Part shown: in pieces, positions 1 through 35,991 of the stretch | Numbering within the stretch: the stretch's first letter is position 1 | How the letters are laid out: every line of letters begins with the position of its first letter | Translations under genes and position numbers: made by a program | The notes under the pieces: generated by a model | Database searches by the model: none | Told to the model about the DNA's origin: nothing | The model's input: only the letters and a program-made list of their open reading frames with translations | Source of the DNA: Peptococcaceae bacterium | GTDB lineage: Bacteria > Bacillota > Desulfitobacteriia > Desulfitobacteriales > Syntrophobotulaceae | Length of the DNA stretch: 35,991 nucleotides | NCBI GenBank assembly: GCA_012839895.1 | Contig: DUML01000102.1 | Coordinates: 1-35,991 of the forward strand | Direction of reading: 5' to 3'

Positions 1-22
1 AAATTTTTGATAAACTGATTAT

Positions 23-85
23 GCATTTGGCGAATACGACCTCCTTGGAGGGTTGGTTTGGCGACTAACGTATTCGACCAAATGC
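23..85. repeat. Long imperfect hairpin downstream of the aldolase gene
   Basis: Arms at 23-38 and 69-85 are reverse complements apart from one extra base. A second perfect small hairpin (CCTCC-TT-GGAGG, 40-51) sits in the loop. A T-rich run follows the right arm (86-95), so on the plus strand it could end a transcript entering from the left. On the minus strand it would be the 3' end of the aldolase operon, though without a clean U tract. A terminator or RNA-stabilising structure is most likely; a mobile-element remnant is the alternative. Confidence 0.5.
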
Positions 86-159
86 TTTTCTTTTTCCTGC
101 CACCCCAACATTTATTTTAGAACCCTTAAATTAATCTGTCTGGTATGTCGATTAATAAT

Positions 160-1170
160 TTACTTATTTGCTTTTTTATTAGCTAAAGCGTAAGCAACAT
201 CGATACATATATCTTCTTGACCTTCTGTACACTGACGTCTGCCAATTTCTTTGATTATATCTCTTGGGTCGACGCCAAATTTCGCACCTGCCCTTTGTGC
301 GAACAGTAGAAAGCTGGAATAGCATCCTGCGTAGCCTAGCATAATTCGATCATTATCAACTTCCATGGGCCTCGGCATGAGTGGTCTTAAGTATTCTTCA
401 GCTATATCCATTGTTTTATATAAGTCTATACCACAGTCAATATTCATTCTGTCTAATACTGCTGCAAATATTTCCGTCGGACAGTTACCTGCCCCGGCAC
501 CAAATCCTTTTAGACAACAGTCTATATATTCTGCTCCAGCTTCTACAGCTGCCTTTGAATTAGCTACAGCTAACTGTAAATTATTATGACCATGGAATCC
601 TATCGGAACATCTACGGCTTTTTTCATAGCAGCTATTCTTTCGTAGGTTTGTTCAGGAAGTTGATATCCTCCGCCATCAAGTAAATAAATTACTTCTGCA
701 CCATAAGATTCAGCCATTTGAGCATATCGAACGGTATCTTTTACAGGTATAATTCCGGCACAAGGCAAAACAGATATGGGGATAAAACCCATTTGTTTTG
801 CCATTTTGATATGCTGTTCAGCTATGTCAACTTCAGTTATCTGGGTACAAAGACGCGCGTATTTGGCACCAAATTCTTTGGCTAAGTTTAATTCGTGTCT
901 AGTGCCTACTCCAGGGAGAATGATTATCGAAATACTGCTATTCTTTATAACCGGAGCAACAGCTTCCATATATTCCCTGTCTGATGCTGCTGCAAATCCA
1001 TATTGCAGAGCATTACCACCCAATCCATTGCCATGCCCAAATTCAATGGCTTCTACACCAGTTTTATCTATTTGTTCCGCAAGAATTGCCATCTGTTCAG
1101 GTGTGAATTGGTGGCTTTTGGCATGACTTCCATCCCTCAGAGTTAAATCGAATATTTTGATTTTAGCCAT
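160..1170 (-). CDS. mhpE: 4-hydroxy-2-oxovalerate aldolase-type enzyme (DmpG/MhpE family, divergent)
   Basis: This 336-residue protein belongs to the HMGL-like TIM-barrel aldolases. The family splits 4-hydroxy-2-oxoacids into pyruvate and an aldehyde with a divalent metal. Visible signatures are the N-terminal LRDGSHAKSH (metal and catalytic Arg12/Asp13), GHGNGLGG near 46, metal ligands in GFHGHNN (His193, His195), GAGAGN near 225, and the C-terminal helical region with LGYAGCYSSFL that contacts the dehydrogenase partner in DmpG-DmpF. Two places differ from the DmpG pattern I recall: the MMSHM-like segment is LPCAG (135-139), and the DSxGAM segment is DGGGYQ (165-170). Substrate range may therefore differ. 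A GGAGG site precedes the ATG. It lies 13 nt after the dehydrogenase gene, so the two are co-transcribed and probably form the usual channelling complex. Confidence 0.85.
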   Translation of the reverse strand: MAKIKIFDLTLRDGSHAKSHQFTPEQMAILAEQIDKTGVEAIEFGHGNGLGGNALQYGFAAASDREYMEAVAPVIKNSSISIIILPGVGTRHELNLAKEFGAKYARLCTQITEVDIAEQHIKMAKQMGFIPISVLPCAGIIPVKDTVRYAQMAESYGAEVIYLLDGGGYQLPEQTYERIAAMKKAVDVPIGFHGHNNLQLAVANSKAAVEAGAEYIDCCLKGFGAGAGNCPTEIFAAVLDRMNIDCGIDLYKTMDIAEEYLRPLMPRPMEVDNDRIMLGYAGCYSSFLLFAQRAGAKFGVDPRDIIKEIGRRQCTEGQEDICIDVAYALANKKANK

Positions 1171-1183
1171 TACTTTATTCCTC

Positions 1184-2068
1184 CTATTTGAATAATTTGT
1201 ACTTGGCGATTTTCTCTCCGACAGCTAATGCTGCACAAGTTTCAATGTCCAAGTTTCCACTATAATTGGGTAAATAATCTCCAGAACCCTCAACTTCAAT
1301 CATTACGGTAACTTTATTGCCATCAAATATTGGTGGTACCTTTAATCTATACCCTGGAACAAAAGATTGCACTTCTTTTACCATATTATCTACTGAATCA
1401 ACAATTTTCTTCTCAATTTCTTCATTAACATTACTTATTAAAGCATAGATAGTATTATTCATTAACATTGGAGGATCTGCAGGATTAAGTAGAATAATCG
1501 CCTTTCCGCGTTCTGCTTTACCAATATCAACTATACCTTTGGCCGTTGTTAGGGTAAATTCATCAATGTTTTGCCTAGTACCTGGTCCTGCGCTTTTACT
1601 CGCTATTGTCGCTACAATTTCAGCATAAGGAGTTTTTACTATCCTGCTTATAGCATATACTATCGGAATAGTTGCTTGACCTCCGCATGTTATCAAGTTA
1701 ACATTCATAGCATTAATATGTTCATCTAAGTTAACCACAGGTATCACATAAGGGCCTACTGCTGCAGGTGTCAAGTCGATTGCGATGATACCAGCATCTT
1801 TCAACAATGGTGCATGAACCATATGAGCATGAGCAGTTGTTGCATCAAAAACAATATCTATGTCTCTTCTTTCCAAGATAGCTTTAATGCCTTCGGCGCT
1901 AGTCTCAATGCCTTCTTCTTGGGCTAACCGAAGCCCTTCTGATTCACGGATAATTCCGGTAACTAGCTTTAAATCTAAATATTTAGCCCTTCTTTTAATT
2001 TTATACATTAAGTCTGTGCCAATATTTCCTGGGCCGATAATTGCAGCATTAAACTTATCTTTACTCAT
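1184..2068 (-). CDS. mhpF: Acetaldehyde dehydrogenase, acetylating (DmpF/MhpF family)
   Basis: The 294-residue length is normal for DmpF/MhpF. These enzymes oxidise acetaldehyde (or propanal) with NAD+ and CoA to the acyl-CoA. An N-terminal Rossmann motif ([11 protein letters not shown], about 10-20) binds NAD. The catalytic cysteine is Cys128 in [11 protein letters not shown], and the SAGPGTRxNIDEF segment follows at about 160. The gene is directly upstream of the aldolase, the standard pairing that passes toxic aldehyde between active sites. No oxygenase or hydratase of a meta-cleavage pathway is adjacent. A GGAG lies 12 nt before the ATG, a rather long spacing. The gene begins about 120 bp beyond a MITE-like insertion, so its promoter may lie in that gap or transcripts may come through from the TRAP genes. 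Confidence 0.9.
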
Positions 2069-2182
2069 AATAAGTCATCACTCCTTCATTTTTTTGATTA
2101 AGCTTATTAAGAAGTCTATTTATGTGCTTTCCTGAAGTTCTAACTGGGTATATATTAAGATACTTGTTTTGTTATAAAGGTT

Positions 2183-2556
2183 ATAGAATGAATATACCGG
2201 TTCAACAGAGCCACCGTTCCGGAGTACAGCGAGCCACCCGTCCGGAAAAATTGAGCCATAGTTCCGGACATATGAGCCAAGCTTAATCGTATAGGGAAGC
2301 TCCTCCTTTGAGACCCAAAATGAGACTTGATATGGGGGCGATGAATGCTACCCTAGATATAAGGGATGGGCTTACCCTAGAGGAATACATCATCTGAGCC
2401 ACAGCCCTCGACCCATTGAAGCATCCGGCGTAGAGTCCGATGTCAAGTCTACCCGAGAGTAGACTACCCCTTTCGTAAGTGTGGTTTCGTAAAACGGAAC
2501 GGCGGCTCTCACTCGCCGGAACAGTGGCTCAAAGTAGGCCGGATTAATCATAGAAT
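2183..2556. mobile_element. Non-autonomous IS21-like element (MITE) with multiple end repeats
   Basis: The left end carries a ~16-bp repeat, GAGCCACCGTTCCGGA, at 2208-2223, with variants at 2231-2246 and 2253-2268 and a partial copy at 2274, spaced 21-23 bp. The right end has the same repeat inverted at 2516-2530 and 2495-2508, spaced 22 bp. Multiple short repeats inside both ends are typical of the IS21 family. A 7-bp direct repeat, ATAGAAT, flanks the element at 2183-2189 and 2550-2556 and could be the target duplication. No istA or istB gene is present. A 36-codon open stretch (2287-2394, ending LTLEEYII) may be a coding remnant, and a 7-bp hairpin lies at 2446-2465. The element separates dctM from the dehydrogenase gene. 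Confidence 0.65.
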
Positions 2557-2584
2557 ATTTACACTTATTATTTTTGTTTTGGTT

Positions 2585-3901
2585 TTACATTCTATTGGGT
2601 AAGAACATAATGATGTCTGGGAAAATGCAGCAAAGAATTATACATATGAATTGCATTAACATAAAAGGAAGAGCAGCCATATACAGTTTTCCTATGGGAA
2701 TGTGGGGAACAAATCCTTTCATATAGAAGACGGCATAGGCTACTGGCGGTGAGAGTACTGATACCTGGATCATTAGTGCAAAAATGATTCCGAACCATAT
2801 TGGATCAAAGCCTAAGGAATAGATAATAGGAGTAAACAAGGGGACGCCTATTAATAAAACTCCATAAGAATCTAGCAGCATACCCATTATAAGTAGCATA
2901 AAGAGTATGGTTCCTAAAATAACCCACTTACCATTACCTATACTTACTACAAAATCAGCAATAACCTTATCTCCGCCCAAACCAATGAAGATATTGGTAA
3001 ACATCGAAGCAGTCACAATAATCATCATAATCATCGCTGTGGTTTTCATTGTAGAATAACAAGATTCTTTAAACATTTCCCAGTTGAAATTCTTATATAT
3101 AATAGCAATAATTATTGCTCCAACACAGCCAAGGGCAGAAGCTTCATTAGGTGTAGCAGCGCCTAGCAAAATAGAACCTAAAACTAGTAAAATCAAGCCC
3201 AAAGTGGGAGTAACAGAAAAGCAAACCATAGAGATTTTCTGCGAAGTAGAATATTTTGCACTCTCTTCCTTTGATATTGGTGGACCAAAAGAGGGATTGA
3301 TATAAGATCGGACAATTACATAAATTCCATAAATGGCAGCAAGGCAAATACCAGCTCCCATCCCCCCAGCAAATAATTTTGCGATAGATATATTAGCAAG
3401 GGACCCATAAATGACCAGTATTACGCTTGGAGGGATAAGAGTCCCCAAACTGCCTGCCGCCATTACCGTACCACAAGCCATTTTTTCCTCGTATTTATGT
3501 TTGAGCATTGTAGGTAGAGCTAACATAGCCATTATGGAAATAGAGGCGCCAATAATACCGGTAGCAGCACCCATTAAAGCAGAGATCACTACAGTAGAAA
3601 GAGCCAAGCCGCCTCTAAGTCTGCCAAAAACTACATACAAGGAGTCAAATAACTTATCTGCTGATCCTGACTTTTCCAGGAGAGCTCCCATAAAAATAAA
3701 TAACGGGATACAGACATAGGAACTTGTCGTAACGACCTTAAAAACAGATCGCATAAAAATATTTAAAATACTTAAATCTCCCCAAAAAGCAACGCCGAAA
3801 ATGATTCCTAAGCCGCCTAAAATCCAGGAGAGCGGGTGTCCCAAGAATAGCACGACAAGAAATACAACCATCATTATTAAAACAATTGTTGTTGCGCTCA
3901 T
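2585..3901 (-). CDS. dctM: TRAP transporter large permease, DctM subunit
   Basis: This 438-residue, very hydrophobic protein has roughly 12 membrane segments and fits the DctM subunit of tripartite ATP-independent periplasmic transporters, which carries the sodium-coupled translocation pathway. Recognisable features are the N-terminal FLGHPLSWILGGLG region, GAATGIIGASISIMAM near 110-125, the GSLGTLIPPSVILVIYG loop (150-166), and SPPVAYAVFYMKG near 385, all characteristic of DctM. The start has a good AGGAGA site and follows the dctQ stop by 2 nt, so translation is probably coupled. The next genes downstream are the aldehyde dehydrogenase and aldolase, across the MITE-like insertion. The substrate cannot be read from the sequence; a 2-oxo, hydroxy or dicarboxylic acid is likely for the family. 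Confidence 0.93.
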   Translation of the reverse strand: MSATTIVLIMMVVFLVVLFLGHPLSWILGGLGIIFGVAFWGDLSILNIFMRSVFKVVTTSSYVCIPLFIFMGALLEKSGSADKLFDSLYVVFGRLRGGLALSTVVISALMGAATGIIGASISIMAMLALPTMLKHKYEEKMACGTVMAAGSLGTLIPPSVILVIYGSLANISIAKLFAGGMGAGICLAAIYGIYVIVRSYINPSFGPPISKEESAKYSTSQKISMVCFSVTPTLGLILLVLGSILLGAATPNEASALGCVGAIIIAIIYKNFNWEMFKESCYSTMKTTAMIMMIIVTASMFTNIFIGLGGDKVIADFVVSIGNGKWVILGTILFMLLIMGMLLDSYGVLLIGVPLFTPIIYSLGFDPIWFGIIFALMIQVSVLSPPVAYAVFYMKGFVPHIPIGKLYMAALPFMLMQFICIILCCIFPDIIMFLPNRM

Positions 3902-3903
3902 AG

Positions 3904-4413
3904 TTAAATCTCCTCTCCTTTAGTAAATTGAACAAATACCCTGAGCCATTTTGCGATTCCCTGGAGTAACAACAATAAAAAAGAAAATGCAATTATGACT
4001 TTTAGTGGATATAGGGGAGCAGCCCATTGGGTATAAGTTGTTTCTCTTATACTTAGCGAGTAGAGCGCATTGTCTGTGCATTTCCAAACCATAACAGCCG
4101 CAAAGGGGAAGAATATTAGCGGAAATAAAATTAATTCTAAAATTTGTTGTTTTTTAGGTGAAAATTTTGAAAAAACCATATCAGTCCGAACGTGTCCATC
4201 ATAGGTCATTACCCAAGCAGCTCCTGTAATAAAATGGGCGCCGTAAAGTAGCATTGCCACTTCCCACGACCAAACTGTCGGACTATTAAAAACGTAACGT
4301 AGTAGAGTCTCGCCTGCTTGAAGGATAACTATAGGTATTATTAAGAAGCTAAAGAATTTGCCTACAGAGATGCTTATCTTATCCATGGTTTTAACGTACT
4401 TTCTTATCACCAA
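3904..4413 (-). CDS. dctQ: TRAP transporter small permease, DctQ subunit
   Basis: The 169-residue protein has four predicted membrane segments (about 15-35, 50-70, 90-115, 130-155), as expected for the DctQ small permease. The segment GAAWVMTYDGHVRTDMVF around 60-80 is the family signature (variants of the xDGHVRxD loop). It bridges the binding protein and the DctM channel. It is read from a TTG (or the GTG one codon later) with a GGGAGG site 7 nt upstream. The gene lies between dctP, from which a long inverted repeat separates it, and dctM, which follows after 2 nt. Confidence 0.92.
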   Translation of the reverse strand: MVIRKYVKTMDKISISVGKFFSFLIIPIVILQAGETLLRYVFNSPTVWSWEVAMLLYGAHFITGAAWVMTYDGHVRTDMVFSKFSPKKQQILELILFPLIFFPFAAVMVWKCTDNALYSLSIRETTYTQWAAPLYPLKVIIAFSFLLLLLQGIAKWLRVFVQFTKGEEI

Positions 4414-4443
4414 CTACTAACCTCCCCGTTAATTTTAGAAAGC

Positions 4444-4526
4444 ATTGCTACTATTCAGCATGCAAATGATGGAATTTTACGGATAATATACGCTTGTGAA
4501 TCGTAAAGATGCTGAATAGTAGCAAT
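4444..4526 (-). repeat. 18-bp perfect inverted repeat between dctP and dctQ
   Basis: The arms 4444-4461 and 4509-4526 are perfect 18-bp reverse complements (ATTGCTACTATTCAGCAT and its complement) around a 47-nt loop. The loop holds a second small inverted pair, TTTACG (4476-4481) and CGTAAA (4502-4507), so a two-tier RNA hairpin can form in the dctP-dctQ spacer. Such structures often protect the 3' end of the abundant binding-protein message and reduce read-through into permease genes. No U-tract follows on the minus strand, so this is more likely an mRNA-stabilising element than a strong terminator. Confidence 0.7.
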
Positions 4527-4568
4527 TATGGTTTATTGCTATTTAATTACTTATTTAACTACTATTTA

Positions 4569-5729
4569 CTATTCATCAGCATCTTTATGATATTTAGGAA
4601 TCTCAAAGCCAGCAGCTTCACTAGCTGTTAGTCCTGTACTCCAATGAGATGTTAACTCTTTATATGGATAATATTTTTTATAAAATTCATAAATTGTATC
4701 GTAAGCTTTAGCTGTCAGGCTATCTTGTCCTTGCTTTTCTCTTTCAGCAGCTTCGATCTCAACCATTTTCTTCCTCATATCAGCAAACTGCTCAGGAGCC
4801 AATCTCCTAAATGCTACCTTCCCTGATTCGCTTAATTCTTTCAAATCTTCAGCACTCGTCAACTCGGCTTGAGCAAAGACATTCATCATTTTGGCATCCA
4901 GTACAGATTTAATAATAATTTTTAAATCTTCTGGCAGTTTGTTCCAGGCATCCTTGTTAACAACAACTGTTTCGACAAATGAACAATTCCAAAAATCTGG
5001 ATAAATGCCATATGGCGCTATGTCAGTTATACCTAAGTCATTGTTATAGGACAGATAGCAGTTTTCAAGCATATCGACGGCTCCCTGGGCCATAGCAGTG
5101 TAAATTTCTTCAATGGGCAGAGTGATAGCGGAAATACCCATGGCGACCGCAATATCAGGAGCTGAAGTCCGGAATTTCTTGCCCTTCATTTCTGCGATAC
5201 TCTTAAAGTCATATCTCGAAGCTAATGTATCAGGCGGCCAAATTCTATAAGAAATGAATTCGAGATTTAGCTTATCAAAAGCTTCCTGCATTAATTCTTT
5301 ACCGCCGCCCTGTTCCAAGAAGATCATTCTATCCAAAGGCCCCATAGACATATTGCCATCTGCGATAGGAATAAATGCGTATTCAATTCCTTTTACATAT
5401 GACGGCCAGCTCGAGTGCATTTCGAAGACTCCTTCCCCACAGGCTTGGAAGGCTTCCATGCTACTCGCAAAGGAACCACTTGGATAAAGTTCTATCTTCA
5501 TTCTTCCGTTAGTTGCTTTATAAATATCATCACATACTACTTCGAAAGCTTTATAATCTAACTGTTCAGGGCCATGTACTACTTGAAATTTCCAAGTAAA
5601 TTCTGGTGCAGCTGCCATTCCGCTACTACCAGGTGAAGTTTGGGCTGGAGCACTACTGTTACCGCAGCCAGCTAGAATTATGGTTAAACTTAGAATAATA
5701 GTAATAATTAGAACAAATTTTCGATGCAT
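4569..5729 (-). CDS. dctP: TRAP transporter solute-binding lipoprotein, DctP family
   Basis: The 386-residue protein starts with a lipoprotein signal (hydrophobic residues 5-19, lipobox LAGC, Cys22) and a Ser/Pro/Ala-rich linker. The mature part is a DctP-type binding protein: GRMKIELYPSG near 75, MKGKKFRTSAPD near 183 with the Arg that anchors a substrate carboxylate, and IYTAMAQGAVDMLEN near 208. It captures an organic acid outside the membrane and hands it to DctQM. The start has an AAGGGAG site 8-9 nt upstream. The gene heads the minus-strand cluster. Its neighbours suggest a substrate cleaved to pyruvate and an aldehyde, but that is inference. Confidence 0.92.
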   Translation of the reverse strand: MHRKFVLIITIILSLTIILAGCGNSSAPAQTSPGSSGMAAAPEFTWKFQVVHGPEQLDYKAFEVVCDDIYKATNGRMKIELYPSGSFASSMEAFQACGEGVFEMHSSWPSYVKGIEYAFIPIADGNMSMGPLDRMIFLEQGGGKELMQEAFDKLNLEFISYRIWPPDTLASRYDFKSIAEMKGKKFRTSAPDIAVAMGISAITLPIEEIYTAMAQGAVDMLENCYLSYNNDLGITDIAPYGIYPDFWNCSFVETVVVNKDAWNKLPEDLKIIIKSVLDAKMMNVFAQAELTSAEDLKELSESGKVAFRRLAPEQFADMRKKMVEIEAAEREKQGQDSLTAKAYDTIYEFYKKYYPYKELTSHWSTGLTASEAAGFEIPKYHKDADE

Positions 5730-6413
5730 AAAACCAACTCCCTTTAAATTTTAATTTGAACATAAGGTTCCACAGTCCCTAGGTATCGGTAGTTTAGATT
5801 CAGTGAACTTAAGGATTCAATTGTTTTAAGTTAGAATGCTACTTATCTACGGTTATTGCCGTCCTCCTTTCTTTAGTAAAATAAATCCTCCTCCCTTCAA
5901 TGTTAGTTATCTGAAATTTCCCTATTTTCTAACAAGTTATCAAATAAGTTGCTATAGTACAATTAGCTTTCAATTTTAAAAAAAGAAAAGAAAATAAAAT
6001 AATGAACAAAATATATGTTCAAGTTAACGAGAAGGGTGAAGATATTCAAAAAAACAATTAAAAAAACTGATGAAAAAATAAAACACTCAAGTGTTTTTTG
6101 CTTGAGTATTTATTGTTGCTAGCTGTGTTAGATAAGTAGGAGATACGATATAGCCATTGATATAAGCTTCATAGATAGTTAGAACATACTATCAACGACT
6201 AACACCCAATAGTTGTGAGTCTTGCCAAATTGAAAAATGTACTTCAGACAATATGTTAATCAATTATCCCAATGGGGTATAACCTGAAAATTCAGCGCTA
6301 TCCTACCGCACTGCCAGAAGTACTTCTTTTTTTTATACATTTTTTTGGCCCAATTTTTCAATAATAAGGATGGTATGGTTTATTTCTGTAAATACAAAAG
6401 GGGGTTACACATA
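5730..6413. other. 684-bp divergent intergenic region between dctP and the PFOR gene
   Basis: No supported gene is present. The region must hold promoters for the two divergent units, but I cannot identify a convincing sigma-A or sigma-54 promoter pair. Visible structures are a TGAACA-N7-TGTTCA dyad (6003-6021), a possible operator, and a 7-bp inverted pair at 5806-5812/5826-5832 in the dctP leader. At 6081-6107 there are competing small hairpins (AAACAC/GTGTTT followed by T's, and ACTCAAG/CTTGAGT). A 19-codon ATG frame (6002-6061) ends just before them, but its ribosome site is weak and it is not called as a gene. Confidence 0.5.
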
Positions 6414-9400
6414 ATGCCGCAAAAAATGGCGACTATGGACGGCAACGAAGCAGCTGCGCGGGCTTCTTACGCCTTAACAGAAGTGGCAACAATTTTTCCT
6501 ATAACACCTTCCTCGCCTATGGCCGAAGGAGTAGATGAATGGTCGGCTCACGGGAAGACCAATATCTTCGGTCAACCGGTAAAAGTAGTGGAAATGGAGT
6601 CGGAAGCCGGGGCGGCCGGAGCAGTACACGGCTCGCTGGCTGCGGGAGCGCTGACCACTACATATACAGCCTCCCAAGGGCTTCTTTTAATGATTCCTAA
6701 CATGTATAAGATAGCCGGGGAACTTTTGCCCAGTGTTTTTCATGTCAGTGCCAGGGCTTTAGCTACCCATGCCCTGTCAATTTTCGGTGACCATCAAGAC
6801 GTAATGGCTTGCCGGCAGACAGGTTTTGCCCTGCTGGCTTCCACCAGTGTTCAGGAATGCATGGATTTAGGATACGTGGCTCATTTGGCAACACTTAAGG
6901 CGCGGGTTCCTTTTCTCCATTTCTTTGACGGGTTCCGTACCTCTCACGAGGTCCAAAAAATCGAAGTGATTGATCAGGAGACTATTAAGCAAATAGTGGA
7001 TTATGATGCTATCCAGCGTTTCCGGGATAATTCTTTACATCCGGACCACCCTATTGTCCGCGGGTCTACCCAGAATCCGGACGTTTATTTTCAATACCGG
7101 GAAGTTGCCAATCCTTTCTATGCCAAGGTTCCTGATATTGTCGAAGAAACCATGCGTGAGCTGGAAAAAGTAACCGGCCGGGTCTATCATCCCTTTAATT
7201 ATTACGGAGCACCGGACGCCGAATATATTATTGTTGCTATGGGCTCCGTCTGCGATACTATCGAAGAAACAATTGATTATTTAACCAAGAAAGGAGAAAA
7301 AGTAGGGCTTATCATAGTCCATCTTTATCGTCCGTTCTCAGCCGAATATTTCTTCAAGGTCCTGCCCAAGACCGTGCAAAGGATTGCTGTCTTAGACCGG
7401 ACCAAAGAGCCCGGCTCTCCCGGAGAACCCCTTTATCTTGATGTTGTGGAAGTATTCAGCACTATGCAAAATAAACCTTTGATTGTAGGTGGGCGCTATG
7501 GCCTTGGTTCTAAAGATACGACGCCTTCGCAGATTCTGGCGGTTTATAAAAATCTTAAGGCAGCCAATCCCAAGAACCATTTTACAATTGGTATTGTCGA
7601 TGATGTTTCCTATACTTCTTTGCCTGAAGAGGAAATCATCGATACCACTCCCGAAGGAACCATAAACTGCAAATTCTGGGGTTTGGGTTCAGACGGAACA
7701 GTCGGCGCCAATAAATCCGCAGTAAAAATCATCGGGGATAATACCGATCTCTATGTTCAGGCTTACTTTTCCTATGACAGCAAAAAGTCGGGCGGCACAA
7801 CCGTCTCCCATTTAAGGTTCGGCAAGAAACCCATTAAGTCTCGTTATTTGGTGATTAATGCCGATTACATTGCTTGCCACAACAAATCTTTCCTTTACCA
7901 GTATAATTTAGTGCAGGGTTTGAGGAAGAACGGGACCTTTGTTTTAAATTGCCCCTGGAAACCGGAAGAGTTGGACGAGCACCTGCCTGCTTATCTCAAA
8001 CGGTACCTGGCGGAAAATAACATTAATTTCTATATTATTGATGCGGTGGATATTGCCCAGAAAATAGGCTTAGGTGCCAGAATTAATATGATTATGCAGG
8101 CTGTTTTCTTTAAATTGTCTAACGTCATCCCGCTGGAAGAGGCAGTTCGATATCTCAAAAATTCTATTGAAAAAACCTATGGCCGTAAGGGTTCCAAAAT
8201 TGTGGAAATGAATATAGCGGCTGTTGATGAAGGCATTGCCAAAGTTGTTAAAGTCGAAATTCCGGCGGAGTGGGCTAAGGCCGAGGAAAATCCTAAGACT
8301 GAAGCAAAAGAATTGCCGGATTTTATTCAGAAAATTCACCAGCCCATTACCAGTTATGAAGGGGATGAACTGCCCACCAGCACTTTTCTCAATATGGAAG
8401 ACGGCCGTGTCCCCTTAGGCACTACCGCCTATGAAAAACGCGGCATTGCTGTTTTTTTGCCCGAATGGCAAATTGACAAGTGTATTCAGTGCTATCAGTG
8501 CTCTTACATTTGTCCCCATGCCACCATCAGGCCGTTCCTCTTAACGGACGAGGAAAAAGCTAAAGCACCGGATACTTTTAAAACGAAACAACCTGTGGGT
8601 AAAGCCTTGCAAGGACTGCATTTCCGCATTCAGGTAGCGCCTTTGGACTGCACGGGTTGTATGAACTGCGCGGACATTTGCCCGGCTCCCGGCAAAGCTT
8701 TGGTTATGAAGCCCGCTGCCGAGCAGATCGAAAGAGAGTCGGAAAACTGGGAGTTCGCCATGACGGTAACACCCAAAGAGGATTTGCTGGATCGTTATAC
8801 CATCAAAGGAAGCCAGCTTATGCGGCCTTTGCTGGAATTCAACGGCGCTTGCCCCGGTTGTGGCGAGACTCCCTATGTCAAACTTTTGACACAGCTCTTC
8901 GGCGATCGGCTAATGATTGCTAATGCCACCGGTTGTTCTTCCATCTGGGGCGGCAGCTATCCGTCCATCCCTTATACAACTAATGCCGAAGGCAAAGGGC
9001 CCGCTTGGGCTAATTCCCTCTTTGAAAACAATGCCGAATACGGCTACGGAATGTATCTGGGTGTGAAACAAATCCGGGAAAAAATTGCCCAACTGATGGA
9101 AGAGGCCCTGAATACGGAGCTGCCAGGGCAAGTCGCAAGCGCTTTCCGGGAGTGGCTGGACTCTTTTGATGACGGTGATCGTTCCAGATTTGCTTCGGAT
9201 AAAGTCCTCAAAGTCCTAGAGGCTCACCCCTTGCCGGATAATCCGCTAATCGCTGAAATCCTGAAAAGAAAAGATTATCTGGTGAAACGCTCTATCTGGG
9301 CGGTTGGTGGCGACGGCTGGGCTTATGACATTGGTTACAACGGAGTTGACCACGTCCTGGCCAGCGGGGATGACATTAATCTCCTGGTTTTGGATACGGA

Positions 9401-9947
9401 AGTCTACTCCAATACCGGCGGACAATCTTCCAAGTCTACCCAGACTGCAGCCATTGCCAAATTTGCCGCAGCCGGCAAAAAGATCCGCAAGAAAGACTTA
9501 GGGATGATGGCTATGTCCTATGGCTATGTTTATGTTGCGCAAATTGCCATGGGCGCCAATATGCAGCAGGCGATTAAAGCTATTACGGAAGCAGAAAGGT
9601 ATAAGGGCCCTTCCCTGGTTATTGCCTATTCAACCTGCGTCAATCATGGTATAAAAAACGGCATGGGTATGAGCCTCGCTCAGCAGAAAAAAGCAGTAGA
9701 AGCAGGGTATTGGCATCTCTACAGGTATAATCCTGAGCTAAAAGAGCAGGGCAAGAACCCCTTCATTCTTGATTCCAAAGAGCCCAAAGGCAGTTTCCGG
9801 GAGTTTATCGAAAGCGAGATCCGCTACTCTTCACTAATGAATGTCTTCCCGGATATTGCCGAAGAAATGTTTACCGTTGCTGAAGAACATGCCGCCAACC
9901 GCTATGAAACTTACCGGCGCATGGCTGAGAATGAGTGTTTTAGATAA
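6414..9947 (+). CDS. nifJ: Pyruvate:ferredoxin (flavodoxin) oxidoreductase, single-chain
   Basis: This 1177-residue homodimer-type PFOR oxidatively decarboxylates pyruvate with CoA to acetyl-CoA, CO2 and reduced ferredoxin. Domains in order are the alpha-like pyrimidine-binding N-terminus (DGNEAAARASYALTEVA, with FPITPSSPMAE), the CoA-associated domain II, the gamma domain (FWGLGSDGTVGANKSAVKI near 420), and a 2[4Fe-4S] ferredoxin domain with Cys690/693/696/700 and Cys746/749/752/756. The TPP domain follows, with proximal-cluster ligands in GACPGCG (Cys813, Cys816) and the GDGWAYDIGYNGVDH and NTGGQSSKST motifs. A TTG frame opens at 6345, but the ATG at 6414 has an AAAAGGGGG site and matches the usual N-terminus. 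It is divergent from the TRAP-aldolase cluster, whose product would be pyruvate. Confidence 0.96.
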   Translation: MPQKMATMDGNEAAARASYALTEVATIFPITPSSPMAEGVDEWSAHGKTNIFGQPVKVVEMESEAGAAGAVHGSLAAGALTTTYTASQGLLLMIPNMYKIAGELLPSVFHVSARALATHALSIFGDHQDVMACRQTGFALLASTSVQECMDLGYVAHLATLKARVPFLHFFDGFRTSHEVQKIEVIDQETIKQIVDYDAIQRFRDNSLHPDHPIVRGSTQNPDVYFQYREVANPFYAKVPDIVEETMRELEKVTGRVYHPFNYYGAPDAEYIIVAMGSVCDTIEETIDYLTKKGEKVGLIIVHLYRPFSAEYFFKVLPKTVQRIAVLDRTKEPGSPGEPLYLDVVEVFSTMQNKPLIVGGRYGLGSKDTTPSQILAVYKNLKAANPKNHFTIGIVDDVSYTSLPEEEIIDTTPEGTINCKFWGLGSDGTVGANKSAVKIIGDNTDLYVQAYFSYDSKKSGGTTVSHLRFGKKPIKSRYLVINADYIACHNKSFLYQYNLVQGLRKNGTFVLNCPWKPEELDEHLPAYLKRYLAENNINFYIIDAVDIAQKIGLGARINMIMQAVFFKLSNVIPLEEAVRYLKNSIEKTYGRKGSKIVEMNIAAVDEGIAKVVKVEIPAEWAKAEENPKTEAKELPDFIQKIHQPITSYEGDELPTSTFLNMEDGRVPLGTTAYEKRGIAVFLPEWQIDKCIQCYQCSYICPHATIRPFLLTDEEKAKAPDTFKTKQPVGKALQGLHFRIQVAPLDCTGCMNCADICPAPGKALVMKPAAEQIERESENWEFAMTVTPKEDLLDRYTIKGSQLMRPLLEFNGACPGCGETPYVKLLTQLFGDRLMIANATGCSSIWGGSYPSIPYTTNAEGKGPAWANSLFENNAEYGYGMYLGVKQIREKIAQLMEEALNTELPGQVASAFREWLDSFDDGDRSRFASDKVLKVLEAHPLPDNPLIAEILKRKDYLVKRSIWAVGGDGWAYDIGYNGVDHVLASGDDINLLVLDTEVYSNTGGQSSKSTQTAAIAKFAAAGKKIRKKDLGMMAMSYGYVYVAQIAMGANMQQAIKAITEAERYKGPSLVIAYSTCVNHGIKNGMGMSLAQQKKAVEAGYWHLYRYNPELKEQGKNPFILDSKEPKGSFREFIESEIRYSSLMNVFPDIAEEMFTVAEEHAANRYETYRRMAENECFR

Positions 9948-9968
9948 ACTCGCAAAGCAGGGGTTAGG

Positions 9969-10094
9969 ATGAATAACAGGGATAAATTAATTTCCATCCT
10001 AACGCGCATGGTGGAAAAAAATATTTTGGAAAGCCGCGTGCGTAACAAACAGTTGAATATAGAAAAGAAAGATGATGAGTTGCCTAAATCTTAG
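9969..10094 (+). CDS. Small hypothetical protein (41 residues)
   Basis: This 41-codon frame begins 21 nt after the PFOR stop with an AGGGG site about 5 nt before the ATG, and ends in TAG. The product is basic and hydrophilic with one short amphipathic stretch (LISILTRMVEKNILESRV), followed by a Lys/Asp-rich tail. I do not recognise a family. Close spacing suggests co-transcription with PFOR, so it could be a small accessory peptide. It may equally be an unused frame, because the repeat-rich gap starts directly after it. Confidence 0.4.
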   Translation: MNNRDKLISILTRMVEKNILESRVRNKQLNIEKKDDELPKS

Positions 10095-10095
10095 G

Positions 10096-10242
10096 CCATC
10101 CTGAGGCTATAGCATGGTTATGAATCCTGAGGTGACATCCGGCCAGGACAAGCCTTTTGCTAACGCATGAAAGCGTTGAAAGCCTTCAGAGGGTGACATT
10201 TAATTCAGGATGGGTTCGCAGGTTCGCAATATTTAGGGTGAC
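10096..10242. repeat. Intergenic repeat patch with internal inverted arms
   Basis: A 9-bp inverted pair, CCATCCTGA (10096-10104) and TCAGGATGG (10205-10213), encloses a GC-richer stretch with AACGC/GCGTT arms and recurrent (A/G)GGTGACA words. The blocks CAATATTT(C)AGGGTG, TTGAAAG and TTCAGGATG recur at 22808-22852. This points to a dispersed intergenic repeat family in this genome rather than to coding sequence. Confidence 0.45.
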
Positions 10243-10256
10243 CTTATAAAAAATTA

Positions 10257-10286
10257 AGCCCTCCTTAGAATAAAAAAGGGAGGGCT
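10257..10286 (-). terminator. Rho-independent terminator after the DUF3787 gene
   Basis: The arms AGCCCTCC (10257-10264) and GGAGGGCT (10279-10286) form a GC-rich stem. On the minus strand it is followed by a T-rich run (TTAATTTTTTAT), in the right place to end the small minus-strand gene that stops at 10302. Confidence 0.75.
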
Positions 10287-10301
10287 ATTCTTTCGAAAAT
10301 C

Positions 10302-10472
10302 TTATAATTGATTGGAATCCACCCATTCTTTAGCGTTTCGAACGTCATACTCGGTAGGTATAAGAACTTGAGAGTCGGGTTTGACCTCTTTCCAATTTTC
10401 TATCCAAGCCGCTGTTTGGTGGTTTTCAATAGGTAGAGCTTGAAAATACTCTTTCTTTTTCTTAGCTTCCAT
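10302..10472 (-). CDS. DUF3787 family small protein, probable spore-associated
   Basis: The 56-residue protein starts MEAKKKKEYFQALPIE and contains HQTAAWIENW followed by a VLIPTEYDVRNAKEWVDSNQ end. The xHxTAAW motif and the IPxExxVxxAKEWVDxN tail are what I recall for DUF3787 proteins of clostridia, some of which are named as spore surface proteins. A GGAGA site lies about 9 nt before the ATG and a terminator follows the stop, so this is a stand-alone gene. It has no signal peptide or membrane segment. The family call rests on remembered motif similarity; the spore role is family knowledge, not seen here. Confidence 0.7.
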   Translation of the reverse strand: MEAKKKKEYFQALPIENHQTAAWIENWKEVKPDSQVLIPTEYDVRNAKEWVDSNQL

Positions 10473-10778
10473 TTTTAGTAATCTCCTTTCGGTTGATTAA
10501 AAATATTTTTAATCACCATAAATAAAGGCTGTTAATATATTTCTTTTAGTTTTTGAAAATTATGTAGAAATCATACCACCTATCCATGAAAAAATGCCCT
10601 ATTATCTCGAAATGTCCACAAGATAAGAGGACATTATCCTGGGCCGTAAATATAGCACCCGTAAGCTTGCTTGCTGTTGATGACCAGGATTGTGTTAGTG
10701 TGTTATTTATAAAATAAAGACTGCCATTAACCTGGGATAGTGTAATTAACCTGGGATAGGGAAGAATTATAACCAACG
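10473..10778. other. 306-bp gap with a 15-bp direct repeat
   Basis: ATTAACCTGGGATAG occurs twice at 10726-10740 and 10745-10759, a 19-bp period. An open minus-strand frame crosses the region from a TTG near 10776, but it has no ribosome site and no recognisable protein features, so I do not call it. The gap carries the leader of the DUF3787 gene at its left end and the downstream flank of the coiled-coil protein gene at its right end. No clear terminator was seen. Confidence 0.45.
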
Positions 10779-11057
10779 TTAATGTTTATATTTCTTTATG
10801 GTTTGAGCCACCTTATCCTGAATTATTCTTTGGGCTTTATAGGCTTTATTCTCCAGTTTGCTAATGATTTGGACAATATTATCTCCGTATTTCTCATTTA
10901 CCGATTGAAATTTTTCTTCAACTATTGTTTTCATTTGGTTTAGGCCGTCCAACAGTTCTTCTTTGATTTCTTTCCTTTGATCCAAAGTTTCTTCTTTGAT
11001 TAAAATTGCCAGCTCCTGAAACTTTTCTTTAATCCTCTGCATTCCTTCTTGGGACAT
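10779..11057 (-). CDS. Small charged coiled-coil protein, unknown function
   Basis: I take the ATG at 11057 (MSQEGMQRIKEKF), giving 92 residues, because AAGGGGTG lies 7 nt upstream; a GTG three codons earlier would overlap that site. The whole chain is rich in Lys, Glu, Ile and Gln with heptad-like spacing, for example KEKFQELAILIKEETL and NQMKTIVEEKFQSVNEKY. It predicts as one long helix or coiled coil without a signal or membrane anchor. I recognise no named family. It is a lone minus-strand gene, divergent from the riboswitch-controlled ATPase. Apolipoprotein-like or phasin-like helical proteins are possible comparisons but only by composition. Confidence 0.65.
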   Translation of the reverse strand: MSQEGMQRIKEKFQELAILIKEETLDQRKEIKEELLDGLNQMKTIVEEKFQSVNEKYGDNIVQIISKLENKAYKAQRIIQDKVAQTIKKYKH

Positions 11058-11220
11058 GATAAACACCCCTTCATTTTATTTCTCGAATAATGGAATAAAT
11101 TTCACATTATTACTCCGATTTACCTTTGAGTCCTAACATGACACAAATTCTCTTTTATATAATATTTGCGGGAATGGTTGGCGGTGAACGGTTATTTAAT
11201 TTTATTTCCTAAATTTTCTC

Positions 11221-11250
11221 TTGCATTAGAGGGCAAATTTCGGTTATACT
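11221..11250 (+). promoter_or_regulatory. Sigma-A-type promoter of the riboswitch-ATPase unit
   Basis: TTGCAT (11221-11226) and TATACT (11245-11250) are separated by 18 bp, and the riboswitch begins about 7 nt downstream, where a start site is expected. Confidence 0.65.
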
Positions 11251-11257
11251 AAAATTG

Positions 11258-11380
11258 TTTAAGGGGAGTAGTTTGAAACTCAAAGCCGTCACGTCGGATT
11301 TTTTAATCCCGGTCTTTGAGGCAACTTAGCACCTTAGTTGTAACGAGACCTTAACCTTTAGGGTTGAGGTCTTTTTTTCG
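11258..11380 (+). promoter_or_regulatory. yybP-ykoY family Mn2+ riboswitch with terminator
   Basis: The sequence reads TTTAAGGGGAGTAGT, then an internal helix region with GCCGTCACG, a CCGGTCTTTGAGGC block, and the closing ACGAGACCTTAACC. These are the conserved parts of the yybP-ykoY riboswitch: the 5' AAGGGGAGTAG and 3' AAGACCTT/GAGACCTT strands close P1 and surround the Mn2+ site. Directly after it a terminator stem GAGACCTTAACC/GGGTTGAGGTC (11345-11371) ends in seven T's. The 3' side of P1 overlaps the terminator, so Mn2+ binding would stabilise P1 and allow read-through. The ATPase gene starts 127 nt downstream. This is a sequence-pattern call, but a close match. Confidence 0.93.
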
Positions 11381-11506
11381 TTTAGGGATTCTTGATTTAC
11401 TTAGTATTTTGATTTTTTTGAATTTAAAAATATTATTTTGCCTTTTGGTAAAAATTTTATTAAAATAACCTAATTTTTAAAGCAGGACATATAAGGAGGA
11501 TGAAGG

Positions 11507-14140
11507 TTGAACTGGTACAGTGAATCTCTTGAACAAGTGGCTAAGGAATTGCAAACAGATGTCCGGCAGGGGTTGACTTCCGAAGAAGCTAAAAAACGGC
11601 TGGAAAAGTACGGGCCTAATAAGCTTAAGGAAAAGCCCCCCAAAACCAATTTGCAGCGCTTTATTGACCAAATGAAAGATGTAATGATTATCATCCTGCT
11701 GATAGCGGCGGCTATCTCGCTGGGGCTGAGCATTTATCACTCCATGAGCGGCCAAGAAGCCGACTGGGTAGAACCTATCGTTATTGTCTTAATCGTTATA
11801 CTTAACGGTGTTCTCGGAGTTATCCAGGAGAGTAAAGCCGAAGCCGCACTTGAAGCTTTGAAAAAGATGTCAGCACCGCATGCGCGGGTTCTGCGGGACG
11901 GCAAAGAAGAATCTATTGCTTCCGCGGAATTGGTACCGGGAGATGTAGTCCTGCTGGAAGCAGGGGATTTTATTCCTGCTGACTGCCGTTTGATTCAATC
12001 AGCATCTTTGAAAACTGACGAAGCGGCTTTGACCGGAGAATCACTGCCCGTGGAGAAAGATGCCAATGTCGCCGTTAAAGAAGACGCTCCCTTGGGGGAT
12101 CGGCTCAATATGGTTTATTCCGGCTGTGCGGTAACTTATGGCCGCGGTTCTGCCATTGTTGTCGAAACTGGTATGAACACCGAAATGGGCAAAATCGCCA
12201 CCATGTTGGAAGATGAAGACGAAGGGGAAACTCCGCTGCAGGCTAGGTTGGCTCAGCTGGGCAAATACTTGGGGTTCCTCGCTTTGGCCATTTGCGCTAT
12301 CATTTTCGGAATTGGTGTTATAGAGCGTCTACCGATCTTGGAAATGTTTATGACGGCTATTGCCTTGGCTGTTGCTGCTATTCCTGAAGGTTTGCCTGCT
12401 ATTGTCACTATCGTGCTGGCTATCGGGGTGCAGCGGATGGTTGCCAAGAATGCTATTGTTCGCCGTCTGCCGGCTGTGGAAACACTGGGCTGTACCTCGG
12501 TAATTTGCTCAGACAAGACCGGTACCCTTACCCAGAACCGCATGACTTTAGTTAAGGCTTATGCCGACGGACAGCTTGTTCCCATGGAGGGAACCTTACC
12601 GGATAGTATCTTAAATCTCATTAAATTAGGTACCCTTTGTACAGACGGTACTGTGGAGATTGTTGACGGTAAAGAAAAACATATTGGGGATCCTACTGAA
12701 ACGGCTATTGTGGCTGCAGCCCTCAAAAATGGCTTGCCGAAGCCGGAATTAATTGCCAAATATCCGCGAGTAGGGGAAATTCCCTTTGATAGCGACCGTA
12801 AGCTGATGACTACCGTCAATCAGATGGACGGCAAAAATATTGTGATCGTAAAAGGCGCTCCTGACGTCCTCTTTGAACGTTGCGTAAAAGGGGATATTGC
12901 CGCTGCCTCTAAAGCTAATGAAGAAATGGCTCGGGAAGCACTAAGGGTCTTAGCTGTTGGTATTAAAGAGATTCCTGAACTTCCTGCTGAGTATAAATCT
13001 GAAGATTTGGAGCAGGGCCTTACCTTTATCGGTTTGGTGGGAATGATTGACCCGCCCCGTCCCGAAGTGATGGATTCAATTAAAGAGTGCAACGGTGCAG
13101 GGATCCGGACCATAATGATTACCGGCGACCATGTTGTTACAGCTTCTGCTATTGCCAAGCAGTTGGGCATTTTGCAGGATGAAAGCGAAGCTATTACCGG
13201 TACCCAACTGGCTGCTTTAAGCGATGAAGAATTGAATGCTAATATCTGGAAGTACCGTGTTTATGCCCGGGTTACACCAACAGATAAAATTCGGATTGTC
13301 AAAGCTTGGCAGAAAGAAGACCAAATTGTAGCTATGACCGGTGACGGAGTTAATGATGCTCCGGCTTTAAAAGCTGCGGATATCGGCTGTGCCATGGGTA
13401 TTACCGGAACTGACGTAGCTAAAGGCGCTGCCGATATGACCTTAACTGATGATAACTTCGCGACTATTGTCACTGCTGTCAAAGAAGGCCGCGGCATTTA
13501 TGACAACATCCGTAAAGCAGTGCATTTTCTCTTATCCTGTAACCTAGGGGAAATTGTCACTATCTTTATCGCCATGCTTTTGTGGCATGAGTCTCCTCTC
13601 TTGCCTATCCAGCTCTTGTTTGTTAACTTGGTTACCGACAGCTTACCTGCTTTAGCTCTCGGGGTTGAGCCGGTTGAACACGATGTGATGAGCAGGAAAC
13701 CGCGAGGAAAAAATGAAAGTATCTTTGCCCATGGTGTTGGTTTTATGGCTATTTTCCAAGGTATCTTAATTGGTACATTATCCCTTGTAGCCTACTATAT
13801 CGGCACCCGTACCAATATCCCGAACGCCGGTATTCCTCTTGGCGAAACCATGGCATTTGCCGTCCTGGCTATCTCTCAATTAGTCCACTCCCTAAATATC
13901 CGTTCTTCTCATTCGCTGTTTAAGATTGGTTTCTTCAGTAATAAATATATGATCGGAGCCTTCCTGGTTTCCTTGGCTTTAATGCTAATTGTCCTCTGCG
14001 TACCTCTCTTCCAAGGTATTTTTGAAGTAATCAGCATGACTGCCAATGAGTGGGCTATTGTCGCCGGCTTATCAATTGTACCCCTTATAGTTATGGAAAT
14101 TGTCAAAATCTTTACAGCACCGCGGACTAACAAAGAATAG
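11507..14140 (+). CDS. P2A-type cation-transporting ATPase, probable Mn2+ (or Ca2+) exporter
   Basis: This 877-residue pump has the full SERCA/PMR1-like layout: an N-terminal cation ATPase domain, LTGES actuator motif (Thr176-Ser179), phosphorylation site DKTGTLT (Asp336), nucleotide-binding KGAPD, hinge TGDGVNDAPALKAADIG, and a C-terminal membrane domain. Membrane residues AIPEGLP (Glu294), CNLGEIV in M5 and FVNLVTDSLP in M6 keep the Ca2+-type ligand set, so sequence alone would say Ca2+. The upstream yybP-ykoY riboswitch argues that Mn2+ export is the physiological role, since this riboswitch class senses Mn2+ and is known upstream of such pumps. The start is TTG with AGGAGG 6 nt upstream; a nearby ATG at 11500 is out of frame. 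A strong terminator follows. Confidence 0.95.
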   Translation: MNWYSESLEQVAKELQTDVRQGLTSEEAKKRLEKYGPNKLKEKPPKTNLQRFIDQMKDVMIIILLIAAAISLGLSIYHSMSGQEADWVEPIVIVLIVILNGVLGVIQESKAEAALEALKKMSAPHARVLRDGKEESIASAELVPGDVVLLEAGDFIPADCRLIQSASLKTDEAALTGESLPVEKDANVAVKEDAPLGDRLNMVYSGCAVTYGRGSAIVVETGMNTEMGKIATMLEDEDEGETPLQARLAQLGKYLGFLALAICAIIFGIGVIERLPILEMFMTAIALAVAAIPEGLPAIVTIVLAIGVQRMVAKNAIVRRLPAVETLGCTSVICSDKTGTLTQNRMTLVKAYADGQLVPMEGTLPDSILNLIKLGTLCTDGTVEIVDGKEKHIGDPTETAIVAAALKNGLPKPELIAKYPRVGEIPFDSDRKLMTTVNQMDGKNIVIVKGAPDVLFERCVKGDIAAASKANEEMAREALRVLAVGIKEIPELPAEYKSEDLEQGLTFIGLVGMIDPPRPEVMDSIKECNGAGIRTIMITGDHVVTASAIAKQLGILQDESEAITGTQLAALSDEELNANIWKYRVYARVTPTDKIRIVKAWQKEDQIVAMTGDGVNDAPALKAADIGCAMGITGTDVAKGAADMTLTDDNFATIVTAVKEGRGIYDNIRKAVHFLLSCNLGEIVTIFIAMLLWHESPLLPIQLLFVNLVTDSLPALALGVEPVEHDVMSRKPRGKNESIFAHGVGFMAIFQGILIGTLSLVAYYIGTRTNIPNAGIPLGETMAFAVLAISQLVHSLNIRSSHSLFKIGFFSNKYMIGAFLVSLALMLIVLCVPLFQGIFEVISMTANEWAIVAGLSIVPLIVMEIVKIFTAPRTNKE

Positions 14141-14165
14141 TCCAAAAATGGTTAAAATGCAAAAG

Positions 14166-14196
14166 GACGAGGGAATCAAATCCCTCGTCTTTTTTC
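14166..14196 (+). terminator. Strong rho-independent terminator of the ATPase gene
   Basis: A perfect 9-bp stem, GACGAGGGA (14166-14174) with TCCCTCGTC (14181-14189), has a 6-nt loop and is followed by six T's. Confidence 0.95.
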
Positions 14197-14297
14197 TGGC
14201 TTGAGTGACTTATGTAAAAGAAAACATGTAGACAAAAAACAAGCGAACAACTTCGGCGCATGGTGAGCGGTTAATGCAAAAAAATAAAGAAATTCAA

Positions 14298-14319
14298 AGG
14301 GGCCGTTTTGCAACAGCCC
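14298..14319 (-). terminator. Hairpin ending the zinc-ribbon gene
   Basis: GGGGC (14298-14302) pairs with GCCCC (14315-14319), with an inner GTT/AAC pair. On the minus strand the stem is followed by a T-rich stretch. It lies 32 nt beyond the zinc-ribbon stop codon. Confidence 0.55.
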
Positions 14320-14350
14320 CGAGTTTGTTCTTTATCAAGTTACTACAATT

Positions 14351-14641
14351 TTACCATCTGTTTCTACGAGCCTGATAGCAATCCCGGCAGTAAACGGGTT
14401 TATCGCCTGACGGTTGGAAAGGAACAGTAGTTTCTTTACCACAGGCTGAGCAAACAGCCGCATACATTTCACGTTGGGGACGTGAGTAACTTCTGTTTCT
14501 GGCTTTCCGGGCCGCACGGCATTCCGGGCAGCGGCCGGGATCGTTGGTGAATCCTTTCTCAGCGTAGAATTCCTGTTCTGAGGCGGAGAAAATAAACTCA
14601 CAGCCACATTCTTTACAAGTTAAAGTTTTGTCATTATACAT
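14351..14641 (-). CDS. Zinc-ribbon protein with CxxC-x17-CxxC motif
   Basis: The 96-residue cytosolic protein has two treble-clef or ribbon-like modules. The first uses Cys9, Cys12, Cys38 and Cys41 (CKECG and CPECR), the second Cys64, Cys67, Cys85 and Cys88 (CSACG-x17-CRDC). This matches the probable zinc-ribbon (zf-trcl-like) and CxxC-x17-CxxC families, which are common as stand-alone small proteins in anaerobes. The middle (ARKARNRSYSRPQR) is strongly basic, which suggests nucleic-acid contact, but no function is established. The ribosome site AGGAGGTC is near consensus. The gene is monocistronic with a terminator-like hairpin downstream. Confidence 0.88.
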   Translation of the reverse strand: MYNDKTLTCKECGCEFIFSASEQEFYAEKGFTNDPGRCPECRAARKARNRSYSRPQREMYAAVCSACGKETTVPFQPSGDKPVYCRDCYQARRNRW

Positions 14642-14814
14642 AGAAATGACCTCCTAGATTTATAACCCGCGACAAGGGAAGTTGGTACGACATCTTCCCT
14701 AAGCCTGAGGCAATCGAGAAGGTCTTCAAAAATCCACATGAACACACGAGTTTAATATAGTATTAGTATACCTAAATGTAGAGGATTTGTCAAAAGTATT
14801 GGAGGGAAAAAGTG

Positions 14815-17610
14815 TTAAGATAAGATTATTTTTTTATGTTTTACCTTGAGTTTTTTGCTAAAGAGAAGAAATACCAAGAAGAGAAGCATCCCCACACTAA
14901 TCCCCGTAATAACCATACCGACGGTTAAGCCTTTAGGGGCGAATTTCAGGAGTATTTCATGCTCGCCGGGGGGAACTTCCACCCCGAGGAAAGCCCGGCC
15001 GATTTTTCTGGTAGGAGCCTTCTGGCCGTCGATAAAGGCTTGCCAGCCAGGGTCATATAAAATAGAAGTAAATAGCAAGTCCTTGCCTTCACCGGTAACA
15101 GTAACCTTTCCCTGGACTGAAGTCCCCTCCACTCGGATGTTTTCCAGGGGGTTGTTACGGAGAGGAAGAATGGCCCTAGCGAGTGCATCTTCGCATAAAT
15201 AGTAGAAATACTTCTTAGCTAAGGTAAATCCTTGATTGCGGAAGGTAAGGCGGACGTGCAGTTCGGCTCCTTGGCGCTGATAGCCCAGGTCAACAATTCT
15301 TTTATTGTAGAGGGGAAGGTAGCCCTTGATTTCCTGATCATTAACATAAATTTTGACCTCGTTGGTAATGGTTTGGAAACAGGCATAGGCCTGGCCTTCT
15401 TCAGGGCATACCAAGGTATATTCTACAGAAGCTTCCTGGGAGGTATTAACCCGGCCGATAACTTCTTTGCCCTGTTCCAGGCTCAAAAAAGCATTGTCTA
15501 ATTTGGTATCCTTGAGAGTGAGAGGCCGGAAATAAGCCTGAAATTTGTTTTCTTCGCTGTAGCCATGAGCCAAATTGAGCAGGGTGTTCTGCAGGGTGAA
15601 AGGGTTATCGTCTTTGGTCGGGTCATATATAAGCAGGTCGCGGTGGGTGAGAAAGGCCAGCGGTAAAGCGTAGTTATTTCGGTAAGCCTTAAATTCGCCT
15701 TTATCCATTATTTCTTGGTAACCCAGCCCTTTCTCTCCTGCTGAAAGTACATATTTTATACCCAGCAAGGACTCTGTTACAGCGGTGGAGCCGGCAAAAT
15801 TAATTGATTTATAGCTGGCGGTAGTTAAAAAACCAAGCTGCCTTAAAGCCCAATGGGCTTCGGTATTGGCGGCGGAACTAAAATGAGCTACCCCCGGATA
15901 GTATAAATTCATCGGGTCATTGAAAGTTCGTCCGCCAATTCTCTCCATCCGGTAAAAGCTTGGGTCTTTGGTTTGCAGTTCCGGAATAAAAGGCTCAAGT
16001 TTGCTTAAAGTCCGTTCATAGTCCTGTTTGGTTACATATTGAAATTCCCCGTTCATCTTCCCGAGCAAATACCAGGTGTTAAGGGAAGTTTCCACCATAA
16101 TAAGGGCACTCAAACAAAGCAAAAAAAGCTTTCTTCTCGGCTGGGAAACAGTGAGCCATCCTGCCAGAAGCAGGGAGTAAATACCATAGAACAAAATGCT
16201 AATCATCAGCATTTTAGCAGAAAGGAGCGGGCTGTTAATTTTTTGTATAATTACGACCAGAGCCAGCCAGAGAAAGCAGCTCCGGTACAGCCGGGGGAGA
16301 TCCGCTTTGTTAAGGTGTTGTAAACTTCTTAAAGCCAGGAAAAGAAGCAAAAAGGAGAAAACAAAGGAATAGCGGTGCGGGAACCAGTCCGGCCGGTCAA
16401 AGGCGTGCCAGATGACATCCAAATTGGAAAAGTCAAAGCTAATAATAAGGAAAACCAAAAGGGCGGAATAAATTAATTTCTCCCCCCTGGGGATATTCTT
16501 TTGGCAATAGTAGAGGGGAAGCAACAGAAGGGGCAATATCCCGCAGTAGATATTGGGTGTCCCCTTATTCTGCAGGGTATCGTAGCTTCCCGGCTGAGTT
16601 TTGGTGAGAAGGTCCAAGAGGGGGAAATTTATTTGCCAATCGAAGGCCGTACTGAGGTTGGGCCCTCCTTGCCCATTTTTTAAAGCCAAGAAGGTGGGGA
16701 TTAATAATACTGCGGCACAGCCGGCGGCGAGAACGGCGGAAAAACTAAAGAGGAAAAATTTACGGGCGAAAAGCCTGAGAGATTGCCTTGTAAAGGGCTG
16801 CCGGGAGAAAAAAGCCGCCAGGAAGTAAAGAAAGGAGAAAAGGCCAACCATATAAGATATGTAATAATTGGCTAAGAAAATAACGATTAAGCTGAGTAAA
16901 AACAAAAGATATTTATTATCACGGAGTATTTTCTCCACGCCCAAGAGAACCAAGGGTAAGAGAATAACACCGTCCAGCCACATGAGGTTAAACGAATAAG
17001 ACACCGAATAAGCCATTAAAGCATACAAAACGGAGAAGATTAAAAGGAGTAGTTTAGATTCGGAGTTCCATTTGGAATCAAGGTGCGAAACAGGGTTCGG
17101 TTTAGGCTCATCGGCAGCCGGAGCTTGGGCGGAAGGAGATGGACTGGCTGCCAGACTATGCCCGAAAGTATTATTAGCGTAGATAGCAAAAGTTAAGCCG
17201 GCCGCGGCAATTTTCAGAAGAGTTATTAGGAATAATGCTTCGGTCAGGTTTTCTTTGGGAAAGAGGACAATTAAGAGCGAAAAAGGGCTGGCCAGGTAGT
17301 AGGCGAATAGCCCCAAAAAATTTAGCCCTAATCCGGCCTGCCAAGAATAAAGGAGGCTTTGGCCTTGGGTCAAAATCTCATAATAAGTGGCGAAGAAATC
17401 AACATATTGCCCGCTTAAGTCGCAGATCAGCACTGTCTTGTCTCCCAAGGGATACATGCCGTGCTTCAAGTAGACAAGTCCCAGGATAAAGAAAGGGAGG
17501 AAAAAGGCTAAAAAATAGAGGGCAAAAGAAGAATTTGCTATACTATTTAATTTTTGACTGGTTCGTTTTAAGGTTATTATCTTTAAATACTTTCCATCCA
17601 TGGCAATCAT
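14815..17610 (-). CDS. YfhO-family membrane glycosyltransferase
   Basis: The 931-residue protein begins with about 13 membrane helices (to roughly residue 500). A large extracytoplasmic region follows, and a final helix (about 895-920) ends in a basic tail. The N-terminal loop with GDKTVLICDLSGQYVDFFATY, WQAGLGLNFLG and the FPHRYSFVFSFLLL segment near 410 are typical of YfhO proteins, GT-C-type transferases that use polyprenyl-phosphate sugars. In Bacillus, YfhO works with the CsbB glycosyltransferase to decorate lipoteichoic acid. Here the same partners lie upstream: a CsbB/GtrB-like transferase and a GtrA-like protein. A Pro/Ala/Ser-rich cytoplasmic or outer loop near 155-175 is a lineage-specific insert. 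The ribosome site is weak, so the exact start (ATG 17610 or ATG 17601) is uncertain. Confidence 0.85.
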   Translation of the reverse strand: MIAMDGKYLKIITLKRTSQKLNSIANSSFALYFLAFFLPFFILGLVYLKHGMYPLGDKTVLICDLSGQYVDFFATYYEILTQGQSLLYSWQAGLGLNFLGLFAYYLASPFSLLIVLFPKENLTEALFLITLLKIAAAGLTFAIYANNTFGHSLAASPSPSAQAPAADEPKPNPVSHLDSKWNSESKLLLLIFSVLYALMAYSVSYSFNLMWLDGVILLPLVLLGVEKILRDNKYLLFLLSLIVIFLANYYISYMVGLFSFLYFLAAFFSRQPFTRQSLRLFARKFFLFSFSAVLAAGCAAVLLIPTFLALKNGQGGPNLSTAFDWQINFPLLDLLTKTQPGSYDTLQNKGTPNIYCGILPLLLLPLYYCQKNIPRGEKLIYSALLVFLIISFDFSNLDVIWHAFDRPDWFPHRYSFVFSFLLLFLALRSLQHLNKADLPRLYRSCFLWLALVVIIQKINSPLLSAKMLMISILFYGIYSLLLAGWLTVSQPRRKLFLLCLSALIMVETSLNTWYLLGKMNGEFQYVTKQDYERTLSKLEPFIPELQTKDPSFYRMERIGGRTFNDPMNLYYPGVAHFSSAANTEAHWALRQLGFLTTASYKSINFAGSTAVTESLLGIKYVLSAGEKGLGYQEIMDKGEFKAYRNNYALPLAFLTHRDLLIYDPTKDDNPFTLQNTLLNLAHGYSEENKFQAYFRPLTLKDTKLDNAFLSLEQGKEVIGRVNTSQEASVEYTLVCPEEGQAYACFQTITNEVKIYVNDQEIKGYLPLYNKRIVDLGYQRQGAELHVRLTFRNQGFTLAKKYFYYLCEDALARAILPLRNNPLENIRVEGTSVQGKVTVTGEGKDLLFTSILYDPGWQAFIDGQKAPTRKIGRAFLGVEVPPGEHEILLKFAPKGLTVGMVITGISVGMLLFLVFLLFSKKLKVKHKKIILS

Positions 17611-17709
17611 ACTTCATCTAGTAGGATTATAAGTTATTTCTGTCTATTACCAACTATTAACGGGAAATAGCTTGTTATAATTAAGCTTATGGCTACCCCA
17701 GACTTTATA

Positions 17710-18120
17710 CTAACTTCTCGGTTGGATTTCCTTAAATACGAAAAGCTTGCTGGCTAAGTAATTAAAGACAATTACTATAATATTGGCTATTATTTTGGCT
17801 GCTAAGTCATTGAAGAGGAGGAACTCAACCATAAAAATCATGGCGAAAATATCCAAGCTGTAGGAGAGTACCCTGGATAAAAAGAAGGAGCCCAATTCTT
17901 TGGAAATAGTCAGGAAATCCTGCTCTCTGCTTTCAAAGACATAGAACTTATTTGTGACATAAGCAAAAAGGACGGAGAGCAGCCAAGCGATAGTGGCAGC
18001 GATCTTAAAATCAAGCTGCAAGAGTTTGCTTAAAAAGGCATAGCTTATGATGTTGACTAAAGTTGTGAAGACTCCAAAGATTAAGTAATTGAGAAGTTCT
18101 TTTTTTAGTTTCATAAGCAC
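17710..18120 (-). CDS. GtrA-like membrane protein (putative polyprenyl-phosphate sugar flippase)
   Basis: This 136-residue protein has four membrane helices. It starts with the GtrA signature (NYLIFGVFTTLVNIISYAFL) and ends FNYLASKLFVFKE, with the mid-motif AYVTNKFYVFES near 55-65. GtrA proteins are thought to flip or help present sugar-linked polyprenyl phosphates across the membrane. The gene is between the glycosyltransferase and the YfhO gene on the same strand, as expected for a three-part system. It reads from the ATG at 18120 or the ATG two codons downstream at 18114; the ribosome site is weak. Confidence 0.88.
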   Translation of the reverse strand: MLMKLKKELLNYLIFGVFTTLVNIISYAFLSKLLQLDFKIAATIAWLLSVLFAYVTNKFYVFESREQDFLTISKELGSFFLSRVLSYSLDIFAMIFMVEFLLFNDLAAKIIANIIVIVFNYLASKLFVFKEIQPRS

Positions 18121-18134
18121 CTATTTTTACATTC

Positions 18135-18258
18135 CGGACAAGATCCTTCGAGCTTCGCCCTCAGGACGACATGTTTCGTGAGTCGGGGCGTTAAGTCTTT
18201 CAAACGCCATCATGCGAAGTGAAGGAACTTATACCCTTAGGATGACAGTGATGACATA
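18135..18258. repeat. Degenerate dispersed repeat in the glycosyltransferase-GtrA gap
   Basis: The segment AGATCCTTCGAGCTTCGCC plus CTCAGGACGAC (18135-18166) is a diverged reverse copy of the GTCATTCTGAGCGAAGCGAAGAATCT-type repeat seen at 35894. A second partial copy (CTTAGGATGACAGTGATGACA) lies at 18237-18257. The repeat lies inside an operon gap and may form RNA hairpins there. Confidence 0.5.
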
Positions 18259-18279
18259 GTAAAGGAGCAAAGACTCCTA

Positions 18280-19215
18280 TTAGACTTTTTTGCCATTATA
18301 TTCATCTACAAAATAAAGGGGACGTCGCTTTGTTTCGTTAAAGATGCGTCCGATATATTCCCCGATAATCCCCAGGGAGAGAAGCTGGATTCCTCCAAGG
18401 AAAAGGATAATAACCATAAGGGAAGGATACCCCTGGACAGGTTCCCCATAGATAATAGTTTTAAAAATTATGAACATCATATAACAAAAAGCGCAAATAG
18501 ATATTATTGACCCCAAAAGGCTGGAAAGCCGCAAAGGCACAGTTGTGAAGGAAGTAATTCCTTCAATAGCCAGGTCCAGAAGCTTAAGGTAATTCCACTT
18601 AGTCTTTCCTGCTGCCCGTGGATCCCGGTCAAATAAAATTTCCTTTTTATTAAAGCCTATCCAATCAAACATACCTTTAGTGTAGCGCTGGGTTTCCCGC
18701 AACTGTTTTAAGGCATTAACACAGCGCCGGTCTAACAGGCGAAAGTCGCCGGTGTTTTCTTGAATAGGTATTTTGCTAAATTTCTGAAGCAACTTATAAA
18801 AAATATTGGCTGTGGATTTTTTGAACCAGGTTTCCCCGCGCCGGCTGTTTCTCTTGGCGAAGACATCATCATAGCCTTCTTCCCAATATTTAACCATTTG
18901 TGGTATCAGCTCAGGTGGGTCTTGCAGGTCGGCATCAATAATCACGACAGCATCACCGGTAGCATAGTCTAAACCGGCAATCATGGCGATTTCCTTACCG
19001 TAATTTCTGGATAGGTCAATATAGGAAATCCTGCGGTCTTTTTTCTGCAGGTCTTTAATAATATCCAAGGTTCTGTCTCGGCTGCCGTCGTTTACAAAAA
19101 GGATTTCCAAGTCATAATTGGCTAGGTTCGTCAGGACTTTATCAAGTCTGGCATGGAGCTGGGGAAGGACTTCTTCTTCATTATAAGCAGGTATTAAAAT
19201 GGTAATCTTTTTCAT
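18280..19215 (-). CDS. Polyprenyl-phosphate glycosyltransferase (GtrB/CsbB/DPM1-like, GT2)
   Basis: I start at the ATG at 19215 (MKKITILIPAYNEEE; 311 residues), preceded by GGTGGAA; a TTG four codons earlier is less likely. The GT-A domain shows the GT2 motifs PAYNEE, FVNDGSRDRT (about 45-54), and IDADLQDPPEL with the metal-binding DAD near 94-96. Two C-terminal helices (about 225-255 and 265-290) anchor it, followed by GEYIGRIFNETKRRP, a common GtrB/CsbB ending. It would load a sugar from a nucleotide donor onto undecaprenyl phosphate at the inner face. GtrA and YfhO downstream would flip and transfer it. The sugar and acceptor cannot be read from sequence. Confidence 0.93.
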   Translation of the reverse strand: MKKITILIPAYNEEEVLPQLHARLDKVLTNLANYDLEILFVNDGSRDRTLDIIKDLQKKDRRISYIDLSRNYGKEIAMIAGLDYATGDAVVIIDADLQDPPELIPQMVKYWEEGYDDVFAKRNSRRGETWFKKSTANIFYKLLQKFSKIPIQENTGDFRLLDRRCVNALKQLRETQRYTKGMFDWIGFNKKEILFDRDPRAAGKTKWNYLKLLDLAIEGITSFTTVPLRLSSLLGSIISICAFCYMMFIIFKTIIYGEPVQGYPSLMVIILFLGGIQLLSLGIIGEYIGRIFNETKRRPLYFVDEYNGKKV

Positions 19216-19507
19216 TATTTCCACCAACTCCGTTATTTTGGCAAAATATTCATAATCTATATTTTGAACAGGTCAAAGCGGTTATTATACATCTGACCGT
19301 AATTTCTTCTCGAGCTTTAGGGTTTTGAAACTTGCTCCAGTTAAGCAGCCGTGCTAGAGTTATTACAAAGGGTATGTAAATACTTAGTAATTAACAGCAA
19401 AAAGAATTCACAGCGAAAAACGAATACAATAAAAGGAAATACAAATAGCAATACGGACATGACAGACATTTGATAATTGTTTTAATGTTCTACGGCGGGG
19501 GTTGAAA

Positions 19508-20353
19508 ATGAAGGAAAAAATTAAGGAGTTTCTTTTAATAAATTTAGGCCTTTTCTTAGTGGCCGCAGGAATTGTCCTTTTTAAAATTCCGAATAACTTT
19601 GCTACCGGGGGAGTCAGCGGTATTGCCATTATAATCGACAAGTATACCACTGCCCCTGTCGGTCTATTAATGCTGATTATTAATATTATCCTGGTTATTT
19701 TGGGGTTTATCTTTCTAGGCCGGGACTTTGGCTCCAAAACTGTCTATTCCAGTTTTGTATTATCCGGGATGGTTTGGTTATTAGAAAAGTTAATCGTGAT
19801 TACTAATCCTCTGACTGACGATACCTTATTGGAATTAATCTTTGCAATTATGCTGCCGGCTATCGGTTCGGCTATTGTTTTTAACTGCAATGCCTCCACC
19901 GGCGGGACAGATATCGTGGCCAAAATCTTAAATAAATATACGGCGATTAATATTGGCAAAACTTTATTTATTGCTGACTTTGGCATCGCCGTAACAGCCC
20001 TTTTCGTCTTTGGGGTGAAAACAGGCCTTTATTCTATCCTGGGATTGATTCTGAAAGCCTTTATTGTTGATTTGGCTATTGAAGGTATGAATATCAGTAA
20101 GCAATTTGTGATCGTCAGCGATAAATCACGGGAGATCCAAGAATTTATAGTCAACGAACTAAAAAGAGGCGCTACTGTGCATAAAGCTTACGGAGCATTT
20201 ACTCATGATGAAAAAGAGGTCATTACGACTATTATGAGCAGGTGGCAGGCTGTTAGGCTCCGCAAGTTTATTAGGGAAATTGACAAAAATGCCTTTATCG
20301 CTATAACCTCTTCTTCCGAGATTATAGGTAAAGGCTTTAGAAATGTGCAGTAA
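19508..20353 (+). CDS. YitT family membrane protein
   Basis: The 281-residue protein (ATG at 19508, with a GGGGG site about 7 nt upstream; a TTG two codons earlier is also open) has five to six membrane helices. These include the typical N-terminal NLGLFLVAAGIVLFKIPNNFATGGVSGIAII and the segment CNASTGGTDIVAKIL near 130. A soluble C-terminal DUF2179 domain (about 195-280) with SDKSREIQEFIV and RGATVHKAYGAFT follows. YitT proteins are common in Firmicutes and have no settled function. It is convergent with the NlpC/P60 gene, with only 2 nt between stop codons and no terminator between them, so the two transcripts must overlap. Confidence 0.92.
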   Translation: MKEKIKEFLLINLGLFLVAAGIVLFKIPNNFATGGVSGIAIIIDKYTTAPVGLLMLIINIILVILGFIFLGRDFGSKTVYSSFVLSGMVWLLEKLIVITNPLTDDTLLELIFAIMLPAIGSAIVFNCNASTGGTDIVAKILNKYTAINIGKTLFIADFGIAVTALFVFGVKTGLYSILGLILKAFIVDLAIEGMNISKQFVIVSDKSREIQEFIVNELKRGATVHKAYGAFTHDEKEVITTIMSRWQAVRLRKFIREIDKNAFIAITSSSEIIGKGFRNVQ

Positions 20354-20355
20354 GG

Positions 20356-21174
20356 TTACAGAATCCTCTTGGCGCCCAAATATCTAGACTGCCAATATGA
20401 GGAGAAAGAACTGATGGTCACACCTTTGGAAGATGAAGCGTGGATGAACTGCCCATTACCGATATAAATGCCGACGTGGTCGGTAACCTTGTCGCCGTCA
20501 AAAGAGAAGAAGACCAGGTCAGCCATCTGAAGATTGGCAAAAGCTACTGCTGTACCTGTATTATATTGATCCCGGGAAACACGAGGCAGGGTTATACCGT
20601 GCTTTTCATAGACATATTTGACATAACCGGAGCAGTCAAAACCCTTATCGGGGGTTGTCCCACCCCAAAGGTATTTAACCCCAAGGTATTGTTTGGCAGT
20701 ATTCACCAAGGCAGAAGCTTTGCTGCCGGCGTTGCTCTGGGGAGTGTTCGTAGAGGCAGGTTTTGAGGCTGGCTGAGACTTGCTGGCACTGGAAGTTGCT
20801 GTTGTGGAAGTTTTCTTTGAGGAAGAAGCAACTGTTGTTTTAGCCGCAGGTTTTTGCGCTCCAGCCGCTTTAGCAGCCTGTTCTTTTTGCTTTTTTTCCA
20901 GTTCTTTTTGTGCTTGTTCTTTTTTCTCCTGCTCTTTTTTCTCTTTTTCTTTCTTCTCCAGCTCTTCTTTTTCTTTTTGCTCTATTTCTTGGCTTTCAAG
21001 TTCTTGATCGTTTTGTTTGGCATTAATTTGTTCTGCATTAATAAGTTTTAAATTATCTTCCGCAGTTAATTGGCCGGTGAGAACTGGTCCGTTAGCCGCA
21101 AGGGGCTTAACCATTCCGACAAGTAAAGTCATCCCCAGCAGCAAGGGAATAATAATAGAGTATAAAAGCTTCAA
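20356..21174 (-). CDS. Secreted NlpC/P60 peptidoglycan hydrolase
   Basis: I choose the TTG at 21174 because AAAGGA lies about 10 nt upstream and a signal peptide follows at once (hydrophobic residues about 3-21, ending PLAA). The mature protein has a long Lys/Glu/Gln-rich helix (about 55-105), probably a coiled coil, then an Ala/Ser/Thr/Pro-rich linker, and an NlpC/P60 domain (about 150-272). Catalytic residues are Cys181 (DCSGYVKYVY), His233 (TDHVGIYIGNG) and His245 (FIHASS). Enzymes of this type cut D-Glu-meso-DAP bonds in cell-wall peptides. A longer frame from 21261 exists but has no signal peptide at its start. Confidence 0.92.
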   Translation of the reverse strand: MKLLYSIIIPLLLGMTLLVGMVKPLAANGPVLTGQLTAEDNLKLINAEQINAKQNDQELESQEIEQKEKEELEKKEKEKKEQEKKEQAQKELEKKQKEQAAKAAGAQKPAAKTTVASSSKKTSTTATSSASKSQPASKPASTNTPQSNAGSKASALVNTAKQYLGVKYLWGGTTPDKGFDCSGYVKYVYEKHGITLPRVSRDQYNTGTAVAFANLQMADLVFFSFDGDKVTDHVGIYIGNGQFIHASSSKGVTISSFSSYWQSRYLGAKRIL

Positions 21175-21470
21175 ATTTAGCACGTCCTTTCTTTTGGTAC
21201 ACTCCCAAGAGATTGCGACTGGCCAAACAAGCTGCTTCCTAGTATAAGTGAGCAAATACACATTTTCCTTGTAAAATTCTTGGTTAAGTTGAAGAAAATA
21301 ACCAATTTTGACCCCATTTTTGGTAACAATAGTTCAAATTACAAAAAGGATAAAATATTTAAATCTAATTCCTAACAAAAAGACTACAAAAATGTTAGAA
21401 TGGTATAAATTACTTTGAAAAAAGGGAAGAAAAGGATAGTGGGAAGGCTTCCCTGGCCAAGGAGGCAATT

Positions 21471-21740
21471 ATGAGCCAAAAATATTTTTACCTACTGTTC
21501 GTTATGGTCAATTTAGGCGGTTTTGCATTAATTGGTATAGATAAAGCAAAAGCCGAAAGGAGACGCCGGCGTATTCCCGAAAGGAATTTTTTCCTGCTGG
21601 GTTTGTGCGGGGGAGCTATCGGGGTATATTTAGGAATGAGGCTCTTTCGGCATAAAACTAAACATTGGCAATTTGTTTATGGGATACCGTTTTTGATTCT
21701 GTTGAATTTGGGAGTATTATATTTCTTGCTCTGGCGCTAA
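21471..21740 (+). CDS. DUF1294 small membrane protein
   Basis: The 89-residue protein has two or three membrane helices (3-20, 43-58, 68-88). It carries the DUF1294 hallmark set DKAKAERRRRRIPERNFFLLGLCGGAIGVYLGM and the FRHKTKHWQFxxGIP turn. The function of the family is not known. AAGGAGG lies 7 nt before the ATG. It stands alone between the NlpC/P60 gene (divergent) and the Amj gene. Confidence 0.9.
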   Translation: MSQKYFYLLFVMVNLGGFALIGIDKAKAERRRRRIPERNFFLLGLCGGAIGVYLGMRLFRHKTKHWQFVYGIPFLILLNLGVLYFLLWR

Positions 21741-21843
21741 CATTTAGCAGATGCAATGAAGCTTATTGAAAAATAATTTTTATGAAGGTTTATGTTTTGT
21801 GAGATAGACATAAATTTAAAGCATAACTTTCTAACATAAAAAA

Positions 21844-21863
21844 TCCGGCATAAAAAAACCGGA
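21844..21863 (-). terminator. Terminator-like hairpin of minus-strand polarity
   Basis: TCCGG (21844-21848) pairs with CCGGA (21859-21863). On the minus strand the stem is followed by six T's, the wrong direction for both plus-strand neighbours. It may block antisense transcription from the Amj side or be a repeat relic. Confidence 0.35.
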
Positions 21864-21919
21864 CCAAAGAATATATCCGGATGTATTTTTGACAATAGTG
21901 GTATTGGGAGGTTTGCTCT

Positions 21920-22711
21920 ATGCAGAATACCCTCCTCCAACTTTTTGTTTTGACGGTTATAATTCACTTAATTGATACTTTGGCCTATTCTGTCCGGCTA
22001 AACTCGGTAAAAAGCGGGCAGGTAGCCCTGTCCTTTTCCCTTTTTAATATTTTTGTCCTTGTTTCCAGAACAGCCAACACCTTTCAGGCTCCTCTGATTG
22101 GCAGTATTATAGGTTTAAGTATCGCCCAAGGGATTGACCCGATTCTGGATATGCGCAAAATTATCCTGGCTGCCACCGTGGGGACTCTTTCCGGGGTAAT
22201 CTTGATTCCTTCTTTCCTGCGCGTCTTTGGAGCTGCTGTCCGGAGAATGGAGATAACCGGCTCAGTGCCTTCCCTGGTAGTCGAGGCTTTGCACATTAAT
22301 AACATTAAAAGGATGGTTAAAAAAGCCGCCCGACCTTCTAAATCAATGCTTCAGAGATTGCGCTACCGGGAGATTCCCAAAAGGCTTTTGCTCATTAATG
22401 CCTTTGTGACCGGGATTTATACTATCGGAGTGTTATCCGCCAATTACGCGGCGCTTTTGGTAGCTGAAGAATATCGCCTTGCAGCCGCCGCTTCCTCCGG
22501 GATGGTTAATGGGATAGCGACCGTCTTGTTGACCCTGTTTATTGACCCTAAGGCGGCAATCATTACCGACCAGGCTTTAAGAGGCAAAAGGCCTTACGAA
22601 GATGTTAAAGCTTTGGTAGTAGTGCTTATAGGGACTAAACTAATCGGTACTTTGCTGGGGCAGGTCTTATTCTTGCCCGCTGCCCAAATAATCGCGGCCT
22701 TTTATCAGTAG
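21920..22711 (+). CDS. amj: Lipid II flippase Amj family (DUF2837)
   Basis: The 263-residue protein has about six membrane helices. The N-terminus shows HLIDTLAYSVRLNSVKSGQ and SLFNIFVLVSRTANTFQAPLIG, which I recognise as the DUF2837/Amj family. In Bacillus subtilis, Amj is the alternate lipid II flippase that can replace MurJ. Charged cytoplasmic loops (AAVRRMEITG, KKAARPSKSMLQRLRYREIPKR) alternate with helices, and SGMVNGIATVLLTLFIDPKAAIITDQA marks the C-terminal half. The ribosome site GGGAGG lies 10 nt before the ATG. Whether MurJ also exists in this genome cannot be seen here. Confidence 0.85.
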   Translation: MQNTLLQLFVLTVIIHLIDTLAYSVRLNSVKSGQVALSFSLFNIFVLVSRTANTFQAPLIGSIIGLSIAQGIDPILDMRKIILAATVGTLSGVILIPSFLRVFGAAVRRMEITGSVPSLVVEALHINNIKRMVKKAARPSKSMLQRLRYREIPKRLLLINAFVTGIYTIGVLSANYAALLVAEEYRLAAAASSGMVNGIATVLLTLFIDPKAAIITDQALRGKRPYEDVKALVVVLIGTKLIGTLLGQVLFLPAAQIIAAFYQ

Positions 22712-22897
22712 GCTTAGTGATTGCGAAAGAAAGACTGCTGGATAGCAGTGGCGAAAAGTAAGAATGAAAAAAGACCATAAGGAATAAAAAAGGCGATTCG
22801 GTTTACGTGAACGCTTTGAAAGTTGTTCAGGATGCCAATATTTCAGGGTGTTAATATTAAATAAAAGTTAAAAATGTGAAAGGACAGGTTAATTTTT

Positions 22898-23878
22898 ATG
22901 CTTTATATCCGTAATACATCACTTGACCCTCATTATAACCTGGCTTTGGAGGAATATGTTTTAAAAAATCTTGACCCGGGGGAGAGTTACATATTGCTCT
23001 GGCAAAATGAGCCCTCGGTTATTATTGGTCGTTTCCAAAATACTCTGGCTGAAATAAACTCTGACTATATAAAAGAAAATTCTATACACGTTGTGCGGAG
23101 AATAACCGGGGGAGGAGCAGTTTACCATGACTTGGGAAATTTAAACTTTTCCTTTATTGTCCCGGATAAGCAAAAAACCATTGATTTCCGGAAATTTACC
23201 GAACCGGTGCTTAAAGCTTTAGCCCAGATGGGTATCCGGGCTGAACTAAGCGGACGCAATGACCTTACCATTGATAACAAGAAGTTTTCGGGCAATGCCC
23301 AGTATCATTACCGGGACAGGACGTTGCACCATGGTACTATACTTTACAGTTCCCGCTTGGAGGATGTGCAAAAAGCCTTACAGGTTAAACCCCAAAAGAT
23401 CGAATCAAAAGGTATAAAATCTGTGCGCAGCAGGGTAACCAATATCGTGGATTATTTAGAGCATAAGCTCTCTATTGAAGAATTCAGGGAATTGCTGCTG
23501 TACTATCTTTTTGCCGGTCGGCCTATTCAAGAATATAAGCTTACTGAAGAGGATTTGCATAAAATCCATCGCTTAAGGGAAGAAAAATACCTCACTTGGG
23601 AATGGAACTATGGCCATTCTCCATCCTTTAATCTGACCCGCGGCAGGCGGTTTGCCTGGGGGGGAATAGAGGTGGGCTTCAACGTTCAAAAAGGGGTTAT
23701 CCACGACTGTAAGATCTACGGCGACTTTTTCAGCAACGAAAATGTAGATGAACTGGCGCAAAGCATGCGAGGTCTAAGATACCGGGAGGAGGATTTGGCA
23801 GATGCTTTACAGCAAATAGATTTAGCAAAATATTTGCCACAACTAACCAAGGAAGAGTTCTTAAAGCTAATTATTTAG
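22898..23878 (+). CDS. lplA: Lipoate-protein ligase A
   Basis: The 326-residue enzyme attaches lipoate (via lipoyl-AMP) to lysines of lipoyl domains such as GcvH. It has the family start NLALEEYVL, the lipoyl-AMP binding motif RRITGGGAVYHDLGNLNFSF (65-84), and the catalytic region NDLTIDNKKFSGNAQYHY with Lys near 128. A C-terminal accessory domain (from about 245) makes it the full-length LplA type rather than the short LipL/LipM forms. AAAGGACAGG lies upstream of the ATG. A bidirectional terminator follows. It appears monocistronic. Confidence 0.94.
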   Translation: MLYIRNTSLDPHYNLALEEYVLKNLDPGESYILLWQNEPSVIIGRFQNTLAEINSDYIKENSIHVVRRITGGGAVYHDLGNLNFSFIVPDKQKTIDFRKFTEPVLKALAQMGIRAELSGRNDLTIDNKKFSGNAQYHYRDRTLHHGTILYSSRLEDVQKALQVKPQKIESKGIKSVRSRVTNIVDYLEHKLSIEEFRELLLYYLFAGRPIQEYKLTEEDLHKIHRLREEKYLTWEWNYGHSPSFNLTRGRRFAWGGIEVGFNVQKGVIHDCKIYGDFFSNENVDELAQSMRGLRYREEDLADALQQIDLAKYLPQLTKEEFLKLII

Positions 23879-23921
23879 CAATTTAGTAGATTAGTAATAT
23901 TTTGATATAAGAGATTGCATA

Positions 23922-23960
23922 AAAAATAGCTACTAGCCTCGAAAGCCAGTAGCTATTTTT
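23922..23960. terminator. Bidirectional terminator between lplA and the FAH-family gene
   Basis: AAAAATAGCTACT (23922-23934) pairs perfectly with AGTAGCTATTTTT (23948-23960), extended inward by further pairs. T-runs at the 3' side on both strands suit the convergent genes. Confidence 0.9.
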
Positions 23961-23989
23961 ATCCGGCAAATTTTTAATACTGTCTAATT

Positions 23990-24041
23990 AAATATTAACT
24001 ATAAATATTAAATATAAATGTTAACTACGAATATTAACTAA
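23990..24041. repeat. Four degenerate 13-bp tandem repeats
   Basis: Units AAATATTAACTAT, AAATATTAAATAT, AAATGTTAACTAC and GAATATTAACTAA run head to tail between the terminator and the FAH-family gene. This AT-rich minisatellite has no visible coding role. Confidence 0.75.
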
Positions 24042-24108
24042 TGCTGGATCAGGTTTAATTAATGCTGTAGCGATGTAAATCCGGACAATAGAAAATATTG
24101 GGATTAAT

Positions 24109-24870
24109 TTAAGGGGCGATGACCTTATTAATCAAAGAACCAATCTGCTCAATTCTTACTTCGATAGTATCGCCAACCTGCATAGGTCCTACCCCTGCAG
24201 GGGTTCCGGTCATAATAATATCCCCTGGGAAGAGTGTCATTACTTTGGATATGAAACTTACCAGGTATGGGACGTTAAATATCAAGCTGGATGTGCGCCC
24301 GTCTTGTTTTAACTCCCCGTTTAAGAAGGATTGAACTTTAAGATCGGAGGGATCGAGCCCGGTAACAATGGCAGGCCCTAACGGGAGAAAAGTATCAAAA
24401 CCCTTGCAAATTGTCCATTGGCCGTCCTTTTTCTGCAAATCCCTTGCGGTGACATCATTACCTGCCGTGAAGCCGAAAACATAACCCAGGGCGTCTTTTT
24501 CGGAAACATTATGGGCCTTTCGGCCAATGACAGCCACTAATTCAGCTTCATAATCCAACTGGTGGACACTAGGCCAATAGACAATATTATCGTTTGTAGC
24601 AATGATGCTGCTGGAGGGTTTTAAAAAAAGGATCGGTTCTTCAGGCACTTTCATAGTTAATTCTGCAGCATGCTTACGGTAATTGAGGCCGACGCAGACT
24701 GCTTTACTGGGCTGGCAAGGGGCTAGGAGCTTAACTTCCCGGAGCTTAAATTTTTGATTTGTTTCCTGGTAGCTGCCGAAGATATCTCCCTCCAAGGCTA
24801 CGATTTCTTCTCCTTGGAGCAGGCCGTAAGAGACTTTTTCTTCTGTTTGAAATCTGACAAAATGCTTCAC
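24109..24870 (-). CDS. Fumarylacetoacetate hydrolase (FAH) family protein
   Basis: I start at the GTG at 24870 (VKHFVRFQ; 253 residues) because AAAAGGAG lies 7 nt upstream. An open frame continues to 24933 without support. The N-terminal small domain is followed by the FAH fold: GLNYRKHAAEL (about 78-88), the metal ligands in LDYEAELVAVIGR, GNDVTARDLQ, KGFDTFLPLGP, and TGTPAGVGPMQVGD near the end. The family includes acylpyruvate hydrolases, oxaloacetate decarboxylases and 2-hydroxyhepta-2,4-dienedioate isomerases. Sequence does not decide among them. A link to the 2-oxoacid aldolase cluster near the window start is possible in chemistry but the genes are 18 kb apart. Confidence 0.88.
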   Translation of the reverse strand: MKHFVRFQTEEKVSYGLLQGEEIVALEGDIFGSYQETNQKFKLREVKLLAPCQPSKAVCVGLNYRKHAAELTMKVPEEPILFLKPSSSIIATNDNIVYWPSVHQLDYEAELVAVIGRKAHNVSEKDALGYVFGFTAGNDVTARDLQKKDGQWTICKGFDTFLPLGPAIVTGLDPSDLKVQSFLNGELKQDGRTSSLIFNVPYLVSFISKVMTLFPGDIIMTGTPAGVGPMQVGDTIEVRIEQIGSLINKVIAP

Positions 24871-25371
24871 CTTTGGCACTCCTTTTTGCTTAGCTGTTTT
24901 TATCGGCTGTTTTTGATATGCAAAAGTATTCAACCTGTTAGAAGCAAATTCCTTCTGATAATTTGGTGATCTCTAACCTTCCGGACCGCCTGAACCCTTG
25001 CTAACGCCTTCAGCCCCTAGCCGAGGTGAACGTCAATTAGCAATTAGATATTACCAAATATACAAAAACTAAAGAATAAATGCAAAAAAATAAAGCTACA
25101 AAAATAGAAGCAGGAGAAAAAGAAAAAGGCTTAATGTTATCTAAAGAAGTTTAGCATGGAAATATTTCGCTTTATATATTTGTTTATAATGATAAAATAA
25201 AGATAGTGTGCCATCTTCACTACGTAATTGCCACCCTGAGCTTTTGCGAAGGGTCTTTTACTTCAAAATGGTCATAAAGCCAATAGTAAAATACTATCAG
25301 CAGAAAGAGAGGAACTAAGTAGCTCTTGGGATGCAGTCCGCAATTCTAGGATGCTTTAAGACAGAGAAGAG
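24871..25371. other. 501-bp gap with a dispersed-repeat fragment
   Basis: No gene is supported. At 25230-25259, GCCACCCTGAGCTTTTGCGAAGGGTCTTTT, split here as GCCACCCTGAGC and GCGAAGGGTCTTTT, is a diverged copy of the GTCATTCTGAGCGAAG-type repeat. The stretch 24981-25030 (TTCCGGACCGCCTGAA onward) is GC-richer and resembles other repeat patches. A TATAAT-like word lies near 25186 but has no good partner at -35. A 24-codon frame at 25080-25154 lacks a ribosome site and is not called. Confidence 0.4.
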
Positions 25372-26601
25372 ATGATAGTTCAGAACATAAAGAAAAGTTT
25401 TGAGGATAGGTTTCCGGCTTTAACAATTAGAAATTATCAATTATTTTGGGGCGGCCAGCTCGTTTCCCTTATTGGCACTTGGATGCAAAATATCGGCCAG
25501 GCCTGGCTGGTTCTCGAATTAACTAATTCAGCTTTTAAGCTGGGGGTTGTCAATGCCCTGCAATTCTTACCCATGACTTTATTCTCTTTATTCATTGGCC
25601 CTTTTGTGGACCGTTTTCCCAAAAGGAAATTAATTATTTTTACCCAGAGTTGCCTTATGCTTTTGGCTTTAATCTTGGCAACTCTAACCTATTTCGAGGT
25701 TATCCGGTACTGGCACATTCTTCTTTTAGCCTTGGGCCTGGGTTTTGTTAATACTTTGGATATGCCTGCTCGGCAATCTTTTGTCATCGAACTGGTGGGT
25801 AAAAAAAGCCTAATGAATGCTATCGCTCTTAATTCGGCTGTTTTTAACTTAGGTCGTGTGGTCGGCCCGGCAGTAGCCGGGGTTTTAATCGGCGCTTTAG
25901 GTATAGCTGTTTGTTTCTATCTTAATGCTATAAGTTTTTGTGCCGTGCTTATCGGGCTTTTTTTTATCAACGTGCCTAATTATGTTCCGGAACGGGAAAA
26001 AAAGGACTTGCTGGCTGAGGTTAAGGAAGGCCTATTTTATATTAAAGGGACAAAAATGATTCTTTTCCCGCTAATTCTCTTGGCGGTAATCAGTACTTTC
26101 ACCATGAATTTTAATGTCCTGGTACCTGCTTTTGCCAAAGGAGGTCTGGACCAGGATGCCCTTGGTTATGGGCTTTTAATGACTTCCATGGGAATAGGCT
26201 CACTTTTGGGTGCCCTGACTTTGGCAGCAAATAGCCAAAAAGGACCGCGTCTAAAGGTCCTTTTTGGCGCGCCTTTATCTTTATCCCTTTTCATGAGCGT
26301 TTTAGGTTTTCAGAGTAATTATTATCTGGCGTGTTTGATTATGTTTATAGTTGGTTTTTCGGCTATAACATTTACAGCATCCGTTAATTCTACAGTCCAG
26401 CTTAATTCGGATAATGCCATGCGTGGCAGGGTCATGAGTGTCTATTCTTGGGTCTTTGGTGGTATGATGCCTTTGGGAAGCGTTTTCGCCGGGCAGATAA
26501 CCGAACTTTTGGGCGCTAGTTGGGGAGTTACGACTTGCGGCTTAATAGGCTTAGGTGCTGTAGTGATAATATTTAAGTTATTTAAAGGAGCTAAGAAGTA
26601 A
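25372..26601 (+). CDS. MFS transporter, EntS/MFS_3-like exporter
   Basis: The 409-residue protein has about 12 membrane helices. The N-terminal NYQLFWGGQLVSLIGTWMQNIGQAWLVLELT and GPFVDRFPKRKLIIFTQ (motif A between TM2 and TM3) are characteristic of the MFS_3 group that contains enterobactin exporter EntS. The DMPARQSFVIELVGKKSLMNAIALNS loop and GRVVGPAVAGVLIG motif near 155-170 also fit. It probably exports a small organic molecule by proton antiport; the substrate is not predictable. The ribosome site is weak (GAGAAGAG). It is convergent with threonine aldolase. Confidence 0.9.
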   Translation: MIVQNIKKSFEDRFPALTIRNYQLFWGGQLVSLIGTWMQNIGQAWLVLELTNSAFKLGVVNALQFLPMTLFSLFIGPFVDRFPKRKLIIFTQSCLMLLALILATLTYFEVIRYWHILLLALGLGFVNTLDMPARQSFVIELVGKKSLMNAIALNSAVFNLGRVVGPAVAGVLIGALGIAVCFYLNAISFCAVLIGLFFINVPNYVPEREKKDLLAEVKEGLFYIKGTKMILFPLILLAVISTFTMNFNVLVPAFAKGGLDQDALGYGLLMTSMGIGSLLGALTLAANSQKGPRLKVLFGAPLSLSLFMSVLGFQSNYYLACLIMFIVGFSAITFTASVNSTVQLNSDNAMRGRVMSVYSWVFGGMMPLGSVFAGQITELLGASWGVTTCGLIGLGAVVIIFKLFKGAKK

Positions 26602-26649
26602 TTGGGCTTAGAGTTAATGCAGGGAAGTGCGGCAATCTGATTATTACTA

Positions 26650-26677
26650 TAATGAACATATGAATATATGCTCATTA
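26650..26677. terminator. Weak bidirectional hairpin between the MFS and ltaE genes
   Basis: TAATGAACATA (26650-26660) pairs with TATGCTCATTA (26667-26677) with one mismatch and an AT-rich context, located between convergent genes. Confidence 0.4.
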
Positions 26678-27715
26678 TTAAGAAGAACTAACTATTTCTT
26701 TAATGCACTTGGCAGCATAGAGGACATCATCTCTGGTAACCCAGTAATTAGTGACTAAACGCAGCAGGCCGTTTTCGGCTCCATTGATCTTAATCCCTTT
26801 TTTGGCCAGCTCGGTTACCAGTTTTGCCGGCTCACAGCCGGTGCCGTTTATGTCGAAGAAGACCATATTAATATGGATGTCTTCCGTAAAGACTTTAATC
26901 CCGGGGATTTCCGCCAGTTTTTCTCCCAGGAGCCGGGCATTGGCGTGATCCTCAGGTAAACGCTCTCGCATTCGCTCCAGGGCAACCAGCCCGGCTGCAG
27001 CCATAATTCCCGCTTGGCGCAGTCCGCCACCCATTAGCTTTCTCTTTTTGCGCGCCTTGGCAATAAATTTTTTAGTGCCTGCCAGCATGGAGCCGAAGGG
27101 GGCACAGAGCCCTTTGGAGAGGCAAAACATTACAGAGTCGCAGTACTTGGTTATCTCCCTGGCATCTACACCTAAATAAGCGGCAGCATTGAAAAGCCTG
27201 GCCCCGTCCAGGTGAACCGGCACATGGCGCTCCTTGGCAATTTCGAAGATTTCCCGCATATTTTCCAAGGGAATAACTCTGCCGTTGGAATGGGCGTTTT
27301 CCAAGCAAATCAGGCTTGTTTGGGGATAATGGATATCATCTTCCGCCGACCTCATACGAGAGGCAATATCTTGAGGGTTAAGAACCCCTTTGTTGCTGGT
27401 TAAAGGCCTTAAGTTCACGCCGGCGATCACCGCTGCGGCTCCCACCTCATGGACTACAATATGGCAGTCTTCTCCTAAAATGACTTCATCTCCTCGCCGG
27501 CAGTGCGTAAAAATAGCCAGCTGGTTGCCGAAAGTCCCGCTGGGAACGAAGAGGGCGGCTTCTTTGCCGGCGATCTCGGCGGCATATTGTTCTAACTTTA
27601 TGACGGTGGGGTCATCGCCATAAACATCATCCCCCACTTGGGCGGTGTACATAGCGTCCCTCATTTCCTGAGTAGGGGCAGTCACTGTATCACTGCGCAA
27701 GTCTATGTATCGCAT
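26678..27715 (-). CDS. ltaE: Low-specificity L-threonine aldolase
   Basis: The 345-residue PLP enzyme splits L-threonine (or allo-threonine) to glycine and acetaldehyde. Its N-terminus is the family hallmark IDLRSDTVTAPTxEMRxAM, followed by GDDVYGDDPTV. PLP-contacting residues are seen in PSGTFGNQLAI, HLDGARLFNAA (Asp170) and CLSKGLCAPFGS with the Schiff-base Lys201. GGGLRQAGIMAAAGL follows. The start ATG has an AAGGAG site. The product acetaldehyde could enter the acetylating dehydrogenase at 1184-2068, but the genes are far apart and not linked in an operon. Confidence 0.95.
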   Translation of the reverse strand: MRYIDLRSDTVTAPTQEMRDAMYTAQVGDDVYGDDPTVIKLEQYAAEIAGKEAALFVPSGTFGNQLAIFTHCRRGDEVILGEDCHIVVHEVGAAAVIAGVNLRPLTSNKGVLNPQDIASRMRSAEDDIHYPQTSLICLENAHSNGRVIPLENMREIFEIAKERHVPVHLDGARLFNAAAYLGVDAREITKYCDSVMFCLSKGLCAPFGSMLAGTKKFIAKARKKRKLMGGGLRQAGIMAAAGLVALERMRERLPEDHANARLLGEKLAEIPGIKVFTEDIHINMVFFDINGTGCEPAKLVTELAKKGIKINGAENGLLRLVTNYWVTRDDVLYAAKCIKEIVSSS

Positions 27716-28080
27716 TTTCTCTTTTCTCCTTCCCTTTCTGTCTGTTATCTATCAAGTTTACCAAGCCCAAATAAGCACCTGTCAGTTTTTGCGCTAAAAT
27801 TTCTAAGCCTAAAAATTATTATAAGCTGGCTGCAAATAATTACAATAACTGCTCTTTCCTTCTTTGGTTATTAAAAGGTAAAAACACTTGACACTGTAGT
27901 ATAATTAACTTAAAGGTTCATATTACATGAAAAAACTCATATTATCTTTTAATTTGCTCAATTTTCGCATACAAAATTTGCTCTAATCCAGTCATTGACT
28001 GGGATAGAGTAAAACAAAAACCTAAGAAGCATAGTAAACGACCTTGCTCAACTGCAAGGATTTATCTGTAGCGAGAAAAA
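27716..28080. other. 365-bp divergent gap between ltaE and the FAD reductase remnant
   Basis: No gene is supported. A TATAAT at 27900-27905 has TTGACA only 6 bp upstream, so these cannot act as one promoter. A short ATG frame (27927-27980, 17 codons) begins after an AAAGG; it could be a leader peptide, but nothing supports expression. A large palindrome (27981-28009) and a small hairpin (CCTTGC/GCAAGG, 28042-28059) lie between it and the reductase start. Confidence 0.45.
27981..28009. promoter_or_regulatory. 29-bp palindrome, candidate operator
   Basis: The core CCAGTCATTGACTGG (27988-28002) is a perfect 15-nt palindrome around T27995. Outer arms CTCTA and TAGAG extend the symmetry to 29 bp with two mismatched pairs. 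It lies 72 bp before the reductase ATG. It has no T-run, so a protein-binding site is more likely than a terminator. The regulator is not in the window. Confidence 0.55.
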
Positions 28081-28996
28081 ATGTACGATTTAATTATTGT
28101 AGGGGCCGGACCGGCAGGGGCGACTTTGGCCAGGCTCTTGGGTAAAGAAAATAAAATATTGCTCTTAGACCGGAGACGCCTCGACCAACCCTCGGTGTTA
28201 GGGGCTAAAAACGGTTTCGAGAAAGCCTGTGGCGGTTTAATTGCCCCTGATGCCCAACAAATGTTGGCAAGGATGGGTTTAGGAGTCCCGTGGGGAGTAC
28301 TGGTCGGGCCCCAGCTTTTCACAGTGCGCACAATCGATATGCCTAATAAACTGGAAAGATATTACCAAAGGCATTATATTAATACTAACCGGGAAAAATT
28401 TGATTCCTGGCTGGTTTCTCTCCTACCGCCGGAAGTAGACTTGATCCTGGATTGTTCTTTTCAAGCCTTTGAGCAAAGCTCTGCCGGGATAAAAGTTAAA
28501 TATACCAAAGACGGCCAAGAATTCGAGGTTTGGACTAAATTTTTAGTCGGGGCTGACGGAGCGGCTTCTGCCGTGCGCCGGAGGTTAGGGGCAAAAGTTG
28601 AAACCAGAAAATATATTTCGATTCAGGAATGGTTTAAAGTATCAGAAAATATGCCGTATTATTCAGCAATTTTTGACCGGGAAATTACGGATTTCTATTC
28701 CTGGACCATACCCAAAGGGGAATACCTCCTGGTGGGAGCGGCACTGCTCCCTTCAGATAATGCTCCACAGAAATTTGAGCTGCTGAAAGAAAAGCTTCAG
28801 GCCTATGGATTTAAGCTTGAGGAAAAAATTAAAAGAGAAGGGGCTTTTATTTTAAGGCCCACAAGCAGCCGTCAAATCTATCTAGGAGATTGTAACATTG
28901 CCCTTATTGGGGAAGCTTGCAATCAGGCCTTTTCAGTATTAATATTCGGCAGTGATTTGGTCTTATAGTTTGGCAGCTTTGGCTGGATGGGTTTAA
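28081..28996 (+). pseudogene. FAD-dependent oxidoreductase (geranylgeranyl reductase-like), 3' end decayed
   Basis: The frame 28081-28968 encodes 295 residues: an FAD-binding Rossmann start (LIIVGAGPAGATLARLLG), KACGGLIAPDAQ near 49-60, and the second FAD motif LVGADGAASAVRRRLG near 157-172. The family usually runs past 340 residues and has GDGNILLAGEAAGFISPSSAEGIS-like sequence after this. Here the in-frame text changes after GDCNIALIGEAC and stops within about 14 residues. The lost motif can be seen in other frames: GGC-CTT-TTC-AGT (G-L-F-S) one frame over, then S-A-V-I-W-S-Y-S-L-A-A-L-A-G at about 28940-28993, resembling SSAEGISYSLAALAG. This fits small indels plus a deleted C-terminus. 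The ribosome site is weak. A sequencing error would explain one shift but not the missing tail. Confidence 0.7.
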
Positions 28997-29026
28997 GGGA
29001 TAAGCTGATTTTCGAGGATTAGGAAA

Positions 29027-29743
29027 ATGAATGTTATTGTTTATAGGAAGCTGAATATTATTGCTATGCTGAAAAAACCATATTGGAAAGGAATAATCCT
29101 GCTATTAGTAATCATAAGCCTGATAGCTCCGGCAACTGTCTTGCTTATAAATAACTATGTGCAAAAAGTTGGTTCCCAGTATCTCTATGGTGCCGCTGAA
29201 GTGCCGCAAGCCGAGGCGGTGCTGGTTTTGGGCGCTTACGTTTACCCCGACGGCACAGTTTCCCCCATGTTAAATGACCGGCTGACTATTGGCTATGAAC
29301 TTTACAAACATGGCAAAGCTCCCAAAATAATTGTCAGCGGGGATCATGGCCGCAAAGATTATGACGAAGTTAATGCCATGAAGGATTTCCTGAAAGCAAA
29401 AAATGTTCCCGGCGAGGATATCTTTATGGACCATGCCGGGTTCAGCACATATGAAAGCATTTATCGAGCGCGAGATATTTTCCGGGTCAAGAAAGTAATC
29501 ATTGTAACCCAGGAGTATCATTTACTGAGGGCCTTGTTTATCGCCCGGGAGCTGGGGCTGGAGGCTTATGGTGTCCCTTCGGATAGGCGGCAGTATCTGT
29601 TTATGGAACATTATGAGCTAAGAGAAATAGCTGCCCGTAATAAGGACTTTTTCCTGGCTAAGATCTTAAAGCCAAAACCTACTTTTCTGGGGGAAACCAT
29701 TCCGGTTAGCGGTGATGGGCGGCTTACAGATGACAAAAATTAG
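29027..29743 (+). CDS. SanA/YdcF family (DUF218) membrane-anchored protein
   Basis: The 238-residue protein has one N-terminal membrane helix (about 20-42) and an outer DUF218 domain. Signatures are EAVLVLGAYVYPDGTVSPMLNDRL (63-86), IIVSGDHGRKDYDEVNAM near 100-117, and FSTYESIYRARDIF plus VTQEYHLLRALFIARELG near 140-180. SanA is linked to envelope barrier function and vancomycin exclusion in Gram-negatives; in Firmicutes the role is unclear. The ATG at 29027 follows AGGA closely. An internal ATG (29066) has no ribosome site. It ends 1 nt from the convergent M15 peptidase gene. Confidence 0.9.
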   Translation: MNVIVYRKLNIIAMLKKPYWKGIILLLVIISLIAPATVLLINNYVQKVGSQYLYGAAEVPQAEAVLVLGAYVYPDGTVSPMLNDRLTIGYELYKHGKAPKIIVSGDHGRKDYDEVNAMKDFLKAKNVPGEDIFMDHAGFSTYESIYRARDIFRVKKVIIVTQEYHLLRALFIARELGLEAYGVPSDRRQYLFMEHYELREIAARNKDFFLAKILKPKPTFLGETIPVSGDGRLTDDKN

Positions 29744-29744
29744 A

Positions 29745-30353
29745 TTAGCATCCTCTGTAACCGGTATTGCCCCGGTCGGCCTTAAGGTTAGTCATAAGCT
29801 GAGCGAAAGTGTTTGGCTGGCTTGTGGCCCACCAGGAATTGGAGACTCCCCAGGCATACCAGGGATAGCAGGGCAGAGAAGCACAAGACGGGCAGTCATA
29901 CATAGTCCCTCGGGTGGTATTTCCGCTGCCGTCGTAAACATCCACGTGGACATGGCCGCCGACGCTCATGTTATTCCAATATGAGGTACCGGCCCTTTTA
30001 ATTACTTCAATCCGCCGAAAACCGGCATCATAAGCCGCTTGGGCGACTTGAATAAATGTGCGGGCCGGAACAGTAATATCTGCAGCCAAACCTGAACCAT
30101 GGGTAGTACCGCTGCGGTAACCGCTGGTAATAATAATAGGGGCTCCTAAAATATAGCGCATTTTCTGAAGCTGATCCACCAGTTTTCTCATTACTCCATA
30201 AGGGCGTACCCCGGCGGGGTTAAATTCGCGCATGCGGAAGTTGGGAGCAACAAACTGGTCGTCACGATAGTAGGTACATTTACCGTTGTATTCACGGATA
30301 ACCCCGTGTCCTGCAGGGACATTTCTTAGACAGCCCGTATCCTGGACTCCCAT
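29745..30353 (-). CDS. M15 family D-Ala-D-Ala carboxypeptidase-type protein
   Basis: The 202-residue protein carries a peptidase M15 (VanY/DacY-like) fold. NFRMREF (38-44), SGYRSGTTHGSGLAADI (77-93, Zn ligands His85 and Asp92) and GGHVHVDVY with His136 as the third ligand are visible. There is no signal peptide, so it may act inside the sporangium, be released on lysis, or be secreted by another route. Two features are unusual. The C-terminus has a Cys/Trp-rich stretch (YDCPSCASLPCYPWYAWG) that could be structural or bind metal, and the N-terminus has a short unrecognised extension. GGGAGGAAT precedes the ATG. Neighbouring small spore-type genes suggest a sporulation context. Confidence 0.85.
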   Translation of the reverse strand: MGVQDTGCLRNVPAGHGVIREYNGKCTYYRDDQFVAPNFRMREFNPAGVRPYGVMRKLVDQLQKMRYILGAPIIITSGYRSGTTHGSGLAADITVPARTFIQVAQAAYDAGFRRIEVIKRAGTSYWNNMSVGGHVHVDVYDGSGNTTRGTMYDCPSCASLPCYPWYAWGVSNSWWATSQPNTFAQLMTNLKADRGNTGYRGC

Positions 30354-30431
30354 AGTAATTCCTCCCTTCCAGGGAATTAGAAATCAATCCTTGTTCTTTA
30401 TATTATGTTTAAGGTTTAAAAGCCGTTAAAA

Positions 30432-30455
30432 AATAAACGCCCGCAGGCGTTTATT
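30432..30455 (-). terminator. Terminator of the DUF1540 gene
   Basis: AATAAACGCC (30432-30441) pairs perfectly with GGCGTTTATT (30446-30455) around CGCA. On the minus strand a T6 run follows. Confidence 0.85.
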
Positions 30456-30484
30456 ACAGACTGGATGTTTATTTGGATAATTTT

Positions 30485-30637
30485 TTAAAGGTCTTTGGGT
30501 TTAAAAGTATCACATTGGGTCTGAGCAGATTCTCTGGATCGTCTTACTCCGTTATGGTTGACTTGAATCATTGGGGCATTGCACATTACGTCTTTGTTGT
30601 AGGCACATTCCAGGACAGTACATTTAATTTTACTCAA
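30485..30637 (-). CDS. DUF1540 small cysteine protein
   Basis: The 50-residue protein starts from TTG at 30637 with GGAGGTG about 8 nt upstream. Its pattern is KCTVLECAYN (Cys6, Cys11), CNAPMIQV (Cys19) and a final TQCDTF (Cys42). This Cys-x4-Cys-x7-Cys...Cys arrangement with the VxxCxYN core is DUF1540, a small metal-binding-like family found in spore formers. The function is unknown. A clear terminator follows at 30432-30455. An alternative reading on the other strand at 30473-30727 has no ribosome site and is rejected. Confidence 0.82.
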   Translation of the reverse strand: MSKIKCTVLECAYNKDVMCNAPMIQVNHNGVRRSRESAQTQCDTFKPKDL

Positions 30638-30769
30638 AATTTGCACACCTCCAAGTTTTTAGGTTTAAATTTTGCTTTTATTATTATTGACTTTAATGGC
30701 AGGAACTATGTTAGAGATCCGCTTTGAGCAAAAACTTGTCAAATTAGCAAAAGTTTACAAACGAAGAGA

Positions 30770-30795
30770 ATCCGCTTGCCACAAGGCAGGCGGAT
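30770..30795 (-). terminator. GC-rich hairpin downstream of the first YjcZ-like gene
   Basis: ATCCGCTTGCC (30770-30780) pairs with GGCAGGCGGAT (30785-30795), with one G-U position. The stem is strong, but the minus-strand T-run after it is weak. Confidence 0.55.
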
Positions 30796-30850
30796 CCCCT
30801 TCTAAAAATTATGATGAGGCTTTTGGAAGCAAGAGATTTTTCAATTTAAT

Positions 30851-30973
30851 TTAGAAGATAACGGCTAAAGCGATCAGAATTAATACTGCAATGGCAACGA
30901 TTCCTGCGCCTGCTCCGAAATTACAACCACAACCTCCTACCGGAAATGTCGGATAAACTCCACAGCCGTACAT
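30851..30973 (-). CDS. Tiny membrane peptide, YjcZ-like sporulation family
   Basis: The 40-residue peptide has a Gly/Cys-rich head (MYGCGVYPTFPVGGCGCNFG) and one hydrophobic helix ending AVIF. GGAGG lies 9 nt before the ATG. This Gly-rich head plus a single C-terminal helix ending in a hydrophobic residue is the pattern of YjcZ family small sporulation proteins. A second such gene lies 43 bp upstream on the same strand, so they may form a pair made in the spore coat layer. The role is not known. Confidence 0.75.
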   Translation of the reverse strand: MYGCGVYPTFPVGGCGCNFGAGAGIVAIAVLILIALAVIF

Positions 30974-31016
30974 TGCTAACAACCTCCTTGGACAGTAATC
31001 ATGTTTTTAGTGGGAT

Positions 31017-31127
31017 TTAGAATACAATCCCCATGGCAATTAATAAGAGAATGATTACAACAACAATCGCAATACCACAAGCGAATCTGCCACCAAAGCC
31101 TGTTTCTACACCAGCTGCAACTGCCAT
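31017..31127 (-). CDS. Tiny membrane peptide, YjcZ-like sporulation family (second copy)
   Basis: The 36-residue peptide has a short Gly-rich head (MAVAAGVETGFGGRFACG) and one hydrophobic helix ending AMGIVF. The ribosome site AAAGGAGGTC is near perfect, 5 nt before the ATG, which argues for real and strong translation. It is a diverged paralogue of the 40-residue peptide downstream: both have the Gly/Cys head and an AVxV(I/F)-type helix. A minus-strand sigma-F/G-like -10 word lies about 64 nt upstream. Confidence 0.75.
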   Translation of the reverse strand: MAVAAGVETGFGGRFACGIAIVVVIILLLIAMGIVF

Positions 31128-31190
31128 TTGAAGACCTCCTTTAAGTCAATAGTTTCCTTGGCTAACCAAGATTAGAACTTATTGCCAATA

Positions 31191-31200
31191 TCATAGTATG
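31191..31200 (-). promoter_or_regulatory. Possible sporulation-sigma -10 element
   Basis: On the minus strand this reads CATACTATGA, matching the CATxxTA-type -10 of forespore sigma factors. The -35 partner is not clear, so the call is tentative. Confidence 0.25.
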
Positions 31201-31301
31201 AAGAAAGTTTAATAATGGTACTATCTGGAAAGAAGAATTTCAAAATAGTCCAAGCAATAGACCAGGAAAGTTGAATTTTAAATCAGCAAGCAATAAAAAA
31301 G

Positions 31302-31320
31302 GGCTCAGATGGTCTGAGCT
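31302..31320 (-). terminator. Terminator hairpin of minus-strand polarity before the ZnuA-like gene
   Basis: GGCTCAGA pairs with TCTGAGCT around TGG (31310-31312). On the minus strand the stem is followed by CCTTTTTT. No minus-strand gene lies upstream of it, so it probably insulates the YjcZ-like genes from antisense transcription. It lies within the 322-bp gap 31128-31449, which otherwise shows only a TATAAT near 31352 without a -35. Confidence 0.5.
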
Positions 31321-31449
31321 AAAAGGAGATATGGACTAGGTTACTTTATAATATGGCCCAAGGGCTTGAAGCGTGTATGATTGGAAAAATAGCGTTTGGA
31401 ATTTCCTAACTCTGGAAAGAATATTTTGAAAAAGCGGGAGGAGTCAGCT

Positions 31450-32370
31450 TTGACTTGGAAAAAATTTTTACTTGGACTTAAGAAGAGTCAAAAAGTTGGA
31501 AGCCTAGTAGTAATTATACTCTGCTTAAGCGCAGTCATAATTGCCGGTTGCAGTCTAACCAAACAAGCCTCGCTGGTGGAGCCTGAAAACGGCAAGCTAA
31601 AGATTTGTACTTCCTTTTACCCCATTTATATTATGGCTTTAAACCTTGTCCAGGACGTGCCGGGGGTAGAACTTTTAAGCATTGCCCCTCCGGATACGGG
31701 ATGCTTGCACGATGTTCATCTTTCCCCGGTTGACCTCAAGACCCTGGCGGAAAGTGACATCTTTATCATAAATGGTTCAGGTATGGAAGAATACTTAGAG
31801 GAGGTCTTAACTGAATTACCAAACCTAAAGGTTATTGATTCCACAGCCGGTTTAAATCTGACAAATCCCCATGCCTGGGTGAGTGTGGGATTAAACATTC
31901 AGCAAGTCCGGACTATTGGTGAGCAATTGGCAGAGCTTGATCCCGCAAATAAGGAGAAGTACCTGGAAAACATGGCCAACTATATTGCCAAGCTTGAGGA
32001 ACTAAAAGACAGGATGCAACACAGCTTAGCCTCCCTGACCAACCGGAAAATAGTTACCTTTCACCAGGCATTCCCTTATTTGGCTGAAGAGTTGGATCTT
32101 GAGATCTTGGCGGTTGTTCAACCTGAAGCCGGATCTGAACCCAGCGCCAAAGAATTAGCGGAAATTATTAAATTAGTTCGGGATCACCAGGTAAAAGCGA
32201 TCTTTATTGAGCCCCAGTATCCGGACGGGACTGCTCAGGTTATTGCCAGGGAAACAGGTGCCAAGGTCTATACCCTTGATCCGGCGGCAACAGGCCCATT
32301 AACAGCCGATGCCTATCTGCAAATAATGGAGAAAAACCTGCTTACTTTGCAGGAGGCTTTAAAAGAATAA
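31450..32370 (+). CDS. ZnuA-family metal-binding lipoprotein (orphan substrate-binding protein)
   Basis: I choose the TTG at 31450 (306 residues) because GGGAGGAG sits 6-7 nt upstream and a lipoprotein signal follows (hydrophobic 18-32, lipobox IAGC, Cys34). A longer TTG frame from 31396 lacks a ribosome site. The fold is a cluster A-I (ZnuA/TroA) binding protein with likely metal ligands His87 or His90 (GCLHDVHLSP), His141 (NPHAW), His205 (TFHQAFPYLAEEL) and the acidic Glu254 (IFIEPQYPD). The His-rich loop of many ZnuA proteins is absent. Zn2+ or Mn2+ is expected. No ATPase or permease gene is adjacent, so it must use a transporter encoded elsewhere or have another role. A long hairpin lies between it and the next gene. 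Confidence 0.88.
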   Translation: MTWKKFLLGLKKSQKVGSLVVIILCLSAVIIAGCSLTKQASLVEPENGKLKICTSFYPIYIMALNLVQDVPGVELLSIAPPDTGCLHDVHLSPVDLKTLAESDIFIINGSGMEEYLEEVLTELPNLKVIDSTAGLNLTNPHAWVSVGLNIQQVRTIGEQLAELDPANKEKYLENMANYIAKLEELKDRMQHSLASLTNRKIVTFHQAFPYLAEELDLEILAVVQPEAGSEPSAKELAEIIKLVRDHQVKAIFIEPQYPDGTAQVIARETGAKVYTLDPAATGPLTADAYLQIMEKNLLTLQEALKE

Positions 32371-32399
32371 ATATTTAATAATACCATAATATGGAAACG

Positions 32400-32450
32400 A
32401 AAGACTCCTTTTTGCATATCTTATTACGAGATATGATTAAAGGAGTCTTT
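32400..32450 (+). promoter_or_regulatory. Long hairpin burying the ribosome site of the channel-like gene
   Basis: AAAGACTCCTTT (32400-32411) pairs perfectly with AAAGGAGTCTTT (32439-32450). An inner CATATCT/AGATATG stem (32415-32421/32429-32435) caps it. The 3' arm contains AAAGGAG, the ribosome site of the gene whose ATG is at 32455. The structure could mask translation until it opens (thermosensor or protein-controlled switch), or only end the upstream transcript; there is no U-run. Confidence 0.65.
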
Positions 32451-32454
32451 AAAT

Positions 32455-33075
32455 ATGGCTAAAAATCACTGTCCCCCAATCACTACAGGCAATTGCCACT
32501 TCCTAAACAGGGAGTTAAGGAAGCCTGGAGAAGAAATTGGATTTTTCTCTTATCCTAAACCTTCATTCAGTTTAAGTACCCCATACATCAAAGATGACCC
32601 TAATCTCTTGCTATTAACCCCGGCCATTTTCGGCAGCGCCGGAGCTTTTCTGCTTGGCTTTGGCTTCTATGGTCATTGTCTTACCGGAGGCTATAACAAA
32701 TTTATTTTCTTTATTATTGTTTTGGCAGTAATAGCCAGTTTAGGGGGAGCAGCCTACATTTATCAGGTTCGCCTTGTTGGGTCATATCCAACATCTTTAA
32801 GCACAATTATCCTTGCGTCTTTATTAATAATTTTCTTTTTCGGAACTGTGTATAATTTGATTTATTCTTTATACCCTGCGACTTTCTCCGGGACTATCGG
32901 CGATACACCCCTAACTCAACTCTTGTCATTTTTAAGCCTTAGCGTTGGAGTCATTTCGGTAGGCGAAACATTTAATGTTGCCCCGGAAAAGCCGGAAGTT
33001 CAAATATTAGAAGCCATTGAAGCCTTATTTAATCTGTTTGCTTTAAGTCTCATCATTTCGGTGGTAGCCTCTTAA
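32455..33075 (+). CDS. Four-helix membrane protein resembling a two-helix potassium channel with a degenerate filter
   Basis: The 206-residue protein has a short soluble Cys/His-containing head (MAKNHCPPITTGNCHF), then helices at about 51-73, 81-103 and 112-136. A YPATFSGTIGDT loop, a pore-helix-like segment (TQLLSFLSLSVGVI) and a last helix (LFNLFALSLIISVVA) follow. The last ~95 residues follow the TM-pore-TM plan of Ion_trans_2 channels. The position of TxGYGD reads SVGETF (Ser-Val-Gly-Glu-Thr-Phe), followed by NVAPEKPEVQILEAIEAL in place of the usual P-x(n)-LexxxG segment. Conduction of K+ is therefore doubtful. This is a pattern comparison by eye. The AAAGGAG site lies in a hairpin, and a terminator overlaps the stop. 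Confidence 0.7.
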   Translation: MAKNHCPPITTGNCHFLNRELRKPGEEIGFFSYPKPSFSLSTPYIKDDPNLLLLTPAIFGSAGAFLLGFGFYGHCLTGGYNKFIFFIIVLAVIASLGGAAYIYQVRLVGSYPTSLSTIILASLLIIFFFGTVYNLIYSLYPATFSGTIGDTPLTQLLSFLSLSVGVISVGETFNVAPEKPEVQILEAIEALFNLFALSLIISVVAS

Positions 33076-33085
33076 GGCTTTTTTT
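33066..33085 (+). terminator. Short terminator overlapping the stop codon
   Basis: AGCCT-CTTA-AGGCT is followed by six T's; the TAA stop of the preceding gene is inside the loop and stem. Confidence 0.6.
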
Positions 33086-33120
33086 GTTTTGCACTGATAA
33101 GTTTTAAAGCTTATTTGATT

Positions 33121-33480
33121 TTATTGTGGGCGCCTTCGTCTCCTGGCCGGCAGGCAAATAATTTGGCCAACCTGCAGGTTTAAAGGATCCACACCGGGAT
33201 TCAAAGCCAGAAGAGTGGCTGTCGAGAGCCCGTATTTTTGAGCAAGTTTGGAAAAAGTATCACCGGCTTTAATGACATATCTTTTGCTTGGAGGGCAGGG
33301 GACAACATTTCTGCGTACCGGAATGAAGATAACTTCTCCCACCTGAAGATTGTAAAGGTCTTTTTCCGGATTTGCGGCTTGAATAGCTTCCACTGTGGTA
33401 CTAAATCGGCGGGCTAAGGCATGAAATGTGTCACCTGGCTTAAGGTGATACGGGATAGTTCCTCTTAAGTCTACTGACAT
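33121..33480 (-). CDS. Double LysM domain protein
   Basis: I start at the ATG at 33480 (MSVDLRGTIPYHLK; 119 residues) because AGGAGGG lies 5-6 nt upstream; the frame runs open to 33525. Two LysM modules fill the chain: YHLKPGDTFHALARRF...LQVGEVIFIP (about 11-56) and YVIKAGDTFSKLAQKY...LQVGQIICLP (about 69-112). The tail ARRRRRPQ is basic. LysM binds N-acetylglucosamine chains of peptidoglycan. There is no signal peptide, which fits spore coat or cortex-associated LysM proteins of the SafA type made in the mother cell, but this is inference. It is convergent with the channel-like gene. Confidence 0.88.
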   Translation of the reverse strand: MSVDLRGTIPYHLKPGDTFHALARRFSTTVEAIQAANPEKDLYNLQVGEVIFIPVRRNVVPCPPSKRYVIKAGDTFSKLAQKYGLSTATLLALNPGVDPLNLQVGQIICLPARRRRRPQ

Positions 33481-33619
33481 AAGCTCCCTCCTGTGTTTTA
33501 TTTTTTGTTTTATTCTATGCCTCACTGCCTTGTCCGTCTGCCTGGGGGACAGTCTTAAAAAAAGTATTTATTTTGACAAAAAACCCAGTTCAAAATACTT
33601 ACTTTGATAATTAAAATAT

Positions 33620-33649
33620 TTGACAACCAAATTACAAATCGGTTAATAT
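33620..33649 (+). promoter_or_regulatory. Candidate sigma-A promoter of the fab operon
   Basis: TTGACA (33620-33625) lies 18 bp before TAATAT (33644-33649). A start site near 33656 leaves a ~90-nt leader before fabH. I see no clear FapR-type operator. Confidence 0.5.
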
Positions 33650-33746
33650 TTTAGCTAGAACGTGAAGGGAGCTAGTACTTATTGTCTTAAAAATTCTTGT
33701 TCGAAAACTATAGCCAAAAAGTAAAAATAAGAAGAGGAATTTAATA

Positions 33747-34766
33747 ATGTATAACGTTGAAATAACCGGAACCGGACGTTATTTGCCTGATTTTCGGGTT
33801 AGTAATGATGATATTGCTCAGTTTGTTGATACCAGTGATGTTTGGATTTCCGAAAGGACAGGGATTAAAGAGCGGCGGATCTCTATACGGGAGAATACCA
33901 CGGACATGGCAGTGGAAGCCGCTCGCCGGGCCTTGCAGGATGCGGAGCTTAGGGCCGAGGAACTGGATTTGATAGTTGTAGCCACTGTTACTCCGGATAA
34001 TTTTTTCCCGTCGACAGCCTGTCTGGTACAAGCCCGTTTAGGGGCAACTCGCGCCGTAGCTTTTGATATCAGTGCGGCTTGTACCGGTTTTATTTTTGCC
34101 CTAAGTATTGCCGGCCAATTTATTAAAACCGGGCAATACCAAAAAGCGCTTATTATAGGTTCTGAAGTTCTTTCCAAAATTGTTGATTGGCAAGACCGGA
34201 ATACCTGTGTTTTATTTGCCGATGGAGCAGGGGCAGCGGTGCTGGAGAGAGGGAAACAAGGTATTATTTCCGAACTGCTCGGTTCGGATGGCACAGGTGC
34301 TGAAAAATTAGCGTGCTCGGCAGTCCCCTTGCAAAATAAGTTTACCGGAACTTGCTCAGACGCGGAGAACGGTTCCGGATCGAAGTTTATAAGACGGGAT
34401 TATATCACGATGAATGGCCGGGAAATTTTTAAGTTTGCGGTTAATATTATGCCGGAGTGTATTCTGCAAGTGTTGGAGAACACGGGATATTCTTTAAAGG
34501 ATGTTAAACAAATAGTCCCACATCAAGCCAATATCCGAATCCTGGAGGCAGCAGCCAAAAAACTGGCTATTAATAAAGACAAATTTTACGTCAATCTTGG
34601 GCACTACGGCAATACCTCGGGAGCAAGCATTCCTATAGCTCTGGATGAAATGGCCGAAAAAGGGCTAATTAACCCTGGAGACCTCTTGATTATAGTCGGT
34701 TTTGGAGCAGGGTTGACTTATGGAGCCCAGCTTCTTAGATGGACTAAAGAGAGTTCAAGAAAATAG
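33747..34766 (+). CDS. fabH: 3-oxoacyl-ACP synthase III (FabH)
   Basis: The 339-residue thiolase-fold enzyme condenses an acyl-CoA with malonyl-ACP to start fatty acid synthesis. The catalytic triad is visible: Cys112 (SAACTGF), His259 (PHQANIRI) and Asn289 (GNTSGAS). The GIKERR motif (39-44) and C-terminal GFGAGLTYG are also present. It is about 20 residues longer than Escherichia coli FabH. Much of the extra length is a loop near 188-215 (ACSAVPLQNKFTGTCSDAE) before the substrate pocket residues, which may tune acyl-CoA choice (branched or straight primers). GAGG lies about 10 nt before the ATG. fabK follows on the same strand. Confidence 0.94.
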   Translation: MYNVEITGTGRYLPDFRVSNDDIAQFVDTSDVWISERTGIKERRISIRENTTDMAVEAARRALQDAELRAEELDLIVVATVTPDNFFPSTACLVQARLGATRAVAFDISAACTGFIFALSIAGQFIKTGQYQKALIIGSEVLSKIVDWQDRNTCVLFADGAGAAVLERGKQGIISELLGSDGTGAEKLACSAVPLQNKFTGTCSDAENGSGSKFIRRDYITMNGREIFKFAVNIMPECILQVLENTGYSLKDVKQIVPHQANIRILEAAAKKLAINKDKFYVNLGHYGNTSGASIPIALDEMAEKGLINPGDLLIIVGFGAGLTYGAQLLRWTKESSRK

Positions 34767-34929
34767 TAAAAGAAGCTTAAAAAACAAAATTAAATAACTT
34801 TTAAAATAACTTTTTTAAAATTAAATAAACTACATCTAATTTCAGGAGAGACATTTGGCTTCAAGGATAAAAAATGAATTAAAAAAACAAAAAATGCATC
34901 TAAATTTAAAGAATGGTAGGGAGTGCGGT

Positions 34930-35886
34930 ATGAATAAGTTCGAATTCTTCCATAACCTTGGTGTAAAGTATCCCATAATACAAGGCGGAATGGCCTGGAT
35001 TTCCGATAGTTCCTTGGCGGCGGCTGTTTCCGAAGCGGGAGGTTTGGGAATAATCGCTGCTGCCAATACCCCGGTGGAGATTGTCAGAAGCGAGATTCGG
35101 AAAGCCAAAGAACTCACTGTCAAACCCTTTGGGGTGAATATCATGCTTTTAAGTGAAAATGCCGAAGCGGTTGCCAGGCTGGTTTGCGAAGAAGGTGTTA
35201 AAGTTGTTACCACAGGTGCCGGCAGCCCGGCAAAATATATCAAGATGTGGAAAGAATCCGGAATTACGGTTATACCCGTAGTGCCATCAGTTGCTATAGC
35301 CCGTCGGATGGAGAAAGAAGGTGCCGATGCCGTCGTCGCGGAAGGCGGGGAATCAGGTGGTCATATCGGCGAACTTACAACCATGGCTTTACTGCCGCAA
35401 GTGGTTGATGCTGTAGACATTCCGGTAATAGCTGCCGGAGGAATTGGCGACGGTCGGGGAATAGCCGCAGCCTTTATGCTGGGTGCCAGCGGAGTTCAAT
35501 TGGGCACCAGATTCCTGGTGGCAAAAGAATGTACAGTCCACCCCAATTATAAAGAGCGGGTTATCAAAGCCAAAGATACTGACTCCGTTGTTACCGGCAG
35601 ATCAACCGGTCATCCGGTGCGGGTTTTGCGCAACAAACTGTCCAGGAAGTTTGAGGAATTGGAAAGAGCCGGCGCTTCCATTGAAGAGCTGGAAGCCTTG
35701 GGAACCGGCGCCTTACGCAAAGCCGCCCGAGACGGGGATACCGAATACGGTTCAGTAATGGCAGGGCAAATAGCAGGGCTAATAAAGAAAGAACAGACTT
35801 GCCGGGAAATAATCCAGGAGTTATTTGCCGAAGCCGAAGAACGCCTGAGCAAATTTGATGTCAAAAGCATTATTAGTAATTCTTAA
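34930..35886 (+). CDS. fabK: Enoyl-ACP reductase II (FabK, FMN-dependent)
   Basis: The 318-residue FMN-dependent TIM barrel reduces the trans-2-enoyl-ACP double bond in the elongation cycle. Motifs are LGVKYPIIQGGMAWISD at the start, VVAEGGESGGHIGE near 135-150, AAGGIGDGRGIAAAFMLGASGVQLGTRF (about 170-197) with FMN phosphate contacts, and the FabK-type RKAARDGDTEYGSVMAGQIAG tail. The ATG at 34930 has a GGGAG site and gives the normal FabK N-terminus; a TTG at 34855 with a weaker AGGAGA site would add 25 unrelated residues. It follows fabH by 163 bp. The expected fabD/fabG/acpP genes would lie beyond the window. Confidence 0.93.
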   Translation: MNKFEFFHNLGVKYPIIQGGMAWISDSSLAAAVSEAGGLGIIAAANTPVEIVRSEIRKAKELTVKPFGVNIMLLSENAEAVARLVCEEGVKVVTTGAGSPAKYIKMWKESGITVIPVVPSVAIARRMEKEGADAVVAEGGESGGHIGELTTMALLPQVVDAVDIPVIAAGGIGDGRGIAAAFMLGASGVQLGTRFLVAKECTVHPNYKERVIKAKDTDSVVTGRSTGHPVRVLRNKLSRKFEELERAGASIEELEALGTGALRKAARDGDTEYGSVMAGQIAGLIKKEQTCREIIQELFAEAEERLSKFDVKSIISNS

Positions 35887-35893
35887 CCTATTT

Positions 35894-35991
35894 GTCATTC
35901 TGAGCGAAGCGAAGAATCTTGCGAAGCGAAGAATCTTGCGAAGCGAAGAATCTTGCGAAGCGAAGAATCTTGCGAAGCGAAGAATCTTGCG
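35894..35991 (+). repeat. GTCATTCTGAGCGAAG-type repeat expanding into a 17-bp tandem array
   Basis: The repeat starts GTCATTCTGAGCG (35894-35906) and runs into five exact copies of AAGCGAAGAATCTTGCG (35907-35991), reaching the end of the window, so the array may be longer. Degenerate single copies occur at 18135-18166 and 25230-25259. Confidence 0.9.

Follow-up and report, generated by a model that had tools for sequence, protein, structure and literature searches.

The window analysed here (35,991 nucleotides) is the whole of contig C110 in a 2.84-Mb Peptococcaceae draft genome (completeness 98.7%), and it raises the question of which compound feeds a pyruvate-forming aldolase and its acylating dehydrogenase beside a TRAP carrier. 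Five intact genes lie on the minus strand, each matching its own NCBIfam or Pfam family. These are dctP (4569-5729; TRAP solute-binding lipoprotein; PF03480, 98 bits), dctQ (3904-4413; small permease; PF04290, 67 bits; both matches above cut-off), dctM (2585-3901; large permease; PF06808; TIGR00786, 289 bits, cut-off 268), mhpF (1184-2068; acylating aldehyde dehydrogenase, the MhpE partner, with an 11-residue motif present in the sequence; TIGR03215, 433 bits, cut-off 282) and mhpE (160-1170; class II 4-hydroxy-2-oxoacid (pyruvate) aldolase with a DmpG communication domain; PF00682; PF07836; TIGR03217, 417 bits, cut-off 286). The three TRAP subunits are complete, adjacent and co-directional. 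A pyruvate:ferredoxin oxidoreductase (PFOR) gene is divergent from this cluster on the plus strand (6345-9947, probable start 6414; TIGR02176, 1985 bits). A sequence-only reading had these positions, strands and gene calls right, as the family scores confirm. It had also suggested that the PFOR would take the pyruvate. A dedicated partnership between PFOR and the pair is an idea that we abandon: no PFOR gene adjoins mhpFE in two Desulfosporosinus loci described below, and the PFOR is probably a housekeeping gene outside the module.

The same reading had noted that no hydratase or ring-cleavage gene is nearby, and this holds. None was seen adjoining dctPQM-mhpFE, and a genome-wide search for 2-oxopent-4-enoate hydratase (TIGR03220) was empty. 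We therefore reject an aerobic meta-cleavage lower pathway, which requires that enzyme. Among 31 other mhpFE loci, 28 encode an MhpD/DmpE-type hydratase, and the remaining three are short or truncated records. TRAP genes accompany mhpFE in none of the 31 nor in either Desulfosporosinus locus, so the dctPQM-mhpFE order, whose conservation in other anaerobes the reading had named as a check, was seen in no other locus. What stands of the earlier picture is an organic-acid carrier beside an aldolase and acylating dehydrogenase in an anaerobe, outside a meta-cleavage setting; what finds no support is a conserved tie between that carrier and mhpFE. The hydratase-linked clusters of related anaerobes (L030-L041, L050-L052) share the mhpF-mhpE pair with the window but differ from it in having the hydratase, often with QRPTase-like, MoCF and FeS/BFD genes and a gene for an unnamed 480-aa protein, and in lacking both TRAP genes and a glycyl radical enzyme (GRE), which occurs in none of the 31 loci.

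The partner missing from the window was found across a contig break. The window ends inside a copy of an IS21-like element, here IS-A, 35 bp beyond mhpE; positions 1-124 are its terminal part (the 'L' end, ...CCCCAACATTTATTTTAGAACC). Six more copies of this stretch occur in the genome, every one at a contig end, and the opposite end of IS-A was located on five contig ends (C58, C51, C97, C29 and C28). When the sequences bordering the seven left ends were set against those bordering the five right ends, four pairs matched one to one over exactly 8 bp. The window flank (125-132; CTTAAATT, or AATTTAAG in operon direction) has one counterpart, the identical 8 bp at the start of C58. The other pairs are C64-C29 (TTACTTAT), C26-C51 (ATACTTTT) and C24-C97 (CTTTTTTC). 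About 0.002 such matches would be expected by chance among the 35 pairings, a hand estimate at AT-rich flank composition rather than a simulation. The four matches indicate that IS-A makes 8-bp target duplications, and so that the window would have been continuous with C58 before the insertion, a link that rests on the duplication and not on a junction-spanning read. Matching of target duplications thus offers a way to rejoin IS-broken operons in draft genomes. C58 is a 3.8-kb contig (L044) that encodes, downstream of the duplication, a GRE of 803 aa (L044:203-2614) followed by its activase of 300 aa (L044:2632-3534), both intact. We infer an ancestral operon with the order dctPQM-mhpF-mhpE-GRE-activase, which now reads dctPQM-mhpFE-[IS]-GRE-activase.

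An uninterrupted version of this arrangement occurs in Desulfosporosinus lacus DSM 15449 and Desulfosporosinus sp. I2, where mhpF, mhpE, GRE, activase and an MFS carrier gene follow one another behind a divergent CdaR-like regulator. None of the three GRE-linked loci has a hydratase. In a peptide-pattern scan, which could miss some, close MhpE relatives (84% identity) were found in these two species only. Across 74 genomes of the order, members of the close MhpE clade turned up in three, and it is exactly these three that harbor the close GRE clade when 83 genomes of the class are surveyed. Because the two Desulfosporosinus loci hardly differ from each other, we count the three genomes as two independent lineages. 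In trees, MhpE of the GRE-linked loci forms a clade with support of 100/100, and MhpF likewise (100/99). On this evidence from gene order and co-occurrence, GRE and activase appear to be conserved partners of this mhpFE clade. Identity between the window genome and Desulfosporosinus falls from 84% in MhpE and 77% in MhpF to 59% in the GRE and 46% in the activase; with GRE and activase so much less similar than MhpE, the GRE substrates may differ between the two lineages.

The GRE on C58 is the only one in its genome, and a search of 398 genomes drawn from the phylum for relatives at E <= 1e-240 recovered the window's own genome only. Its motifs are intact, with the CXE motif, a mark of GRE eliminases (PMC7077986), present as GCTE (GCAE in Desulfosporosinus), a glycyl loop RVAGF and a dedicated radical SAM activase (TIGR02494, 343 bits). 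The best model is the general PFL2-3, and the GRE scores far under the curated cut-off of every named equivalog searched (HYPD, CutC, HpsG/HpfG, indoleacetate and hydroxyphenylacetate decarboxylase). It is not a pyruvate formate-lyase, scoring 160 bits against 994 with the PFL equivalog and having a single Cys (GCTE) in place of Cys-Cys. Its closest solved relatives are glycerol dehydratase (696-752 bits) and 1,2-propanediol dehydratase (677-712 bits). The B12-independent enzymes 1R8W and 5I2A share with it the CXE motif, the glycyl loop and an activase, but differ at Tyr339 (glycerol dehydratase numbering), here Phe, and at Asp447, presumably a substrate-pocket residue (structure 1R9D), which is Thr in the C58 enzyme and Pro in Desulfosporosinus. 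Asp447 is kept in the aligned relatives 1R8W, 5I2A, 9RCO, PflD and the G059 GRE, and its loss argues against a glycerol or propanediol dehydratase. A further difference is the pairing with a class II aldolase. With CXE kept and Asp447 replaced, the protein is, as judged from its residues, a predicted eliminase with an altered pocket that falls outside every characterised GRE family.

The aldolase has also been altered. MhpE residues R12, D13, H16, H193, H195 and Y284 align with R17, D18, H21, H200, H202 and Y291 of DmpG (1NVM), which we take to be its catalytic and metal residues. In families, gene pairing, communication domain, metal ligands and catalytic residues, the window pair resembles DmpG-DmpF, MhpE-MhpF and BphI-BphJ. 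It differs from them in the lack of a hydratase, in the GRE link and in the long stem of its MhpE clade (1.1 changes per site), with 16 changes specific to the clade in columns that are otherwise nearly invariant. Many of these fall at C-terminal ends of barrel strands (DmpG positions 53, 88, 89, 113, 115, 139, 141, 142, 171 and 172), most shorten side chains, and at the pocket-side positions the clade is unlike all 30 other aligned members. Judging from the barrel fold, the remodelled positions would line the acceptor pocket. In BphI, Leu-87 adjoins the C4 methyl (PMC3962088); by our own offset-by-one mapping it should equal DmpG 88, which changes from Leu to Ile in the clade. The remodelling makes it likely that the aldehyde released is larger or more polar than acetaldehyde.

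We propose, with a probability of about 0.6, that the locus is an IS-split anaerobic catabolic operon in which the GRE takes the place that 2-hydroxypentadienoate hydratase has in ordinary mhpFE pathways and supplies a 4-hydroxy-2-oxoacid to MhpE-MhpF. The TRAP carrier would import an organic acid, from which the glycyl radical eliminase would remove a leaving group, most likely water, to give the 4-hydroxy-2-oxoacid directly or after one further step. MhpE would then cleave this acid to pyruvate and an aldehyde, MhpF would oxidise the aldehyde to an acyl-CoA, and the pyruvate would presumably be consumed by the PFOR. GRE eliminases turn the hydroxyl-bearing carbon into the carbonyl; a product with 2-oxo and 4-hydroxy groups would accordingly derive from a 2-hydroxy-3-X-4-hydroxy acid. 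The simplest guess is that X is OH, although we consider this specific assignment rather improbable. The more general idea that an undescribed GRE eliminase makes a 2-oxo-4-hydroxy acid (e.g., from a 2,3,4-trihydroxy acid) for an adapted MhpE-MhpF, as a radical entry known in two lineages, is tentative, with the odds somewhat against it.

Most characterised GRE eliminases yield aldehydes and not 2-oxoacids (PMC7077986), so the GRE might feed MhpF instead of MhpE. By this account a small aldehyde would be oxidised by MhpF alone, as in GRE/aldehyde dehydrogenase pairs, and MhpE would be kept for complex stability or a side branch. The kinship with glycerol and 1,2-propanediol dehydratases agrees with it, as does an MhpF that is little altered within the clade (3 changes). 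Two points count against it: Asp447 is replaced, and no gene of the module is better conserved than mhpE, whose 84% identity and clade-specific remodelling indicate that it is under its own selection. We regard this alternative as unlikely, if the strongest of those considered.

Less probable still is that dctPQM imports a 4-hydroxy-2-oxoacid that MhpE-MhpF cleave with no further enzyme, the GRE being an unrelated neighbor. The TRAP genes are co-directional with mhpFE, terminator prediction for that strand gave no site between dctM and mhpF, and several solved DctP relatives are, by their deposited names, keto-acid or lactate (2-oxo or 2-hydroxy acid) binders; the best solved relative (4pe3, E 1e-34) has no ligand named in its title. 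Against direct import, both lineages have the GRE and activase genes downstream of mhpE, the clades co-occur exactly, and it is the TRAP genes that are not conserved with mhpFE. With GRE and activase as the conserved partner of mhpFE, import of a precursor that the GRE converts is more likely than import of the 4-hydroxy-2-oxoacid itself. That the carrier is of the TRAP type in the window but of the MFS type in Desulfosporosinus points to an organic anion as the substrate, imported by whatever transporter was available. Relatives of DctP at 44-46% identity (L072, L073) adjoin corrinoid methyltransferase genes and were set aside as guides to the substrate. A chance assembly of TRAP operon, mhpFE and GRE by transposition, with separate roles in a decaying, IS-rich locus, would fit the two IS-derived insertions within the cluster and the service of this TRAP type to other substrates beside those methyltransferases, but it is very improbable given that every reading frame is intact, that the mhpFE-GRE linkage recurs in Desulfosporosinus and that the matching duplication places the IS in an already joined mhpE-GRE stretch.

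A parallel to the GRE operon that we propose is found in the isethionate sulfite-lyase (IseG/IslA) loci of sulfite- and sulfate-reducing relatives, which likewise combine a GRE and activase with a carrier whose type, TRAP or MFS, varies among strains (PMC6453916). Their GRE is distant from that of C58, which scores 395-405 bits with it but 696-752 bits with glycerol dehydratase, and mhpE is extra here. A literature search for 'glycyl radical enzyme' with '4-hydroxy-2-oxovalerate aldolase' returned both terms together only on another topic, and one on the TRAP combination found nothing. The locus suggests an undescribed anaerobic route for organic-acid breakdown. Characterisation of a GRE eliminase has each time revealed an anaerobic pathway, as for choline, hydroxyproline, isethionate and sulfopropanediol. 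If our proposal is true, a GRE clade tied to an aldolase-dehydrogenase pair would add a further one, and MhpE-MhpF would have a role beyond aromatic catabolism.

The cluster carries two further non-coding features. Between dctM and mhpF lies an IS-derived, MITE-like insert (2190-2549) with inverted and direct repeats, among them several terminal repeats of the GAGCCACCGTTCCGG type; it is bordered by ATAGAAT at 2183-2189 and 2550-2556 and is single copy in the genome. Its IS-derived origin, the contig end inside an IS and the continuation of the operon on C58 are not visible from the letters of the window. On the far side of C58, the duplication rule applied to the contigs of a second IS gave only C66, with a 7/8 match, as the next contig. 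An Rfam search of the window returned no match. Between dctP and dctQ, on the minus strand, a perfect 18-bp inverted repeat (4444-4526) is predicted to fold into an RNA hairpin (-27.6 kcal/mol, z -6.8) that likely serves as an mRNA stabiliser or attenuator.

TRAP operons related to the dctPQM genes of the window (DctM, 54-58% identity) occur at two other loci (L072:7058-10114 and L073:7305-10428), where they adjoin genes for MtaA/CmuA-like, corrinoid and MeTr-like methyltransferase proteins. These methyltransferase-type neighbors suggest that this type of TRAP transporter serves methylated or methoxylated substrates. Between dctP and dctQ in the window lies a perfect 18 bp inverted repeat (4444-4526; hairpin z-score -6.8), possibly an mRNA stabilizer that sets how much binding protein is made relative to the permease.

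The non-coding, IS-derived insert of 360 bp (window 2190-2549) contains several GAGCCACCGTTCCGG-type repeats, is flanked by a 7-bp repeat and is present as a single copy in the genome. The right end of contig C58 is an end of a second IS21-like element (L044:3590-3768), and thus IS copies lie on either side of the GRE and its activase. A contig following this end was sought by matching target duplications among the contigs that carry the second element, and none was identified.

The window also encodes a YfhO-family membrane protein (931 aa; 14815-17610). Adjoining the hydratase-linked mhpFE clusters of anaerobes is a conserved protein of ~480 aa (L030:7046-8491, with homologs in L032-L037, L039 and L050-L052; 71-88% identity) that has no Pfam or NCBIfam match. 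Its partner is a Fer4/BFD protein, and QRPTase-like and MoCF-domain proteins also occur in these clusters.
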